A stretch of 64,000 nucleotides of DNA, taken from positions 62,001 to 126,000 of the forward strand of contig NZ_CP121666.1 of assembly GCF_029714325.1 (NCBI RefSeq), in the 5' to 3' direction. The number at the start of each line of letters is the position of its first letter. Within the stretch, counting starts at the first letter, position 1. Positions 1 to 64,000 of this stretch are shown piece by piece. Made by a program: the position numbers and the translations under genes. Below the pieces are notes generated by a model. That model worked only from the letters and a program-made list of their open reading frames with translations. It made no database searches and was not told the DNA's origin. This DNA is from Bradyrhizobium sp. CB1717 (GTDB taxonomy: Bacteria; Pseudomonadota; Alphaproteobacteria; Rhizobiales; Xanthobacteraceae).

Positions 1-1719
1 ATCGGCGCTGCGCGCGTCGGCTTCGCCAATGACGAGTTCATCCTCAACCCGACGCTCGACGAGATGGTCGACACCCAGCTTGACCTGGTCGTCGCCGGCA
101 CCGCCGACGCCGTGCTGATGGTGGAATCGGAAGCCAAGGAGCTGAACGAAGACATCATGCTCGGCGCCGTGATGTTCGGTCACCGCCACTTCCAGCCGGT
201 CATCAACGCGATCATCGAGCTCGCCGAGAAGGCCGCCAAGGAGCCGCGCGAAGTCACCGTGATCGACAATGCCGCGCTCGAAAAGGAGATGCTCGGCATC
301 GTCGAGCAGGAGCTGCGTGCCGCCTACGCCATTCCGGTCAAGCAGGATCGCTACGCTGCGGTCGGCAAGGTCAAGGAAAAGGTGATCGCTCACTATTTCC
401 CCGAAGGGCAGGAGCCGAAATACGACAAGCTGCGCATCAGCGCCGTGTTCAAGGAGCTGGAGGCGAAGATCGTTCGCTGGAACATCCTCGACACCGGCAA
501 GCGCATCGACGGCCGTGACAGCAAGACCGTGCGCAACATCATCGCCGAAGTCGGCGTGCTGCCCCGCGCCCACGGCTCGGCCCTGTTCACCCGCGGCGAG
601 ACCCAGGGCCTGGTCGTGACCACGCTCGGCACCGGCGAGGACGAGCAGTACATCGACGCGCTGTCGGGAACGTACAAAGAGACGTTCCTGCTGCACTACA
701 ACTTCCCTCCCTACTCGGTCGGTGAGACCGGCCGCCTCGGCGGCACCAAGCGCCGCGAGATCGGCCACGGCAAGCTCGCCTGGCGCGCGATCCACCCGGT
801 GCTGCCGCCGCATCACGAGTTCCCCTACACGATCCGCGTGGTCTCGGAGATCACCGAATCCAACGGCTCCTCGTCGATGGCTTCGGTCTGCGGCGCCTCG
901 CTCGCTCTGATGGATGCCGGCGTGCCGTTGAAGCGGCCGACCGCGGGCATCGCGATGGGCCTGATCCTCGAAGACAAGCGCTACGCGGTGCTCTCGGACA
1001 TCCTCGGTGACGAGGACCATCTCGGCGACATGGACTTCAAGGTCGCCGGCACCGAGCAGGGCATCACCTCGCTGCAGATGGACATCAAGATCGAGGGCAT
1101 CACCGAGGAGATCATGAAGGTCGCCCTCGGCCAGGCCAAGGAAGGCCGTATCCACATCCTCGGCGAGATGGCGAAGGCGCTCACCAACGCTCGCGCCGAA
1201 CTCGGCGAATACGCGCCGCGCATCGAGACCTTCAAGATCCCGACCGACAAGATCCGCGAAGTGATCGGCACCGGCGGCAAGGTGATCCGCGAGATCGTCG
1301 AGAAGACCGGCGCCAAGGTCAACATCGAGGACGACGGCACCGTGAAGGTCGCATCCAGCGATGGCGAGGCTATGAAGGCCGCGATCAAGTGGATCAAGTC
1401 GATCGCGTCCGAGCCGGAAGTCGGCCAGATCTATGACGGCACCGTCGTCAAGGTGATGGAGTTCGGCGCCTTCGTGAACTTCTTCGGTTCCAAGGACGGC
1501 CTCGTCCACATCAGCCAGCTCGCTTCGGCGCGCGTGCAGAAGACCTCCGACGTCGTCAAGGAAGGCGACAAGGTCAAGGTCAAGCTGCTCGGCTTCGACG
1601 ACCGCGGCAAGACCCGCCTGTCGATGAAGGTGGTCGACCAGACCACCGGCGAGGACCTCGAGGCCAAGGACAAGGCCGCCGAGGGCGAGAAGGCTCCGCG
1701 CGAAGCGGCCGGCGAATAA
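1..1719 (+). CDS. pnp: Polyribonucleotide nucleotidyltransferase (PNPase), 3' part
   Basis: Phosphorolytic 3'-5' exoribonuclease of the RNA degradosome. The frame is open from base 1 ([13 protein letters not shown]...), so the start lies outside the window; about 573 residues are present and roughly the first 145 of a usual ~715 are missing. Visible parts are the end of the first RNase PH-like domain, the alpha-helical linker, the second RNase PH-like domain (IDGRD, then the [20 protein letters not shown] region), a KH domain with its GxxG loop (IGTGGKVI) near 1264-1290, and a C-terminal S1 domain ([18 protein letters not shown]) near 1423-1650. The tail is short, charged and Lys/Glu-rich. 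A strong intrinsic terminator follows. Family assignment is secure. Confidence 0.97.
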
Positions 1720-1744
1720 GCCTCGCGACACTGCCAGAAACACG

Positions 1745-1776
1745 AAAGGGCGGCCGAAAGGCCGCCCTTTTTGTTT
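1745..1776 (+). terminator. Rho-independent terminator of pnp
   Basis: A perfect 11-bp stem (AAAGGGCGGCC / GGCCGCCCTTT) with a GAAA tetraloop is followed by TTGTTT, 26 bases after the pnp stop. Read from the other strand it also starts with an A-rich run, so it may help end katG transcription. Confidence 0.9.
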
Positions 1777-1797
1777 GTGTTCGCTCCGGGCGATATG

Positions 1798-1829
1798 CGC
1801 TCCCTCTCCCGCTTGCGGGAGAGGGAGCG
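1798..1829. repeat. Short palindrome of the CTCTCCCGC-TT-GCGGGAGAG family
   Basis: Perfect 15-bp arms (CGCTCCCTCTCCCGC and its complement) separated by TT, just past the katG stop. The same core occurs inside the longer repeats near 15470, 23840 and 52857, so this looks like a half-copy of that dispersed family. It could also act as a transcript-end hairpin for katG. Confidence 0.8.
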
Positions 1830-1834
1830 GCAAC

Positions 1835-4113
<2,279 letters not shown>

Positions 4114-5040
4114 ATGATAAATCTGACGCTGCGCCAGCTCCGGTATTTCGATGCGCTGGCGCGCCATGGCCATTTCGGCCGCGCGGCTGAATCCTGCTCG
4201 ATCTCGCAGCCGGCCCTGTCGATGCAGATCAAGGAGCTGGAGGAGACGCTCGGCGGCCTGCTGCTGGAGCGCAGCGCGCGCCAGGTCGCGCTGACCCGGT
4301 TCGGCGAGGAGCTCGCCCAGCGCGTCCGCGAGATCCTGCGCTCGGTGGACGAGCTCGGCGATTTCGCCCGGGCCTCGCAGGACCGCTTCGCCGGCCGCCT
4401 GCGCATCGGCATGATCCCGACCATCGCGCCATACCTGCTGCCCACGATCACCAAGAACCTCACGCGCATGCATCCGGAGCTCGACATCCGCGTGCGCGAG
4501 ACGATGACGCCGCGGCTGATCCAGGAGCTGGTGGAGGGACGGCTCGACACCGCCATCGTCGCGCTGCCGGTGTCGGAGCCCTCGCTGACCGAGGTCGCGC
4601 TGTTCGAGGAAAAGTTCCTGCTGGTGCGACCCGGCGCGGACGAGGGAACACCGGCACCCTCGCGGGAGATGATGCGGGAGATGCGCCTGCTGCTGCTCGA
4701 GGAGGGGCACTGCTTCCGCGATCAGGCGCTGTCGTTCTGCAACATGCAGTCGGCGCCGCCGCGCGAGATGCTGGACGCGAATTCGCTGTCGACGCTGGTG
4801 CAGATGGTCAGCGCCGGCATCGGTGTCACCTTGATCCCGGAGATGGCCGTGCCGGTGGAGACGCGGTCGGCCTCGGTCTCGCTGACGCGCTTCCGCGACC
4901 CGCAGCCCTCGCGCACCATCGGCATGGTCTGGCGCAAGACCAGCCCGCTGGCGCGGCAGCTGCTGCAGATTTCCGAGGTGGTGTGCCTGTCGGCCGGCAA
5001 GGTGCGCGCGAAACAAGCCGTGCGCAGCCAACGGGGTTGA
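4114..5040 (+). CDS. oxyR: Hydrogen-peroxide-sensing LysR regulator OxyR
   Basis: LysR-type activator of 308 residues. An N-terminal winged helix-turn-helix (residues about 1-60, TLRQLRYFDALARHGHFGRAA) precedes a periplasmic-binding-protein-like sensor domain. The redox pair is intact: Cys200 and Cys209 in GHCFRDQALSFC match Cys199 and Cys208 of E. coli OxyR in spacing and sequence, so this is OxyR rather than a generic LysR protein. Peroxide would form a disulfide there and switch on katG, which lies divergently upstream. A GNAT gene follows after 9 bases and may be cotranscribed. Confidence 0.95.
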   Translation: MINLTLRQLRYFDALARHGHFGRAAESCSISQPALSMQIKELEETLGGLLLERSARQVALTRFGEELAQRVREILRSVDELGDFARASQDRFAGRLRIGMIPTIAPYLLPTITKNLTRMHPELDIRVRETMTPRLIQELVEGRLDTAIVALPVSEPSLTEVALFEEKFLLVRPGADEGTPAPSREMMREMRLLLLEEGHCFRDQALSFCNMQSAPPREMLDANSLSTLVQMVSAGIGVTLIPEMAVPVETRSASVSLTRFRDPQPSRTIGMVWRKTSPLARQLLQISEVVCLSAGKVRAKQAVRSQRG

Positions 5041-5049
5041 GAGAGCGCG

Positions 5050-5517
5050 ATGTCAGATTTGATCATCCGCCCCGCCCGCACTGACGAATATGACGAGATC
5101 GGCCGCGTCTGGATGGAGAGCTGGGTCTCGACCGGACTTGGCGAGGCCAGCGAATTCCTGCTGGCCAATTTGCGTGCGCGCATCCGGCGCGAGATGGAGA
5201 ATGGCTGGAGCCTGTTTGTCGCCGACGATCACGGCACGATCGGCGCGATGCTCGCGCTGCACGTGCCAAAACTCTATCTCGATATGCTGTTCGTCGCGCC
5301 TGCCTATCAGGGGCAATCCGTCGGGCGGCAATTGCTCGCCTTCACGCGAATGCAAATGCCGGACGAGATGCACCTTCGTTGCGTGCGCGAGAACGAGAAA
5401 GCCTGGCGCTGGTACGAGCGCGAAGGCTTTGTGTTCGAGAAGGAAGAGATCGAGCCGTCGAACGGGTTCATGATGAAATACTACCGGTGGAAGCGGCCAC
5501 GACCCAGCGGCAGGTAG
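5050..5517 (+). CDS. GNAT-family N-acetyltransferase
   Basis: 155-residue single-domain acetyltransferase. It shows the GNAT pattern: N-terminal IRPARTDEYDEIGRVW, the beta4 strand and pyrophosphate loop LFVAPAYQGQSVGRQLLAF (Q/RxxGxG/A acetyl-CoA site) around residues 76-94, and the C-terminal ENEKAWRWYEREGF motif typical of the fold. The substrate cannot be told. It starts 9 bases after the oxyR stop, suggesting readthrough from the oxyR promoter, but a function in oxidative stress is not shown by the sequence. Confidence 0.85.
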   Translation: MSDLIIRPARTDEYDEIGRVWMESWVSTGLGEASEFLLANLRARIRREMENGWSLFVADDHGTIGAMLALHVPKLYLDMLFVAPAYQGQSVGRQLLAFTRMQMPDEMHLRCVRENEKAWRWYEREGFVFEKEEIEPSNGFMMKYYRWKRPRPSGR

Positions 5518-5618
5518 GAGGACCGGGTCTTCACCTTGCGGTTGTCATCGGCGCGCTCTAGTAGATGTCTCACGTCGACGAGAACATCCTGGAAGCCGCA
5601 ACCCGCATCAGCCGCCCC

Positions 5619-6413
5619 ATGTTTCGCATCTGCTTGACTACGATCTTCCTGTTCGGGCTCATCGCAGGCGCGGCAGCCCAATCCGCTCCAGCACCGGCTC
5701 GGCCAGCCAAGAGCGCCACGAGTTCCAAACAGCTTGCCGCCGCGGACGCAGGTCCGTGCGGGATTGGCCTCATTTCCGTCGTCGGCAACCGATTCGGTGT
5801 TCAGCAGGTCGGCTTCACCATGTTCGGCAACGAGTATGCTCCCGTTGCGATCGATGGTTGGGGACTCGATGACATCGTCATGTCGCGGGTTCGCGCGGCC
5901 GCGGGCGGGAAATCCGTCAGGCGACTGGCGTATTCGCCACCCGCCTGGGCACGTACAGGGGAATCGGGGTCGCCGATGCTGAGGCGAAACCCGGAGCGGC
6001 AGGAATTCGTTCAGCAGAGTGCCGCTGGCACCAAATGCCAGCTCTATGTCCTGATCGAGAGATTCCAGAACGGCTTCAGCAACACCAACCAATCCGTCGA
6101 AGGGTTTGGCATCGTGAAATGGGGCAACCCTATCAAGCGACGCACGTTCCTGTTCGCGCTGACCTATATCACCGTGTACGACGGACAGTCGTTCGAGGTC
6201 ATCAAGAAGGCCGCGGCGTCAACGAATGACGAACCCATGATGTCACGCTTGATCGGGATCAACCCGATCAGCGGCCCCAACAAGGAATTGGATGAGACGG
6301 CTTTTCCGGCTTCTGCCAATGAGGTGGCGGGCAACCAGGCACTGCGAGATGGTGTCCGCACGCTGCTGACGACTAGCCTCGACAAGACGCTAGCCCAACT
6401 GCTCCGGCAATAA
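5619..6413 (+). CDS. Secreted protein of unknown function
   Basis: 264 residues counted from the ATG at 5619, chosen because it starts a clear signal peptide (MFRICLTTIFLFGLIAGAAAQ, cleavage after AAAQ or nearby). A longer reading from 5565 would place 18 extra residues ahead of the signal. The mature part begins with an Ala/Pro-rich linker, then GPCGIGLISVVGNRFGVQQVGFTMFGNE and a mixed alpha/beta stretch with YVLIERFQ and TYITVYDGQSFEVI. I do not recognise a family; the layout (short conserved core, variable predicted strands) loosely recalls periplasmic proteins of unknown role. Its neighbours give no functional hint. Confidence 0.7.
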   Translation: MFRICLTTIFLFGLIAGAAAQSAPAPARPAKSATSSKQLAAADAGPCGIGLISVVGNRFGVQQVGFTMFGNEYAPVAIDGWGLDDIVMSRVRAAAGGKSVRRLAYSPPAWARTGESGSPMLRRNPERQEFVQQSAAGTKCQLYVLIERFQNGFSNTNQSVEGFGIVKWGNPIKRRTFLFALTYITVYDGQSFEVIKKAAASTNDEPMMSRLIGINPISGPNKELDETAFPASANEVAGNQALRDGVRTLLTTSLDKTLAQLLRQ

Positions 6414-6425
6414 AGGGTTCCCGCC

Positions 6426-7022
6426 ATGATCAAGCTCTATTGGTCGCCCCGCTCGCGCTCGTTCACGACGCTCTGGCTGATGGAGGAGAGCGGCCTGCCC
6501 TATGAGCGCGTGCTGACCGACATCTCGACCGGCGCGCACAAGGCGCCGGACTATCTGAAGATCAATCCGATGGGCAAGGTGCCGGCGCTCAGTGACGGCG
6601 ATGCCGCGCTCGGCGAAGCCGCGGCGATCTGCGCCTACATCGCCGACCGCTATCCCGAGACGAGGCTCGCGCCAGCCGTGAGCGATCCGCGCCGCGCGCG
6701 TTATCTGCAATGGCTGTTCTTCTCGCCGAGCTGCATCGAGCCCGCCGTCATCCAGATCTTCACCAAGATCGAGATCCCGACCTCGACCGCCGCCTGGGGC
6801 AGCGCGACGCAGGTGTTCGACGTGCTGGAGTCTGCGCTCGAGAAAGGACCGTGGATTCTCGGCGATGAATTTTCTGCCGCCGACATCACGATCGGATCGG
6901 GCCTGAATTTTGCGGTGCGCCTGTTCAAGATGGTGCCATCGCGGCCGGCGTTCGATGCCTATCTCGCGCGCTGCATGGCACGGCCGGCGTTCCGGCGCGC
7001 GGAAAAGATCGCGGCGGGTTAA
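6426..7022 (+). CDS. Glutathione S-transferase family protein
   Basis: 198 residues with the two-domain cytosolic GST layout. The thioredoxin-like N-terminal domain (residues 1-78) reads IKLYWSPRSRSFTTLWLMEESGLPYE, then the cis-Pro segment MGKVPAL and the glutathione gamma-glutamyl site GEAAAICAYIADRYPE. The all-helical C-terminal domain contains the N-capping motif FSAADITIGSGL. A Ser in the first helix region (SPRSRS) is the likely catalytic side chain, as in beta/theta-like bacterial GSTs. It probably conjugates or reduces an unknown electrophile. Twelve bases separate it from the preceding secreted-protein gene. Confidence 0.9.
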   Translation: MIKLYWSPRSRSFTTLWLMEESGLPYERVLTDISTGAHKAPDYLKINPMGKVPALSDGDAALGEAAAICAYIADRYPETRLAPAVSDPRRARYLQWLFFSPSCIEPAVIQIFTKIEIPTSTAAWGSATQVFDVLESALEKGPWILGDEFSAADITIGSGLNFAVRLFKMVPSRPAFDAYLARCMARPAFRRAEKIAAG

Positions 7023-7031
7023 ATGGACTCT

Positions 7032-7130
7032 CGTAGGATGGGCAAAGCATAGCGTGCCCACGTCCTCTATCTATGGCGATCGCTGAGAGATCGTGGGCAC
7101 GTCGCTTGCGCTCCTTTGCCCACCCTACGG
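7032..7130. repeat. Dispersed repeat, GTAGG(G/A)TGGGCAAAG family, copy 1
   Basis: About 99 bp bounded by CGTAGGATGGGCAAAGC and GCTCCTTTGCCCACCCTACG, which form inverted ends. Inner inverted blocks CGTGCCCACG and CGTGGGCACG are also present. A second copy lies at 29511-29602. It fills the gap between convergent GST and fabI genes, so it may work as a bidirectional transcript end. Confidence 0.85.
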
Positions 7131-7140
7131 CAGCCTTCGT

Positions 7141-7938
7141 CTAGTCCGACTTCAGATCGTCCGGCCTCGGCATCAGGACGATGTTGTAGCCGGAATCGAC
7201 ATAGTGAATCTCGCCGGTCACGCCGCCGGAGAGATCCGACAGCAGATACAGCGCCGAGCCGCCGAGCTCGTCGAGCGTGACGCCGCGGCGAAGCGGCGAA
7301 TGCTTTTGCATGAAGGCGAACATCGCCCGCGCCTCGCCGATGCCGGAGCCCGCGAGGGTGCGGATGGGGCCGGCGGAGATCGCGTTGACGCGGATGCCGC
7401 GCGGTCCGAAATCGGAGGCGAGGTAGCGGACCGAGGCTTCCAGCGCCGCCTTGGCGACGCCCATCACGTTGTAGTTCGGCATCGCGCGCTCAGAGGCGCC
7501 GAAGGTCAGCGTGATCATGCTGCCGCCCTCCGTCATCAGCTCCGCGGCGCGCTTTGCCACTTCCGTGAACGAGAAGCAGGAGATCACCATGGTGCGCGAA
7601 AAGTTCTCGCGGCTGGTGTCGGCGTAGCGGCCCTTCAGCTCGTTCTTGTCGGCGAAGCCGATCGCATGGATGACGAAGTCGAGCTTGCCCCATTTCTCAC
7701 GGAGCACCGCGAAGGTGGCATCGACGCTGGCGATGTCCTCGACGTCGCAGGGCAGCACCAGATCGACACCGAGCGATTCAGCCAGCGGCTTGACGCGCTT
7801 GCCCAGGGCCTCGCCCTGGAAGGTGAAGGCAAGCTCGGCACCGTGGGCATGCAGCGTCTTCGCCATGCCCCAGGCGATCGAATGATCATTGGCGATGCCC
7901 ATGATCAGACCGCGCTTGCCCTTCATCAGTCCTTCCAT
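7141..7938 (-). CDS. fabI: Enoyl-[acyl-carrier-protein] reductase (NADH), FabI type
   Basis: 265-residue short-chain-dehydrogenase-type enoyl-ACP reductase; last reduction step of each fatty-acid elongation cycle. The FabI signature is clear: GKRGLIMGIANDHSIAWGMAKTL at the nucleotide-binding site, YNVMGVAK carrying the Tyr-x6-Lys catalytic pair, and the substrate-loop region ISAGPIRTLAGSGIG. The ATG at 7938 gives the MEGLM-KGKRGL N-terminus that rhizobial FabI proteins usually show; a second ATG 12 bases on is possible. It is last in a minus-strand fabA-fabB-fabI group, so the cluster covers isomerisation, condensation and reduction. Confidence 0.93.
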   Translation of the reverse strand: MEGLMKGKRGLIMGIANDHSIAWGMAKTLHAHGAELAFTFQGEALGKRVKPLAESLGVDLVLPCDVEDIASVDATFAVLREKWGKLDFVIHAIGFADKNELKGRYADTSRENFSRTMVISCFSFTEVAKRAAELMTEGGSMITLTFGASERAMPNYNVMGVAKAALEASVRYLASDFGPRGIRVNAISAGPIRTLAGSGIGEARAMFAFMQKHSPLRRGVTLDELGGSALYLLSDLSGGVTGEIHYVDSGYNIVLMPRPDDLKSD

Positions 7939-8059
7939 TGCCTTGCGGCTCCTATCATTCCCGCGTCATCGCCCCGCCTTGTGCGCGCTCGCGCACTGGG
8001 CGGGCGATCCAGTATTCCAGTGACGGCAATTACGGGCCGAGAAGCCGCGGTGTGGGGGC

Positions 8060-9283
8060 TCACACATCCAGCCGGCTGAACACCAGCGTGGCGTTGGTGC
8101 CGCCGAAGCCGAACGAGTTCGACAGCACGGTGCCGACCTTCACGTTGTCGATGCGCTTGCGCACGATCGGCATGTCGGCGAACACGGGGTCGAGCTCCTG
8201 GATGTGCGCGCTCTCGCAGATGAAACCGTTGTTCATCATCAGCAGCGAGTAGATCGCCTCCTGCACGCCGGTCGCGCCCAGCGAATGCCCGGTCAGCGCC
8301 TTGGTCGCCGAGATCGGCGGGCACTTCTCGCCGACGCCGAACACCCTGCGGATCGCCTCGATCTCCGGCGGATCGCCGGCCGGCGTCGAGGTCGCGTGCG
8401 GATTGATGTAGTCGACCTTGGTCTTCACCGTCGACATCGCCATGCGCATGCAGCGCTCGGCGCCTTCGCCAGACGGCGCGACCATGTCGTGGCCGTCTGA
8501 GGTCGCGCCATAGCCGACGATCTCGCCATAGATGCGCGCGCCGCGCGCCTTGGCATGCTCGAGCTCTTCCAGCACCAGCACGCCGGCGCCGCCGGCGATG
8601 ACGAAACCGTCGCGGTTGACGTCGTAGGGGCGCGACGCGGTGGCCGGCGTATCGTTGTATTTCGAGGACATCGCGCCCATGGCGTCGAACAGCACCGATA
8701 GCGACCAGTCCAGCTCCTCGCAGCCGCCGGCGAAGATGACGTCCTGCTTGCCGATCTGGATCGTCTCATAGGCATTGCCGACGCAGTGGTTCGACGTCGC
8801 GCAGGCCGAGGAGATCGAATAGTTCACGCCCTTGATCTTGAACCAGGTCGCGAGCGTCGCGGAGGCCGTCGACGACATCGCCTTCGGCACTGCAAACGGT
8901 CCGACGCGCTTCGGCCCCTTGGTGCGGGTGATGTCGGCGGATTCGACGATGGTGCGCGCGGAGGGACCGCCCGAACCCATGATGATGCCGGTGCGGATGT
9001 TGGAGACTTCGTCGGGCGACAGACCGGAATCCTGGATCGCCTGCTCCATCGCGATGTGATTCCACGCCGCGCCCTGACCGAGGAAGCGCATGGCGCGGCG
9101 GTCGACCACCGTCGAAGGATCGAGCGTCGGCTCACCTTGCACCTGCGAACGGAAGCCGAGCTCGGCATATTTCTCAGCCCGCGAAATGCCCGACTTCGCC
9201 TCGTGAAGGCTCGCAAGCACTTCCTGGGTGTTGTTTCCGATGGACGAAACGATGCCCATTCCGGTGACCACAACCCGCCTCAT
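8060..9283 (-). CDS. fabB: 3-oxoacyl-[acyl-carrier-protein] synthase I (FabB)
   Basis: 407-residue thiolase-fold condensing enzyme that elongates acyl-ACP and is needed for unsaturated fatty acids together with FabA. The catalytic triad is intact: Cys161 in [12 protein letters not shown], His296 in [12 protein letters not shown] and His333 in [10 protein letters not shown], with Lys328. Start [15 protein letters not shown] is canonical. It sits 41 bases downstream of fabA, the usual fabA-fabB pair, and 121 bases ahead of fabI. The presence of the FabA/FabB pair means the organism makes unsaturated fatty acids by the anaerobic-type route. Confidence 0.96.
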
Positions 9284-9324
9284 GACAGCCTCGCCTAAAT
9301 CGTTGTCTTTCTTGGTGATGCGCC

Positions 9325-9846
9325 TCAGCCCAGGCTCGTACCCTGCTTGAACAGGCCGACCTTCAGATCCTTGGCGCGATAGATAATCTGGTCATCGACC
9401 GAAAGCCACCCGTCGGCGATACCGAGCACGAGCTTTGAGCGCATCACGCGCTTCATGTCGACGTTGTACACAACCTTGCGGGCCTCGGGCAGCACCTGGC
9501 CGCTGAACTTCAGCTCGTTGAGGCCGAGCGCGCGACCGCGACCTTCGCCGCCGATCCAGCCCAGATAAAAGCCGACCATTTGCCACAACGCATCGAGGCC
9601 AAGGCAGCCGGGCATGACGGGATCGTTCTTGAAATGGCAGCCGAAGAACCAGAGGTCGGGCTTCACGTCGAGCTCGGCGCGCACCAGCCCCTTGCCGAAC
9701 TCGCCGCCTTTGTCGTTGATTTCCGTGATGCGGTCGAACATCAGCATCGGCGGCAGCGGCAGCTGGGCATTGCCCGGGCCGAACATCTCGCCGCGCGCGC
9801 ATGCCAGCAAATCCTCGTATTCGTAACCGTTGCGCCTGTTCAGCAT
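9325..9846 (-). CDS. fabA: Bifunctional 3-hydroxydecanoyl-ACP dehydratase/isomerase FabA
   Basis: 173-residue hot-dog-fold enzyme, about the length of E. coli FabA (171). It dehydrates 3-hydroxydecanoyl-ACP and isomerises trans-2 to cis-3 decenoyl-ACP, the branch point to unsaturated fatty acids. The active-site pair is His71 ([14 protein letters not shown]) and Asp85 (GLDALWQ), matching His70 and Asp84 of E. coli. The start at 9846 ([23 protein letters not shown]) is preferred over an upstream extension to 9927, which adds basic residues not expected in this family. It is the first gene of the fab group and is divergent from irr. Confidence 0.95.
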
Positions 9847-10198
9847 GCACGAGCCTCTGTTCAAATACCGGTTGAGCGGCGTTCTTTGGCGAAAATGGGC
9901 CCCGTCTCGGTCGGAGAGCAACGCCAATTGCCGTCGTCAGGCGCAGCTCCCGCAAGCCCCGGATGGACGGCGGACCGGGCTTCCATGCCCGGTTGCGCCA
10001 AAATCGGCTAAGCGGAACCGCGGGCTCTCTAACACAGGCCATTTCAGTGGCAAAGCGCTCTCATGAAGGTAAAATGACGGCATCCTCGCCCGGTTCCAGA
10101 GCTGATTAGAACCTCTCTAGTTGCGAGAAACTTGCATCTGCATCTTTCTATTCTTATATTGCAGGGAGATATTGTTCACGCGTGCCCGAAAACTGGAA
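9847..10198. promoter_or_regulatory. fabA-irr divergent intergenic region
   Basis: 352 bp without a gene. Near irr it holds two perfect tandem hexamers TGCATC (10133-10138 and 10139-10144) followed by a degenerate third unit TTTCTA (10145-10150). From memory, the B. japonicum irr promoter has a Fur site made of three imperfect direct hexamers of this type. A weaker inverted motif TTAGA-N5-TCTAG (10106-10120) resembles an iron control element. The fabA side shows only an AGAGG ribosome site. Regulation by Fur is inferred from recalled literature plus the visible repeats. Confidence 0.6.
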
Positions 10199-10690
10199 AT
10201 GAGCGAGAATACCGCGCCCCACCACGACGACGACGTCCATGCTGCAGCCCTCCTGTCCGGCCGCCAGCCGGCCCTGACCGGCTGCCCCTGGCACGACGTC
10301 AACGAAATGCTCCAGTCCGCCGGGCTGCGTCCGACGCGCCAGCGGATGGCGCTCGGCTGGCTCCTGTTCGGCAAGGGTGCACGCCACCTCACGGCTGAAA
10401 TGCTGTACGAGGAAGCAACCCTCGCCAAGGTCCCGGTGTCGCTGGCGACCGTCTACAACACGCTGAACCAGCTCACCGATGCCGGCCTGCTCCGCCAGGT
10501 CAGCGTCGACGGCACCAAGACCTATTTCGACACCAACGTCACCACCCATCACCACTACTACCTCGAGAACAGCCATGAGCTGGTCGACATCGAGGATCCG
10601 CATCTGGCGCTGTCCAAGATGCCGGAGGTGCCGGAGGGCTACGAGATCTCCCGCATCGACATGGTCGTGCGCCTGCGCAAGAAGCGCTGA
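10199..10690 (+). CDS. irr: Iron response regulator Irr (Fur superfamily)
   Basis: 163-residue heme-responsive regulator that represses or activates iron and heme genes and is degraded when heme is abundant. With the ATG at 10199 the heme regulatory motif GCPWHD starts at residue 28, placing the heme-binding Cys at 29, exactly as described for B. japonicum Irr. The second heme site, the HHH cluster (TTHHHYYLENSHE), is also present. The DNA-binding winged helix covers about residues 35-100 (LRPTRQRMALGWLLF, SLATVYNTLNQLTDAGLLRQ). A longer reading from 10121 would overlap the promoter hexamers and displace Cys29, so it is rejected. Confidence 0.97.
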   Translation: MSENTAPHHDDDVHAAALLSGRQPALTGCPWHDVNEMLQSAGLRPTRQRMALGWLLFGKGARHLTAEMLYEEATLAKVPVSLATVYNTLNQLTDAGLLRQVSVDGTKTYFDTNVTTHHHYYLENSHELVDIEDPHLALSKMPEVPEGYEISRIDMVVRLRKKR

Positions 10691-10757
10691 GATCGGTCTA
10701 AACTGCTGAACTTTGTCGTCATGGCCGGGCTTGTCCCGGCTATTGTCGTTTTAAGCT

Positions 10758-10859
10758 GTCATTCCGGGGCGGTGCGGAGCACCGAGCTCCGGTGCGCCCT
10801 TGCGCACCTGAGAATCTCGAGATCCCGGATTCGATGCTGCGCATCGCTCCGGGATGACC
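10758..10859. repeat. Dispersed palindromic repeat between irr and the SH3-domain gene
   Basis: About 100 bp with inverted ends, GTCATTCCGGGG on the left and CTCCGGGATGAC on the right, and inner GC-rich hairpins (GGTGCGGAGCACC; GATGCTGCGCATC). It lies in the gap between the convergent irr and SH3-domain genes, as the other palindromic repeats here do. No second copy was seen in this window, so family membership is by structure only. Confidence 0.6.
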
Positions 10860-10866
10860 CTTCGGG

Positions 10867-11397
10867 TCAATTCACCTGCTCGTCCGAATAGACGCCCCAG
10901 AGGCGTTCCTGCTGGATCCAGCCGTCAAAACCGTTGCCGGTGACGCGGCACCAGTTTGCAGTGCACTTCTTCACTTGCGTGACCACACCGGCCTGGAGCC
11001 TGGCCGCAACCGCGCTGTCGGGATCGGCCCGGTCGTAGATCGGCGCGAGATCGTCCTTGTGCTTCATGGTGACGACCGCAGTGCGGCGGCCCGATAGCAG
11101 CGAGTGATAGACCCAGCCCTCGGCGCCCTCGGAATCGCGCACCCGGCGCCAGTTCTCGAACTCGGCGGTGATTTCGACGGGCAGGCCGGCGCGGGTATAG
11201 ACCCAGGCCACATCATTGTCCTTGGTCGGGCCGGCGCGGACGTTGACGTGATCCGACTTGAGGCTGACATAGCGCGGCACCGGCAAGCCGCTGGCGGTCT
11301 GCGGGCTATTGTCCTTCGCCGAATGCGAGGGGCCGACCGAGGCGCTCAACCAGGTACACACGAGCGCCATCACCGCACAAAAACGCCCCAACGCCAT
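10867..11397 (-). CDS. Exported SH3-domain protein
   Basis: 176 residues. The start at 11397 opens a signal peptide (MALGRFCAVMALVCTWLSASVGPSHS); a longer frame to 11487 would add 30 Arg/Gly-rich residues before it. Two bacterial SH3-like domains follow: the first from about residue 45 (YVSLKSDHVNVRAGPTKDNDVAWVY ... EGWVYHSLLSG) and the second near 120-170 (LAPIYDRADPDSAVAARLQAGVVTQVKKCTANWCRVT ... GWIQQERLWGVY). Such proteins usually bind peptidoglycan or exported partners in the periplasm; no catalytic domain is present. Function is therefore structural or regulatory and unknown. Confidence 0.85.
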   Translation of the reverse strand: MALGRFCAVMALVCTWLSASVGPSHSAKDNSPQTASGLPVPRYVSLKSDHVNVRAGPTKDNDVAWVYTRAGLPVEITAEFENWRRVRDSEGAEGWVYHSLLSGRRTAVVTMKHKDDLAPIYDRADPDSAVAARLQAGVVTQVKKCTANWCRVTGNGFDGWIQQERLWGVYSDEQVN

Positions 11398-11726
11398 CAA
11401 CCCGTCTCCTGTCGAGGACCCGGCCACGCGCCGAATCCTCACCCCAAACTCCAAAAACCTGCCCTGTCGGTCCCTTCCCCGCCCCACGCGGGTGTTCCGC
11501 CAAGCCTTGACCCGTGGTTCTTGTCTTGGCCCGGCCTTCTGCTAGAGAGGACGGACGCTTGAACAACCAGTTTGTCCCGATTTTCCGGCCTGGAAATGTC
11601 GGGAGAGCTTGAAGGAAACGCCGGGGACGACACGGCAAGGGCAGTGTCGAACAACCGGGTTAATGAGGCCTGAACGACCGGCCTTTGGCGACAGGGGCGG
11701 CGTGCGGCGCCTCATGAGAGCAGGAC
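11398..11726. other. Gene-free divergent region (SH3 gene / dehydrogenase)
   Basis: 329 bp between two divergent starts. I see no conserved ORF, RNA gene or long repeat. A TTGACC hexamer near 11508 could be a -35 element for the dehydrogenase, but no convincing -10 goes with it. The region presumably holds both promoters. Confidence 0.4.
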
Positions 11727-12728
11727 ATGTCGGTGAAGAAAAAGCCCCTCGTCGTGGTGACGCGCAAGCTGCCGGATTCGATCGAGACGCGGATGCGCGA
11801 GCTGTTCGACGCGCGGATCAATCTCGACGACACGCCGATGTCGCCTGAGCAGATCGCGGAAGCCGCGCGCACCGCCGAAGTGCTGGTTCCGACCGTGACC
11901 GACCACATCACTTCCGACATCGTCAACCAGCCCGACTGCAAGCTGCGCCTGATCGCCAATTTCGGCAACGGCGTCGACAATATCGACGTCGAGGCCGCGC
12001 ATGCCCGCGGCATCACCGTCACCAACACGCCAAAAGTCCTGACCGAGGACACCGCGGACATGACCATGGCGCTGATCCTGGCCGTACCGCGCCGGATGAT
12101 CGAGGGCGCCTCGATCCTGACCGAAGGAAAATCCTGGCCCGGCTGGTCGCCGACCTGGATGCTCGGCCACCGCATCGGGGGAAAACGTCTCGGCATCGTC
12201 GGCATGGGCCGCATCGGCCAGGCGGTGGCGCGGCGCGCCCGCGCCTTCGGCCTGCAGATCCACTACCACAACCGCCGTCCCGTCGCCCCGAAGATCGCCG
12301 AAGAGCTTGGCGCGACCTACTGGGAAAGCCTCGACCAGATGCTGGCGCGGATGGACATCATCTCGGTGAACTGTCCGCACACGCCGGCGACCTATCATCT
12401 GCTCTCGGCGCGGCGGCTGAAGCTGATCCGCAAGGACGCCTATATCGTCAACACCGCGCGCGGCGAGGTCACCGACGAGGACACGCTGATCAAGCTGATC
12501 GAAGGCGGCGAGATCGGCGGCGCCGGCCTCGACGTCTACGAGCACGAGCCCGCAGTGAACCCGAAGCTGGTGCGGCTCGCCAAGGCGGGCAAGGTGACGC
12601 TGCTGCCACATATGGGCTCGGCCACGATCGAGGGCCGCGTCGAGATGGGCGAGAAGGTGATCATCAACATCCGCACCTTCCTCGACGCCCACAAGCCGCC
12701 GGATCGCGTGCTGCCGAGCATGCTGTGA
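11727..12728 (+). CDS. D-isomer-specific 2-hydroxyacid dehydrogenase (glyoxylate/hydroxypyruvate reductase-like)
   Basis: 333-residue NAD(P)H-dependent dehydrogenase. The Rossmann motif GMGRIGQAVARRARAFG lies near residue 155. The catalytic Arg is in NTARGEVTDEDTL, Glu in GLDVYEHEPAVNP and His in LLPHMGSAT, the family's Arg-Glu-His triad. The cofactor loop after the second beta strand reads HYHNRRP; the Arg pair suggests NADP(H) rather than NAD(H), which fits glyoxylate or hydroxypyruvate reductase (GyaR/GhrB type). The exact substrate cannot be fixed from sequence. No operon partner is evident; the barstar-like gene downstream is convergent. Confidence 0.88.
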   Translation: MSVKKKPLVVVTRKLPDSIETRMRELFDARINLDDTPMSPEQIAEAARTAEVLVPTVTDHITSDIVNQPDCKLRLIANFGNGVDNIDVEAAHARGITVTNTPKVLTEDTADMTMALILAVPRRMIEGASILTEGKSWPGWSPTWMLGHRIGGKRLGIVGMGRIGQAVARRARAFGLQIHYHNRRPVAPKIAEELGATYWESLDQMLARMDIISVNCPHTPATYHLLSARRLKLIRKDAYIVNTARGEVTDEDTLIKLIEGGEIGGAGLDVYEHEPAVNPKLVRLAKAGKVTLLPHMGSATIEGRVEMGEKVIINIRTFLDAHKPPDRVLPSML

Positions 12729-12737
12729 GGGGCGCGG

Positions 12738-13046
12738 CTAATTCGCGATTTCAAGACTAGCCGCCACATCCTCCCCTGTGCGGGCAAGCCGACGCAGTCG
12801 CGTCTCCTCCATCGCTGACGAAAGATCTCGGATGAGGTCCATAAGCTCTGGTGCGAGTTGACCCGTATTCACGACCTTGATGACGTAAGGAGGCTTAAGG
12901 GTATTCATTCCGCCCCCGAAAATTGAATCCAAGAAAGCGGCCACCATATCCCCATGCCATTCCGGTGCCCCTATCGCTGCCTTGAGGGCTGATCGAAAGT
13001 CTTGAGCTGTTTTCCAACTAGTTGCGTTGAGTTCTACTGTTTGCAC
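12738..13046 (-). CDS. Barstar-like (RNase-inhibitor family) small protein, low GC
   Basis: 102 residues from a GTG start at 13046. The segment DFRSALKAAIGAPEWHGDMVAAFLDSIFGG matches the barstar pattern, in which a short helix and a (G)xPxWYGxNLDALWDxL motif form the RNase-facing surface; the usual Asn-Leu-Asp-Ala is replaced by Asp-Met-Val-Ala. Barstar proteins bind and block barnase-type RNases, and relatives act as immunity proteins. No RNase or polymorphic toxin gene lies near. Its GC content, counted by hand over several lines, is about 50-53%, well below the neighbours. It starts 5 bases after the moeB-like stop and is probably cotranscribed. Confidence 0.65.
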   Translation of the reverse strand: MQTVELNATSWKTAQDFRSALKAAIGAPEWHGDMVAAFLDSIFGGGMNTLKPPYVIKVVNTGQLAPELMDLIRDLSSAMEETRLRRLARTGEDVAASLEIAN

Positions 13047-13051
13047 ACGCG

Positions 13052-13855
13052 CTACTCGCGATGGATGCTTAGATCATCGAATACCGGCCCTTCGCCATTG
13101 AGCGGATTGGCGGGATCGCGGGCATAGCGAAGTGTCTCGAAGCGCATCGCGCGTGCATCGATCATCAGCAGGCGGCCGACCAGGCCGTCGCCGAAACCGA
13201 CGATCTCGCGGATCGCCTCCAGTGCCATCATCGAGCCGAGCACGCCCGCGAGCGCGCCCATCACGCCGGCCTCGGCACAGGCCGGTATCGTGCCCGGCGG
13301 CGGCGCCTCCGGAAACAGGCAGCGATAGGTCGGATTGAATTCGCCGGCTTCGTTGGTCTCATGCGCGCGGATGGTGGTGAGCGAGCCATCGAAGGTGCCG
13401 AGTGCCGCCGTGATCAACGGCCGCTTCGCGAAGAAGCAGGCATCCGAGACGAGATAGCGCGTCGAGAAATTGTCGGAGCCGTCGAGCACGAGGTCGTAGT
13501 CGCCGATCAGGCTCAGCGCGTTGTCGGCATTGAGCCAGGTGGCATGGCCGACGAAACGCACATGCGGATTGAGCGCCGCGATGCGCTCGGCCGCGCTTTC
13601 GACCTTGTGCCGGCCGATATCGGGCGTCGTGTGGATGACTTGGCGCTGCAGATTGGACAGCGACACCACGTCGTCATCGACCACGCCGAGCGTGCCGACG
13701 CCGGCCGCGGCCAGATACATCAGGGCTGGCGCGCCGAGCCCGCCGGCACCGACCACCAGCACGGAGGCCTTTTTCAGCGCGGCCTGGCCGGGGCCACCGA
13801 CATCGCGCAGCACGATATGGCGGGCATAGCGTTCGAGTTCATCCGGGCTCAGCAT
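13052..13855 (-). CDS. moeB: ThiF/MoeB/HesA-family adenylyltransferase
   Basis: 267-residue E1-like enzyme that adenylates the C-terminal glycine of a ubiquitin-like sulfur carrier (MoaD or ThiS). Visible are LSPDELERYARHIVLRDVGGPGQAALKKASVLVVGAGGLGAPALMYLAAAGVG with the ATP-binding GxGGxG, the Arg in LSNLQRQVIH, and the DGSDNFSTRYLVSD magnesium/adenylate region. The two CxxC zinc pairs of classical E. coli MoeB are not seen (only one Cys near YRCLFPE and one in PACAEAG), so the metal site may be absent. MoeB versus ThiF cannot be decided from context; no carrier or thi gene is adjacent. Confidence 0.82.
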   Translation of the reverse strand: MLSPDELERYARHIVLRDVGGPGQAALKKASVLVVGAGGLGAPALMYLAAAGVGTLGVVDDDVVSLSNLQRQVIHTTPDIGRHKVESAAERIAALNPHVRFVGHATWLNADNALSLIGDYDLVLDGSDNFSTRYLVSDACFFAKRPLITAALGTFDGSLTTIRAHETNEAGEFNPTYRCLFPEAPPPGTIPACAEAGVMGALAGVLGSMMALEAIREIVGFGDGLVGRLLMIDARAMRFETLRYARDPANPLNGEGPVFDDLSIHRE

Positions 13856-13871
13856 CGTCCTACGTTCCTCT

Positions 13872-13982
13872 CAACCCTCATGGTGAGGAGCGCGGAACGC
13901 GCGTCTCGAACCATGAAGGCCCCGATATCGCCTGTGGCCATCCTTCGAGACGCCGCTTGCGCGGCTCCTCAGGATGAGGACT
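13872..13982. repeat. Intergenic repeat-like element with TCATGGTGAGGAGC / CTCCTCAGGATGAGG ends
   Basis: About 110 bp before the moeB-like start, with a left end CCTCATGGTGAGGAGCGCGGAACGCG and a right end GAGACGCCGCTTGCGCGGCTCCTCAGGATGAGG that pair imperfectly. Its make-up is like the other dispersed palindromes of the window, but only one copy occurs here, so it is assigned by form. Confidence 0.5.
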
Positions 13983-14083
13983 TGAGTTCGCGGCCCTCGC
14001 AGGCCTGAACCACCCCAATAGTGTTCGCGACCAACGAGATGTGCTTGAATGGCAGCACGTTCAATGGGCTGGCTGGATTTGTC

Positions 14084-15445
14084 ATGAGATCGATGCTTGC
14101 GGCAACACTGATGTTGGCGGCTGCCACAGCCGCGAACGCGCAGATGACGACGGCACCGATCGCCGGCACCAAGCCGAAACCGGTCCAGACCGTGCCGATC
14201 AAGCCGCCCGCGGTCCAGACCCCGTCGGAGACGGCGGACGGTATGACCCAAGGCGAGCGCCTGTCGCTGCAGTCCGACCTCGCCTGGGTCGGCCAATATA
14301 ACGGCGCCATCACCGGCGACGTCAGCGAGCGCATGGTCAACGCCATCAAGGAATACCAGAAGGCCAAGGGCGGCAAGCCGACCGGCGTGCTCAATCCGCA
14401 GGAGCGTGCGGCACTCGCAGAGACCGCAAGGCGGAAGCAGGACAGCGTCGGCTGGAAGATCGTGATGGAGCCGACCAGCGGCGCGCGGCTCGGCATTCCC
14501 TCAAAGCTGGTGCCGCAGCAGGCGAGCGACGCCAACGGCTCGAAATGGGCCTCGCCGACCGGAACCGTGCAGGTGCTGCTCAGCCGCCGCAAGGAGCCGA
14601 ACCCGACCACCGCAAAGCTCGCGGACGCCGAGAAGAAGGAACCCGCGGGACGCAAGGTCGACTACACCGTGGTGAAGCCCGACTTCTTCGTGCTGTCGGG
14701 ACTTCAAGGCCTGAAGAAATTCTACGTGCGCGGCACCTTCCGGGGCGACGAGGTCCGCATCATGACGATCCTCTACGACCAGGCGATGGAGAATACGGTC
14801 GAGCCGGTCGTGATCGCGATGTCGAGCGCGTTCAATGCATTTCCGTCCACCCCGATGGCCGGGCCGCCACCGCGCAAGACTGTCGAATACGGCACCGGCA
14901 TCGTCGTCAGCGATGACGGCGCGATTCTGGCCGACCGCCTCGTCACCGACAGCTGCCTTGCGATCACCATCGCAGGCTTCGGCAGCGCCGACCGTCTCGC
15001 CGAGGACAAGGAGCACGATCTCGCGCTGCTGCACATCTACGGCGCGCGCGGCCTGAAGCCGCTCAGCCTCGCCAGTGGCGCAGCGAAGGCGAGTGTCGAT
15101 GTCATCGGCATCGCGGATCCCCAGAGCCAGGGCGGCGCGGCCGGCGTATCGAGCGTCAAGGGCGCGCTGGCGCCGGTCACATCAAGCGATTCCGCACTAT
15201 CGCCGCCACCGGCGGTCGGATTCTCCGGCGGCCTGGCCATCGATGGCGACGGCAAGTTCGCCGGCGTCGCGCTGCTGAAACCAGCGATGGTCGCCGGGCC
15301 CGCGACGTCGGTGCCGGCCTCGCAGGCGGTGATGGTCTCGGCAGAAACGGCGCGCGATTTCCTGAAGGCGAATGGCGTTACCGCGAACGGAAGCTCGACG
15401 GATGCGAGAGCCGCCGTCGTGCGCGTGATCTGCGTGCGGAAATAG
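14084..15445 (+). CDS. Exported peptidoglycan-binding / trypsin-like protein with degenerate active site
   Basis: 453 residues with a signal peptide (MRSMLAATLMLAAATAANAQ; ATG at 14084). Residues about 54-114 form a helical peptidoglycan-binding-like domain (RLSLQSDLAWVGQYNGAITGDVSERMVNAIKEYQ). From about residue 268 there is a trypsin-like fold: GTGIVVSDDGAILADRLVTDSC, then EHDLALLHI and GFSGGLAIDGDGK. The Asp (312) and Ser (381 in GFSGG) of the triad are present, but the usual Asn-His of the ILTNxHVV motif reads Arg285-Leu286, so the catalytic His seems lost. It is probably a non-proteolytic envelope protein. A transcript from 14021 could add 21 residues, but these precede the signal peptide. 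Confidence 0.75.
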   Translation: MRSMLAATLMLAAATAANAQMTTAPIAGTKPKPVQTVPIKPPAVQTPSETADGMTQGERLSLQSDLAWVGQYNGAITGDVSERMVNAIKEYQKAKGGKPTGVLNPQERAALAETARRKQDSVGWKIVMEPTSGARLGIPSKLVPQQASDANGSKWASPTGTVQVLLSRRKEPNPTTAKLADAEKKEPAGRKVDYTVVKPDFFVLSGLQGLKKFYVRGTFRGDEVRIMTILYDQAMENTVEPVVIAMSSAFNAFPSTPMAGPPPRKTVEYGTGIVVSDDGAILADRLVTDSCLAITIAGFGSADRLAEDKEHDLALLHIYGARGLKPLSLASGAAKASVDVIGIADPQSQGGAAGVSSVKGALAPVTSSDSALSPPPAVGFSGGLAIDGDGKFAGVALLKPAMVAGPATSVPASQAVMVSAETARDFLKANGVTANGSSTDARAAVVRVICVRK

Positions 15446-15469
15446 AGCGCGCGCGGCGCGGGAGGTGCG

Positions 15470-15612
15470 CTCCCCCCGCTTGCGGGGGAGGGCTGGGGAG
15501 AGGGTGTCGCCTCAATCGAGAACCCGCAAGAGGAGAGAGCCCTCACCCGGCGCGCGGGACGATGCTTCGCATCGCCCGGGACGCGCCGACCTCTCCCGCA
15601 AGCGGGAGAGGT
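15470..15612. repeat. Dispersed repeat, CTCCC-GCTTGCGG-GGGAG family, copy 1
   Basis: About 143 bp. Left hairpin CTCCCCCCGCTTGCGGGGGAG, then GGGCTGGGGAGAGGGTGTC, then AGAGCCCTCACCCGG, and a right hairpin CCTCTCCCGCAAGCGGGAGAGG. The order and inner landmarks match copies at 23840-23963 (opposite orientation) and 52857-52968. This copy carries an extra inner palindrome (GATGCTTCGCATC). It lies between convergent genes. Confidence 0.85.
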
Positions 15613-15648
15613 GGAGCCCGCGGCTAGCTCAGCGAACTCCATCAGGAT

Positions 15649-17322
15649 CTAGCTCAGCCTGAACCTCACCCCGCTCTTCGCAAGCCCGCCCGAAATCCCT
15701 ACCGGCGTCCCATCCGCGCGCCAGCAGGCGGCGCCGGTCATGGTGCCGTCGTCGTTGAACGCGATCGCATTCATGCCGCCGGCGACCGTTGCGACGGGCT
15801 GCACCTTATGCCCGAGCGCTGCGAGCTTCGCACGCACGCTCTCCGGCACCCTCTGCTCGACTTCGAGCGCATTGCCCTCGGTCCAGACGCGTGGCGCCTC
15901 GACCGCTTCCTGCAGGGTCATGCCGTGGTCGATCAGATTGATCAGCGCCTGCATCGCGCTGGGGAAGATGCGCTTTCCACCAGGCAGCCCCAGCGCATAG
16001 CGCAGCTTGCCGTCACGTAGCGCCATCATCGGCGACATCGAGGTCGTCACGCGCTTGCCCGGCGCCAGCGACAGCGCGTGGCCCGGACGCGGATCGAACA
16101 GGTTCATGTAATTGTTGGCGATGGCACCTAAGCCCGGGATCATGATCTTGGCGCCGAACAGATTGTTGATGGTCTGCGTGGTCGCCACGACGTTGCCGAA
16201 ACTATCTGCCGCCGTCATATGCGTGGTGTGCGCGCCTTCGAGCTGCGACACGCCGGCGCCCCAGGCCTGCGCCCGTGCCGGATCGATCGCACGGCGGCGT
16301 TCCTCGGCATAAGCTTTCGACGTCAGCTTCTCGACGGGCACGCCGACATGATCGGGATCGCCGCTGGCCGCGGCGCGATCGGCGAAGGCGATCTTCAGGA
16401 CCTCGGCGAGATAGTGGATCGTCTCCGATGTGCCGAAGCCGAGGGCTTCGATATCGTAGCCTTCCAGGATGTTCAGCATCTGCGCGATATGCACGCCGGA
16501 CGCCGCGGGAGGCGGCGGCCCCAAAATGGTCCAGCCGCGATAGTCGGCGCGGATCGGCTGCCGCTCGACGGTCTTGTAGCCGGTGAGATCGTTGCGGCGG
16601 ATGAAGCCGCCGGCCTTCTCCATGTAGTCGGCGAGGATATCGCCGAGCGGCCCCTCGTAGAGCGCGGTCTCCCCGTGGTCGGCGATATAGCGCAGCGTCT
16701 CGGCATATTCCGATTGCACCACGCGCTCGCCGACCTTCAGCGGCTCGCCGTCCGGCAGAAAGACCGCCGCGATCGGCTTATCCTTGCGCATCTCGGCGAC
16801 GCACTCGCTGATGCATTCATGCAAATAGGGCGTCGCCGCATAGCCGCGCGCGGCGTGCTTGATCGCAGGCTGCATCACGTCGGCGAGGCTCATGGTGCCG
16901 AACCTTTGCAGCGTCTCGCACCAGGCCTTCAGCGAGCCCGGCACCGCGACGGCCTTCGGACCGTTGAGGTTCTCGTTGCCGACGGCGTCGAACACGTCAT
17001 GCGCGGAGCCTGGCTTGGAGGAAAAGGTGGTGTCGCGCACCGTCGATGGGACCGTGCTCTGGCCGTCGATGAAGCGATGGCTGCCGTCAGCCAGACGCGC
17101 CATGCCGCCGCCGATGATGCCGACCATCATCGGCTCGACCACGGTGAGCGTGAACAGGGTTGCGATCGCGGCATCGATGGCGTTGCCGCCGGCGGCCAGC
17201 ATCTCGGCGCCGGCACTGGAGGCGAGCGGATGGTTGCTGACCACCATGCCTCGGCTCGAGACCGCCGGCATCTTCTGGCAGTCAAAGGTGGTTGCCGTCC
17301 GGTCGCGCCAGTTGCCGCTCAT
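15649..17322 (-). CDS. ggt: Gamma-glutamyltranspeptidase-family protein
   Basis: 557-residue N-terminal-nucleophile hydrolase precursor. It would cleave or transfer the gamma-glutamyl group of glutathione and related peptides after self-processing into two chains. The nucleophile is the first Thr of GAHTTHMTAAD (Thr366), the processing site; MVVSNHPLASSAGAEMLAAGGNAIDAAIAT at the N-terminus and GGGMARL are family hallmarks. No signal peptide precedes the domain (MSGNWRDRTATTFDCQK), unlike the periplasmic E. coli enzyme, so a cytoplasmic place is likely. The GGSGGS-type motif of the small subunit appears as GLPGGKRIFPSAMQ, placing it with GGT-like acylases, so the substrate is uncertain. Confidence 0.85.
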   Translation of the reverse strand: MSGNWRDRTATTFDCQKMPAVSSRGMVVSNHPLASSAGAEMLAAGGNAIDAAIATLFTLTVVEPMMVGIIGGGMARLADGSHRFIDGQSTVPSTVRDTTFSSKPGSAHDVFDAVGNENLNGPKAVAVPGSLKAWCETLQRFGTMSLADVMQPAIKHAARGYAATPYLHECISECVAEMRKDKPIAAVFLPDGEPLKVGERVVQSEYAETLRYIADHGETALYEGPLGDILADYMEKAGGFIRRNDLTGYKTVERQPIRADYRGWTILGPPPPAASGVHIAQMLNILEGYDIEALGFGTSETIHYLAEVLKIAFADRAAASGDPDHVGVPVEKLTSKAYAEERRRAIDPARAQAWGAGVSQLEGAHTTHMTAADSFGNVVATTQTINNLFGAKIMIPGLGAIANNYMNLFDPRPGHALSLAPGKRVTTSMSPMMALRDGKLRYALGLPGGKRIFPSAMQALINLIDHGMTLQEAVEAPRVWTEGNALEVEQRVPESVRAKLAALGHKVQPVATVAGGMNAIAFNDDGTMTGAACWRADGTPVGISGGLAKSGVRFRLS

Positions 17323-17562
17323 CTCGCCTGCCCTTTCTATTCAAGGTGGCGAGCACACCACACGCGCAATTACGGGTCCAGTATTGGTACGGATTAGCTG
17401 GCATTCCCGATTCTGCCATCATCGTTACCGTTGATTCGGACATCCGCGGTCCCCTTTGGATCGGGCAGGGCACGTCCTGAGCGAGAAGAGCTCAGCATCC
17501 AGAAGCGATGCACGTTCGCCTGGCGTATCCCTGACCCAGCACTCCAAAGGAATCATCTTCCA

Positions 17563-18306
17563 ATGCACACGATCGTACTGGCCACCCAAAAGGGCGGCAG
17601 TGGCAAGAGCACGCTTGCCATCGGCCTCGCGCTGGCAGCCAAGCAGGCCGGCTTTACCGTCCGCCTGATCGAGACCGATCCGCAGGGCACCCTCTCCAAT
17701 TGGCAGCGCCGCCGCACCACCGACGATCTCGTGGTCGAGCCGATCTATCACGCCGCCGATATCGCGCCGCGCCTGAAGATGCTCGCCGACAGCGGCCTCC
17801 AGCTCGCGATCGTCGACACTGCGGCCGGCCTTTCCGCCGCCACCACCGCCGCGATCCGCCATTCCGATCTCTGCCTGATCCCGGCCCGCCCGAGCGTCGC
17901 CGACATCGAGGCGACCGTCTCGACGCTGAGCGTCGCGCGCGCCTGGAAGCGGCCCTACAGCTTCGTGCTGAACCAGACCCCGATCCGCGGCCAGCGCATC
18001 GACAACGCCGCAGGCGCGCTCGCCGAGGAAGCCGCACTCGATCTGTCCGAGGTGCTCGCGCGCCCGCTGATCGTGATGCGCAACGACCATCAGGACTCGC
18101 TCGCGAGCGGCCTCGCCGTCAGCGAGTTCGCGCCGAACGGCAAATCGGCTGACGAGATCCGCGGCCTTTGGCGCTGGGTCGAGACCCGGCTCGAGCTCGA
18201 AGCCACGACCAATGTCCTGATCGACCAGGTCATCTCCGCTGCGGACGGCATGCTGCACGTCGCCAGCGAGATTGCGGCGGACGAGACCACGACCCTGGCG
18301 TCCTGA
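17563..18306 (+). CDS. Orphan ParA/MinD-family ATPase
   Basis: 247-residue deviant-Walker ATPase. The P-loop QKGGSGKST (residues 8-16) has the signature Lys before the Gly pair, switch I has ETDPQGTLSNW, and the Walker B-like strand is LQLAIVDTAAG. Such proteins dimerise with ATP and position cargo (plasmids, chromosome origins, T-DNA border complexes such as VirC1, or protein clusters) on the nucleoid. No parB-like gene or parS site is adjacent, so the cargo is unknown. The ATG at 17563 begins the beta1 strand (HTIVLATQKGG) directly; the in-frame extension to 17431 is not family-like. Confidence 0.85.
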   Translation: MHTIVLATQKGGSGKSTLAIGLALAAKQAGFTVRLIETDPQGTLSNWQRRRTTDDLVVEPIYHAADIAPRLKMLADSGLQLAIVDTAAGLSAATTAAIRHSDLCLIPARPSVADIEATVSTLSVARAWKRPYSFVLNQTPIRGQRIDNAAGALAEEAALDLSEVLARPLIVMRNDHQDSLASGLAVSEFAPNGKSADEIRGLWRWVETRLELEATTNVLIDQVISAADGMLHVASEIAADETTTLAS

Positions 18307-18430
18307 GCGGAGCGATCGCTCAGACGGCACCCTTCTCCATCCGGAAGGGCCCCAGCGACGAAGCAATCCGGCCCCCAGCCCGGCCGGATTGCTTCGCGTC
18401 GCGGTTTTGAGCACGAGAAACTATCCTCCT

Positions 18431-18510
18431 CGTCATTGCGAGCGCAGCGAAGCAATCCAGAGTCTTTCCGCGGAGGGATTCTGGATTGCTTCGCTGCGCT
18501 CGCAATGACG
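18431..18510. repeat. Long palindrome, CATTGCGAGCGCAGCGAAGCAATCC family, copy 1
   Basis: 80 bp with nearly perfect inverted halves: CGTCATTGCGAGCGCAGCGA on the left and its complement ending CTCGCAATGACG on the right, plus an inner TCCGCGGA palindrome. A copy differing by a few bases is at 60309-60386. It sits between parA and mutM, which converge. Confidence 0.9.
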
Positions 18511-18562
18511 TGGTGGGTTAGTCGTCTTACAGAGATTCACAACCTCCCGGCTGCGATCCCTC

Positions 18563-19444
18563 TCACTTCTGACATTTCGGGCACCAGAAGGTCGAACGGC
18601 CGTTCTGGGTGACGCGCTTGACCGTGCCGCCGCAGCGCGGCGTCGTGCATTTTTCGCCCTCGCGGTCATAAACCTTGAAGGAGTGCTGGAAATAGCCGAG
18701 CTCGCCCGAGGTCTGGCGATGGTCGCGCAGTGACGAGCCGCCGGCCTTGATGGCGTCGTTCAGCACGGTGTGGATCGCACCGACCAGTCGCTTCGCATGA
18801 TCGGTCGGCTCGCCCTTCTTCGTCGACAGCGTCGCCGCAATGCGCCGTGGCGACAGATGCGAGCGGTGCAGCGCCTCGCAGACATAGATGTTGCCGAGGC
18901 CCGCGACCACGCGCTGGTCGAGCAGCGCGGCCTTCAGGCTGGTGGTCTTGCCTTCACAGGAGCGCGCCAGCATCGCGGCGTCGAACTCGTTGCCGAGCGG
19001 CTCGGGTCCGAGCCCGCGGAGCAGCGGCTCGTCCTCGAGCGCATTGCGCGCGATCACTTTCATGTAACCGAAGCGGCGCGGATCGTTGAAGACGATGTCG
19101 GCGCCGGAGGACATCCGAAACAGCACGTGGTCATGCGCTGAATCCTTGGCCTTCGGATAGTGAAACTCGCCGGGCACCGTGCCGTTGTCCGGCTTGATGA
19201 CGCGGAACGAGCCCGACATGCCCAGATGCATCAGCAGCACATCGCCGGAGGCAAGATCGGCCATGAGATATTTTGCACGGCGGCCGAGACCCGTGACGAC
19301 CTGCCCCTTGAGCCGGGCCACGAAATCCGGCTGGAAGGGGAAGCGCAGGTCCGGCCGGCGGGCCTCCGCGACCAGGATTTTCGCACCCTCCATGACGGGC
19401 TGAAGGCCGCGGCGGACAGTCTCGACTTCGGGCAATTCAGGCAT
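18563..19444 (-). CDS. mutM: Formamidopyrimidine-DNA glycosylase (Fpg/MutM)
   Basis: 293-residue base-excision repair enzyme that removes 8-oxoguanine and ring-opened purines and nicks the abasic site. The N-terminus [14 protein letters not shown] gives the catalytic Pro2 and Glu3. The helix-two-turn-helix region carries [26 protein letters not shown], and the C-terminal zinc finger has Cys pairs in [10 protein letters not shown] and FWCPKC. Length is typical. It is divergent from ubiE across 81 bp and converges on the parA gene. Confidence 0.96.
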
Positions 19445-19525
19445 GGTCAGGCATTCACCTTATGAGGGCGGTGTGATAGCGCCATTGCGGCGGGCAGGCT
19501 ATGGTCCGCCTCGTGGAGTAGAGTA

Positions 19526-20287
19526 ATGGATCGGCCGGGCGAAACCACGCATTTTGGCTTCAAAGACGTTCCCCTGGGGGACAAGCAGACGCTGGTGAAC
19601 GATGTGTTTCACAGCGTGGCGTCGCGCTATGACCTGATGAACGACCTGATGTCCGGTGGCCTGCACCGGGTCTGGAAGGACATCATGATCAACGCGCTGG
19701 ACCCGCCGCGGAGCGACCGGCCGTTCGCCCTGCTCGACGTCGCCGGCGGCACCGGCGATATCTCGTTCCGCGCCGCCAAGGCGGCCGGTCCCGGCTTCCA
19801 CGCCACGGTCTGCGACATCAATTCCGACATGCTCGCGGTGGGGCGCGAGCGCGCCGCCAAGCGCCATCTCGAGACCCAGGTCGATTTCGTCGAAGGCAAT
19901 GCCGAATCGCTCGGCTTCGCCGACCGCAGCTTCGACGCATATACGATCGCTTTCGGCATTCGCAACGTGCCGCAGATCAACCTTGCGCTGCGCGAGGCCT
20001 ATCGCGTGCTGAGGCCCGGCAGCCGCTTCCTGTGCCTGGAGTTCTCCACCGTCGAGATGCCCGGCCTCGACAAGCTCTATGATCTGTTCTCGTTCAAGGT
20101 GATCCCGCCGCTCGGCCGCATGGTCACGGGCGACGCCGAATCGTACCAATATCTCGTCGAATCGATCCGCAAGTTTCCGAAGCCTGCCGCCTTCGCCGAC
20201 ATGATCCGCGAGGCCGGCTTTTCCCGCGTGAGCTGGCAGACACTCTCCGGCGGCATCGTCGCACTGCATTCGGGCTGGCGTTTGTGA
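19526..20287 (+). CDS. ubiE: Ubiquinone biosynthesis C-methyltransferase UbiE
   Basis: 253-residue SAM-dependent methyltransferase that methylates the quinone ring (2-methoxy-6-polyprenyl benzoquinol, or demethylmenaquinol where present). The SAM-binding GxGxG motif is [20 protein letters not shown] and the UbiE/COQ5 signature is [18 protein letters not shown] with [25 protein letters not shown] [15 protein letters not shown]. The start [20 protein letters not shown] is typical of the family. Its stop overlaps the GTG start of ubiB by four bases (GTGA), indicating translational coupling. Confidence 0.96.
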
Positions 20288-21858
20288 TCTCTGCTTTCAC
20301 CCACATTGCGCGCCTCATCCGCGCCGCGTTCGTGTTTGCGCGCGAGGGCGTGTTCGGCTCCGTCGACCCAAGCCTGGTACCGCCACCCGGCCAGCTTGCG
20401 CTGAAGCTTGCGCGCATCGTCGAGCGGCGCGGCGTCAAGCACGGGCCGCGAATCTCGCGCGCGCTGACACGGATGGGCCCGGCCTATCTCAAGCTCGGCC
20501 AATTCCTGGCAACGCGCCCCGACGTGGTCGGCGTCATCATGGCGCGCGACCTCGAAAGCCTCCAGGACCGCCTGCCGCCGTTTTCGCAGGCCGAGGCGGA
20601 AGCCACAATCACCACCTCGCTGGAGCGGCCGCTGAAGGACGTGTTCGCGAGCTTCGGCCCGCCCGTCGCCGCCGCCTCGATCGCGCAGGTGCATCGCGGC
20701 GAGGTCGAGCGCGACGGTATTCGCAGGCCGGTCGCGATCAAGGTGCTGAGGCCGAACGTCGCCGCCCGCTTCCGCCGCGACCTCTCGGATTTCTTCTTCG
20801 TCGCGTACAACGCCGAGGCCTATTCGTCCGAGGCGCGCCGGCTGCGCCTGATCGAAGTCATCAACACCATGTCGCGCTCGGTCGCGATGGAGATGGACCT
20901 GCGGCTCGAAGCAGCCGCGCTGTCGGAGATGGCGGAGAACACGCAGGGCGATCCCGATTTCCGCGTGCCGACCGTCGACTGGGACCGCACCACGCACAAC
21001 GTGCTGACGATGGAGTGGATCGACGGCATCGCGCTGAACGATCACAAGCGCCTTGCAGAGGCGCAGGTCGATCTGCCCGATCTCGGCCGCAAGGTGATCC
21101 AGAGCTTCCTGCGGCACGCCTTGCGCGACGGCTACTTCCACGCCGACATGCATCCGGGCAATCTGTTCCTCGATGAGGCCGGCCGCCTCGTCGCGGTCGA
21201 TTTCGGCATCATGGGCCGGCTCGGGATGAAGGAGCGGCGCTTCCTCGCCGAGATCCTGCTCGGCTTCATCACCCGCGACTATCGCCGCGTGGCGGAAGTG
21301 CATTTCGAAGCGGGCTATGTGCCCGCGCACCATTCGGTCGAGAATTTCGCGCAAGCCATCCGCGCCATCGGCGAGCCGATCCATAACCGCACCGCCGAGG
21401 AGATCTCGATGGCGCGGCTCCTGACGCTGCTGCTCGAGGTCACCGGCCTGTTCGACATGACGACGCGGCCCGAACTGATCCTGCTGCAGAAGACCATGGT
21501 GGTGGTCGAGGGCGTGGCACGCGGCTTCGATCCCCGGCTCGACATCTGGAAGGTCGCAGACCCCGTGGTGCGCGAATGGATCGAGCGTAATCTCGGCCCG
21601 ATCGGCCGCATCGAAGGTGCGCTTGCGGGGACCGGAGACATTGCGCGCGTGCTGATGCGCCTGCCGGAGATCGCCGAGCGCTCGGTGAAGGTCCTCGAGC
21701 AGCTCGAGACCATGACCCGGGAGGGGTTAAAACTGTCGCCGGAGAGCATCGCGGCCATGGGCCGCAGCGAAGGCCGCAAGAACCGCTGGCGCACCGTGGC
21801 GCTCTGGATCATCGCCGCGACCTTCATCGGGATCCTGATCGCCGTCCGGAATCTGTGA
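20284..21858 (+). CDS. ubiB: Ubiquinone biosynthesis accessory kinase-like protein UbiB
   Basis: 524-residue ABC1/ADCK/UbiB atypical-kinase-like protein needed for aerobic ubiquinone synthesis at the inner membrane. The family KxGQ motif is [16 protein letters not shown], the Ala-rich loop is [13 protein letters not shown], and the catalytic-like strands read [26 protein letters not shown]. One C-terminal membrane helix ([20 protein letters not shown]) anchors it. It starts on a GTG that shares bases with the ubiE stop. Its own stop overlaps the palindrome that precedes coaBC, so ubiE, ubiB and coaBC are probably one transcription unit with an internal control point. Confidence 0.95.
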
Positions 21859-21886
21859 TTGCACTGCAATCATGCGAGTGATAGCA
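21856..21886. promoter_or_regulatory. Candidate operator for the RHH-CoaBC protein
   Basis: A perfect 17-bp palindrome, TGATTGCA-C-TGCAATCA (21856-21872), overlaps the ubiB stop. Six bases later comes TGATAGCA (21879-21886), which forms a second inverted pair with TGCAATCA at one mismatch. Three 8-bp half-sites thus lie within 31 bp, 30-60 bp before the coaBC start. From memory, the FitA antitoxin recognises TGCTATCA/TGATAGCA half-sites. Since CoaBC here carries a FitA-like domain, autoregulation is a natural inference, but binding is untested. Confidence 0.55.
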
Positions 21887-21915
21887 TCGCCATCATTCCG
21901 TGCTGGAGGGGCGTC

Positions 21916-23364
21916 ATGGCAAGCCTGACCATCCGCAAGCTCGACGATGCCGTCAAAACCTATTTGCGGCTGCGCTCGGCCAAGAACCACAGGTCGGTCG
22001 AGGAAGAGGTCCGGGTCATCCTGCGGGAGCTGATCGAGGGCCGCGAGGAGCCGCTGACGCCGTTTTCGGCGCCCCCGGCCCAATCCATCGCCCCGACGCC
22101 CCAGCGCACCGGCGCGCTCCCCGAGGCCAGCGTCACCCTGATCATCGGCGGCGGGATCGCGGCCTATAAATCGCTCGACCTGATCCGCCGGCTGAAGGAA
22201 CGACGCGTCGAGGTTCGCTGCGTGCTGACCAAGGCGGCGCAGCAATTCGTCACGCCGCTGGCGGTGAGCGCGCTCTCGCATGAGCGCGTCTACACCGACC
22301 TGTTCGACCCCCAGAGCGAGTTCGACGCCGGCCATATTCGCCTCGCGCGCGACTGCGATTTGATCGTGGTGGCGCCGGCGACGGCCGATTTGATGGCGAA
22401 GATGGCGAACGGCCATGCCGACGATCTCGCCAGCGCGATCCTGCTCGCGACCAACCGAAAAATCCTGCTGGCGCCGGCGATGAATCCGCTGATGTGGAAC
22501 AACGTGGCGACGCGGCGCAACCTCGCCCAGCTCCAGCGCGACGGCGTGGTGCTGGTCGGACCGAATTCCGGTGAGATGGCCGAGGCGGGCGAAGCCGGTG
22601 TCGGCCGCATGTCGGAAGCGATCGAGATCGCCAATGCCGCCGAGCGACTGCTGCGGCCGCCGGTGCCGAAGCCGCTCGCCGGCAAGCGTCTGCTGATCAC
22701 CGCTGGGCCCACGCACGAGCCGATCGATCCGGTGCGCTACATTGCCAACCGCTCTTCCGGCAAGCAGGGTTTTGCCATCGCCGCCGCCGCGCAGGCCGCC
22801 GGCGCCGAGGTGATCCTGGTGAGCGGCCCGGTCGATCTCGACGACCCCGCCGGCGTCACAGTGAAACACGTGGAATCGGCGCGGCAGATGCTGGAGCAGG
22901 TGCAGGCGGCGCTGCCCGCCGACATCGCGATCTTCGCCGCCGCGGTCGCCGACTGGCGCGTCGCCAATGAGGGCGAGCAGAAGCTGAAGAAGACCGCGGC
23001 CGGCATGCCGCCGCTACAGCTGGTCGAGAACCCCGACATCCTCGCAACGATCTCGAAGCTCGCCGACAAACGCCCGCCGCTGGTGATCGGCTTTGCCGCC
23101 GAGACCGAGCATCTCATCGACAACGCCAAATCAAAACTCGCCCGCAAGGGCTGCGACTGGATCGTCGCCAACGACGTCTCGCCGGCGACCGGCGTGATGG
23201 GCGGCGACCGCAACACTGTCCATCTCATCAGCAAGAATGCTGCGAAGAACGGCGAGATCACAGTTGATTCCTGGCCCGTGATGACCAAGGAACAGGTCGC
23301 CATCGAACTGGTCGCGCACATCGCCAGAAGCGTGACCGACAAATCCCCGGAGCCGGCATCTTGA
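21916..23364 (+). CDS. coaBC: CoaBC (phosphopantothenoylcysteine decarboxylase/synthetase) with N-terminal ribbon-helix-helix domain
   Basis: 482 residues from the ATG at 21916 (GGAGGGG ribosome site). Residues 1-42 ([20 protein letters not shown]..., [17 protein letters not shown]) look like a FitA/VapB-type ribbon-helix-helix DNA-binding antitoxin domain. A Pro/Ala-rich linker (about 43-71) leads to CoaC (from residue 72; [16 protein letters not shown], His140 in GHIRLAR, PAMN with Asn190) and then CoaB (from about residue 252; [29 protein letters not shown]). CoaB ligates Cys to phosphopantothenate and CoaC decarboxylates the product, on the route to coenzyme A. The CoaC Cys expected in the ACGxxGxGRM motif reads Ala224 ([11 protein letters not shown]). 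No PIN toxin gene is adjacent. The stop overlaps the dut TTG start. Confidence 0.9.
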
Positions 23365-23819
23365 GCACGAAGGTCACCGTCGAACTGCAGCGCCTCGCCC
23401 ATGCCGATGGCCTGCCGCTGCCGGCCTATCAGACCGCGGAGGCCGCCGGCCTCGACCTGATGGCCGCGGTGCCGGACGCCGAGCCGATGACACTCGCGCC
23501 CGGCCAATATGCGCTGGTGCCGACGGGGCTCGCGATCGCCCTGCCGCCAGGGTACGAGGCACAGGTGCGGCCGCGCTCGGGGCTTGCCGCCAAGCACGGC
23601 GTCACCGTGCTGAACTCGCCTGGAACCATCGACGCCGACTACCGCGGCGAGATCAAGGTGATCCTGATCAATCACGGCGCTGCCCCGTTCGTGATCACGC
23701 GCGGCGAGCGCATCGCGCAGATGGTGATCGCGCCCGTGGTGCAGGCCGCGCTGGTCCCGGTGGCGACCTTGTCCGCGACCGATCGCGGCGCCGGCGGCTT
23801 CGGCTCGACGGGCCGCTAG
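23361..23819 (+). CDS. dut: Deoxyuridine 5'-triphosphate nucleotidohydrolase (dUTPase)
   Basis: 152-residue trimeric dUTPase that hydrolyses dUTP to dUMP, keeping uracil out of DNA and feeding dTMP synthesis. All motifs are visible: motif 1 AGLDLMAAV, motif 2 [12 protein letters not shown], motif 3 [14 protein letters not shown] (catalytic Asp and Tyr), motif 4 [10 protein letters not shown] and the C-terminal P-loop-like motif 5 [10 protein letters not shown]. The start is TTG, overlapping the coaBC stop (TTGA), the same coupling as at ubiE/ubiB. The coaBC-dut pairing is common in proteobacteria. Confidence 0.95.
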
Positions 23820-23839
23820 CCGAGCTGTGAGTGGGTACG

Positions 23840-23963
23840 CCTCTCCCGCTTGCGGGAGAGGTCGGCACGTAGTGCCGGGTGAGGGTTCTTTCCTCTGGGG
23901 GATGGTCCCGTTGCGGAGACACCCTCTCCCCAACCCTCCCCCGCAGGCGGGGGATGAAGCGCA
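23840..23963. repeat. Dispersed repeat, CTCCC-GCTTGCGG-GGGAG family, copy 2 (inverted)
   Basis: About 124 bp, opposite in orientation to copy 3. It runs CCTCTCCCGCTTGCGGGAGAGG, GGTGAGGGTTCTTTCCTCTG, GTCCCGTTGCGGAGACACCC, and ends CCTCCCCCGCAGGCGGGGG. Its reverse complement shares the landmarks TCTCCGCAACGGGAC and CCCTCACCCGG with copy 3 at 52857. It lies directly after dut. Confidence 0.87.
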
Positions 23964-24182
23964 CCTGCTTCGCGGTTCGCGAGCTCGCTAACACACGGCA
24001 ATTCCAGCCGAATCACCCGCAGAATTACGTGCAGATGGAACCGCGCGGCCGTCATTTTTTTGGAGCCGCGTTTGCGTTCACGATCTGGACTCTTACCGGT
24101 GGAGTCGCGGTAGGGGTATTGTCTTTTGATTCGCGTGCGGCGGGGGTCGCCGCGCGTAAATCCGTGCGGTCTTGGGGCAACT
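23964..24182. other. Gene-free leader before divL
   Basis: With the repeat, 363 bp separate dut and divL. This second part is less GC-rich in places (a run of seven T near 24056-24062) and presumably holds the divL promoter. I see no conserved ORF or clear motif. CtrA-type sites (TTAA-N7-TTAA) were looked for by eye and not found. Confidence 0.35.
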
Positions 24183-26687
24183 ATGTCAGGCGTGATCGTG
24201 TCGATGCGTCGGACGCTGCTGTCGTGCACATCGTTGGCGCGCAACAGCTTGTTGGGCGGCGCTCTCGCAGCGCTGCTGCCGGCTGCGCCGGCTGAGGCCG
24301 CCGACCTCGTCGACACACTCTCCATATTGCTGGACTTCAACCGGCAGGAACTCGCGGTGCTCGCCACCGCGCTGGCCTTGCTCGGCTTCTCGGTCATGGC
24401 CGCGATCCTGCTGATGCGCACGCGGGTGCGCACGGCGAAGAACGAGGCGCAGCTGCGGGCGCGGATCGGGGAGCTGCAGCTGCAGTCCGACCGCTTCGGC
24501 GCGCTGCTGTTCGCCGAGCCGCAGATCCTGATCTCCTGGCCGGCCGGCGACAACCGCGCGCAGATCTCCGGCGACATCGCGATGGTGCTGCCGCGGGATT
24601 CCTCACCGCAGCGCGTGCTGGCGTTCGGAACCTGGCTGCCGCCGGAACCCGCGCTGCAGATGGACCACGCCGTCGACGCGCTGCGCGACCGTGGCGACGG
24701 GTTCCAGCTGACGCTGACCACCGCGCATGGTCACACGCTGGAAGCCATCGGCCGCGCCATCGGCGGCCAGGCCATCGTCCGGATTCGCGAGCTCTCCGGT
24801 CTGCGGCGCGATCTGGCCGAGACCCATCTGCGTTACAAGGCGCTCTTGGACGAGACCGAGATGCTGCGCGGCTTCGCCGCCGCCGCGCCGTGGCCGATCT
24901 GGGCCAAGGGCGAGAACGGCGCGCTCACCTATGCCAATCCGGCCTATGTCCGCGCCACCGAGGCGGCCAGCATCACTGATGCCCATGAGCGCAAGCTCGA
25001 GCTGCTCGACAGCGCCGACCGCACCGCGATGGAGCGCGGACTGAAGGATGCCGCCAGCTTCACTTCGCGGCTGCCGATCGTGATCGGCGGCGAACGGCGC
25101 ATGTACGACGTCCGCGCCGTCAATGTCGGCAGCGGCAGCGTCGGCGCCGCCATCGATGCCAGCGAGGCGGATGCGCTGAGCTCGGCCCTGGTGCGGATGG
25201 CGGAGGCGCATCGCCGCACGCTCGACCAGCTCTCCTCCGGCGTTGCCGTGTTCGACGGCCATCGGCGCCTTGCCTTCTACAACGATTCCTACCGCCGGCT
25301 GTGGGACCTCGACCGCAACTTCCTCGACGCCAATCCCGATGATTCCAGCGTGCTCGACCAGCTTCGCGCCGCGCGCAAGCTGCCGGAGCAGCCGGATTTC
25401 CGCGCCTGGAAAGCCAAGCTGCACGAGGCCTATCGCGCGGTCGAGACCGCCAAGGACACCTGGTATCTGCCTGACGGCCGCGCGCTCTCCGTCGTCACCA
25501 CGCCGAACCCGGAAGGCGGCGTCACCTATCTGTTCGACGACGTCACCGAGAGCCTGGAGCTGGCCCGCCGCTTCGACGGCATGATCCGGGTCCAGCGCGA
25601 GACGCTGGACAGCCTCGCCGAGGGTGTCGCCGTGTTCGGCAGCAACGGCAAGGCGCAGCTGTTCAACCCGGCTTTCGTGCGGATGTGGAAGCTGTCGAGC
25701 GATGCCATGCGCGACGAGCCGCACATCCAGACCGTCGAAGGCTGGTGCCATCAGCTGTTCGACGATCCGCAGGTCTGGCGGCAGATCCGCGAGGCCATCA
25801 CCTCGATCGAGAACCGCGCCGACGTGCCGATCAAGCTGGAGCGCAAGGACGGCAGCGTGCTCGACGGCATGATCCGTCCGCTGCATGACGGCGCGACCAT
25901 GCTGACGTTCCAGGACATCACCGACACCGAGAATGTCGAGCGCGCGCTGCGCGAGCGCAACGAGGCGCTGGAAGCCGCCGACCAGATGAAGGTGGATTTC
26001 GTCCACCACGTCTCCTACGAGCTGCGCTCGCCGCTCACCACCATCATCGGCTTCGCGCATTTCCTCAGCGACCCCTCGACCGGGCCGCTGACGCCGAAGC
26101 AGGCCGAATATCTCGACTACGTCACCAAATCGACCAACGCACTGCTGGCGCTGACCAACAACATCCTCGATCTCGCCACCATCGACGCCGGCGCGATGAA
26201 GCTGGAACTCGGGCCCGTCGACGTCAGCAAGACCATCGAGCTCGCCGCCGAAGGCATCCAGGACCGCCTCGCCACCGACCGCATCCGCCTCAAGGTCGAG
26301 ATCGCGCCCGATGTCGGCAGCTTCATCGGCGACGAGAAGCGCGTGGTGCAGGTGCTCTATAACCTCCTCGCCAACGCCGTCGGGTTTTCTCCACAGGATT
26401 CCACCGTCGGCATCAGCGCGCGGCGCACCGAACGCAGCGTGGTCTTCACTGTGACAGATTCCGGGCCTGGAATACCTGCCGACATGAAGGACAAGGTGTT
26501 CAACTGGTTCGAAAGCCGCTCGCAGGGCTCGCGTCACCGCGGAGCCGGGCTCGGCCTGTCGCTGGTGCGCTCCTTTGTCGAGCTGCATGGCGGCAAGGTG
26601 CGGGTGGATTCGATCGTCGGCCGGGGCACGGTCGTGATCTGCGACTTCCCGACCGACCAGGCGGCGCATCGCGACGCCGCCGAATGA
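24183..26687 (+). CDS. divL: DivL-like sensor kinase with Tyr in place of the H-box His
   Basis: 834 residues from the ATG at 24183 (24204 is also possible). A membrane anchor (two hydrophobic stretches, about residues 22-40 and 57-78) is followed by at least two clear PAS-like domains (DQLSSGVAVFDGHRRLAFYNDSYRRLW; DSLAEGVAVFGSNGKAQLFNPAFVRMW) and a less clear earlier one. The dimerisation box reads VSYELRSPLTTIIGF, so Tyr612 stands where other kinases have the phospho-accepting His, the hallmark of Caulobacter DivL. The ATPase domain is intact (NLLANAVGFSP, DSGPGIP, GAGLGLSLV). DivL binds DivK and controls CckA-CtrA cell-cycle signalling. It overlaps tsaE-amgK by 4 bases. Confidence 0.9.
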   Translation: MSGVIVSMRRTLLSCTSLARNSLLGGALAALLPAAPAEAADLVDTLSILLDFNRQELAVLATALALLGFSVMAAILLMRTRVRTAKNEAQLRARIGELQLQSDRFGALLFAEPQILISWPAGDNRAQISGDIAMVLPRDSSPQRVLAFGTWLPPEPALQMDHAVDALRDRGDGFQLTLTTAHGHTLEAIGRAIGGQAIVRIRELSGLRRDLAETHLRYKALLDETEMLRGFAAAAPWPIWAKGENGALTYANPAYVRATEAASITDAHERKLELLDSADRTAMERGLKDAASFTSRLPIVIGGERRMYDVRAVNVGSGSVGAAIDASEADALSSALVRMAEAHRRTLDQLSSGVAVFDGHRRLAFYNDSYRRLWDLDRNFLDANPDDSSVLDQLRAARKLPEQPDFRAWKAKLHEAYRAVETAKDTWYLPDGRALSVVTTPNPEGGVTYLFDDVTESLELARRFDGMIRVQRETLDSLAEGVAVFGSNGKAQLFNPAFVRMWKLSSDAMRDEPHIQTVEGWCHQLFDDPQVWRQIREAITSIENRADVPIKLERKDGSVLDGMIRPLHDGATMLTFQDITDTENVERALRERNEALEAADQMKVDFVHHVSYELRSPLTTIIGFAHFLSDPSTGPLTPKQAEYLDYVTKSTNALLALTNNILDLATIDAGAMKLELGPVDVSKTIELAAEGIQDRLATDRIRLKVEIAPDVGSFIGDEKRVVQVLYNLLANAVGFSPQDSTVGISARRTERSVVFTVTDSGPGIPADMKDKVFNWFESRSQGSRHRGAGLGLSLVRSFVELHGGKVRVDSIVGRGTVVICDFPTDQAAHRDAAE

Positions 26688-28216
26688 CCGCGCCAACGAC
26701 ATTCTCCGTCGCGCTTCACAACGAGACGGCCACCGCGCAACTGATGGCCGATCTCGCCCTGCTGGTCGGCCCGGGCGACCTCATCACCCTCACCGGCGAT
26801 CTCGGCGCCGGCAAGACCGCCGCCGCCCGCGCGCTGATCCGCTACCTCGCCGGCGACGAGGAGCTGGAGGTGCCGAGCCCGACCTTCACGCTGGTGCAGG
26901 GCTACGAGCTGCCGCCTTTCCCGGTGATGCATGCCGATCTCTACCGCGTCGAGGACGAGGGCGAGCTCGAGGAGATCGGGCTGTCGCCGCTTCCCGAGGC
27001 GACGCTCGTGCTGATCGAATGGCCGGAGCGCGCGCCGTCGGCCATGCCCGCGGATCGCATCGACATCGCCCTGACACATCGGCCGGCGCTGGGCTCGAAT
27101 GCGCGCGCCGCCGACATCACCGGTTTCGGCAAGGGTGCCGCGCAGGTCGCGCGGCTGCAGGCGCTGCGCGAATTCCTCGATGCATCCGGCTATATCGATG
27201 CAACGCGCAAGCGCATGAACGGTGATGCCTCGACCCGCTCTTATGCGCGACTGATCCGCGACGACGAGATCGTCATCCTCATGAACTTCCCGCAGCGCCC
27301 CGACGGCGCGGCCCTCTACAACGGAAAGTCCTATAGCGCCGCGGTGCATCTCGCCGAGAACGTGAGGCCGTTCGTCGCCATCGACGAGGGCCTACGCGCG
27401 CAAGGCATCTCGGCGCCGGCCATCCACCATGTCGATCTCGACCACGGCTTTCTGATCAGCGAAGATTTCGGCAGCGAGGGCGTGATCGAGGGCGATCCGC
27501 CGCGCCCGATCGCCGAGCGCTACGAGGCCGCGACCGACGTGCTGGCGATGCTGCACGGCAAGGCGCTGCCGGAGACGCTGTCGCTGGACGGGCAGACCTA
27601 CGACATCCCCGTCTTCGACGTCGAGGCGCTTCTGATCGAGATCGGATTGATGCCGGAATGGTATCTGCCCGATCGCAACGCGCCGCTGAGCGACGAGAAG
27701 CGCGCGGAATTCTTCGCGATGTGGCGCGAGCTGCTGAAGAAGCCGTTGGCCACGCCGAGGACCTGGATCATCCGCGATTATCACTCACCCAATCTGATCT
27801 GGCTCGGGATGCGCAGCGGTATCGAGCGCGTCGGCGTGATCGACTTCCAGGACGCCGTGCTCGGGCCGCACTCCTACGACGTGGTGTCGCTGCTCCAGGA
27901 CGCCCGCATCGACGTGCCTGAAAACATCGAGCTGACGCTGCTGTCGCGCTACATCAAGGCGCGGCGCGCTCATGACGCGAGCTTCGATGCCGCCGGCTTC
28001 GCCGAGCTCTACGCGATCATGTCGGCGCAGCGAAACACGCGTCTGCTCGGCACCTTCGCGCGGCTCAACCGCCGCGACGGCAAGCCGCATTATCTGCGCC
28101 ACCAGCCGCGGATCTGGACCTATCTCCAGCGCTCGCTGGCGCATCCCGCGCTCAGCGTCTTGCGCGAGTGGTATCTCGCCAACGTGCCGCCACCCCAGGG
28201 CCCGCCACAGGCCTGA
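26684..28216 (+). CDS. TsaE-AmgK fusion: t6A ATPase joined to amino-sugar (MurNAc/GlcNAc) kinase
   Basis: 510 residues. The N-terminal ~150 are TsaE, the ATPase of the t6A tRNA-modification complex: P-loop GDLGAGKTAAARALI, then PTFTLVQGY, HADLYRVED and IEWPER. The rest is an aminoglycoside-phosphotransferase-like kinase matching AmgK, which phosphorylates the anomeric carbon of MurNAc and GlcNAc in peptidoglycan recycling: RDYHSPNLIWLG (catalytic Asp and Asn) and VIDFQDAVLGPHSYD (metal site). murU, whose product uses the AmgK product, lies 546 bp downstream, which supports the kinase call. The ATGA overlap with divL suggests coupling. TsaE and AmgK are often adjacent or fused in alphaproteobacteria. 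Confidence 0.9.
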   Translation: MTAPTTFSVALHNETATAQLMADLALLVGPGDLITLTGDLGAGKTAAARALIRYLAGDEELEVPSPTFTLVQGYELPPFPVMHADLYRVEDEGELEEIGLSPLPEATLVLIEWPERAPSAMPADRIDIALTHRPALGSNARAADITGFGKGAAQVARLQALREFLDASGYIDATRKRMNGDASTRSYARLIRDDEIVILMNFPQRPDGAALYNGKSYSAAVHLAENVRPFVAIDEGLRAQGISAPAIHHVDLDHGFLISEDFGSEGVIEGDPPRPIAERYEAATDVLAMLHGKALPETLSLDGQTYDIPVFDVEALLIEIGLMPEWYLPDRNAPLSDEKRAEFFAMWRELLKKPLATPRTWIIRDYHSPNLIWLGMRSGIERVGVIDFQDAVLGPHSYDVVSLLQDARIDVPENIELTLLSRYIKARRAHDASFDAAGFAELYAIMSAQRNTRLLGTFARLNRRDGKPHYLRHQPRIWTYLQRSLAHPALSVLREWYLANVPPPQGPPQA

Positions 28217-28303
28217 TTCGGGCCCGATTTACCGGCTGTTAGCCAAGACGTCGCTATTCTGGCGGCGAGGCAGCCGGATAAATACGGGGCTGGAGCGGGG
28301 CAG

Positions 28304-28621
28304 ATGGCGGTAAAGACGGATCAGCGCGGCAACAGCCGGGTTGTTTTCGAGCGCGGGATACCGGCCCAGATGATGGGAATCGACGGCACCTGGCGGCGCG
28401 ACTGCACCATGGAGGACGTCTCCGAGAGCGGCGCCAAGCTGACCATCGACGGTTCGGTCGAAGGCCTGCATCTGAAGGAATTCTTTCTGCTGCTCTCGTC
28501 CACGGGACTTGCGTACCGGCGCTGCGAACTGGCCTGGGTCAATGGCGACCAGATCGGCGTCAATTTCCTCAAGGTCGGCGACAGGAAGAAAAAGGCGCGT
28601 TCCGCATCCGTCGGGGCGTAA
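28304..28621 (+). CDS. PilZ-domain protein
   Basis: 105 residues, a lone PilZ-type beta barrel. The pattern RGNSRVVFERG (basic N-terminal segment), then MEDVSESGAKLTI (the D/NxSxxG element) and CELAWVNGDQIGVNFL matches PilZ. The usual Arg-x3-Arg pair is only partly present (Arg at 8 and 12), so cyclic-di-GMP binding is possible but not sure. It is placed between the tsaE-amgK fusion and murU on the same strand, with GGAGCGGGG as ribosome site, so cotranscription is likely; a link to cell-wall recycling is only suggested by position. Confidence 0.8.
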   Translation: MAVKTDQRGNSRVVFERGIPAQMMGIDGTWRRDCTMEDVSESGAKLTIDGSVEGLHLKEFFLLLSSTGLAYRRCELAWVNGDQIGVNFLKVGDRKKKARSASVGA

Positions 28622-28762
28622 CGGCAACACCCGTCGTACAACCGTCACGGCGGGTGGTTAAGGCGGTTGAGACGCGGTGCGGCTGATGAAGTCTCGTGCT
28701 AGGATTTGCTGCAAACGCAAAACCAGTGGGTCCGAGACAGAAGAGTTTTGAGAAGGCAAAGG

Positions 28763-29485
28763 ATGTCCGTCAAGCCGACCAAAGCCATGGTGCTCGCCGC
28801 AGGGTTCGGCCTGCGCATGCGTCCGTTGACGGACAAGATGCCGAAGCCGATGGTGCCGGTCGCCGGGCAGCCGCTGCTCGACCACGTGCTCGACAAGCTC
28901 GGCCATGCCGGCGTGAGCGAGGCGGTGGTCAATGTGCACTATCTGCCGGACCAGATCATCGACCACGTCGCATCGCGTCAGATTCCGCGCGTGACCATCT
29001 CGGACGAGCGCGACCAGGTGCTCGGCACCGGCGGCGGCGTGGTCAAGGCGCTGCCGCTGCTCGGCGACGCGCCGTTCTTTCACGTCAACTCCGACACGCT
29101 GTGGATCGACGGCGTGCGCTCCAATCTGACCCGCCTTGCCGAAAACTTCGACCCCGAGCGCATGGACATCCTGCTGCTGATGGCGCCGACCGCGACCAGC
29201 ATCGGCTATAGCGGCCGCGGCGATTACGGCATGCTGCCCGACGGCGCCTTGCGCAAGCGCAAGGAGAAAGAGGTCGTCCCGTTCGTCTATGCCGGAGCGG
29301 CGATCCTGTCGCCGTCGATCTTCGCCGGTGCGCCGCAGGGCGAATTCTCGCTGACAAAGATGTTCGACCGCGCCAACGAGCAGGAGCGGCTGTTCGGCCT
29401 CCGTCTCGACGGCGTCTGGATGCATGTCGGCACCCCCGATGCGGTGCACGCCGCGGAAGAGGCGTTTTTGGAGAGCGTGGCGTAG
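28763..29485 (+). CDS. murU: N-acetylmuramate alpha-1-phosphate uridylyltransferase MurU (nucleotidyltransferase)
   Basis: 240 residues. The sugar-nucleotidyltransferase signature VLAAGFGLRMRPLTDKMPKPMVPVAGQPLLDH opens the protein, with VNSDTLWIDG (metal site) and YAGAAILSPSIF later. It would join UTP to MurNAc-1-phosphate made by AmgK, giving UDP-MurNAc and bypassing MurA, hence intrinsic fosfomycin tolerance in organisms with this route. The ATG at 28763 (AAGG ribosome site) is preferred over an in-frame start at 28706 lacking family residues. The amgK context makes MurU more likely than a mannose-1-phosphate guanylyltransferase. Confidence 0.88.
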   Translation: MSVKPTKAMVLAAGFGLRMRPLTDKMPKPMVPVAGQPLLDHVLDKLGHAGVSEAVVNVHYLPDQIIDHVASRQIPRVTISDERDQVLGTGGGVVKALPLLGDAPFFHVNSDTLWIDGVRSNLTRLAENFDPERMDILLLMAPTATSIGYSGRGDYGMLPDGALRKRKEKEVVPFVYAGAAILSPSIFAGAPQGEFSLTKMFDRANEQERLFGLRLDGVWMHVGTPDAVHAAEEAFLESVA

Positions 29486-29510
29486 CCAGCCTCTGGCCAC
29501 CACGGCAGAG

Positions 29511-29602
29511 CCGTAGGGTGGGCAAAGGCGCCCTTGCGCCGTGCCCACCCTCTCTCTCGATCGCAAAAATGCGTGGGCACGCTTCGCTTTGCCCACCCTA
29601 CG
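29511..29602. repeat. Dispersed repeat, GTAGGGTGGGCAAAG family, copy 2
   Basis: 92 bp with ends CCGTAGGGTGGGCAAAGG and GCTTTGCCCACCCTACGG, and inner CGTGCCCACC / GCGTGGGCACG. It matches the copy at 7032-7130 in both ends and inner blocks. It lies between murU and addB, genes on the same strand. Confidence 0.85.
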
Positions 29603-29706
29603 GCACCTGCTCCAGCCCGGCGAACAGCGGGGAAAGACCCTACCCGCACCCATGACCATTCGAGTCCGCCTGCCTATATTGCCCTGATTCCCGAATCAGG
29701 CAGCCC

Positions 29707-32700
29707 ATGCGTGTTTTCAGCGTTCCCATCTCAGTTCCGTTCCTGCGCACGGTCGTCACGGCCCTGCTCGACGGCCGGCTGGTGGACGGCTTCGAGGCCC
29801 GCAAGGAACCGGCGCGGCTGGCCGACGCCACGCTGTATCTGCCGACAAGGCGCGCCATGCGCGTCGTCCGCGAGATCTTCCTCGACGAGATGAAGGCGGA
29901 CGCGGTGGTGCTGCCGCGCATCGTCGCGCTCGGCGACATCGACGAGGACGAGCTCGCCTTCGCAGACGAGGGCGAACAGTTTTCCGGCGCAACGCCGCTC
30001 GACATTCCGCCACGACTTGGCGAGCTGGAACGGCGGTTGACGCTGGCACAACTCGTCGCCGCCTGGGCCAAGGGCCCGGTGCTGGCGCCGCTGGTGGTCG
30101 GCGGCCCCGCCTCGACGCTTGCTCTCGCCGGCGACCTCGCACGCCTGATCGACGACATGGTCACGCGTGGCGTCGACTGGAGCGCACTCGACGGCCTCGT
30201 GCCTGATAACCTCGATCGCTACTGGCAGCACTCGCTCGACTTTTTGCGCATCGCGCGCATCGCCTGGCCCGCTCATCTCGCCGAGATCAACCGGATCGAG
30301 CCGGCGGCGCGGCGCGATCTCCTGATCGCGGCGGAAGCAAGGCGCCTGACCGCGCATCCGCATGGGCCGGTGATCGCGGCCGGTTCGACCGGCTCGATGC
30401 CGGCCACCGCGAAGTTTCTCCATGTGGTCGCCGCGCTGCCCCATGGCGCGGTGGTGCTGCCGGGCCTCGATACCGATCTCGACGACGACGCCTGGCGCAC
30501 CATCGGCGGCGTACGCGACTCGCTGGGCAAGTTCGCCGAGCATCCGGCCTCGAACCATCCGCAATATGCGATGCACGCGCTGCTGGAGCGCTTTGGCATC
30601 AAGCGCAGCGACGTCGAGATTCTTCAGCCACCGGTGGAAGGCGGCCGTGACATCCTCGCATCGGAATCGATGCGGCCATCTGCCAAGACGGAGGTTTGGC
30701 ACGACCGGCTGAAGCAGCCGGATGTCGCCGCCAAGATCGCCGGTGGCATGACAAATCTCGCGGTCGTCGAGGCGCCCAATCCCGAAATGGAAGCGCTCGC
30801 GATCGCCATTGCGATGCGCGAGGCTCGCCATCTCGACAAATCAGCGGCGCTGGTGACGCCTGACCGCGCCTTGGCGCGGCGGGTGATGGCCGCGCTGACG
30901 CGATGGGATCTCGCCTTCGACGATTCCGGCGGCGACGTCCTGATGGAAACCTCAGCCGGCGTCTTTGCGCGGCTCGCGGCGGAGGCCGCGACCAAGGGAT
31001 TGGAGCCGCCAACGCTGCTGGCGATGCTGAAGCATCCGCTGTGCCGGCTCGGCCGCGCACCCGGCGCATGGAAGGCGGCGATCGAAGATCTCGAGCTCGC
31101 GGTCCTGCGCGGCACACGCCCGCCTGCGGGCACGGCCGGTCTCTTGCGCGAGTTCAACCGTTTTCGCGAAGAGCTGGCAAAGCTGTGGCGCAGCGAAGTC
31201 TCCGTGCTCCATAAGGCAGAGCCCCGTGCGCGTCTCAAGGCCGAGGATCTCGATCGTATCCAGGCGCTGATCGATACGCTGCAAAAAGCATTGGCGCCGA
31301 TCGAGAGCCTGCCGCCATCAAAACCATATGACTTCGCCGAGCTCGCGCACCGGCATCGCGAGGTCATGATCGAGCTGTCGCGCGACGAGCAGGGCATCCC
31401 GCTCGCCTTCGAGGACCGCGAAGGGCTCGCGCTCGCGGGCGCCTTCGACGATCTCCTGCGCGGCGGCACGACCAGCGGATTGATGGTGCCACTGCCCGAC
31501 TACGCGGACGTCTTCCAGACCGCCTTCGGCGACCGCGCGGTGCGGCGTCGCGACAGGCCGGGCGCGCGGCTGCAGATCTACGGTCCGCTGGAATCACGCC
31601 TGATGCAGGCCGACCGCATCATCGTCGGCGGCCTGATCGAGGGCGTCTGGCCGCCGGCGCCGCGCATCGATCCCTGGCTGAGCCGGCCGATGCGGCACGA
31701 GCTTGGTCTCGACCTGCCGGAGCGCCGTATCGGGCTCTCCGCGCACGACTTCGCCCAGCTGCTCGGCGGCGACGAGGTGATCCTCACCCATTCCGCCAAG
31801 GCCGGCGGCGCGCCGGCCGTCGCCTCACGCTTCCTGCATCGGCTGGAGGCGGTGGCGGGCGACGAACTCTGGAAGACGGCCGTTCGCGCCGGCGAAAAAT
31901 ACGTGCAGTTCGCAGGCGCGCTGGACCAGCCCGACGAGGTCCGACCGATCAAGCAGCCCGAGCCACGGCCGCCGCGCGCGACGCGGCCGCTCAAGATGTC
32001 CGTGACCGCGATCGAGGACTGGCTGCGCGATCCCTACACGATCTACGCCAAGTACATTTTGCGGCTGGATGCGCTCGATCCCGTCGACATGCCGCTGTCG
32101 GCCGCCGATCGCGGCTCGGCGATTCACGATGCGGTCGGCGAGTTCACGGAAAGCTATGCGACGCGTCTGCCCGACGATCCCGCGCGCGTGCTGCGCGCAA
32201 TCGGCGAGAAGCATTTTGCGCCGCTGATGGAACGGCCCGAGGCCCGCGCGCTGTGGTGGCCGCGTTTCCAGCGTATCGCGCGCTGGTTCGGCGAATGGGA
32301 GACCGTGCGGCGCGACGGGATCGAGGCGATCACGGCGGAAATCCGTGGCGAGATTCCGATCAGGCTCGATAATGGGCGCACTTTCTATCTCTCCGCCCGC
32401 GCCGACCGCATCGAGCGGCGCCAGGGCGGCGGCTACGCCATCCTGGACTACAAGACCGGCCAGCCACCGACCGGCAAGCAGGTGCGCATGGGCCTGTCGC
32501 CGCAGCTCACGCTGGAGGCGGCGATCCTGCGCGAGGGCGGCTTCCCGGATATCGACGCCGGAGCATCGGTGAGCCAGCTCGTCTATGTCCGCCTCAGCGG
32601 CAACAATCCGCCGGGCGAGGAACGCATCCTCGAGCTCAAATACAAGCAGGGCGACGAGCCGCAGCCGCCGGATACGGCCGCCACTGAGGCGCGGGCCAAG

Positions 32701-32853
32701 CTGGAAGCACTGATCCGCGCCTTCGAGGACGAGAACCAGCCCTACACCTCGCTGAACCTGCCGATGTGGACCAACCGGTACGGCGCCTATGACGACCTCG
32801 CCCGCATCAAGGAATGGTCCGCGGCCGGCGGATTGGGGATCGAGGAATGGTGA
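29707..32853 (+). CDS. addB: Double-strand break repair protein AddB
   Basis: 1048-residue partner of AddA in the alphaproteobacterial AddAB helicase-nuclease, which processes DNA ends and loads RecA. The N-terminal part is the inactive helicase-like region typical of alphaproteobacterial AddB; the C-terminal part is a RecB-family nuclease (PD-(D/E)xK) with ILDYKTGQPPTGKQ around residues 914-927 and the family segment SVTAIEDWLRDPYTIYAKYILRL at about 763-785. The last codons (EEW stop) overlap the addA start by 7 bases, so the two are translated together. Confidence 0.95.
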   Translation: MRVFSVPISVPFLRTVVTALLDGRLVDGFEARKEPARLADATLYLPTRRAMRVVREIFLDEMKADAVVLPRIVALGDIDEDELAFADEGEQFSGATPLDIPPRLGELERRLTLAQLVAAWAKGPVLAPLVVGGPASTLALAGDLARLIDDMVTRGVDWSALDGLVPDNLDRYWQHSLDFLRIARIAWPAHLAEINRIEPAARRDLLIAAEARRLTAHPHGPVIAAGSTGSMPATAKFLHVVAALPHGAVVLPGLDTDLDDDAWRTIGGVRDSLGKFAEHPASNHPQYAMHALLERFGIKRSDVEILQPPVEGGRDILASESMRPSAKTEVWHDRLKQPDVAAKIAGGMTNLAVVEAPNPEMEALAIAIAMREARHLDKSAALVTPDRALARRVMAALTRWDLAFDDSGGDVLMETSAGVFARLAAEAATKGLEPPTLLAMLKHPLCRLGRAPGAWKAAIEDLELAVLRGTRPPAGTAGLLREFNRFREELAKLWRSEVSVLHKAEPRARLKAEDLDRIQALIDTLQKALAPIESLPPSKPYDFAELAHRHREVMIELSRDEQGIPLAFEDREGLALAGAFDDLLRGGTTSGLMVPLPDYADVFQTAFGDRAVRRRDRPGARLQIYGPLESRLMQADRIIVGGLIEGVWPPAPRIDPWLSRPMRHELGLDLPERRIGLSAHDFAQLLGGDEVILTHSAKAGGAPAVASRFLHRLEAVAGDELWKTAVRAGEKYVQFAGALDQPDEVRPIKQPEPRPPRATRPLKMSVTAIEDWLRDPYTIYAKYILRLDALDPVDMPLSAADRGSAIHDAVGEFTESYATRLPDDPARVLRAIGEKHFAPLMERPEARALWWPRFQRIARWFGEWETVRRDGIEAITAEIRGEIPIRLDNGRTFYLSARADRIERRQGGGYAILDYKTGQPPTGKQVRMGLSPQLTLEAAILREGGFPDIDAGASVSQLVYVRLSGNNPPGEERILELKYKQGDEPQPPDTAATEARAKLEALIRAFEDENQPYTSLNLPMWTNRYGAYDDLARIKEWSAAGGLGIEEW

Positions 32854-35800
32854 AGCTTCCGCGTCCCATCCCGGATGAGGTGCGCGCGCGGCAGGCGCGC
32901 GCGTCCGATCCGACCGCGTCGGCCTTCGTGTCGGCCAATGCCGGCTCGGGCAAGACGCATGTGCTGGTGCAGCGGGTGATCCGCCTCTTGCTGTCGGGCG
33001 TGCCGCCGGAAAAGATCCTCTGCATCACCTTCACCAAGGCTGCCGCCGCCAACATGGCCGAGCGCGTGTTCACGACGCTCGGACACTGGGTGACGCTGGA
33101 TGATGCCGGGCTGGACGCCGCGATCCGCGCCGTCGGCATCCCGCATCCTGATCGAAAATTGCGGCGCGAAGCGCGAAAACTGTTCGCCTGCGCGCTGGAG
33201 ACGCCCGGCGGGCTGAAGGTGCAGACCATCCACGCGCTGTGCACGCGCCTGCTTCAGCAGTTTCCATTCGAGGCCAATGTGCCCGCGCGCTTCTCGGTCA
33301 TCGACGAGCGCGACCAGACCGACATGATGGAGCGCGCCAATCTGAAGGTGCTGCTGGAGGCCGCGCGCGACCCCGACAGCGTCACCGGCCGGGCACTGCT
33401 GACGGCGATGGCGAGCGCCGCCGACGTCACCTTCAAGGAGGTCGTGCGCGAGGCCTGCCTCAGCCGCGATCATTTCATGGCCTGGACCGATGAGGCCGGT
33501 AACGCGGAAGCCGCAGCGGCGCAGCTGGCTGCGGTGCTTGGCGTCGATGCGAGCGATCGTATCGAGGACGTCGAGACCGAGATCCTCGACGGGCCGTTCC
33601 TGCCGCGGTCGCGCTGGGACGACATCGCCTTCGCACTGGAGGACGGCAGCAAGTCCGACAACGACCAGGCAGGCCGGCTGCGTGAGGCGAAGGTGTTTTC
33701 CGGCAGCGCGCAGGTCGATGCCTATCTCTGCGTCTTCCTCACCGACGACAAGCTGCCGCGCAAGGCGGTGCTGACCAAGAAATTTTGCGACCACAATCCG
33801 TCCGTCGCACGCCTGTTCGAAGCCGAGGTGCAGCGCCTCGGCGGATTGATCGAGAAGCGCCGCGCGGTGACCATGCGCGACCGCACCGCGGCCCTGCTGC
33901 ACATCGCGACCGCGGCCGCCGCCAACTACCGCCGCGAGAAGCAGGAGCGCGGCCTGCTCGACTATGACGACCTCATCGACAAGACGCTGGCGATGCTGAA
34001 CCGCGTCTCCTCGGGCTGGGTGCATTACAAGCTCGACCGCGGCGTCGATCACGTGCTGATCGACGAGGCCCAGGACACGAGCCCGCGGCAATGGGACATC
34101 GTCGCGCACATCATCTCGGAGTTCACCGCAGGTGAAGGCGCGCGCGACGGGCTCAACCGCACCATCTTCGCGGTCGGCGACGAGAAGCAGTCGATCTTTT
34201 CATTCCAGGGCGCAGCTCCGCACGAGTTCGACGCGCGGCGTCGCGAGCTGCACCGCAGGTTCACCGCGGCAGGGCTGAAATTCGATCCGGTCGCCTTCAC
34301 CTATTCGTTCCGCTCGGGCGCCGCGATCCTGCACTCGGTCGACCACGTCTTCCGCGAGCCCCAGATCTACAAGAGCATCCATTCGGTCGAGATCGGCCAT
34401 CCCCTGCACAATGCGCTGGCCGATGCAGGCCCCAGCGTGATCGAGTTGTGGGACCTGGCTGAGGCCGACGATCGGCAGGAGATCGAGGGCTGGCGCGCGC
34501 CGTTCGACGGCGTCGCCGTCACCAGCCCCGAGGTCAAGCTTGCCCGGCGCATCCAGGCCGAGATCAAGCGGCTGGTCGAGAGCGGCACGTTGACCGGACA
34601 CGAAGGCGAGCGCCGTCCGCTGCGCTACGGCGACATGCTGATCCTGGTGCGCCGGCGCGGCAATGCGTTCGACGCCGTGATCCAGGCGCTGAAGCACGCA
34701 GGCATCCCCGTCGCCGGTGCCGACCGGCTCAAGCTCACCGAGCACATCGGCATCATCGATCTGATGAACCTTGCGGACGCGCTGCTGCTGCCGCAGGACG
34801 ATCTCGCGCTGGCGGTGGCGCTGAAGAGCCCGCTGTTCGGGCTCGATGACGACGATCTGTTCCAGCTCGCCTGGGATCGCAAGGGCTCGCTGCGCCGCGC
34901 GCTTGGCGAGCATGCGGCCGGAAGCGAAAAATTCGCGACAGTGTTGCGACGTCTGGAAGCCTGCGAGATCCGCGCGCGCGAGGAAACGCCGTTCGCCTTC
35001 TACGCCTGGCTGCTCGGAGGCGACGGCGGCCGTGCGCGCATCCTGCGCCGGCTCGGCCACGAGGCCAATGACGCGCTCGACGAATTCCTGGAGCTGGCGC
35101 TGAACTACGAGCGCAAGGCGCCGGCCTCGCTGCAGGGCTTCATGGCCTGGCTGCGCTCGGCCGACACCGAGGTGAAGCGCGACATGGAGATCTCGCGCGA
35201 CGAGGTGCGGGTGATGACCGTGCACGGCGCCAAGGGCCTCGAGGCCTCGGTCGTGTTCATGGTCGACACCACGTCCTCGCCGGCGGACTCGCAGCGGCTG
35301 CGGCTGATCCAGGTGCCGCGCGGCAATGGCGGCGAGGTTGTGGTCTGGGCCGGCCGCAAGGCGGACGAACCCAAGCCCGTCGTCGAGGCGCGCAAGGCCA
35401 TGATCGAGGAGACCGAGGACGAGTATCGCCGCCTGCTCTATGTCGCGATGACGCGCGCGGCCGATCGGCTCATCGTCGGCGGCTGCATGCCCGGCAACAT
35501 GAGGACAGTGCGCAAGCTGAGCTGGTACGACCTCATCGACACCGGCCTTGCCGGCTCGGGCCTCGACAAGCAGACGACCGAGACGCCGCTCGGCAAGGTC
35601 ACGCGATTCGCCCGGCTGGAGGATGCCGCGGCGCTGGGCACGCCGGCGACGTCGGTGGAGCAGACCATCGCGCTGCCGGACTGGCTGCGGACGCCAGCGC
35701 CGAGCGACATGACCGAGGACGATGCGGTGCGTCCCTCCGGGCAGTCGACCGAGGAAGGCCGTTCGGTGCGATCAGGCGAATCGGTCCAATCCCGCGCGCT

Positions 35801-36356
35801 GGCATTGCAACGCGGCACGCTGGTGCACCGGCTGCTGCAATCCCTGCCCGACATCGCCACCGAGCGCCGGCGCGAGGCCGCGCTCGGCTTCATGGCGCGC
35901 AACGCCGCGGACTGGCCGGAAGCCGACCGCATCGCGCTCGCCGACAAGGTGCTTGCCTTGATCACGGAGCCGCGTTTTGCCCCGGTCTTTGCCGCCGGCA
36001 GCCGGGCGGAGGTGGCCATTGCCGGCCGGTTGGAGCGGCCCGGTCGCAGCCCAGCGCTGGTGTCGGGACAGATCGACCGGCTGGTCGTGCGTCCGGACGA
36101 GGTTTTGATCGTCGATTTCAAGACCAACCAGGCGGCCCCCAAGAGCGCCGCCGAGGCGCCGGCAACCTATGTCCGGCAGCTTGCGCTGTACCGGGCGGTG
36201 CTGGCGCGGCTTTATCCCCAAAAGCCGGTCAGGGCGGTCCTGCTCTGGACCGAGGCCCTTGAATATATGGAGATTTCGGCCCCCGCGCTGGACGCGGCGC
36301 TGGCATCCCTTCATCTCGGTGTGAGCGTCCTTGACCCGGCAAGGAGCCGTTCATAG
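32847..36356 (+). CDS. addA: Double-strand break repair helicase-nuclease AddA
   Basis: 1169-residue UvrD-like superfamily 1 helicase with a C-terminal nuclease. Walker A is VSANAGSGKTHVLVQRV; motif Ia-like CITFTKAAAANMAERV; motif II LIDEAQDTSPRQW; later YSFRSGAAIL, MTVHGAKGLEASVVFM (motif V) and YVAMTRAADRLIVGG (motif VI). The nuclease motif is VLIVDFKTNQAAP near residue 1090. The ATG at 32847 (GAGGA ribosome site) overlaps addB by 7 bases; an in-frame extension to 32814 is inside addB. AddA drives 3'-5' translocation and cuts the 3' strand until Chi-like control. Confidence 0.96.
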   Translation: MVKLPRPIPDEVRARQARASDPTASAFVSANAGSGKTHVLVQRVIRLLLSGVPPEKILCITFTKAAAANMAERVFTTLGHWVTLDDAGLDAAIRAVGIPHPDRKLRREARKLFACALETPGGLKVQTIHALCTRLLQQFPFEANVPARFSVIDERDQTDMMERANLKVLLEAARDPDSVTGRALLTAMASAADVTFKEVVREACLSRDHFMAWTDEAGNAEAAAAQLAAVLGVDASDRIEDVETEILDGPFLPRSRWDDIAFALEDGSKSDNDQAGRLREAKVFSGSAQVDAYLCVFLTDDKLPRKAVLTKKFCDHNPSVARLFEAEVQRLGGLIEKRRAVTMRDRTAALLHIATAAAANYRREKQERGLLDYDDLIDKTLAMLNRVSSGWVHYKLDRGVDHVLIDEAQDTSPRQWDIVAHIISEFTAGEGARDGLNRTIFAVGDEKQSIFSFQGAAPHEFDARRRELHRRFTAAGLKFDPVAFTYSFRSGAAILHSVDHVFREPQIYKSIHSVEIGHPLHNALADAGPSVIELWDLAEADDRQEIEGWRAPFDGVAVTSPEVKLARRIQAEIKRLVESGTLTGHEGERRPLRYGDMLILVRRRGNAFDAVIQALKHAGIPVAGADRLKLTEHIGIIDLMNLADALLLPQDDLALAVALKSPLFGLDDDDLFQLAWDRKGSLRRALGEHAAGSEKFATVLRRLEACEIRAREETPFAFYAWLLGGDGGRARILRRLGHEANDALDEFLELALNYERKAPASLQGFMAWLRSADTEVKRDMEISRDEVRVMTVHGAKGLEASVVFMVDTTSSPADSQRLRLIQVPRGNGGEVVVWAGRKADEPKPVVEARKAMIEETEDEYRRLLYVAMTRAADRLIVGGCMPGNMRTVRKLSWYDLIDTGLAGSGLDKQTTETPLGKVTRFARLEDAAALGTPATSVEQTIALPDWLRTPAPSDMTEDDAVRPSGQSTEEGRSVRSGESVQSRALALQRGTLVHRLLQSLPDIATERRREAALGFMARNAADWPEADRIALADKVLALITEPRFAPVFAAGSRAEVAIAGRLERPGRSPALVSGQIDRLVVRPDEVLIVDFKTNQAAPKSAAEAPATYVRQLALYRAVLARLYPQKPVRAVLLWTEALEYMEISAPALDAALASLHLGVSVLDPARSRS

Positions 36357-36425
36357 GTTCACCCCATGATCCCGGGCGCGATTCCACGTCGCGCCGATTC
36401 TCTTTCAACCGAGTGAGGTACTCCA

Positions 36426-36746
36426 ATGGCCGTTAGCAAGGTTTCCGACGCCGATTTCGAAGCCGAAGTGCTCAAGGCGAACGGCCCCGTGGTCGTCGAT
36501 TTCTGGGCCGAATGGTGCGGCCCCTGCCGCATGATCGCGCCCGCTCTCGACGAGATCGCCGGCGCGATGGGCGACAAGGTCAAGATCGTGAAGCTCAATG
36601 TCGACGAGAGCCCGAAGACCGCGTCCAAGTACGGCGTGATGTCGATCCCGACCCTGATGATCTTCAAGGGCGGCGAGATGGCCTCCCGCCAGGTCGGCGC
36701 CGCGCCGAAGGCGAAGCTGCAGCAGTGGATCACGTCAGCGGTCTGA
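36426..36746 (+). CDS. trxA: Thioredoxin 1 (TrxA)
   Basis: 106-residue classical thioredoxin, a cytoplasmic protein-disulfide reductase. The active site is [10 protein letters not shown] with Cys31 and Cys34, the buried Asp is in VVVDFWAEW, and the cis-Pro is in [13 protein letters not shown]. It lies 69 bp after addA with its own ribosome site (GAGGTACTCC) and ends in a clear terminator, so it may have both its own promoter and readthrough from addAB. Confidence 0.96.
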
Positions 36747-36773
36747 TCCGCGGCGTTTCCGAAGAATTTGTGC

Positions 36774-36807
36774 AACGGCCGGCGTCACGCCGGCCGTTCT
36801 GCTTTTT
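36774..36807 (+). terminator. Rho-independent terminator after trxA
   Basis: Perfect 11-bp stem AACGGCCGGCG / CGCCGGCCGTT with a TCA loop, then CTGCTTTTT, 27 bases after the trxA stop. The convergent SRPBCC gene ends 12 bases later, so it may serve both strands. Confidence 0.9.
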
Positions 36808-36818
36808 GTCGGCGGCAA

Positions 36819-37247
36819 TCATGCCGATCTCGTTTCGGCGAGCTTGACGAGACTGGCCAGAACATCGGGAAAGTCCGACGCGACAGCCGGACCGATCTCG
36901 GACGCTTGCGGCCCTCGCGCGTCCGCGGCGTAAACGATGCGCGTGCGCGCCGGGCCAAGCGACTCGATGCGATGTGCGACTGTGATGACGAGGTCGCCGA
37001 CTCGCGTTTCATCGACGAAGCACACGTTCTCGCGGACCTCGATCAGTTGCGAGCGCAGTGCCTCCTCACCGGGCGGCTTCATCGTGAACCAGGTGCCGGC
37101 CGCAAATGGCCCGTCGATGTCGATCTGCTCGATACCTGCGTTCCAGGTTTTCCAACCGGGCACATCGCGAAAGATGCCCCAGATCGTCTCTGCGGTTGCA
37201 GACGTCTCGATGGCATATTCGTTGCGCCAGACATGTCCGTCGTCCAT
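36819..37247 (-). CDS. SRPBCC-family (polyketide cyclase/START-like) protein
   Basis: 142 residues with the SRPBCC helix-grip pattern: VWRNEYAIETSATAETIWGIFRDVPGWKTWNAGIEQIDIDGPFAAGTWFTMKP, then a mixed-strand middle and the long C-terminal helix DFPDVLASLVKLAE. The family binds small hydrophobic ligands in a deep pocket. No catalytic motif is visible and the ligand is unknown. It stands alone, convergent to trxA. Confidence 0.82.
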   Translation of the reverse strand: MDDGHVWRNEYAIETSATAETIWGIFRDVPGWKTWNAGIEQIDIDGPFAAGTWFTMKPPGEEALRSQLIEVRENVCFVDETRVGDLVITVAHRIESLGPARTRIVYAADARGPQASEIGPAVASDFPDVLASLVKLAETRSA

Positions 37248-37304
37248 TGCGCGCTCCTTTGATATTCACGCTTATAACAAGCGCACGTATCACGAAGTCA
37301 AACC

Positions 37305-37392
37305 CGTAGCCCGGATGGAGCGAAGCGTAATCCGGGGCCGACGTCGTTTGTGGCGCGATTCCCGGATTGCGCTGCGCTCCATCCGGGCTACG
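37305..37392. repeat. Dispersed palindrome, GTAGCCCGGATGGAGCG family, copy 1
   Basis: 88 bp with ends CGTAGCCCGGATGGAGCGAA and its inverted partner GCGCTCCATCCGGGCTACG; a central unrelated spacer (ACGTCGTTTGTGGCG) separates AATCCGGGG and CCCGGATT. Copies are at 38153-38237 and 45454-45541. It lies between two minus-strand genes. Confidence 0.9.
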
Positions 37393-37401
37393 AAGTGAGA
37401 G

Positions 37402-38142
37402 CTACTTGATCCAGCCCGTCGCCAGCGCGTTCGCCAGCTCCGGCTGATTGTTGCGGCGCGCGAGCGCGGCCATCGCCTCGTGATCATAGGCGACGTGGCG
37501 GAACGTCACCTGCCAGGCACCATTGGCCAGATCGAGGATCGCATAGCGCGCGTGCGGTGTGCCGGCTTCGACGACATGCGGGAACGGATGCTTGTCACGA
37601 TAGCCGGGGCTGCCGACGCTGCCGGGATTGACGATCAACCTTCCGTCGCGAAGCCGCACCGCGCGGGCGAGATGGGTGTGGGCACACAGGATCAGCGATT
37701 GCGTGATGCCTTGCGCGAACTGCTCGATGCGGTCGAGCGGCGACAGCGCGACGGTGCCATCAGGGTGCACGGTGTCGAGCCAATAGACTTCGTCGTTCTC
37801 TGGCGTCGCATGACAGAGAAGGACCTGGTCCCGAAACACGCGCGTCATCGGCTGCGTGCGCAGCCAGTCGAGTTGCGCGGCATTGAGCTGCGCATGCGCG
37901 GGGCGGTCCCACGAGCCCATCTTTTCGGGCGGACGATCGAGCAGATAGCGGTCGTGATTGCCGAGCACATGCACGGCATCGAGCTTCATCAGGATCTCGA
38001 TGGTCCGGCGCGCATCGAGCGGCCCGCTCAGCATGTCGCCGAGATTGACGATGTCGGCGATGTCATGCGCGCGGATGTCGGCGAGCACCGCTTCAAGTGC
38101 GAGATAGTTTCCGTGGACGTCGGCAATCGCGGCAAAACGCAT
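37402..38142 (-). CDS. Metallophosphoesterase (YfcE/calcineurin-like)
   Basis: 246 residues with the di-metal phosphoesterase motifs in order: ADVHGN (residues 6-11), LGDMLSGP (Asp-metal bridge), GNHDR (catalytic His), and CHATPE plus CAHTHL near the C-terminus. It would hydrolyse phosphomonoesters or phosphodiesters with two metal ions; substrate unknown. The ATG at 38142 begins the first beta strand (RFAAIADVHGN). A longer reading to 38241 runs through the repeat at 38153, so it is rejected. Confidence 0.88.
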   Translation of the reverse strand: MRFAAIADVHGNYLALEAVLADIRAHDIADIVNLGDMLSGPLDARRTIEILMKLDAVHVLGNHDRYLLDRPPEKMGSWDRPAHAQLNAAQLDWLRTQPMTRVFRDQVLLCHATPENDEVYWLDTVHPDGTVALSPLDRIEQFAQGITQSLILCAHTHLARAVRLRDGRLIVNPGSVGSPGYRDKHPFPHVVEAGTPHARYAILDLANGAWQVTFRHVAYDHEAMAALARRNNQPELANALATGWIK

Positions 38143-38152
38143 TAGGATTCCT

Positions 38153-38237
38153 GTAGCCCGGACGGAGCGAAGCGCAATCCGGGGCATTGATGGCGTGTGG
38201 CGAGATCCTGGATTGCGCTTCGCTCCATCCGGGCTAC
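38153..38237. repeat. Dispersed palindrome, GTAGCCCGGATGGAGCG family, copy 2
   Basis: 85 bp between folC and the phosphoesterase gene, ends GTAGCCCGGACGGAGCGAAG and TTCGCTCCATCCGGGCTAC. It differs from copy 1 by a few bases (GGACGG for GGATGG) and in the central spacer. Confidence 0.9.
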
Positions 38238-38244
38238 GCAACCT

Positions 38245-39588
38245 CTATGCAGGAGGCGTGCCGTTGAGGGCGAGCACGTGGCCGGCGAGATATAGCGAAC
38301 CGGTGATCAGAATGCGCGGCGGCACCTCGTAAGCCAGCTTCGACAGGGCGCGCAGCGCGGCCTCGATGCCGGGCGCCATCTCGACGCGCATGCCGAGGCT
38401 GCGCGTCGCATCCGCGAGACGGTCGGCCGGCATCGCATTCTCGGTGTCGGGGATCGGCACCGCGATGATGTGGCGGGTGAGGCCGGCGAAATTGGCGAGA
38501 AAGCCTCGCGCATCCTTGTTGGCCATCATGCCCGCGATCACCACCAGCGGCCGCGACACCCGTTCTTCGAGATCGCCGAGTGCCGCGGCGGCAACGCGCC
38601 CGCCCTCGGCATTATGGCCTCCGTCGAGCCAGATCTCCGAGCCCTGCGGCCCCCACGAAAGCAGCTCGCCCGAAGTGAGGCGCTGCATCCGCGCCGGCCA
38701 TTCGGCACCGACGACGCCGGCCTCGAAGGCGGCCTGGTTGACCTTGAAGGTCGGAATTGCGCGCAACGTCGCGATCGCAAGACCGGCATTGTCGAACTGG
38801 TGGCGGCCGAACAGGCGCGGCGCGGCGAGATCCATCAGGCCGCGGTCGTCGGAGTAAACCAGCCGTCCGTGCTCGACATTGACGTGCCAGCTCTCGTTCG
38901 CGGCAAACAGCGGTGCGCGCATGCGCTTGGCCTGCCCCTCGATCACGGCCATCGCTTCCGGCGACTGCTCGGCCGAGATCACAGGCACGCCGCGCTTGAT
39001 GATCGCGGCCTTTTCGCCGGCGATCGATGTGAGCGTGTCCCCTAGGAAATCCATGTGGTCCATGCTGACCGGCGTGATCACGCAGGCCGCAGGCTGATCG
39101 ACCACGTTGGTCGAATCGAGCCGGCCGCCAAGGCCGACTTCGAGCAGCACGACGTCGGCCGGGTTCTGCGCGAACAGATGAAACGCCGCAGCGGTCTTCA
39201 GCTCGAACACGGTTGCGGCTTCGCCCGCATTGACGCGCTCGACCTCCTCCAGCGCGGCGCGCAGTTCGTCGTCGCTGACCAGCACGCCGCCACCGACGCG
39301 GCCAAGGCGAAAACATTCGTTGATGCGGACGAGATACGGCGAGGTGTAGGTGTGGACGCGCAGGCCAGCGGCCTCCAGCGTCGCGCGCAGATAGGCGACC
39401 GTCGAGCCCTTGCCGTTGGTGCCGGCGATGTGGATCACCGGCGGCAGCTTGCGTTCGGGGTGGCCGAGCCGCTCGAGCAGGCGGTGCATCCGCTCCAGCC
39501 CGAGATCGATGCGCTTCTGATGCAGGGCCGACAGCCGCCCGATCACTTCGTCGAGCGGTGTCTTTGCACTGTCAGAGGAGGCGTTCAC
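38245..39588 (-). CDS. folC: Dihydrofolate/folylpolyglutamate synthase FolC
   Basis: 447-residue Mur-ligase-family enzyme that makes dihydrofolate and extends the polyglutamate tail of folates. The ATP P-loop is [23 protein letters not shown] and the second Mur motif [26 protein letters not shown]; the C-terminal domain has [12 protein letters not shown]. The start is GTG, overlapping the accD stop (GTGA). The trpFBA-accD-folC order is a standard alphaproteobacterial operon linking tryptophan, fatty-acid and folate synthesis. Confidence 0.95.
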
Positions 39589-40526
39589 GCGTGCGGCGCG
39601 GCCGGCGCCGTCTCGGCGGCCGATACGATCTGCGCCGGGCTCGTCACCGGCTGCGCTGGCTTCGATGCGCCTTCCTGAGCCGGCGCCTTGGTCAGCAGGC
39701 GGCAGAGCCGCGCCAGGGTCGGGCGCAGATCGTGCCTATGCACGACCATGTCGACCATGCCGTGTTCCTTCAGGTACTCGGCGCGCTGGAAACCCTCAGG
39801 CAGTTTCTCGCGGATGGTCTGCTCGATCACGCGCGCGCCGGCAAAACCGATCAGCGCGCCGGGCTCGGCGATCTGCACGTCGCCGAGCATAGCGTAGGAG
39901 GCGGTGACGCCGCCGGTGGTCGGGTTGGTCAGCACGACGATGTAGGGCAGCTTTGCCTCGCGCAGCATCTGCACCGCGACGGTGGTGCGCGGCATCTGCA
40001 TCAGCGACAAGATGCCTTCCTGCATGCGCGCGCCGCCGGATGCGGCGAACACGATGAAGGGCGATTTCTTCTCGACTGCGAGCTCCAGCCCACGCACGAT
40101 GGCCTCGCCCGCGGCCATGCCGAGCGAGCCGCCCATGAAATCGAAATCCTGCACGGCGACGACGACGGCGGCGCCTTCGAGCTTGCCGTAGCCGACCTTG
40201 ATCGCGTCGTTGAGGTTGGTGCGCGCCCGCGCATCCTTGATGCGGTCGACGTATTTCTTCTCGTCGCGGAACTTGAGCGGATCAGGCGAGACCTCGGGCA
40301 GCGCGACGTCGTACCAGGTCTCGTTGTCGAAGATCGACTTCAGACGCGCCACCGAGTTCATGCGCATGTGGTAGTTCGAGCCGGGGATGACGAACTGGTT
40401 GGCCTCGACGTCCTTGTAGAACACGAGCTGTCCGGAATCCGGGCACTTGATCCAAAGATTCTCCGGCGTCTCCCGCCGCAGCATGTTGCGGATCTTCGGC
40501 CGGACCACATTGGTAAGCCAGTTCAT
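39585..40526 (-). CDS. accD: Acetyl-CoA carboxylase carboxyltransferase beta subunit AccD
   Basis: 313 residues; makes malonyl-CoA with AccA, AccB and AccC. The carboxyltransferase core reads [30 protein letters not shown] (oxyanion/CoA site) and [28 protein letters not shown]. The N-terminal zinc ribbon is degenerate: where E. coli has Cys27, Cys30, Cys46 and Cys49, this protein has Cys28, Ser31, Ile47 and Ser50 ([10 protein letters not shown] ... [11 protein letters not shown]). It therefore probably binds no zinc, a change also recalled for other rhizobial AccD proteins. It overlaps folC by 4 bases. Confidence 0.95.
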
Positions 40527-40575
40527 GGTTTGCTCCGATGTGCGATCCCGCTGGGAATCGCCTGAAGGAATATAT

Positions 40576-40605
40576 GGCGGCCGGGCCCCTGCCCGGCAAG
40601 CCGCC
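40576..40605. promoter_or_regulatory. GC-rich hairpin between trpA and accD
   Basis: An interrupted stem, GGCGG-CCGGGC / GCCCGG-CCGCC with a CCCT loop and a CAAG bulge, sits in the 110-bp gap between the trpA stop and the accD start. No U-tract follows on the minus-strand transcript, so it is more likely a transcript-stabilising or attenuating hairpin than a full terminator. Confidence 0.4.
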
Positions 40606-40636
40606 GTGTCGCCCGCCCCGGAAGCGGAATTATGAC

Positions 40637-41473
40637 CTATTCCGCCGCCTGTTTCGCACCCTTGACGCCCTGGGCCAGGGCCGCCGTCAGCTCTGCGACG
40701 GCGTTAACGGTCTTGGCGGTCGCACGCCCCTCGGCGTCGAGGCTGTTCTTGAGCGCATCCACCAGCGCGGTGCCGACCACCGAACCATCGGCCTTCTCGG
40801 CAATGGCGCGCGCCGCCTCCGGCGTGCGGATGCCAAAACCAACGCAGATCGGCAGCTTGGTATGCCGCTTGATGCGCGCGACAGCTTCGCCAACGGCATT
40901 GGCGTCTGCCGCCGCTGCACCGGTGATGCCGGCGATAGAGACGTAATAGACAAAGCCTGATGTGTTCGCGAGCACCGCGGGCAGGCGCTTGTCGTCGGTG
41001 GTCGGGGTCGCGAGGCGAATGAAGTTCAGACCCACCTTCAGCGCGGGAATGCAGAGCTCATCGTCTTCCTCCGGCGGCAAATCGACGATGATCAGGCCGT
41101 CAACGCCTGATGTCTTGGCATCAGCCAAAAACTTGTCGACGCCGTAAATGTAGATCGGATTGTAATAGCCCATCAGCACCAGCGGCGTGACGTTGTCGTC
41201 CTTGCGGAAGTCGCGCACCAGTTCCAGCGTCTTCTTCAAGGTCATGCCGACCTTGAGCGCGCGCAGACCTGCGGCCTGAATCGAGGGACCATCCGCCATC
41301 GGATCGGTGAAGGGAATGCCGAGTTCGATGACGTCGGCGCCTGCCTTGGGCAGCGCCTTGACGATCTCGAGCGACGTTGTGAGATCGGGATCGCCGGCCA
41401 TCACATAGGTGACGAAGGCCGAGCGGCCCTGCTTCTTCAACTCGGCAAAACGGGTATCGATACGCGTGGTCAC
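40637..41473 (-). CDS. trpA: Tryptophan synthase alpha subunit
   Basis: 278 residues from a GTG start at 41473. TrpA splits indole-3-glycerol phosphate to indole and glyceraldehyde-3-phosphate. The family signature [21 protein letters not shown] holds the catalytic Glu, and Asp is in [11 protein letters not shown]; the phosphate loop is VGFGIRTPE and [13 protein letters not shown] longer open frame runs upstream inside trpB but lacks TrpA character. The GTG start overlaps the trpB stop (GTGA). Confidence 0.95.
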
Positions 41474-42684
41474 TTCTTGCCCCTCAGGATGTCGCCGACC
41501 TGCGGGACGTCCTTGTCGCCGCGGCCGGAGAGATTGACGACCATCAGGTGATCTTTCGGCCGCTTCGGTGCGAGCTCCATCACCTTGGCGATGGCATGCG
41601 CCGGTTCGAGCGCGGGGATGATGCCTTCGAGCCTCGACAGCAGCTGGAACGCAGCGAGCGCCTCGTCGTCGGTCGCGGAGAGATAATTGACGCGGCCGAC
41701 CTCGTGCAGCCAGGAATGCTCGGGGCCGATGCCGGGATAGTCGAGGCCGGCGGAGATCGAATGCGCGTCCTGGATCTGGCCGTCCGCATCCATCAAGAGA
41801 TAAGTGCGGTTGCCATGGAGCACGCCGGGGCGGCCGCCCGCGATCGACGCCGCATGCAGCTGCGTGAGCCCGTGGCCGGCCGCTTCGACGCCGAAGATCT
41901 CGACCGAGGAATCGTCGAGGAACGGATGGAACAGGCCCATCGCGTTCGAGCCGCCGCCGATGCAGGCGACCAGCGAGTCCGGCAGGCGGCCTTCGATCTC
42001 CTGCATCTGCGCCTTGGTCTCGTTGCCGATGATGGACTGGAAGTCGCGCACCAGCGTCGGATAGGGATGCGGTCCCGCCACCGTGCCGATGCAATAGAAC
42101 GTGTTGTGCACGTTGGTGACCCAATCGCGCAGCGCCTCGTTCATGGCGTCCTTCAGCGTGCGGGTCCCGGACTGCACCGGGACCACCGTTGCGCCCAGCA
42201 TCTCCATGCGGATGACGTTGGGCTGCTGCCGCTCGACGTCGACGGCGCCCATATAGACCACGCATTCGAGGCCAAAGCGCGCGCACAGCGTCGCGGTGGC
42301 GACGCCATGCTGGCCCGCGCCGGTCTCGGCGATGATGCGCTTCTTGCCCATGCGCCGCGCCAGCATGATCTGGCCGAGCACGTTGTTCACCTTGTGCGAG
42401 CCGGTGTGGTTGAGCTCTTCGCGCTTCAGATAGATCTTGGCGCCGCCGAGATGCTCAGTCAGACGTTCCGCGAAATACAGCGGCGAGGGCCGGCCGACAT
42501 AGTTCTTGAGATAGCCGTTCATCTCGGCCTGGAAGGCCGGATCGGCCTTGGCCGCGGTGTACGCCTTCTCCAGATCGAGGATCAGCGGCATCAAGGTTTC
42601 GGCGACGAAGCGTCCGCCGAAGATGCCGAAATGACCGCGCTCGTCGGGGCCGCTGCGATAGGAATTGGGTTTGGCGATGTTCAT
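41470..42684 (-). CDS. trpB: Tryptophan synthase beta subunit
   Basis: 404-residue PLP enzyme that joins indole and serine to tryptophan. The PLP lysine is in [30 protein letters not shown] and the phosphate-binding Gly-rich loop [10 protein letters not shown] are clear. Length and start ([31 protein letters not shown]) are typical. The ATG overlaps the trpF stop (ATGA), and the stop overlaps the trpA GTG, so trpF-trpB-trpA is a tightly coupled unit. Confidence 0.97.
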
Positions 42685-43352
42685 CGAACGCTCAACTCTT
42701 GACTTGCATCTTGGGTAGCGCGCGCGGCGCGAATGAAGGCCTTGATCATCTCGGGGTCCTTGACGCCAGGGGCGCTCTCGACACCGGAGGACACGTCGAC
42801 GCCACCGGCGCCGGTGACGCGAAGCGCTTCCGCGACGTTGTCGGCGTGCAGCCCGCCCGAGACCATGTAGGGCAGTTTCAGATCGAGATTTTCCAGCAGG
42901 TGCCAGTCGAAGGGCGCGCCGAGGCCACCGGGACGGGTCGCGTCTTTCGGCGCACGGGCATCGAACAGGATGCGGTCGGCGACCGCGGCATAGCCGGGCA
43001 GCACGGCAAGATCGGCGGCGATTGCGACCGGCACGGCCTTCATCACCGGGCGGCCGTACTTCTGCTTGATGTCGCGCAGCCGGGCGACGCTCTCCTTGCC
43101 GTGGAGCTGGAAAATATCCGGCGAGAGCGCGTCCATGATGTTGTCGAGCGTGGCGTCGTCGGCATCGACCGTGAGCGCCACTTTAAGCGCGCGCTGCTTC
43201 ACCTGCCGGCCAAGGTCCCGGCCAAGCTCCAAAGAGAGATGTCGGGGCGACGGCGGAAAGAACACGAACCCCACCATGTCGGCGCCGGCGTCGAGCGCTG
43301 TTTGAAGCGTCTCGCGCGTGGACAGGCCGCAGATTTTGACGAGCAGGGACAT
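42681..43352 (-). CDS. trpF: Phosphoribosylanthranilate isomerase
   Basis: 223-residue TIM barrel catalysing the Amadori rearrangement of phosphoribosylanthranilate, third step of the tryptophan branch. The catalytic Cys is in [10 protein letters not shown] near residue 8 and the Asp is in [10 protein letters not shown] near residue 130; [12 protein letters not shown] and the C-terminal [16 protein letters not shown] complete the phosphate site. It opens the trpFBA-accD-folC operon. trpC, trpD and trpE are not in this window. Confidence 0.95.
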
Positions 43353-43417
43353 GGTCTCGAAGCGGGTAGCGGCCGCAGGGTGCGGCCGGAAAACGGGGTT
43401 TTCGGTCGGGGCCGCTT

Positions 43418-43810
43418 CTACAACGTCGCGCGCTGCTTGTCTCGCCCGATGGGCCCGTAAAGGCCGACCCCGGAGGGAACGGGAAGCCGCTGCGCCTCGG
43501 GTCTTGCCGCGGTCACCTGAGCGCGCAGATCGGCCAGTTCGCCCCGCGCAGCCCTGGCATCGGCCTCGTGCCGGCGCGCGGCCCGCCGCCAGTGCCGCTG
43601 CGCGAGCCAGACCGCACAGCCGCCCGCCACGACGCCCAGCGCCGCCACCAGGATCAGGAGCAGGAACAGCGGCATTGTGGCCGAGAACGAGGGGTCGTCG
43701 GAGATCAAGGGATCGAAGGAGACCGTGACGAAATGCCGGTTGGCCACCGCAAAGGTCACCAGGATCAGGGCCAGCGGAATCACGATCAGCGCGGTCAGGA
43801 ACTTTCGCAT
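43418..43810 (-). CDS. LapA/DUF1049-type inner-membrane protein
   Basis: 130 residues with two membrane helices: FLTALIVIPLALILVTFAVAN (about 4-24) and PLFLLLILVAALGVVAGGCAVWLAQ (about 46-70), with the loop FDPLISDDPSFSATM between them. A charged, Ala/Arg-rich helical tail follows. This matches the DUF1049 (LapA/YciS) layout, in E. coli a lipopolysaccharide-assembly partner. The start at 43810 (MRKFLTALI) is chosen because the upstream in-frame ATG adds eight residues before the helix. It lies between ihfB and trpF on the same strand, a common order. Confidence 0.82.
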   Translation of the reverse strand: MRKFLTALIVIPLALILVTFAVANRHFVTVSFDPLISDDPSFSATMPLFLLLILVAALGVVAGGCAVWLAQRHWRRAARRHEADARAARGELADLRAQVTAARPEAQRLPVPSGVGLYGPIGRDKQRATL

Positions 43811-43881
43811 CTCGCTTCGCTCGCCTTGAATCAAGCTGCCGGCCGCGTCTTGTGCAGCCGCGAAAAACCCTGGCGCCGGCC

Positions 43882-44187
43882 TCAGTCCGGCGCGCCGGGA
43901 TCCGGATGGTCGCGGTTCAACCGCTCGCGCATTTCCTTGCCCGTCTTGAAGAACGGAACGCTCTTCTGGTCGACGGGCACATGGGCGCCAGTGCGTGGAT
44001 TGCGCCCGGCGCGCGCCGGGCGATGCTTGACCGAGAAGGCACCGAAGCCGCGCAGCTCGACGCGGTCACCGCGTGCGAGGGCCGCTACGATCTCTTCGAG
44101 AATCGCATTCACAATGTTCTCGACATCCCGCTGGTACAGATGCGGGTTGTGCTCGGCGATACGCTGAACAAGTTCGGATTTGATCAT
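43882..44187 (-). CDS. ihfB: Integration host factor beta subunit
   Basis: 101-residue DNA-bending HU/IHF-family protein. [37 protein letters not shown], then the beta-arm [43 protein letters not shown] with the GRNPRTG tip that intercalates DNA. The [10 protein letters not shown] segment marks the IHF beta rather than HU. It acts as heterodimer with IhfA in transcription (including sigma-54 promoters), replication and recombination. A TTGACA hexamer at 44236-44231 on the minus strand may be its -35 element. Confidence 0.93.
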
Positions 44188-44358
44188 CGAGAGATAGGAC
44201 CCGGAAGCGTGCGGATGACCATTTCCGTGAAAATACCGTGATCTGTCAAGACGCTAAATCAAGGTTGAGCGTCGTGAAAGTGCGTGACAAATGCCGAAAA
44301 AGCGGGCTGCCCCGACACTCGCAGTGCGAGAAAAACTTCGGGAACTCGCCCGCCCCCG

Positions 44359-45339
44359 TCAGTTCGATGCGGCCGGCTGCCACAACGCCAGCATTCCATC
44401 CATTCCGAGGCGGTCGACCGCCTGCGCGACGCCGGTTTGCCCGATTTGATGCGCGATCGAGCCCAAACCAAGCGCTTCCAGCGTGACGGCGGCTGCAGTC
44501 TTGAGGAACGGCAGATCGCCAAAGCGCGGCTGGAGCTTGTAATCGCGAACGGGAAGTCCCTTCTTGACGCCCTTCTGCTCGACCAGCCAGGTCACCGCAG
44601 CCTTCTCGTCGCCGATCTGGTCGATCAGCTTGAGATCGATTGCCTGGCGTCCGGTGAAGACGCGGCCGTCAGCCACTTTTTCGAGCTGTGCGTCATCCAT
44701 GCCACGCCGTTCCTTCACCAGTCCCTTGAACCAGGCGTAGGAGTCCTTCACCAGCGCATCGAGTGCGGCGCGCGCTTCGGGGCTTGTCGGCTCGTATCCG
44801 TTGGGCGCAGCCTTCAGCGGCGAGGATTTCACCTCCTCGACCTTGACGCCGATGGTCTTCAAGAGCTCGGTGACGTTGGGGTACTGGAACAGCACGCCGA
44901 TCGAGCCGACCAGCGAGCTCTGCTGGGCGATGATGTGATCGCTCGCGATCGCCGTGATGTAGCCGCCGGAGGCGGCGAGACCTTCGACCACGACGACGAG
45001 CGGCTTCTTCGCCTTGAGCCGCACGAGCGAGTCATAGAGCTGCTCGGAGCCGGCGGTGGTGCCGCCCGGCGAATTGATGTGAACGATGACGGCGGCGGCC
45101 TGCGAATTCTCCAGCCGCTCCAGCGCCTGCGTGCGATCGGAATCGCTGCGGATCAGTCCTTCGATCTGGACCCGCGCGATCGAGCCGGCGGATGCGAACG
45201 TGCCGCGCGCACCGGGTGTCGCGATCAGCGCAAAGCTCGCAATCGCCGCAATCGCAATGAGCGCGGCCATGACGCGCCAGAACGTCAGCTTGCGGCGGAT
45301 CCTGCGGCGATCGACGATGATGTCCGAATCGAGCGACAT
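44359..45339 (-). CDS. sppA: Signal peptide peptidase SppA (short, 36K type)
   Basis: 326-residue inner-membrane serine protease that degrades released signal peptides. One N-terminal membrane helix (RVMAALIAIAAIASFALIA, residues 22-40) anchors it. The catalytic Ser124 is in EGLAASGGYITA and the general-base Lys176 in KSSPLKAAPN, the Ser-Lys dyad spacing of single-domain SppA. INSPGGTTAGSEQLY precedes it. It probably has its own promoter; ihfB lies downstream after 171 bp on the same strand, a standard pairing. Confidence 0.93.
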   Translation of the reverse strand: MSLDSDIIVDRRRIRRKLTFWRVMAALIAIAAIASFALIATPGARGTFASAGSIARVQIEGLIRSDSDRTQALERLENSQAAAVIVHINSPGGTTAGSEQLYDSLVRLKAKKPLVVVVEGLAASGGYITAIASDHIIAQQSSLVGSIGVLFQYPNVTELLKTIGVKVEEVKSSPLKAAPNGYEPTSPEARAALDALVKDSYAWFKGLVKERRGMDDAQLEKVADGRVFTGRQAIDLKLIDQIGDEKAAVTWLVEQKGVKKGLPVRDYKLQPRFGDLPFLKTAAAVTLEALGLGSIAHQIGQTGVAQAVDRLGMDGMLALWQPAASN

Positions 45340-45453
45340 CGGAATATCTCCAAATGAAAGGCCAGAGGCGTTGTGCCGTCACAACGTAAGCATTGGCTTG
45401 TCTGGATACATCAATTGCGGCGCAATTTGAAGAAATGAAGGCTTGGAAACCCT

Positions 45454-45541
45454 CGTAGCCCGGATGGAGCGAAGCGTAATCCGGGGCCTTCACGTCGCGG
45501 AAAGACTTTCCCGGATTGCGCTGCGCTCCATCCGGGCTACG
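45454..45541. repeat. Dispersed palindrome, GTAGCCCGGATGGAGCG family, copy 3
   Basis: 88 bp between sppA and rpsA with ends CGTAGCCCGGATGGAGCGAA and GCGCTCCATCCGGGCTACG. It is closest to copy 1 (37305). The rpsA terminator follows 24 bp on. Confidence 0.9.
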
Positions 45542-45564
45542 GGCAATACGGGCGCCAAGCCAAA

Positions 45565-45593
45565 CAAAAAAGCCCCGGCTTGCGCCGGGGCTT
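45565..45593 (-). terminator. Rho-independent terminator of rpsA
   Basis: On the minus strand a perfect 10-bp stem AAGCCCCGGC / GCCGGGGCTT with a 4-base loop (GCAA when read as RNA) is followed by a run of T (A-run at 45565-45571 on the plus strand). It lies 28 bases after the rpsA stop. Confidence 0.92.
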
Positions 45594-45620
45594 CGATTGC
45601 CAGCGAAACGGAAGTTTCGC

Positions 45621-47327
45621 TTACTTGTTGTCGCGGTTCTTGAGCGCGGTGCCCAGGATGTCGCCCAGCGTCGCACCCGAATCCGAGGAGCCGTACTGCG
45701 CGATGGCTTCCTTCTCTTCGGCGACTTCGAGCGCCTTGATCGACACCTGGACCTTGCGGGCCTTCTTGTCGAACTGGATCACGCGGGCATCGACCTTCTC
45801 GCCGACGGCGAAGCGTTCGGCGCGCTGGTCGTTGCGGTCACGGGCGAGCTCCGAGCGCTTGATGAAGGTGGTGAAGTCGGTACCGGCGATCTTCACCTCG
45901 ATACCGCTCTCCTTCACTTCGAGCACTTCGCAGGTCACGACCGCGCCCTTCTTGACATCGCCCGGCTCGGCGAAGGGGTCGCCTTCGAGCTGCTTGATGC
46001 CAAGCGAGATACGCTCCTTCTCGACGTCCACATCGAGCACCACGGCCTTCACCATGTCGCCCTTCTTGTAGTTGTCGATCACCTGCTCGCCCGGAAGCTT
46101 CCAGTCGAGGTCGGAGAGGTGGACCATGCCGTCGACGTCGCCCTCGAGACCCAGGAACAGACCGAACTCGGTCTTGTTCTTGACCTCGCCCTCGACCACC
46201 GACCCGGTCGGGTGACCTTCGACGAAGACCTCCCAGGGGTTGCGCATGGTCTGCTTGAGGCCGAGCGAGATGCGGCGCTTGACGGAATCGACTTCCAGCA
46301 CCTGCACGTCGACTTCCTGCGAGGTCGACACGATCTTGCCGGGGTGCATGTTCTTCTTGGTCCACGACATCTCGGAGACGTGGATCAGGCCTTCGATGCC
46401 CGGCTCGAGCTCGACGAACGCACCGTAGTCGGTGATGTTGGTGACGCGGCCGGTGAAGCGGGCACCCAGCGGGTACTTGGCTTCGATGCCCTGCCACGGA
46501 TCGTCCAGCAGCTGCTTCATGCCCAGCGAGATGCGGTGCGTCTCGTGGTTGATCTTGATGATCTTGACCTTCACGGTCTGGCCGATCGAGAGCACCTCGG
46601 TCGGATGGTTGACGCGGCGCCACGCGATGTCGGTGACGTGCAGCAGGCCGTCGATGCCGCCGAGGTCAACGAACGCACCGTAATCGGTGATGTTCTTGAC
46701 CACGCCGTCGATCACCTGACCCTCTTCGAGGTTCTGTACCAGCTCCTGACGCTGCTCGGCGCGGGTCTCTTCGAGAACCGTGCGGCGAGACACGACGATG
46801 TTGCCGCGGCGGCGGTCCATCTTGAGGATCTGGAACGGCTGCGAGTTGTTCATCAGCGGCGCAACGTCGCGGATCGGACGGATGTCGACCTGCGAGCGCG
46901 GCAGGAAGGCCACGGCACCGTCGAGGTCGACGGTGAAGCCGCCCTTGACCTGGTTGAAGATGACGCCGTTGACCTTTTCGTTGTTCTGGAACGCCTTCTC
47001 GAGCTTGCCCCAGCTCTCTTCGCGGCGCGCCTTGTCGCGCGACAGCACGGCTTCGCCGAGGGCGTTCTCGATGCGATCGAGGAACACTTCCACCTCGTCG
47101 CCGACCTTGATCTCACTGTCACGGCCGGGGCCGGAAAATTCGCGAAGGGCAACGCGGCCCTCGGTCTTCAGGCCGACGTCGATGACGGCCATGTCCTTTT
47201 CAATTGCAACCACCTTGCCCTTGACGACGGAGCTTTCCTGCAGGTTGCCACCTGCGAAGGACTCGTCGAGCATCGCGGCGAAATCGTCACGCGACGGGCT
47301 ATAGGTATCAGCAGAAGTCGAAGCCAT
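45621..47327 (-). CDS. rpsA: 30S ribosomal protein S1
   Basis: 568 residues, the normal length for alphaproteobacterial S1. Six S1 OB-fold repeats are visible from their hallmark strands: GKVVAIEKDMAVIDVGLKTEG, GVIFNQVKGGFTVDLDGAVAFLP, GVVKNITDYGAFVDLGGIDGLLHVTDIAWRR, GRVTNITDYGAFVELEPGIEGLIHVSEMSW, GEVKNKTEFGLFLGLEGDVDGMVHLSDLDW and the last near CEVLEVKESGIEVKIAG. It binds mRNA leaders and brings them to the 30S subunit. The ATG at 47327 (GGAG ribosome site) begins ASTSADTYSPSRDDFAAML; the extension to 47405 is not family-like. It is downstream of cmk on the same strand, the conserved cmk-rpsA order. Confidence 0.97.
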   Translation of the reverse strand: MASTSADTYSPSRDDFAAMLDESFAGGNLQESSVVKGKVVAIEKDMAVIDVGLKTEGRVALREFSGPGRDSEIKVGDEVEVFLDRIENALGEAVLSRDKARREESWGKLEKAFQNNEKVNGVIFNQVKGGFTVDLDGAVAFLPRSQVDIRPIRDVAPLMNNSQPFQILKMDRRRGNIVVSRRTVLEETRAEQRQELVQNLEEGQVIDGVVKNITDYGAFVDLGGIDGLLHVTDIAWRRVNHPTEVLSIGQTVKVKIIKINHETHRISLGMKQLLDDPWQGIEAKYPLGARFTGRVTNITDYGAFVELEPGIEGLIHVSEMSWTKKNMHPGKIVSTSQEVDVQVLEVDSVKRRISLGLKQTMRNPWEVFVEGHPTGSVVEGEVKNKTEFGLFLGLEGDVDGMVHLSDLDWKLPGEQVIDNYKKGDMVKAVVLDVDVEKERISLGIKQLEGDPFAEPGDVKKGAVVTCEVLEVKESGIEVKIAGTDFTTFIKRSELARDRNDQRAERFAVGEKVDARVIQFDKKARKVQVSIKALEVAEEKEAIAQYGSSDSGATLGDILGTALKNRDNK

Positions 47328-47594
47328 TTGTTCTCCAGTTGCGGAAGTCTTGCCGGCCGTTGGGTTCATGGGCGCATCGCACACGCAGTGTCGGAAGGTC
47401 CGCAAAACCTTCGAGCGACCGCTCGCTGCTCCGGCCTCAAAGGCGGAACAGCGGAAGCGGGCCGGCTGAGCCCGCGCGTTCGATACGTGAAAATCTTATG
47501 TCCGGAGCCTGGATCGCGCCGGCCCCAAAACAGGGACCGGAAGTATCGACCTCAAAGAGCGGGAGCGGGCGCTTCCTCCAATGACGGCTGCGGC

Positions 47595-48233
47595 TTAACC
47601 CCGCGACCGGCCCGCTCGGACGGCCTCGATAATGTCGATGGCGGCCCGGACGCCGCCTTCTATATCCAGTTGGGAGTTATCTAGCAAGTAAGCATCCGAG
47701 GCCGGTTTTAAAGGCGCAATCGGCCGGTTCTTGTCGCGTTCGTCGCGCCGGATGATGTCGGCGAGCACGGCTGCCTCATCGGCCTCCTCGCCCCTGGCTT
47801 TGGCCTCCATGGTGCGGCGGCGCGCGCGCACCCTGGGGTCGGCCACAACGAAGATCTTCACGTCGGCATGAGGGCAGATCACGGTTCCAATATCCCGGCC
47901 GTCGAGCACGGCGCCGGGCGGATCGGCGGCGAATTGCCGCTGGAAATTGACCAGGACCTCGCGAACCCTCGGGATCGCCGAGACGATCGAGGCGCCCTCG
48001 CCGGCCTCCTGGGTCTTCAGGGCGGGATTGCCGAACTTTTCGGGATCGAGCTCCAAGGCGGCCTGCACCGCGGCCGCCTCGTCCCGGAGATCATGACCGG
48101 ACTGCATCAGGGCATAGGCGACCGCGCGATAGATCACGCCGGTATCGAGATGACGATAGCCGTAATGGTGGGCGAGACGCTTGCCGAGCGTCCCCTTGCC
48201 CGAGGCCGCGGGCCCGTCGATGGCGATAATCAT
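47595..48233 (-). CDS. cmk: Cytidylate kinase
   Basis: 212-residue P-loop kinase that phosphorylates CMP and dCMP. The P-loop is [20 protein letters not shown]; the CMP-binding region has [17 protein letters not shown] and the catalytic [19 protein letters not shown]. The ATG at 48233 gives this canonical N-terminus; a long frame continuing upstream to 49337 is the aroA shadow. The start overlaps the aroA stop by 4 bases (ATGA), giving aroA-cmk-rpsA. Confidence 0.95.
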
Positions 48234-49567
48234 GAAAACTCGGCCCCTAGCGAACGCATCATCGGAATGAAATCCGGGAAACTGGTGGCGATGAAGGCGG
48301 TGTCGTCGACGGTCACCGGATGGTCGGAGGCGCAGCCCATCACCAGCGCCGACATCGCGATGCGATGGTCCATGTGGGTGGCGACGGTGCCGCCGCCGGG
48401 GACATGGCCGCGGCCCTCGACGATCAGATCGTCGCCGGACACCTCGACCTTCACGCCATTGACGCGGAGCATGGCGGCGGTCGCCTCCAGGCGATCGGAT
48501 TCCTTGACGCGCAGCTCCTGCAGGCCGCGCATGATGGTCGTGCCTTCGGCGAAGGAGGCTGCCACCGCCAGCACCAGATATTCGTCGATCATAGAGGGCG
48601 CGCGCTCCGGCGGCACCTCGACGCCGCGCAGCTTTGACGCGCGCACGCGCAAGCGCGCCATCGGCTCGCCGGCATCGCCGCGCACTTCGCTCTCCTCGAT
48701 GAAGCCGCCCATTTCGCGCAGCGTCGTGAACAGGCCTGTGCGCAGCGGATTGGTCATGACGTCGGACAGCACGATGTCGGAGCCTTCGACGATCAGTGCT
48801 GCGACGATCGGGAACGCCGCCGAAGAGGGATCGGCGGGCACGACGACGTTGGCGCCATGCAGCTCGGGCTGGCCCACCAGCGTGATGCGGCGGCCGTGCT
48901 GACCTTCCTGCACTGACGTGATGTCGGCGCCAAAATGCTTCAGCATCAGCTCGGTGTGGTCGCGGCTGGCCTCGCTCTCGATGACAGTGGTCGTGCCCGG
49001 CGCGGCGAGGCCCGCCAGCAGCACGGCCGATTTGATCTGGGCCGAGGCAACGGGAGTCTTGTAGGTGATCGGCAGCGGATCGCGCGCGCCCAGGAGGGTC
49101 AGCGGCAGACGCCCGCCCTCGCTGCCGGAGACGACCTTCGCGCCCATCTTTTCGAGCGGATCGAGGATCCGACGCATGGGACGGCTGCGCAGCGAGGCAT
49201 CGCCATCGAACACCGCCGAGATCGGGCAGCCGGCGACGGCGCCCATGACCAGCCGGCAGCCGGTGCCAGAGTTGCCGAAATCCAGCGGCGCCTTGGGCTG
49301 GGCGAAGCCTCCGACGCCCACGCCATTGACCTTCCACGCAAAATCACCGGTGCGCTCGACCCTGGCGCCCAGCGCCTGCATCGATTTGGCGGTGTTGAGG
49401 ACGTCCTCGCCCTCCAGCAGGCCCGAAATCCTGGTCTCGCCGACCGCGAGCGCACCCAGGATGAGGGCGCGGTGGGAGATCGACTTGTCCCCGGGCACCC
49501 GTACTTTCCCGGTCAGGGGGCCGCTGGCGCGAGACTGGAGCGGTCTCGGTTGGTCGGAATGGGTCAA
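48230..49567 (-). CDS. aroA: 3-phosphoshikimate 1-carboxyvinyltransferase (EPSP synthase), class II-like
   Basis: 445 residues from a TTG at 49567, chosen because AAGGA lies seven bases before it and the protein then starts [20 protein letters not shown], like rhizobial relatives. An ATG at 49627 would add 20 residues without a ribosome site. It joins PEP to shikimate-3-phosphate. Class II motifs are seen: [17 protein letters not shown] and RDHTE. The PEP-site loop reads [12 protein letters not shown], with Gly where the well-known CP4 enzyme has Ala, and the NxTR motif is altered to NPLRTG. So it is class II-like but may not share the CP4 inhibitor profile. Confidence 0.93.
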
Positions 49568-49737
49568 GATTGTGTCCTTGGATAGGCCCTTGGATGCATC
49601 CTTTGGGCTGGCGCGCAGGTACCACATGGTCTGGCCCCCGTCACGGGCATGTCGTTCTCCCGTAATGCGCTATTGACAGCGGGCCGCCAACTAGCCAAGT
49701 GAAGCACCGCTTTTCAGACATTCCCAGGATTCCTGCC

Positions 49738-50145
49738 GTGGCCAAGTCCGAACTCGGAACCAAACGTATTTGCCCGACCACGGGCAAGAAGTTCTACGAC
49801 CTCAACAAGAATCCGGTGATCTCGCCCTATACCGGCGAAGTGGTGCCGATCGCCCCGGTGGCGCCCGCTCGCGTCCCCCGCGGCGCCGAAGCCCGGCACG
49901 CCGCGACAGCGGATACCGCGCCGGAGCCGGCAGAGGTCGAGGAGGTCTCGCTCGAGGAGGCCGACGCCGAGGAGAACACCGGCAAGGTCAAGGCCGCCGT
50001 GCCCGAATCGGAGGACGATATCGAGGTCGACGAGACCCTCGACGACGACGATGACGATGATTCGACCTTCATTGCCGACGAAGAAGAGGGCGATGAGGAC
50101 GTGACCGACATCATTGGTGATGTCGGAGGTGATGAAGAGACTTGA
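49738..50145 (+). CDS. TIGR02300-type FYDLN acidic-tail protein
   Basis: 135 residues from the GTG at 49738, giving the family N-terminus (M)AKSELGTKRICPTTGKKFYDLNKNPVISPYTG; another in-frame GTG at 49699 would add 13 residues. The conserved head carries FYDLN and one Cys-Pro. The C-terminal two-thirds is strongly acidic and low-complexity (EDDIEVDETLDDDDDDDSTFIADEEEGDEDVTD). The family is almost limited to alphaproteobacteria and has no assigned function; the head looks like a degenerate zinc-ribbon. It is divergent from aroA and precedes the tRNA-Ala gene. Confidence 0.85.
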   Translation: MAKSELGTKRICPTTGKKFYDLNKNPVISPYTGEVVPIAPVAPARVPRGAEARHAATADTAPEPAEVEEVSLEEADAEENTGKVKAAVPESEDDIEVDETLDDDDDDDSTFIADEEEGDEDVTDIIGDVGGDEET

Positions 50146-50241
50146 GATCAGTCCTGATCTGTGAAAAAGGGTGCACCGCGCGAGTCACCAGGCTCGCCGG
50201 TCTGTGGGGGATCCTCCGGGATCGTCCCATTTAAGGACTAA

Positions 50242-50317
<76 letters not shown>

Positions 50318-50425
50318 ACCTTCGCCAGCTTCGGCTCGGCAAGCCCGGGAAGTCCCTCGTAGCGAAGTGAGCGAAGGCCGCCCCGCCATAGCCCGAAGGG
50401 CGACGGGCTTTGAATTAAATCCCAA

Positions 50426-50884
50426 CTACTCCCCGATCACTGCATTCAGCCGGTCGCGTAGCGCGACGATCTCGTCTTTCATCGTCACCAGTTCCGATAC
50501 CGAGCAGTCCGATGCCGCGAGGATCGACTGCGGCACGCTGCGCGCTTTCTCCTTCAGCGCATGGCCCTGTGACGTCAGCGCGATCAGGACCTGGCGTTCG
50601 TCCTCGCGCGAGCGGGTGCGCTTGACCAGATGGGCGGCCTCGAGGCGCTTGAGCAGCGGCGTCAACGTGCCCGAATCCAGGAACAGCTTTTCGCCGATCT
50701 CCTTGACCGGCACGTCGTCGCGCTCCCACAGCACCAGCATCACCAGATATTGCGGATAGGTCAGGCCGAGCCGGTCGAGCAGCGGCTTGTAGACGCGGTT
50801 GAAGGCATGCGCGGCGGAATAGACTGCGAAGCAGATCTGGTTGTCGAGGCGCTGCGGGTCCAGCGCCGATAATTTCCGGGCCAT
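50426..50884 (-). CDS. ohrR: Organic-hydroperoxide repressor OhrR (MarR family)
   Basis: 152-residue MarR-type winged helix repressor. The reactive Cys18 lies in [16 protein letters not shown], the position conserved in OhrR, and the Tyr residues that hold it are in [29 protein letters not shown]. The wing reads [16 protein letters not shown]. The ATG at 50884 ([19 protein letters not shown]) is preferred over an in-frame extension to 50947. Oxidation of Cys18 by organic peroxides would release it from the two palindromes in the divergent ohr promoter. Confidence 0.92.
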
Positions 50885-50935
50885 CGAGAATCTCACATCG
50901 TTTGCTCCATTCTGGGGCCGGCCGGCGACACATTC

Positions 50936-50988
50936 AATTGCGAACAATTAAATGTGAGGCATGCCGATTTAGATTGCGCACAATCTAA
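50936..50988. promoter_or_regulatory. Two OhrR operator palindromes between ohrR and ohr
   Basis: Operator A is AATTG-CGAA-CAATT (50936-50949). Operator B is TTAGATTG-CGCA-CAATCTAA (50969-50988), a perfect 8-bp inverted repeat. Both share the core ATTGCG(A/C)ACAAT and lie 20 bases apart in the 156-bp divergent gap, A next to the ohrR side. OhrR sites of MarR type usually have such AT-rich palindromes, so B probably overlaps the ohr promoter. Binding itself is inferred. Confidence 0.7.
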
Positions 50989-51040
50989 TTGCCTGCGATA
51001 AAGATCGCACCCCAACCCGGAAAGACCCGAGGAGACGAAA

Positions 51041-51466
51041 ATGTCCGTGAACGTCCTCTACAAGACCAGCGCCAAGGCCACCGGCGGCCGCGACGGCCAT
51101 GCTGCGACCCTCGACGGCGCGCTCGACGTCAAGCTCACCACGCCGAAGGAGCTCGGTGGCGGCGGCGGCGCCGGCAACAATCCCGAGCAGCTGTTCGCGG
51201 CCGGTTATGCCGCCTGCTTCATCGGCGCCATGAAGTTCGTGGCCTCCCAGGGCGGCCCGAAGGTTCCGGCCGATGCCTCCGTCACCTCGACGGTCGGAAT
51301 CGGCCCGCGCTCCGAGGGCGGCTTCGGCCTCGACATCGACCTCGCCGTCTCGCTGCCGGGCCTTGCCCGCGCGGAGGCCGAGGCACTGGTCGCCAAGGCG
51401 CACCAGGTGTGCCCGTACTCCAATGCCACGCGCGGCAATGTCGACGTTCGCCTGACGGTCGTCTGA
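51041..51466 (+). CDS. ohr: Organic hydroperoxide resistance protein Ohr
   Basis: 141-residue thiol peroxidase of the Ohr/OsmC family that reduces organic and fatty-acid hydroperoxides. The catalytic pair is Cys59 ([13 protein letters not shown]) and Cys124 ([13 protein letters not shown]), spaced as in characterised Ohr proteins. [16 protein letters not shown] is the family signature. GAGGAGACGAAA precedes the ATG. It is divergent from ohrR, which probably controls it. Confidence 0.96.
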
Positions 51467-51645
51467 TCGGCGGTGCGGATTGGCTGGCCCGGGATCCCCC
51501 TCGGGCCGGCCGCCTCCGATTGAATTTGCCATCCCGCGGGATGGCAGCGCGGCGGCGCATACGGCTCCACGCGAGGGCCCATTGCTGGCGCAAACAAACC
51601 TCGCTAGGCCTGTGATCCAATGATCGACACAGGGGAAGCGAAGGC

Positions 51646-52848
51646 ATGACTGAAGCAGCAACGGGCGCAATGAGCGGACTGCGCGTCATCGATCTCACGC
51701 GCGTGCTCGGCGGTCCCTACTGCACCCAGATCCTCGCCGACCACGGCGCCGACGTCATCAAGGTCGAGCCGCCCGCGGGCGATGAGGTGCGCGAATGGGG
51801 CCCTCCCTTCCATGAGGAGGACGCAGCCTATTTCGTCGGCATCAACCGCAACAAGCGCTCGATCGGCCTCGACCTCGCCTCCGAGGGCGGCCGCGTCGTG
51901 CTGCTGAAGATGCTGGAGACGGCCGACGTCCTCATTGAGAATTTCAAGCCGGGCACGCTGGAGAAATGGGGCATCGGCAACGAGGTGTTGCGCGAGAAAT
52001 TTCCGCGCCTCGTGCATTGCCGGATCTGCGGCTTCGGCGCCGACGGCCCACGCGGCGGCAATCCCGGCTATGACGCCATCATCCAGGCCATGACCGGCAT
52101 GATCGCGGCAACCGGCTCGCCCGAGAGCGGGCCGATGCGGATCGGCGTGCCGCTGGTCGACATCACCACGGGCCTTTACGCCGCGATCGGCATCCTGATG
52201 GCGCTGTCGGAGCGACAGCGTTCGGGCAAGGGCCAGTTCCTGGAGACCACGCTGTACGAGACCGGCCTTGCCATCATGCATCCGCACACCGCGAACTATT
52301 TCATGCATGGCAAGCCGCCTGGCCTCACCGGCAACGAGCATCCCAACCTCGTGCCCTATGCGATCTTCCCGACCAAGACCGACAACATCTTCATCGGCGT
52401 CGGCAATGACGGCACCTTCCGCAAGCTCGCCAAGGAGATCGGCAAGCCCGAGCTCGGCACCGATCCGCGCTTTGCCCGCAACAAGGACCGCATCGCCAAT
52501 CGCGAGGCGCTGCGCGCCGAGCTTGCCGCGGTGTTCAGCCAGCACGAGGCCGAGCCGCTGTGCAATCGCCTGCTCGCGGCCGGCCTGCCCGCAGGTCCGG
52601 TGCAGAAGATCGACCAGGCGTTGACGAACCCGCACACGATCTACCGCGGCGATATTATCGAGAAGGACTGGTACAAGGGCGTGGCCTCGCCGATCCGGCT
52701 CGATCGCAGCAAGCCGAGCCTGCGCCTCGTGCCGCCGAAGTTCAGCCAGCACGCAGCCGAGGTGCTGGGCGAGTTCGGCTACTCCAAGTCCGAGATCGAC
52801 GCGATGGTCGAGAAGGGCACGGTCTGCGGCCCCGAGCGCAAGCGCTAG
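51646..52848 (+). CDS. CaiB/BaiF-family (class III) CoA-transferase
   Basis: 400 residues. The family opens with GLRVIDLTRVLGGPYCTQILADHGADVIKVEPP and NRNKRSIGLDLASEGG; the second half has GNEHPNLVPYAIFPTKTDNIFIGVGNDGTF. The catalytic Asp, which forms a glutamyl/aspartyl-CoA intermediate, is probably the one in GVPLVDITTGLYA (near residue 173). It transfers CoA between carboxylates; donor and acceptor (oxalate/formyl, carnitine, succinyl types) cannot be told. It stands 179 bp after ohr with its own ribosome site. Confidence 0.88.
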   Translation: MTEAATGAMSGLRVIDLTRVLGGPYCTQILADHGADVIKVEPPAGDEVREWGPPFHEEDAAYFVGINRNKRSIGLDLASEGGRVVLLKMLETADVLIENFKPGTLEKWGIGNEVLREKFPRLVHCRICGFGADGPRGGNPGYDAIIQAMTGMIAATGSPESGPMRIGVPLVDITTGLYAAIGILMALSERQRSGKGQFLETTLYETGLAIMHPHTANYFMHGKPPGLTGNEHPNLVPYAIFPTKTDNIFIGVGNDGTFRKLAKEIGKPELGTDPRFARNKDRIANREALRAELAAVFSQHEAEPLCNRLLAAGLPAGPVQKIDQALTNPHTIYRGDIIEKDWYKGVASPIRLDRSKPSLRLVPPKFSQHAAEVLGEFGYSKSEIDAMVEKGTVCGPERKR

Positions 52849-52856
52849 ACGGTGCA

Positions 52857-52968
52857 CTCCCTCTCCCGCTTGCGGGAGAGGGTCGGGGAGAGGGCTGTCT
52901 CCGCAACGGGACAACCCCCAGAGGATAGAGCCCTCACCCGGATCACCTCTCCCGCAAGCGGGAGAGGT
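52857..52968. repeat. Dispersed repeat, CTCCC-GCTTGCGG-GGGAG family, copy 3
   Basis: 112 bp: CTCCCTCTCCCGCTTGCGGG, AGGGTCGGGGAGAGGGCTGTC, TCCGCAACGGGACAACCCCC, AGAGCCCTCACCCGG, and final CCTCTCCCGCAAGCGGGAGAGG. It is the most compact copy and matches copy 2 in reverse complement, with a shared middle TCTCCGCAACGGGAC. Confidence 0.88.
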
Positions 52969-53201
52969 TAAGGAAGACCGGAGCCGATCGTCCGCTTCAA
53001 ATATCCAATGCCGCACTGCGGCGCACCCGTGCGCGTGCAGCGCGAACGGCTGCGGCTGGTCGCGTCGCATTCGCCTATTTGACGGCTTCCCTTTTCCAGC
53101 GCTTGCCGCTTTCGTTTCGGCCGCTTACACAGTCATGTGAACGTCATATGGCGCTGCTAGCGCAAGCGCTTCTTTAGTGACGGGCAAGGGAGGTTTTCTT
53201 G
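52969..53201 (+). promoter_or_regulatory. ugp-type operon leader with candidate Pho box
   Basis: This gene-free stretch (352 bp with the repeat) leads to ugpB. At 53130-53147 lies CAGTCAT-GTGA-ACGTCAT, two imperfect 7-bp direct repeats with 4-bp spacer, i.e. an 11-bp period as in the PhoB box (CTGTCAT-N4-CTGTCAC). One and two mismatches respectively. A GGGAGG ribosome site precedes the ATG at 53202. PhoB control fits an sn-glycerol-3-phosphate importer but is not shown. Confidence 0.5.
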
Positions 53202-54518
53202 ATGGCTCTTCGACATTTTGGCGCGGCTGCTGCTGTTGCACTTACGGTTGGTCTCGGCGCCTCGCCGGCCCTGGCCGTGACCGAAATCCAGTGGTGGCAC
53301 GCGATGACCGGCGCCAACAACGACGTCATCGTCAAGCTCGCCAACGACTTCAACGCGTCGCAGACCGACTACAAGGTGATCCCGACCTACAAGGGCAATT
53401 ACCCCGACACGATGAACGCCGGCATCGCCGCGTTCCGCGCCGGCAACGCCCCGCACATCATGCAGGTGTTCGAAGTCGGCACCGCGACCATGATGGCCGC
53501 GACCGGCGCCGTGAAGCCGGTCTACAAGCTGATGGCCGAGACCGGCGAGAAGTTCGATCCGAAGAACTACCTGCCCGCGATCACCGGCTACTACTCGACC
53601 TCGAAGGGCGAGATGCTGTCGTTCCCCTTCAACTCGTCGTCGACCGTCATGTGGGTCAACCTCGACGAGCTGAAGAAGGCCAATGTCGAGATCCCCAAGA
53701 CCTGGCCCGAAGTGTTCGAGGCCGGCAAGAAGCTGAAGGCTGCCGGTCACGACACCTGCGGCTTCTCCGGCTCCTGGGTCACCTGGGTCAATCTCGAGCA
53801 GCTCTCGGCATGGCACAACACGCCGCTCTCCAGCAAGGCCAACGGCCTCGACGGCTTCGACACCGTGCTCGAATTCAACGGCCCGCTCCAGGTCAAGCAT
53901 CTCGAGAACCTGGTCGAGTTGCAGAAGACCAAGGTCTACGACTATGCCGGCCGCACCAACACCGGCGAAGGCCGCTTCACCTCGGGCGAATGCCCGATCT
54001 ACCTGACCTCCTCGGCGTTCTTCGGCAACGTCAAGGCGCAGGCCAAGTTCAACTTCACCGCGGTGCCGATGCCGTATTATCCGGACGTCAAGGGCGCGCC
54101 GCAGAACTCGATCATCGGCGGCGCTTCGCTCTGGGTCATGGGCGGCAAGCCGGCCGACGACTACAAGGGCGTCGCAAAATTCCTGACCTTCCTCTCCGAC
54201 ACCGATCGTCAGGTCTACATCCACAAGGCCTCGGGCTATCTGCCGATCACCAAGGCGGCCTACGCCAAGGCGAAGGAAGAAGGCTTCTACAAGGATCAGC
54301 CCTATCTCGAGACCCCGCTGCTCGAGCTGACCAACAAGGAGCCGACCGAGAATTCGCGCGGCCTGCGCCTCGGCAACATGGTTCAGCTGCGTGACGTCTG
54401 GTCGGAGGAGATCGAGCAGGCGCTGGCCGGCAAGAAGACCGCCAAGCAGGCGCTCGACGCCGCCGTCGAACGCGGCAACACCATGCTGCGGCAGTTCGAA
54501 AAGACCGCCGTGAAGTAG
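53202..54518 (+). CDS. ugpB: ABC transporter substrate-binding protein, UgpB-like (sn-glycerol-3-phosphate)
   Basis: 438-residue periplasmic solute-binding protein of the carbohydrate family 1 type. Signal peptide ALRHFGAAAAVALTVGLGASPALA, then TEIQWWHAMTGANNDVIVKLANDFN, the start of the binding domain. UgpB features include CGFSGSWVTWVNLEQLSAWHN and IIGGASLWVMGG. The ATG at 53202 follows a TTG at 53199; ribosome site GGGAGG favours the ATG. It is first of four genes (substrate-binding, two permeases, ATPase) in the order B-A-E-C. Glycerol-3-phosphate or its diesters are the likely ligands by family, though other phosphoesters are possible. Confidence 0.9.
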   Translation: MALRHFGAAAAVALTVGLGASPALAVTEIQWWHAMTGANNDVIVKLANDFNASQTDYKVIPTYKGNYPDTMNAGIAAFRAGNAPHIMQVFEVGTATMMAATGAVKPVYKLMAETGEKFDPKNYLPAITGYYSTSKGEMLSFPFNSSSTVMWVNLDELKKANVEIPKTWPEVFEAGKKLKAAGHDTCGFSGSWVTWVNLEQLSAWHNTPLSSKANGLDGFDTVLEFNGPLQVKHLENLVELQKTKVYDYAGRTNTGEGRFTSGECPIYLTSSAFFGNVKAQAKFNFTAVPMPYYPDVKGAPQNSIIGGASLWVMGGKPADDYKGVAKFLTFLSDTDRQVYIHKASGYLPITKAAYAKAKEEGFYKDQPYLETPLLELTNKEPTENSRGLRLGNMVQLRDVWSEEIEQALAGKKTAKQALDAAVERGNTMLRQFEKTAVK

Positions 54519-54526
54519 GGCGACTG

Positions 54527-54554
54527 GCGGCAGGCCGGTCACCCGGCCTGCCGC
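54527..54554 (+). promoter_or_regulatory. Intercistronic hairpin between ugpB and ugpA
   Basis: A perfect 12-bp stem GCGGCAGGCCGG / CCGGCCTGCCGC with a TCAC loop lies 8 bases after the ugpB stop and 12 before the ugpA ATG. No T-run follows. Such a hairpin after a binding-protein gene often shields the 3' end so that more binding protein than permease is made. Confidence 0.7.
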
Positions 54555-54566
54555 TTCCGGGGCATC

Positions 54567-55448
54567 ATGCAAAAGCAAGCCATTTTCCAGTCAAAGCTGT
54601 TGCCCTACGCGCTGGTTGCGCCGCAGCTCGCGATCGTGCTGATTTTCTTCTATTGGCCGGCGCTGCAGGCGGTCATCCAGTCCTTCCTGCTCCAGGATGC
54701 CTTCGGCCTCTCGACGAGCTTCGTCTGGTTCGACAATTACATCGAGCTGTTCAGGGATCCCGCCTATTTCGAAGCGGTCGTCCGCACCTTCTTCTTCTCG
54801 TTCGCGATCGCGATCTCGTCGCTGTCCTTTGCGCTGCTGCTCGCCGTGATGGCCGACAAGCCGCTGCGCGGCTCGATGCTTTATCGCACGCTGCTGATCT
54901 GGCCCTATGCGGTGGCGCCGCCCGTGGTCGGCGTGCTCTGGATCTTCATGCTGCATCCCTCGCTCGGCGTGATCTCGCGCTACCTGCGCGCCGCCGGCAT
55001 CGACTGGAATCCGCTGCTCGACGGCAACCAGGCCGCAGGCCTCATCATCCTCGCCGCCGCGTGGAAGCAGATCTCCTACAATTTCCTGTTCTTCCTCGCC
55101 GGCCTGCAGGCGATCCCGAAAAGCGTGTTCGAAGCCGCTGCGATCGACGGCGCGCGGCCGATGCGCAGGTTCTGGACCGTGACCTTCCCGCTGCTGTCGC
55201 CGACCATCTTCTTCCTCTTGGTCGTCAACATCGTCTACGCCTTCTTCGACACCTTCGGCATCATCGACACCATGACCCGCGGCGGTCCCGGAACGTCGAC
55301 GGTGACGCTGGTCTACAAGGTCTATTCGGACGGCCTGCTCGGCGGCAATCTCGGCAGCTCGGCGGCGCAATCGGTGGTGCTGATGATCATGGTCATCGTG
55401 CTCACCGGCATCCAGTTCCGCTTCGTCGAGCGCAAGGTGACGTACTGA
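54567..55448 (+). CDS. ugpA: ABC transporter permease UgpA
   Basis: 293-residue inner-membrane permease of the MalF type with six predicted helices, the first at [23 protein letters not shown]. The cytoplasmic EAA loop that docks with the ATPase is [30 protein letters not shown]. It pairs with UgpE to form the channel. Its TGA overlaps the ugpE ATG by one base (TGATG). Confidence 0.94.
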
Positions 55449-56296
55449 TGGTCGAGGACGAGGGCATCAGGCGCTACGTCGCCCATTTCATCCTCTGGAT
55501 CGGAATCGCGATCGTCGCATTCCCGGTCTACATCGCGATCATCGCCTCGACCCAGGACAACGCGCTGATCGCGAACGGGCAGATGTCGCTGCTGCCGGGC
55601 GGGCATTTCTTCGAGGTCTACTACCAGACCATCTTCGTCGGAACGAGCGGCTCGACCCGCGAGCCCGTCGGCAACATGATGCTCAATTCGCTGGTGATGG
55701 CGCTGGCGATCGCGATCGGCAAGATCGCGATCTCGATCATCTCGGCCTACGCGATCGTGTATTTCCGCTTTCCGTTCCGGATGTCGATCTTCTGGATCAT
55801 CTTCATCACCCTGATGCTGCCGGTCGAGGTCCGCATCTATCCCACCTACAAGATCGTCGCCGACCTGCACATGCTCGACAGCTATGCGGGCCTTGCGCTG
55901 CCTCTGATCGCCTCCGCGACGGCGACGCTGCTATTCCGCCAGTTCTTCATGACCGTGCCGGATGAGCTGCTCGAGGCCTCGCGCATCGACGGCGCCGGCC
56001 CGCTGCGCTTCTTCTGGGACACGCTGTTGCCGCTGTCGCGCACCAACATGGCGGCGCTGTTCGTGATCCTGTTCATCCTCGGCTGGAATCAATATCTCTG
56101 GCCGCTGCTCATCACCACCCGCGACGACATGCAGACCATCCAGGTCGGCATCCGCAAGATGATCACCACCACCGACGCGCTGACCGAATGGCCGATCGTG
56201 ATGGCGACCGCCGTGCTGGCCATGCTGCCGCCGGTGTTCGTCGTCGTCGCCATGCAGAAACTGTTCGTGCGCGGCCTGGTCGAGACGGAAAAGTAA
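55448..56296 (+). CDS. ugpE: ABC transporter permease UgpE
   Basis: 282-residue MalG-type permease. The ATG at 55448 overlaps the ugpA stop by one base; an in-frame longer reading begins inside ugpA. Six helices are predicted, the first [23 protein letters not shown]. The EAA loop is [28 protein letters not shown]. The segment [29 protein letters not shown] is characteristic of UgpE. Confidence 0.94.
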
Positions 56297-56309
56297 CAAG
56301 CGAGTTTCC

Positions 56310-57395
56310 ATGGCTAACGTCACCCTTCGCAACGTCCGCAAGACCTACACCGGCGGCTTCGAGGCCATCAAAGGCGTCAACGTCGATGTCGCCGACGGGC
56401 AGTTCTGCGTGCTGGTCGGCCCCTCCGGCTGCGGCAAGTCCACGCTGCTGCGCATGGTCGCAGGTCTCGAGACCGTCACCGGCGGCGAGATCGACATCGG
56501 CGGCCGCGTCGTCAACCAGATCGAGCCCGCCGATCGCGACATCGCGATGGTGTTCCAGAACTACGCGCTCTATCCGCATATGAGCGTCTTCAACAACATG
56601 GCCTACGGCCTGCGCAACCGCGGCATGGCGGAGGCCGAGGTCAAGACCCGCGTCGCGGAAGCCGCGCGCGTACTCGAACTCACGCCCATGCTGGAGCGCA
56701 AGCCGCGCCAGCTCTCCGGCGGCCAGCGCCAGCGCGTCGCCATGGGCCGCGCCATCGTGCGCCAGCCGAAGGTGTTTCTGTTCGACGAGCCGCTCTCCAA
56801 CCTCGACGCAAAGCTGCGCATCGCCATGCGCGTCGAGATCCGCAAATTGCAGCGCCGGCTGAACACGACGTCGATCTACGTCACCCACGACCAGCTCGAA
56901 GCGATGACGCTCGCCGACGTTCTGGTGGTGATGAACGGCGGCCAGGTCGAGCAGGTCGGCAATCCCCTCGCGATCTACGAAAAGCCGGCGACCACTTTCG
57001 TCGCCTCCTTCATCGGCGCGCCGCCGATGAATTTGATGTCGACGCGCCCCGGCGAAATCAAGTCGCAGCTGGACGGCGCCGCTGGCGAAGCCGGCATCGT
57101 CGGCATCCGCCCCGAAGACTTTGTCATCACCGACCAGGCCCCGGCCGGCGGCGTGGCCTTGCCGCTGACCGTGGAAGCCATCGAGCGCGTCGGTGCCGAG
57201 ACCTTCGTCTACGGCTCCCGCGAGCAGGAAGACCAGCGCGTCGCCGCCACCCCGGGCGAGCTGCCGCCCGGCGAGGTCATCGTCCGCATCCCCGGAACCG
57301 ACGCGCCTGCCATCGGCCAGAAGATCCGCGTCGCGTCGGTGCGCCAAAAGCTGCATTTGTTCAGTGGTGACGGACGGAAGCGGATCGAGGCCTGA
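56310..57395 (+). CDS. ugpC: ABC transporter ATP-binding protein UgpC
   Basis: 361-residue MalK-type ATPase. Walker [10 protein letters not shown] (37-45), Q-loop [21 protein letters not shown], signature [15 protein letters not shown], Walker [17 protein letters not shown] and the H-loop [10 protein letters not shown] are intact. The C-terminal TOBE/OB domain (from about residue 240: [26 protein letters not shown]) is the regulatory part where enzyme IIA-type proteins or inducers can act. It ends the ugpBAEC operon. Confidence 0.95.
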
Positions 57396-57597
57396 CGGCT
57401 TCCCGCGCCTGCTCTATCAAAAAAGCGCGAAAACAACCCCATGCACAGTAGAAGGGGGTCTGTTTTCATTGGGATAAATCGCCCCGCGGATTCGCCCTGC
57501 CCGAGCGTCTCGGGGCCATGACGAATTGTAAGCATTTTGTGCGATGTGAGAAGCGGGTGGGCGGCAAAGCGGCCCATCCACAGCCCCCGGCTACGTC
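57396..57597. other. Gene-free spacer between ugpC and the heat-shock unit
   Basis: About 200 bp with no supported ORF. It contains a GTAGAAGGGGGTCTGTTTTC stretch and a GC-rich GGGTGGGCGGCAAAGCGGCCCATCC segment with some self-complementarity. No clear terminator with a T-run was found for ugpC. Confidence 0.35.
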
Positions 57598-57627
57598 CTT
57601 GAACCCACAAGCGGATATGCCCATATT
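57598..57627 (+). promoter_or_regulatory. RpoH (sigma-32) type promoter of hsp20
   Basis: A -35 element CTTGAA (57598-57603) and a -10 element CCCATATT (57620-57627) with a 16-base gap match the heat-shock sigma consensus (CTTGAA(A), 11-16 bases, CCCATnT). The start point would fall near 57634, giving a leader of about 60 nt. Confidence 0.75.
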
Positions 57628-57633
57628 GCTGAC

Positions 57634-57694
57634 CAAGGGGCGCCTTGATCGGGCCCCGAAACACCAAAGTCGCTTCGAGAGGACTTTGTAAACT
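57634..57694 (+). promoter_or_regulatory. ROSE-type RNA thermometer in the hsp20 leader
   Basis: The terminal hairpin CAAAGTCGCT / AGGACTTTG (57665-57674 with 57680-57688; loop TCGAG) buries the Shine-Dalgarno AGGA (57680-57683). The opposite strand reads UCGCU (57670-57674), exactly the ROSE consensus UYGCU, with the G bulged so that U-A, C-G, C-G and U-A pairs form. A second hairpin GGGGC / GCCCC (57637-57641 / 57653-57657) precedes it. ROSE elements of rhizobia open on heating and free the ribosome site of small heat-shock genes. The fold is read by eye. Confidence 0.85.
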
Positions 57695-58120
57695 ATGTCT
57701 CGTGTTCCCACGTTATCCAGTCCGTTCCTGCTGGGCTTCGACGAGATCGAGCGCGTGCTCGACCGCGTCGTCAAAGGCGCCGACGGCTACCCTCCCTACA
57801 ATATCGAGAGGTGTGACCGGTCGGACGGCCAGCCCGAGCGGTTGCGCATCACGCTGGCGGTCGCCGGATTCACCCGCGACCAACTCGATGTAACCATTGA
57901 GGAAAACCAGCTCGTGATCCGCGGGCGGCAGCAGGACGACAAGACCCGGCAATACATCCATCGCGGCATCGCCGCGCGCCACTTCCAGCGCACCTTCGTG
58001 CTGGCGGAGGGGATGCTGGTGCTGGGTGCGGATCTGAAGAACGGGTTGTTGTCGATCGACCTGGCCCGGCCTGAACCGGAGAGGATCGTTAAGACAATCG
58101 CTATCAATGAGCACGAATAA
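57695..58120 (+). CDS. Small heat-shock protein, Hsp20/IbpA class A
   Basis: 141-residue alpha-crystallin-type holdase that binds unfolding proteins. The opening SRVPTLSSPFLLGFDEIERVLDRV with YPPYNIER is typical of rhizobial class A (IbpA-like) sHsps. The alpha-crystallin core runs about 40-125 (LRITLAVAGFTRDQLDVTIEENQLVIRGRQ ... RTFVLAEGMLVLGADLKNGLLSIDLARPEPE). The C-terminal I-x-I-like motif appears as TIAIN. It is preceded by an RpoH-type promoter and ROSE thermometer and followed by a DUF1150 gene. Confidence 0.95.
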   Translation: MSRVPTLSSPFLLGFDEIERVLDRVVKGADGYPPYNIERCDRSDGQPERLRITLAVAGFTRDQLDVTIEENQLVIRGRQQDDKTRQYIHRGIAARHFQRTFVLAEGMLVLGADLKNGLLSIDLARPEPERIVKTIAINEHE

Positions 58121-58170
58121 TGGAACGAGTAGCGGACTCGACCGCTTAGTGTTCCAGAGGAGTCGAGACC

Positions 58171-58443
58171 ATGAGTGAAGGTCACGTTGCGTTCGAATAC
58201 GAAGCCAAGAACGTCTCTCCGGAGACGCTGGCAACCCTGGGCGAAGGCCATATCGCCTATGTGAAACAGATCCGTTCCGAGGACGTGCCGGACCTGTTCC
58301 CCGAGGCGCCCAAGATTGCGCCGGGCCTCAAGCTCTTCGCACTCCACGCCGCCGACGGCACGCCGATCATGCTGACCGACAGCCGCGAAGCCGCGGTCGC
58401 CAACGCCTGGAGCAACGAGCTGCAAGCCGTCAGCGTGCACTGA
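58171..58443 (+). CDS. DUF1150-family small protein
   Basis: 90 residues, the length of the DUF1150 family: ETLATLGEGHIAYVKQIRSEDV ... GLKLFALHAADGTPIMLTDSREAAVANAWSNELQAVSVH. No motif for catalysis or membrane insertion. Genes of this family regularly follow hsp20 genes in alphaproteobacteria, and here it lies 50 bp after hsp20 on the same strand with a GAG-rich ribosome site, so it is likely part of the heat-shock unit. Its function is unknown. Confidence 0.85.
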   Translation: MSEGHVAFEYEAKNVSPETLATLGEGHIAYVKQIRSEDVPDLFPEAPKIAPGLKLFALHAADGTPIMLTDSREAAVANAWSNELQAVSVH

Positions 58444-58475
58444 GCGCGCGCGCGTCGCACGACTAGAATTTTTAG

Positions 58476-58509
58476 CGGGCATGCCTTCGGACGAAGGCGT
58501 GCCCGTTTT
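58476..58509 (+). terminator. Terminator of the hsp20-DUF1150 unit
   Basis: A 13-bp stem (CGGGCATGCCTTC with GAAGGCGTGCCCG, one G-T pair) and a GGAC loop are followed by TTTTG, 32 bases after the DUF1150 stop. Confidence 0.85.
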
Positions 58510-58624
58510 GCTTTGACGGGTGGAGCCAGCCATCCGAGACCTCCACGTTGCGCCGTCCAAATTGATCGTCGAATTCGAAGCTGCTTAGATGCGGCATGTC
58601 GCTCAAAGCTGAACGTCTGCCCAA

Positions 58625-59215
58625 TTGTGGTTTCCGGCCGGGCGCTATTTCCTGCGGACCGTCAAGCGCGATGATGCCTCGCAGCGCTGGGCGGACTGGT
58701 TGTCCGATCCCTGGACCGTGCACGTCCTCAACACGTCACCGCGCGCGATGACCAAGGCGGAGATCGCCGACTACATCAAGACCTTCGACCAGCGCGAACG
58801 ACTCCTGCTCGGGATCTTCGAGCGCGGCAGCCGCACGCATGTCGGCTTCATCCGCCTCGACATCAACGCGGCGGCGAGCGAGGCGCTTGTCAGCGCCGTG
58901 ATCGGAGAAAAGGAGCACCGCAATGCCGGAGCAACGGTGAACACCTTCATTCCGCTGCTCAAGTTCGTGTTCGATGATCTCAGACTGAGCCGCATCCGAG
59001 CGTTCGTGCTGGAGCGCAATCAGACGACGATTCAATATCTGTCGAAGCTCGGATGGACGCTCGAGCCCGAACCCGAAAAGCCGGTGCGATCGCACACCGA
59101 CGGATCGTCGCTGGTGCTGCGTCGGATGACCTGGGACCGGCCGGGTTTCCAGACCTGGCTGAAGAGCCCGATCGGGCTGCGGATCGTCAATCGCATGGAA
59201 GCGGCGCGGGGCTAA
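58625..59215 (+). CDS. GNAT-family acetyltransferase, uncertain start
   Basis: 196 residues if read from the TTG at 58625 (MWFPAGRYFLRTVKRDDASQRW). The GNAT fold is seen in the N-terminal FLRTVKRDDAS, the middle GFIRLDINAAASEALVSAVIGEKEHRNAGATVNTFIPLLKFVFDDLRLSRIRAFVLERNQTTIQYLSKLGW (acetyl-CoA loop near GEKEHRNAG and the typical ERNQTTIQYLSKLG). The start has no good ribosome site. An ATG at 58596 in another frame encodes MSLKAERLPN and would join the frame if one base were added near 58624, so a frameshift or sequencing error is possible. Substrate unknown; alternatively an internal ATG could be used. Confidence 0.7.
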   Translation: MWFPAGRYFLRTVKRDDASQRWADWLSDPWTVHVLNTSPRAMTKAEIADYIKTFDQRERLLLGIFERGSRTHVGFIRLDINAAASEALVSAVIGEKEHRNAGATVNTFIPLLKFVFDDLRLSRIRAFVLERNQTTIQYLSKLGWTLEPEPEKPVRSHTDGSSLVLRRMTWDRPGFQTWLKSPIGLRIVNRMEAARG

Positions 59216-59247
59216 GCCCGGCCGCTCCTGACATCACGCAGATATCG

Positions 59248-60075
59248 TCAGTATCTCGCGACGGACGATCCACCGAAGCGGTAGTTGATGCCGACCTTCA
59301 CGATGTCGATGTCCTGGCGGATATCGAGCGACGCGGTGATCGCGCGCTCAGGATGCGCAAAGCCGACGCGCTTGCTGTCGAAACCGTAGTGATCGTACTC
59401 GACCAGGGCCGACCAGTTCGGCGCGAACGCCCACTCGAGGCCAACGCCGGCAGTCCAGCCGACTCGGTCGGTGCTGGCGCTGGAGTTACAAGCTACGAAG
59501 AAGGCAAACGGTCCGCAGCTGGCTCCAGCGATGAAGGCAAAATTGTTCAAGCTGTAGCGATCATGCGCAAAGCCGACGCCGCCCTTGCCATAGACCAGGA
59601 ACCGATCCCAGGTGTAGCCGACACGTCCCGTGATACTGGCGACCCAATCAGTTCGGCTCGAGAGCGTTGCCGGATTTCCGGCTTTGCCGCCGAAGAACGG
59701 ATCGTTCGCAACGCCATGAATATCGGTTGCGGTGAAATCGCCCGCGATGCCGATGACCCAATTGTTCGAGAACTGGTAGTCGCAGCCCACTTGTGCGCCG
59801 CCGACGGCGCCAACGTCTCCATTCACGCCGATTCGGTCACCCGGCACCAAGCCGGTCGTCATCACCACACCGGGAGCCAGCGTCGAAATGCCCGGATCCG
59901 TGAAGCCCGTCCGGCTCGCGCCCCCACCAACATGGCCGCCGACATAGCAGCCAGTCCAGCTGAAGGGGACGGCCGCCGCGACCGGTGCTTTCGTGTAGGG
60001 ACGAGCTCCCAAATCGGCACCTTGAGCAGAGCCTGCGACAATCAGAGCAGACGTCGCCAGCAGCAGTCGTTTCAT
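59248..60075 (-). CDS. Omp25/Omp31-type outer-membrane beta-barrel protein
   Basis: 275 residues with a signal peptide (KRLLLATSALIVAGSAQGADL) and a short Pro/Lys linker (ARPYTKAPVAAAVPFSWTGCYVGGHVGGG), the standard opening of the rhizobial/Brucella Omp25-Omp31 porin-like family. Alternating hydrophobic strands continue to the C-terminus, ending in aromatic-rich strands (VKVGINYRFGGSSVARY). An 8-strand barrel in the outer membrane is expected. Ribosome site GGGGGGTGA. No partner genes are adjacent. Confidence 0.88.
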   Translation of the reverse strand: MKRLLLATSALIVAGSAQGADLGARPYTKAPVAAAVPFSWTGCYVGGHVGGGASRTGFTDPGISTLAPGVVMTTGLVPGDRIGVNGDVGAVGGAQVGCDYQFSNNWVIGIAGDFTATDIHGVANDPFFGGKAGNPATLSSRTDWVASITGRVGYTWDRFLVYGKGGVGFAHDRYSLNNFAFIAGASCGPFAFFVACNSSASTDRVGWTAGVGLEWAFAPNWSALVEYDHYGFDSKRVGFAHPERAITASLDIRQDIDIVKVGINYRFGGSSVARY

Positions 60076-60418
60076 TCGTCACCCCCCGAACAATCAGCGA
60101 TAGAAATTACCGGCAAGGTACATCGGCCGGCCTTCACGCGCTGTATTCGGTCAGCAACACTCCGATATATTTGGTAATTGGGTATTGTTCTAAAGTGAAC
60201 ACAAGACGCCGCGGCACGACGCCCTAGGCTTGAAGACGGCGCTTCAGGCTGAAATCTCCGATCAGGAGGAGCCTTCGGCCTGAGCCAGGCTGCTGAAGGC
60301 TCCGCATTGTCATTGCGAGCGCAGCGAAGCAATCCAGAATCTTTCCGCGGAGGGACTCTGGATTGCTTCGCTGCGCTCGCAATGACGGAGTGTGAGGCAG
60401 CAGCGAGGGCCTCTCTCG
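60076..60418. other. Intergenic region with porin promoter and repeat
   Basis: 343 bp between the minus-strand porin and the end of the minus-strand TPR gene. The part near 60140-60215 is AT-rich (AATATATCCGA-type stretch around 60160-60175, TTAGAACAATACCC) and likely contains the porin promoter. The rest is the palindrome at 60309-60386. No ORF is supported. Confidence 0.45.
60309..60386. repeat. Long palindrome, CATTGCGAGCGCAGCGAAGCAATCC family, copy 2
   Basis: 78 bp: GTCATTGCGAGCGCAGCGAAG on the left and GCTTCGCTGCGCTCGCAATGAC on the right, with inner TTTCCGCGGA. It matches copy 1 (18431-18510) at nearly all positions. Confidence 0.9.
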
Positions 60419-61531
60419 TCACTTCACAAAGCCGAGCCCTTCACGCGCGGTGTCCACGGCCCATTTGTCGTTTGGCGGCAGCGCGAGCACGCTGTTGAAA
60501 TCGGCGCGTGCATGTTTGCGGTCGGACATCATCATGTAGAGGAGACCTCGGTTGACCAGCGTATCCTGGTTGTTGGGATCGAGTCGAAGCGCCTCGTTGT
60601 AATCGGCGAGCGCGCGCTCGTGCTGTCCCATGTCCCGAAACACCCCGGCGCGATCCTTGTAGCCGTCCAAATATCCCGGCTGCAGCCGAATCGCTTCGTC
60701 GAGATCGGCAACGGCGCGTTTGTCGTCGCCCTTCATGTGCAGGACGACGCCTCGAACGCGATAGGCTTTCTCGAACGACGGCATGATCCTGGTGACGTCA
60801 TCCAGCTCCCGGATGGTGCCGTCGGCATCGTCCTTTTTCAGGAACACCATGGCCCGGCAATAGTGGCCACCGGCACTTCCCGGCTCCAGACGGACGGCAC
60901 TGTCGCAGTCCTCAAGAGCTGCATCGATCTCGCCCTTGTTGAGATGGATGTTACTGCGCAGCTCGTAGGGCCACGCGGCCGCCGGATTGCGCTGCATCGC
61001 CTCGGTGTAATCGGCGACGGCGCGATCGGTATCGCCCTTCGCCGCATACACCTCTCCGCGCCTGACGAGCGCACGGTAAGCCTGCTTGGGGCTGCGCTCG
61101 ATGGCCTCGGTGAAGCCCGCGATCGCGAGATCGAAATTACGCTTGTTGAAATATTCCTCTGCGCGCGAGGTGTAGGACGGTCCGTAAGCAGGATCGAGGC
61201 GAATGGCCTCGTTGTAGTCGGCCATGGCGTGATCGCGATCGCCTTTGGCGGAATAGGCGCGCCCGCGGCAATGATAGGCCCGCCCGAAATTCGGATCGAT
61301 GCGTATCGCAGCGCTGCAATCCTCGAAGGCGCGAGTCCAGTCATGCTTGAGGTAGTTAGCTTCCCCGCGCAGCTCGTAAGCGACGGCATTTGCCGGATCG
61401 GCTGCGATGATCTCGGTCTTTTCCGCGATGACGCGGTCGTTCGACGCTTCGTCTGCGCGGGCCACGGCCGTGGCGGCAATGATGACGGAACAAAGCAGAC
61501 CGAAAACCCGGCCGATGGAACCGCAAATCAT
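60419..61531 (-). CDS. Exported tetratricopeptide-repeat protein
   Basis: 370 residues with an N-terminal signal-like segment (CGSIGRVFGLLCSVIIAATAVARA) and about nine TPR units of 34 residues, for example AVAYELRGEANYLKHDWTRAFEDCSAAIRIDPN, GRAYHCRGRAYSAKGDRDHAMADYNEAIRLDPA and YLDGYKDRAGVFRDMGQHERALADYNEALRLDPN. TPR solenoids bind protein partners. No enzymatic domain is present. It stands alone on the minus strand. Confidence 0.88.
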   Translation of the reverse strand: MICGSIGRVFGLLCSVIIAATAVARADEASNDRVIAEKTEIIAADPANAVAYELRGEANYLKHDWTRAFEDCSAAIRIDPNFGRAYHCRGRAYSAKGDRDHAMADYNEAIRLDPAYGPSYTSRAEEYFNKRNFDLAIAGFTEAIERSPKQAYRALVRRGEVYAAKGDTDRAVADYTEAMQRNPAAAWPYELRSNIHLNKGEIDAALEDCDSAVRLEPGSAGGHYCRAMVFLKKDDADGTIRELDDVTRIMPSFEKAYRVRGVVLHMKGDDKRAVADLDEAIRLQPGYLDGYKDRAGVFRDMGQHERALADYNEALRLDPNNQDTLVNRGLLYMMMSDRKHARADFNSVLALPPNDKWAVDTAREGLGFVK

Positions 61532-61646
61532 GTCTCAAGAATCCTGCGCCGAAACCGTGCCGGTCGGACGCGTGCGGAATCTGATCGACAGCGCCCAGCT
61601 GCCAATATGTCGCAGGCGGCGCGGTGCGGGTTCGAACGGGCGGGGT

Positions 61647-62108
61647 TTAAGCCGCGGTCGCCGGCGGCAGGGCCAGCACCGAATAGATCGCCTGGGCATC
61701 GCGCGAGGCGCGGAGCTTCTTGGCGATGTCCTGGTCGCGGAGGAGGCGGGCGATGCGGGCGAGTGCCTTGAGGTGGTCGGCACCGGCGCCTTCGGGGGCG
61801 AGCAGCAGGAAGACGAGGTCGACCGGCTGGCCGTCCATCGCCTCGAAATCGATCGGACGATCGAGGCGCGCGAACAGGCCGAAAATCTTTTCCAGCTTGG
61901 GCAGCTTGCCGTGGGGGATGGCGACGCCGTAGCCGACCGCGGTGGTGCCGAGCTTCTCACGCTGCAGCAGCACCTCGAACACCGAGCGTTCGTTCTGCCC
62001 GGTGAGCTCAGCGGCCTTCGCCGCAAGCTCCTGCAGGGCCTGCTTCTTGCTGTTGACCTTCAATGCCGGGAGAATCGCCTCGGGTGCGACCAGATCGGTA
62101 ATCGGCAT
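61647..62108 (-). CDS. ptsN: PTS IIA-like nitrogen-regulatory protein PtsN
   Basis: 153-residue EIIA-Ntr domain. The phosphorylated His66 lies in GVAIPHGKLP; ITDLVAPEAILPALKVNSKKQALQELAAKAAELTG and EREKLGTTAVGYG-like REKLGTTAVGYG are family hallmarks. It receives phosphate from EI-Ntr and NPr and regulates potassium and nitrogen-linked processes. The ATG at 62108 is chosen over an extension to 62186. With hpf and rpoN upstream on the same strand this is the standard rpoN-hpf-ptsN cluster. Confidence 0.94.
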   Translation of the reverse strand: MPITDLVAPEAILPALKVNSKKQALQELAAKAAELTGQNERSVFEVLLQREKLGTTAVGYGVAIPHGKLPKLEKIFGLFARLDRPIDFEAMDGQPVDLVFLLLAPEGAGADHLKALARIARLLRDQDIAKKLRASRDAQAIYSVLALPPATAA

Positions 62109-62329
62109 GGAAGGTTTCCGAGGTGAATTAAACCGACAGGTTCCGAATTGGCCAGCTTGGAAAGAACCACGCCGGGCCGGCGTCAAGAAGGTGAAGCAGG
62201 AGGGGGACTTAGCCCCGATCCTGATGTGGGGCGCTTCTACTCCAACGCAATCCCGGTGCCAACTGCTGCGTGCGGCTTTGCCCGGTCATTGTTAAGGGCT
62301 GCGGATGATACGGGGCCCGATTTTGGGCC

Positions 62330-62941
62330 CTAACCGCCCGCCTTCCCGTCACCTTTGGCCCCGGGCGGGTCGACCCAGCCCACATTGCCGTCGGCGCGGC
62401 GGTAAATGATGTTCACGCGGCCGCTGGAGCCATGCTGGAATACCAGGCAGGGTGCCCCGCTGAGGTCCAGTTCCATGACGGCTTCGCTGACCGAGAGCTG
62501 CTTCAGCGAGGTGGTGGCCTCGGCGATGATCACAGGGCTGTAGCCGGTGATCTCCTCCTCGTCCTCCCCTTCGCCAGGCGCCTCCAGCACGTAAGCCGTG
62601 GCGTCGAGCGCGGCCAGCGCCGCATTGGCGACATGGGTCTTGCGGGCCGAACGATCCTTGAGCCGGCTCTTGTAGCGCTTGAGGCGCTTCTCGATCATCA
62701 GGAGCGCCTGGTCGGCGCTGGCATAGGCGTCGGGCGCGTTCGAGTCGGCCTCCAGCGTGATACCCGAATCCAGATGCAACGCGCAGTCGGTGCGGAAGCC
62801 GAAGCCATCCTTGGAGAGCGTGATGTGGCCGGAATAATTGCCGTCGAAATATTTGCGCAGAACCTCTTCGGTCCGGTCGGTAACGCGGCCGCGCAGGGCC
62901 TCGCCGACGCTGACACTCTTTCCGGAAATTCGAAGGGTCAT
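62330..62941 (-). CDS. hpf: Ribosome hibernation promoting factor, long form
   Basis: 203 residues: an N-terminal YfiA/HPF domain (LRISGKSVSVGEALRGRVTDRTEEVLRKYFDGNYSGHITLSKDGFGFRTDCALH, about 1-110), a linker, and the C-terminal ribosome-dimerising domain (about 140-200, PVIIAEATTSLKQLSVSEAVMELDLSGAPCLVFQHGSSGRVNIIYRRADGNVGWVDP). The long form makes 100S ribosome dimers in stationary phase. It lies between rpoN and ptsN. The 221-bp gap to ptsN holds a GC-rich stretch without ORF. Confidence 0.94.
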   Translation of the reverse strand: MTLRISGKSVSVGEALRGRVTDRTEEVLRKYFDGNYSGHITLSKDGFGFRTDCALHLDSGITLEADSNAPDAYASADQALLMIEKRLKRYKSRLKDRSARKTHVANAALAALDATAYVLEAPGEGEDEEEITGYSPVIIAEATTSLKQLSVSEAVMELDLSGAPCLVFQHGSSGRVNIIYRRADGNVGWVDPPGAKGDGKAGG

Positions 62942-63110
62942 GTGATGCCTCGCTTGGTTACGCCGAGCTGCGATGACGCGTCATCGCAGCTGGGGTTGTT
63001 CCCTGCGCATGGTCCGCTCGGAAAGCCGCTGGGTCCTTGTCCGGATCATGCGCATGCTTGGACCGGTCTCGATGGGGGATTGAGAGTAGCGCGATTTGGC
63101 GCGAGCGCAA

Positions 63111-64000
63111 TCAGGCCGGCTCGGTGTTGCGGGAGCGATCGGACAGTGCGGTGGAGAGGACGTTACCAAGAGCGCTCTGCTTGTCGCGGCGGCGTTGCAC
63201 CGAGGAGGGGATGCGCATGGCTTCGCGGTACTTCGCGACCGTGCGGCGGGCAATATCAATGCCCGAGGCGCGTAACCGTTCCACGATGGTGTCGTCCGAC
63301 AGGATCGCGGAGGGCGCCTCCGAATCGATCAGCTGCTTGATGTGGTGGCGCACGGCTTCGGCCGAATGCGCCTCGCCGCCGTCGGCCGAGGCGATCGAGG
63401 CCGTGAAGAAATATTTCAATTCGAATGTGCCGCGATTTGTCGCCATGTACTTGTTGGCGGTGACGCGCGACACCGTGGATTCATGCATCTGGATGGCGTC
63501 GGCGACGGCCTTCAGATTCAGCGGCCGCAAATGCGCGACGCCGTGGGTGAAGAAGCCGTCCTGCTGGCGCACGATCTCGGTTGCAACTTTCAGGATGGTG
63601 CGGGCGCGCTGGTCGAGCGCGCGCACGAGCCAGGTGGCGTTCTGCAGCGCATCGGTGAAGTAGGACTTGTCGCCGTCCTTGCCGATCTTCTTCGACAGCT
63701 CGGAATAGTAGGTCTGGTTGACCAGCACGCGCGGCAAGGTGTCGCTGTTGAGCTCGACATGCCAGCCGCCGTCCGGACCCGGGCGGACATAGACGTCGGG
63801 CACCATGGTCTGGAGCCGGGCCGAGCCGAACTTCATGCCGGGCTTGGGATTGAGGCGGCGGATCTCGCCGATCATGTCGGCGATGTCCTCGTCATCGACG
63901 CCGCAGAGCTTGCGCAGGGCGGCGATGTCGCGCTTGGCAAGCAGGTCGAGATGCTCGACGAGGGCCTGCATCGCCGGGTCGTAGCGGTCGAGCTCGCGGA
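63111..64000 (-). CDS. rpoN: RNA polymerase sigma-54 factor RpoN, 3' part
   Basis: The frame is open to the window edge, so the N-terminal activator-interacting region lies outside; about 296 C-terminal residues are present. The core-binding region reads DIADMIGEIRRLNPKPGMKFG, the helix-turn-helix region MHESTVSRVTANKYMATNRGTFELKYFFT, and the RpoN box that reads the -24 element is ARRTVAKYREAMRIPSS near the C-terminus. RpoN directs transcription of nitrogen-fixation, nitrogen-assimilation and other genes with enhancer-binding activators. Confidence 0.96.
   Translation of the reverse strand, partial: RELDRYDPAMQALVEHLDLLAKRDIAALRKLCGVDDEDIADMIGEIRRLNPKPGMKFGSARLQTMVPDVYVRPGPDGGWHVELNSDTLPRVLVNQTYYSELSKKIGKDGDKSYFTDALQNATWLVRALDQRARTILKVATEIVRQQDGFFTHGVAHLRPLNLKAVADAIQMHESTVSRVTANKYMATNRGTFELKYFFTASIASADGGEAHSAEAVRHHIKQLIDSEAPSAILSDDTIVERLRASGIDIARRTVAKYREAMRIPSSVQRRRDKQSALGNVLSTALSDRSRNTEPA

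Follow-up and report, generated by a model that had tools for sequence, protein, structure and literature searches.

A FitA-type antitoxin domain fused to CoaBC and a candidate operator upstream of coaBC in Bradyrhizobium

In the window (the whole stretch of 64,000 nucleotides from Bradyrhizobium sp. CB1717 that we analyzed), the coenzyme A (CoA) synthesis enzyme CoaBC carries an N-terminal ribbon-helix-helix (RHH) domain of the FitA antitoxin type. We consider it highly likely that the fused protein is an autogenous repressor-enzyme of the PutA kind, in which a captured FitA domain and its operator would enable CoaBC to repress coaBC-dut. Transcriptional feedback seems to be written into the CoA enzyme itself, with a defined and directly testable operator, in a large and ecologically important group of bacteria (Bradyrhizobium, Rhodopseudomonas, Nitrobacter, Afipia, Mesorhizobium and Phyllobacterium).

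We found the reading frame, its ATG at 21916 and the GGAGGGG site at 21905-21911 to be as the first-pass annotation had described them. Its claims of an N-terminal FitA-type RHH and of full CoaC and CoaB domains behind the RHH and linker also stood: a search of the N-terminus against RHH families returned PF22513 (FitA-like_RHH) on residues 2-38 (E 1.1e-14; 54.5 bits, cut-off 27), and the enzyme was matched by PF02441, PF04127 and the CoaBC equivalog TIGR00521 (residues 72-469, E 3.1e-116; 388.7 bits, cut-off 219.7). When residues 1-71 were compared with solved chains at E up to 1, the only matches were to 'Trafficking protein A' (FitA; 2h1o and 2bsq), and on sequence alone these are weak, with E-values of 0.13 and 0.15. 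By both sequence and fold, the closest solved relative is full-length M. smegmatis CoaBC (6tgv), where the match begins at fusion residue 74, corresponding to 6tgv residue 9. An AlphaFold2 monomer model (40-row alignment; mean pLDDT 83.6, pTM 0.58) places two RHH helices at residues 11-23 and 28-41, a linker of pLDDT <50 at residues 43-67 and then the CoaBC fold. Residues 1-4 also have a pLDDT under 50, and poor modelling of the first residues is expected for an RHH monomer without its dimer partner. An upstream TTG (21859) is an alternative start for the frame; the conserved start of homologues supports ATG 21916.

Table 1. Features of the coaBC locus, in window positions.
Feature	Position	Strand	Basis
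ubiB, gene upstream of coaBC	20284..21858	+	TIGR01982 above cut-off
Operator palindrome 1, TGATTGCACTGCAATCA = TGATTGCA-C-TGCAATCA	21856..21872		Perfect 8-1-8 inverted repeat
Operator palindrome 2, TGATAGCATCGCCATCA = TGATAGCA-T-CGCCATCA	21879..21895		Imperfect repeat
Ribosome-binding site GGAGGGG	21905..21911	+	4 nt before ATG 21916
RHH-CoaBC fusion gene	21916..23364	+	482 aa + stop; ORF and profile matches
FitA-like RHH domain, residues 2-38	21919..22029	+	PF22513, E 1.1e-14; model helices 11-23 and 28-41
Disordered linker, residues 43-67	22042..22116	+	pLDDT below 50 in model
CoaC (flavoprotein decarboxylase) domain, residues 73-234	22132..22617	+	PF02441
CoaB (phosphopantothenate-cysteine ligase) domain, residues 254-438	22675..23229	+	PF04127
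dut (dUTPase), downstream gene	23361..23819	+	TTG start; ORF list and profile matches

A 57-base gap separates the end of ubiB (21858) from the coaBC ATG. The coaBC stop and the dut TTG start share TTGA (23361-23364), so dut is probably on the same regulated transcript; the overlap also suggests that translation of dUTPase is coupled to that of CoaBC. Regulation probably covers coaBC-dut as one unit, ubiB being upstream of the operator. A promoter scan of the region before coaBC found no sigma-70 promoter. A known RNA element in the gap was rejected (at the gathering threshold, Rfam matches nothing in the window except a tRNA), as was a close plasmid copy of the gap (161 bases searched, no match). 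Elsewhere in the window, the translation of the frame at 17431-18306 (+) contains KGGSGKST, a motif that we take to resemble an orphan ParA-type ATPase; its neighbour, at 18563-19444 on the opposite strand, resembles a formamidopyrimidine-DNA glycosylase gene. Repeat-like segments at about 18400-18570, with translations containing CERSEAIQ and CFAALAMT, recall dispersed REP-like elements; a similar stretch lies between operator and start codon in the ubiB-coaBC gap of one relative, G037 (L186).

The candidate operator comprises two palindromes of 17 bp each, spaced 23 bp from centre to centre. Palindrome 1 is composed of two TGMWWKCA boxes, and its first three bases (21856-21858) are the ubiB stop codon. 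Palindrome 2 has two mismatches to a looser pattern, TGATWKCAWTGMWATCA, and three to the strict consensus, TGATTGCANTGCAATCA. The FitA operator presumably resembles TGATAGCA.

We compared the upstream regions of 202 non-redundant loci, dropping one (L107, cut by a contig end) before counting. Each locus was scored by its best match to the 16 positions of TGATTGCANTGCAATCA; the stretch scored was the 120 bp ahead of the RHH start in fused loci and the 200 bp ahead of the CoaC match in unfused ones. Counts over 132 rows include L211, which is actually an unfused fitA with a fitB remnant; counts over 131 rows leave it out. With up to 3 of 16 mismatches, a site was present in 107 of 131 fused loci versus 0 of 66 unfused loci, and with up to 4 mismatches in 122 of 131 versus 1 of 66. 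Dinucleotide shuffles yielded 0/660 and 19/660 at these thresholds, and thinning at 80 percent core identity left sites of up to 3 mismatches in 35/47 fused versus 0/34 unfused loci. Control 580-bp stretches of ubiB from fused loci contained such a site in 4/132 rows (one row later reclassified), and some of these four may be displaced operators, because the fused locus of G037 (L186) has TGATTGCGTTGCAATCA, with 1 mismatch, about 140 bp before its start codon and none within 120 bp. This locus is one of 9/131 fused loci without a site of up to 4 mismatches inside 120 bp. By this comparison, the predicted operator tracks the fused domain.

The arrangement of the sites is also regular. Two sites occur in 57 of 132 loci, with a centre spacing of 22-23 bp in 51 of the 57, and 110 of 123 loci have the centre of their best site 20-59 nt ahead of the RHH start. 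The 8-bp half-site TGMWWKCA averages 2.48 copies per fused upstream region, as against 0.02 in unfused regions, 0.05 in ubiB and 0.10 in shuffled sequence, and its commonest spacing is 9 bp (120 pairs). Among the 93 best sites that consist of two full boxes, 39 are asymmetric and 54 perfectly symmetric, and these 54 comprise 45 that equal the consensus and 9 in which both halves have changed together. RHH dimers bound side by side would require near-symmetric boxes of this kind, placed next to each other. One unfused coaBC (L286, in G146) has GATTGATGGCG...GCATTGCAATCA in the last tens of bases before the gene, perhaps a fossil operator left after loss of the RHH.

Other CoaBC proteins share the N-terminus. 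CoaBC was matched in 147 of the 149 genomes of the GTDB family, and 84 of these matches align from residue 1 or 2, one of them (G020) broken into two pieces; a few others are cut by contig ends. In the genus, where fusion was inferred via frame length and up to 102 candidates per genome were scored, PF22513 falls in a frame of 476-549 aa in 59 of 60 genomes, the exception being an 80-percent-complete genome. PF22513, PF02441 and PF04127 occur together in 118 of the best 120 of 4882 homologues of residues 1-90. Within the best 80 of at least 592 loci, the named fused genomes include Bradyrhizobium, Rhodopseudomonas, Nitrobacter, Afipia and Pseudolabrys, together with a second group of Mesorhizobium, Phyllobacterium, Zhengella and Nitratireductor, and the unfused include Microvirga, Methylobacterium, Bosea, Ensifer, Xanthobacter, Roseibium and one Mesorhizobium. 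A draw of 289 genomes from the class gave a match from residue 1 at E 1e-15 only in the own genome, and a draw of 299 genomes from the phylum gave 13 matches starting at residue 1-2 (E 1e-14), every one of them within the same order; weaker fusions could escape at either threshold.

The RHH codons are also under purifying selection, as judged by a simple Nei-Gojobori calculation on 25 Bradyrhizobium rows compared without gap handling: dN/dS is estimated at 0.146 for RHH codons 2-42 and 0.48 for linker codons 43-56, and the CoaC core, over its first 120 codons, gives 0.089. Arg7, Ser27 and Glu29 are present in 131/131 fused rows and R33 in 130/131; Arg7 is presumably a residue with which FitA touches DNA.

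Within the own 9.23-Mb genome, the locus of palindrome 1 is the only place that matches TGATTGCANTGCAATCA at up to 1 mismatch, and the looser palindrome at up to 2 mismatches occurs in five places, two of them here. We rejected a wider regulon in this genome, as just 3 more places match at up to 2 mismatches and a reversed control pattern gives 1 forward match. CoaBC is the single PF22513 match among the 150 of 263 candidates scored, and therefore no other FitA-type reader is known there; across the genus, 49 of 60 genomes have the long-frame match as their sole PF22513 match. Among the matches listed from the 149 family genomes there are 32 exact copies of the operator, and 29 of these are at the coaBC locus, no more than 100 bp ahead of either a fused coaBC or the fitA that precedes coaBC in G049 and G079. 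The exact copies outside the 29, among the same matches, are in G060, G094 and G065. In G065 (L283), a second perfect TGATTGCACTGCAATCA is found at contig position 1399620, 4.3 kb upstream of coaBC; it sits right after a 477-aa ORF and has no obvious context.

These data bear on the reading that a different regulator binds the palindromes and that the RHH on CoaBC is a leftover without function. Five genomes (G022, G073, G094, G116 and G145) have 2-14 sites at up to 1 mismatch away from coaBC, mostly of TGATTGCGATGCAATCA type, so that similar DNA may be read there by another protein. A different regulator at coaBC is nonetheless improbable, because the operator tracks the fusion (107/131 vs 0/66), the same operator precedes a free fitA in G079 and G049 and no other FitA-like RHH was found among the 150 of 263 candidates scored in the own genome, and a leftover would not fit the purifying selection on the RHH codons. 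In four of the five genomes coaBC is unfused, and in G116 it is cut by a contig end; the sites there are possibly another regulator's.

Under the mechanism that we prefer, self-repression by fused CoaBC, RHH dimers of the CoaBC oligomer would bind the boxes through their N-terminal strand (residues 2-8) and block coaBC-dut transcription, so that the abundance of the enzyme would feed back on its own synthesis. Binding of the operator and repression of coaBC-dut are proposed by analogy with trifunctional PutA, described as a flavoenzyme that has an N-terminal RHH domain and acts as an autogenous repressor (PMC5293562), and by analogy with type II antitoxins, described as usually binding palindromes that overlap their own promoters and hindering RNA polymerase (PMC4803016). 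The loose linker might let several of the up to 12 RHH domains per particle fill adjacent boxes, and, more speculatively, DNA binding might be tuned by a ligand, for example a CoA thioester, CTP or phosphopantothenate. Avidity and ligand control would both be plausible if the fusion resembles mycobacterial CoaBC, reported to be a dodecamer with CoaC at its core whose CoaB is inhibited by CoA thioesters (PMC7794376).

It is also conceivable that the RHH binds the operator and either activates the genes or merely tethers the enzyme to DNA, as the sign of regulation is unreadable from sequence and the promoter scan was negative. We give little credence to this, given that type II antitoxins are described as usually hindering RNA polymerase at promoter palindromes (PMC4803016) and that the best site is usually near the start codon.

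The genes found in this gap in relatives point to where the domain may have come from. Six relatives have a separate fitA between ubiB and coaBC. In G079, the gap contains a perfect operator (TGATTGCAATGCAATCA), fitA and fitB, followed by unfused coaBC, with GTGA and ATGA overlaps; its FitA is full (PF22513, E 1.1e-19), as is its PIN protein (PF01850, E 1.7e-11). In G009 and G049, fitA is present and fitB is reduced to its ends, and helix 2 of the G049 fitA is short by one residue. G044, G074 and G096 have fitA-fitB at the coaBC locus. The operator is perfect in 2 of these 6 loci (G079 and G049), with 4 mismatches in G096, 5 in G009 and 7 in both G044 and G074. Accordingly, the first-pass statement that no toxin gene is adjacent is right for the window, with ubiB before and dut after, and wrong for some relatives, such as G079 with its PIN gene. 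Its two larger proposals are strengthened by comparison across genomes. Capture of an antitoxin DNA-binding domain by CoaBC is suggested by the conservation of the operator with the fusion, by the un-fused antitoxin gene in the relatives' gap and by the absence of a second reader among the scored candidates of the genome; control by fused CoaBC of its own gene is predicted from the way in which the operator tracks the fusion and, again, from the lack of a second FitA-like reader there.

The proposed history is that a fitAB module came to lie between ubiB and coaBC, that the toxin gene and the toxin-binding tail were lost, and that the RHH was then fused to CoaBC with the operator kept. In a CoaBC core tree (quick method, without 10 of the 202 rows that have frame breaks or odd starts), the fused label changes at least 9 times, 3 of these changes being forced by well-supported branches, and the genus of G079 and G009 sits inside a fused-rich clade. 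The simplest account would be an old fitAB insertion, after which the toxin was lost and fusion and outright loss occurred, perhaps on several occasions; the order may also have been fusion first, with the fitAB module arriving later. Of the 114 fused RHHs in the family, the one closest to G079 FitA is 78 percent identical to it, and of 5 stand-alone FitAs the closest is 68 percent identical, while the median is 65 percent in both sets; the RHH part is too short for these identities to settle descent. Upstream of stand-alone FitA-like genes elsewhere, boxes such as TGCTATCATTGA or TGCAGTCATTGA occur in 5 of 8 readable loci, and 0 of the 8 are within 4 mismatches of the coaBC operator. These boxes hint at a grammar shared with the coaBC operator.

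An antitoxin ancestry raises the question of whether the RHH still acts as an antitoxin in trans, with CoaBC neutralizing a FitB-like PIN toxin encoded elsewhere. The domain belongs to the FitA antitoxin family and related genomes contain intact fitAB-like pairs, but the toxin-binding tail of FitA is gone (tail or FitB-end motifs are found in 0 of 131 linkers of fused proteins), the linker is variable and disordered, and the window's locus is without a toxin gene; we regard such a role as very improbable. Hardly credible at all is a true start near residue 70 that would leave the RHH codons untranslated in CoaBC: unfused orthologues do begin near that residue, but dN/dS is 0.146 in the RHH codons vs 0.089 in the CoaC core, the ribosome-binding site at 21905-21911 is followed by one open frame, and best-site centres are 20-59 nt before the RHH start in 110/123 loci. 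An N-terminus arising by chance or by mis-assigned start was rejected on the PF22513 match, the homologues' conserved start and purifying selection.

Returning to self-repression by fused CoaBC, a bolder version of it makes CoaBC a CoA-pool sensor: up to 12 antitoxin-derived RHH domains would bind cooperatively to the boxes of the protein's own promoter, with DNA affinity altered when CoA or acyl-CoA binds at CoaB, and this arrangement would have had more than one origin, each in the decay of a fitAB module that had inserted between ubiB and coaBC. We put this forward tentatively and think it possible rather than probable. If true, it would mean that a selfish addiction module can repeatedly be converted into the self-regulation of an essential enzyme, and that the intact, half-decayed and fused stages of this conversion all survive today. 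Taken together, the loci are a rare fossil series for the entry of a toxin-antitoxin module into core metabolism. The fused RHH-CoaBC architecture is already in databases, where one source calls a member a 'plasmid stability protein'. In the open-access literature, we found nothing relevant on fused CoaBC, its operator, its regulatory logic or the decay series; accounts in print elsewhere are possible.

Three known systems invite comparison. M. smegmatis CoaBC (6tgv) has the same CoaC and CoaB domains and is without an N-terminal DNA-binding domain. The fusion resembles FitA-FitB in its RHH profile and in the position of the domain at the protein start, and G079 has FitA-like and PIN genes behind the same operator; it differs in that the window is without a toxin gene, the antitoxin tail is lost and the RHH is joined to an essential enzyme. 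Like PutA, RHH-CoaBC is a metabolic enzyme with an N-terminal RHH and, as predicted by comparison, candidate sites in its own upstream region; the membrane switching of PutA has no evident counterpart in it. It departs from PutA in enzyme and pathway, in having an RHH of FitA antitoxin type (PF22513), and in the toxin-antitoxin pair that relatives retain at this locus.
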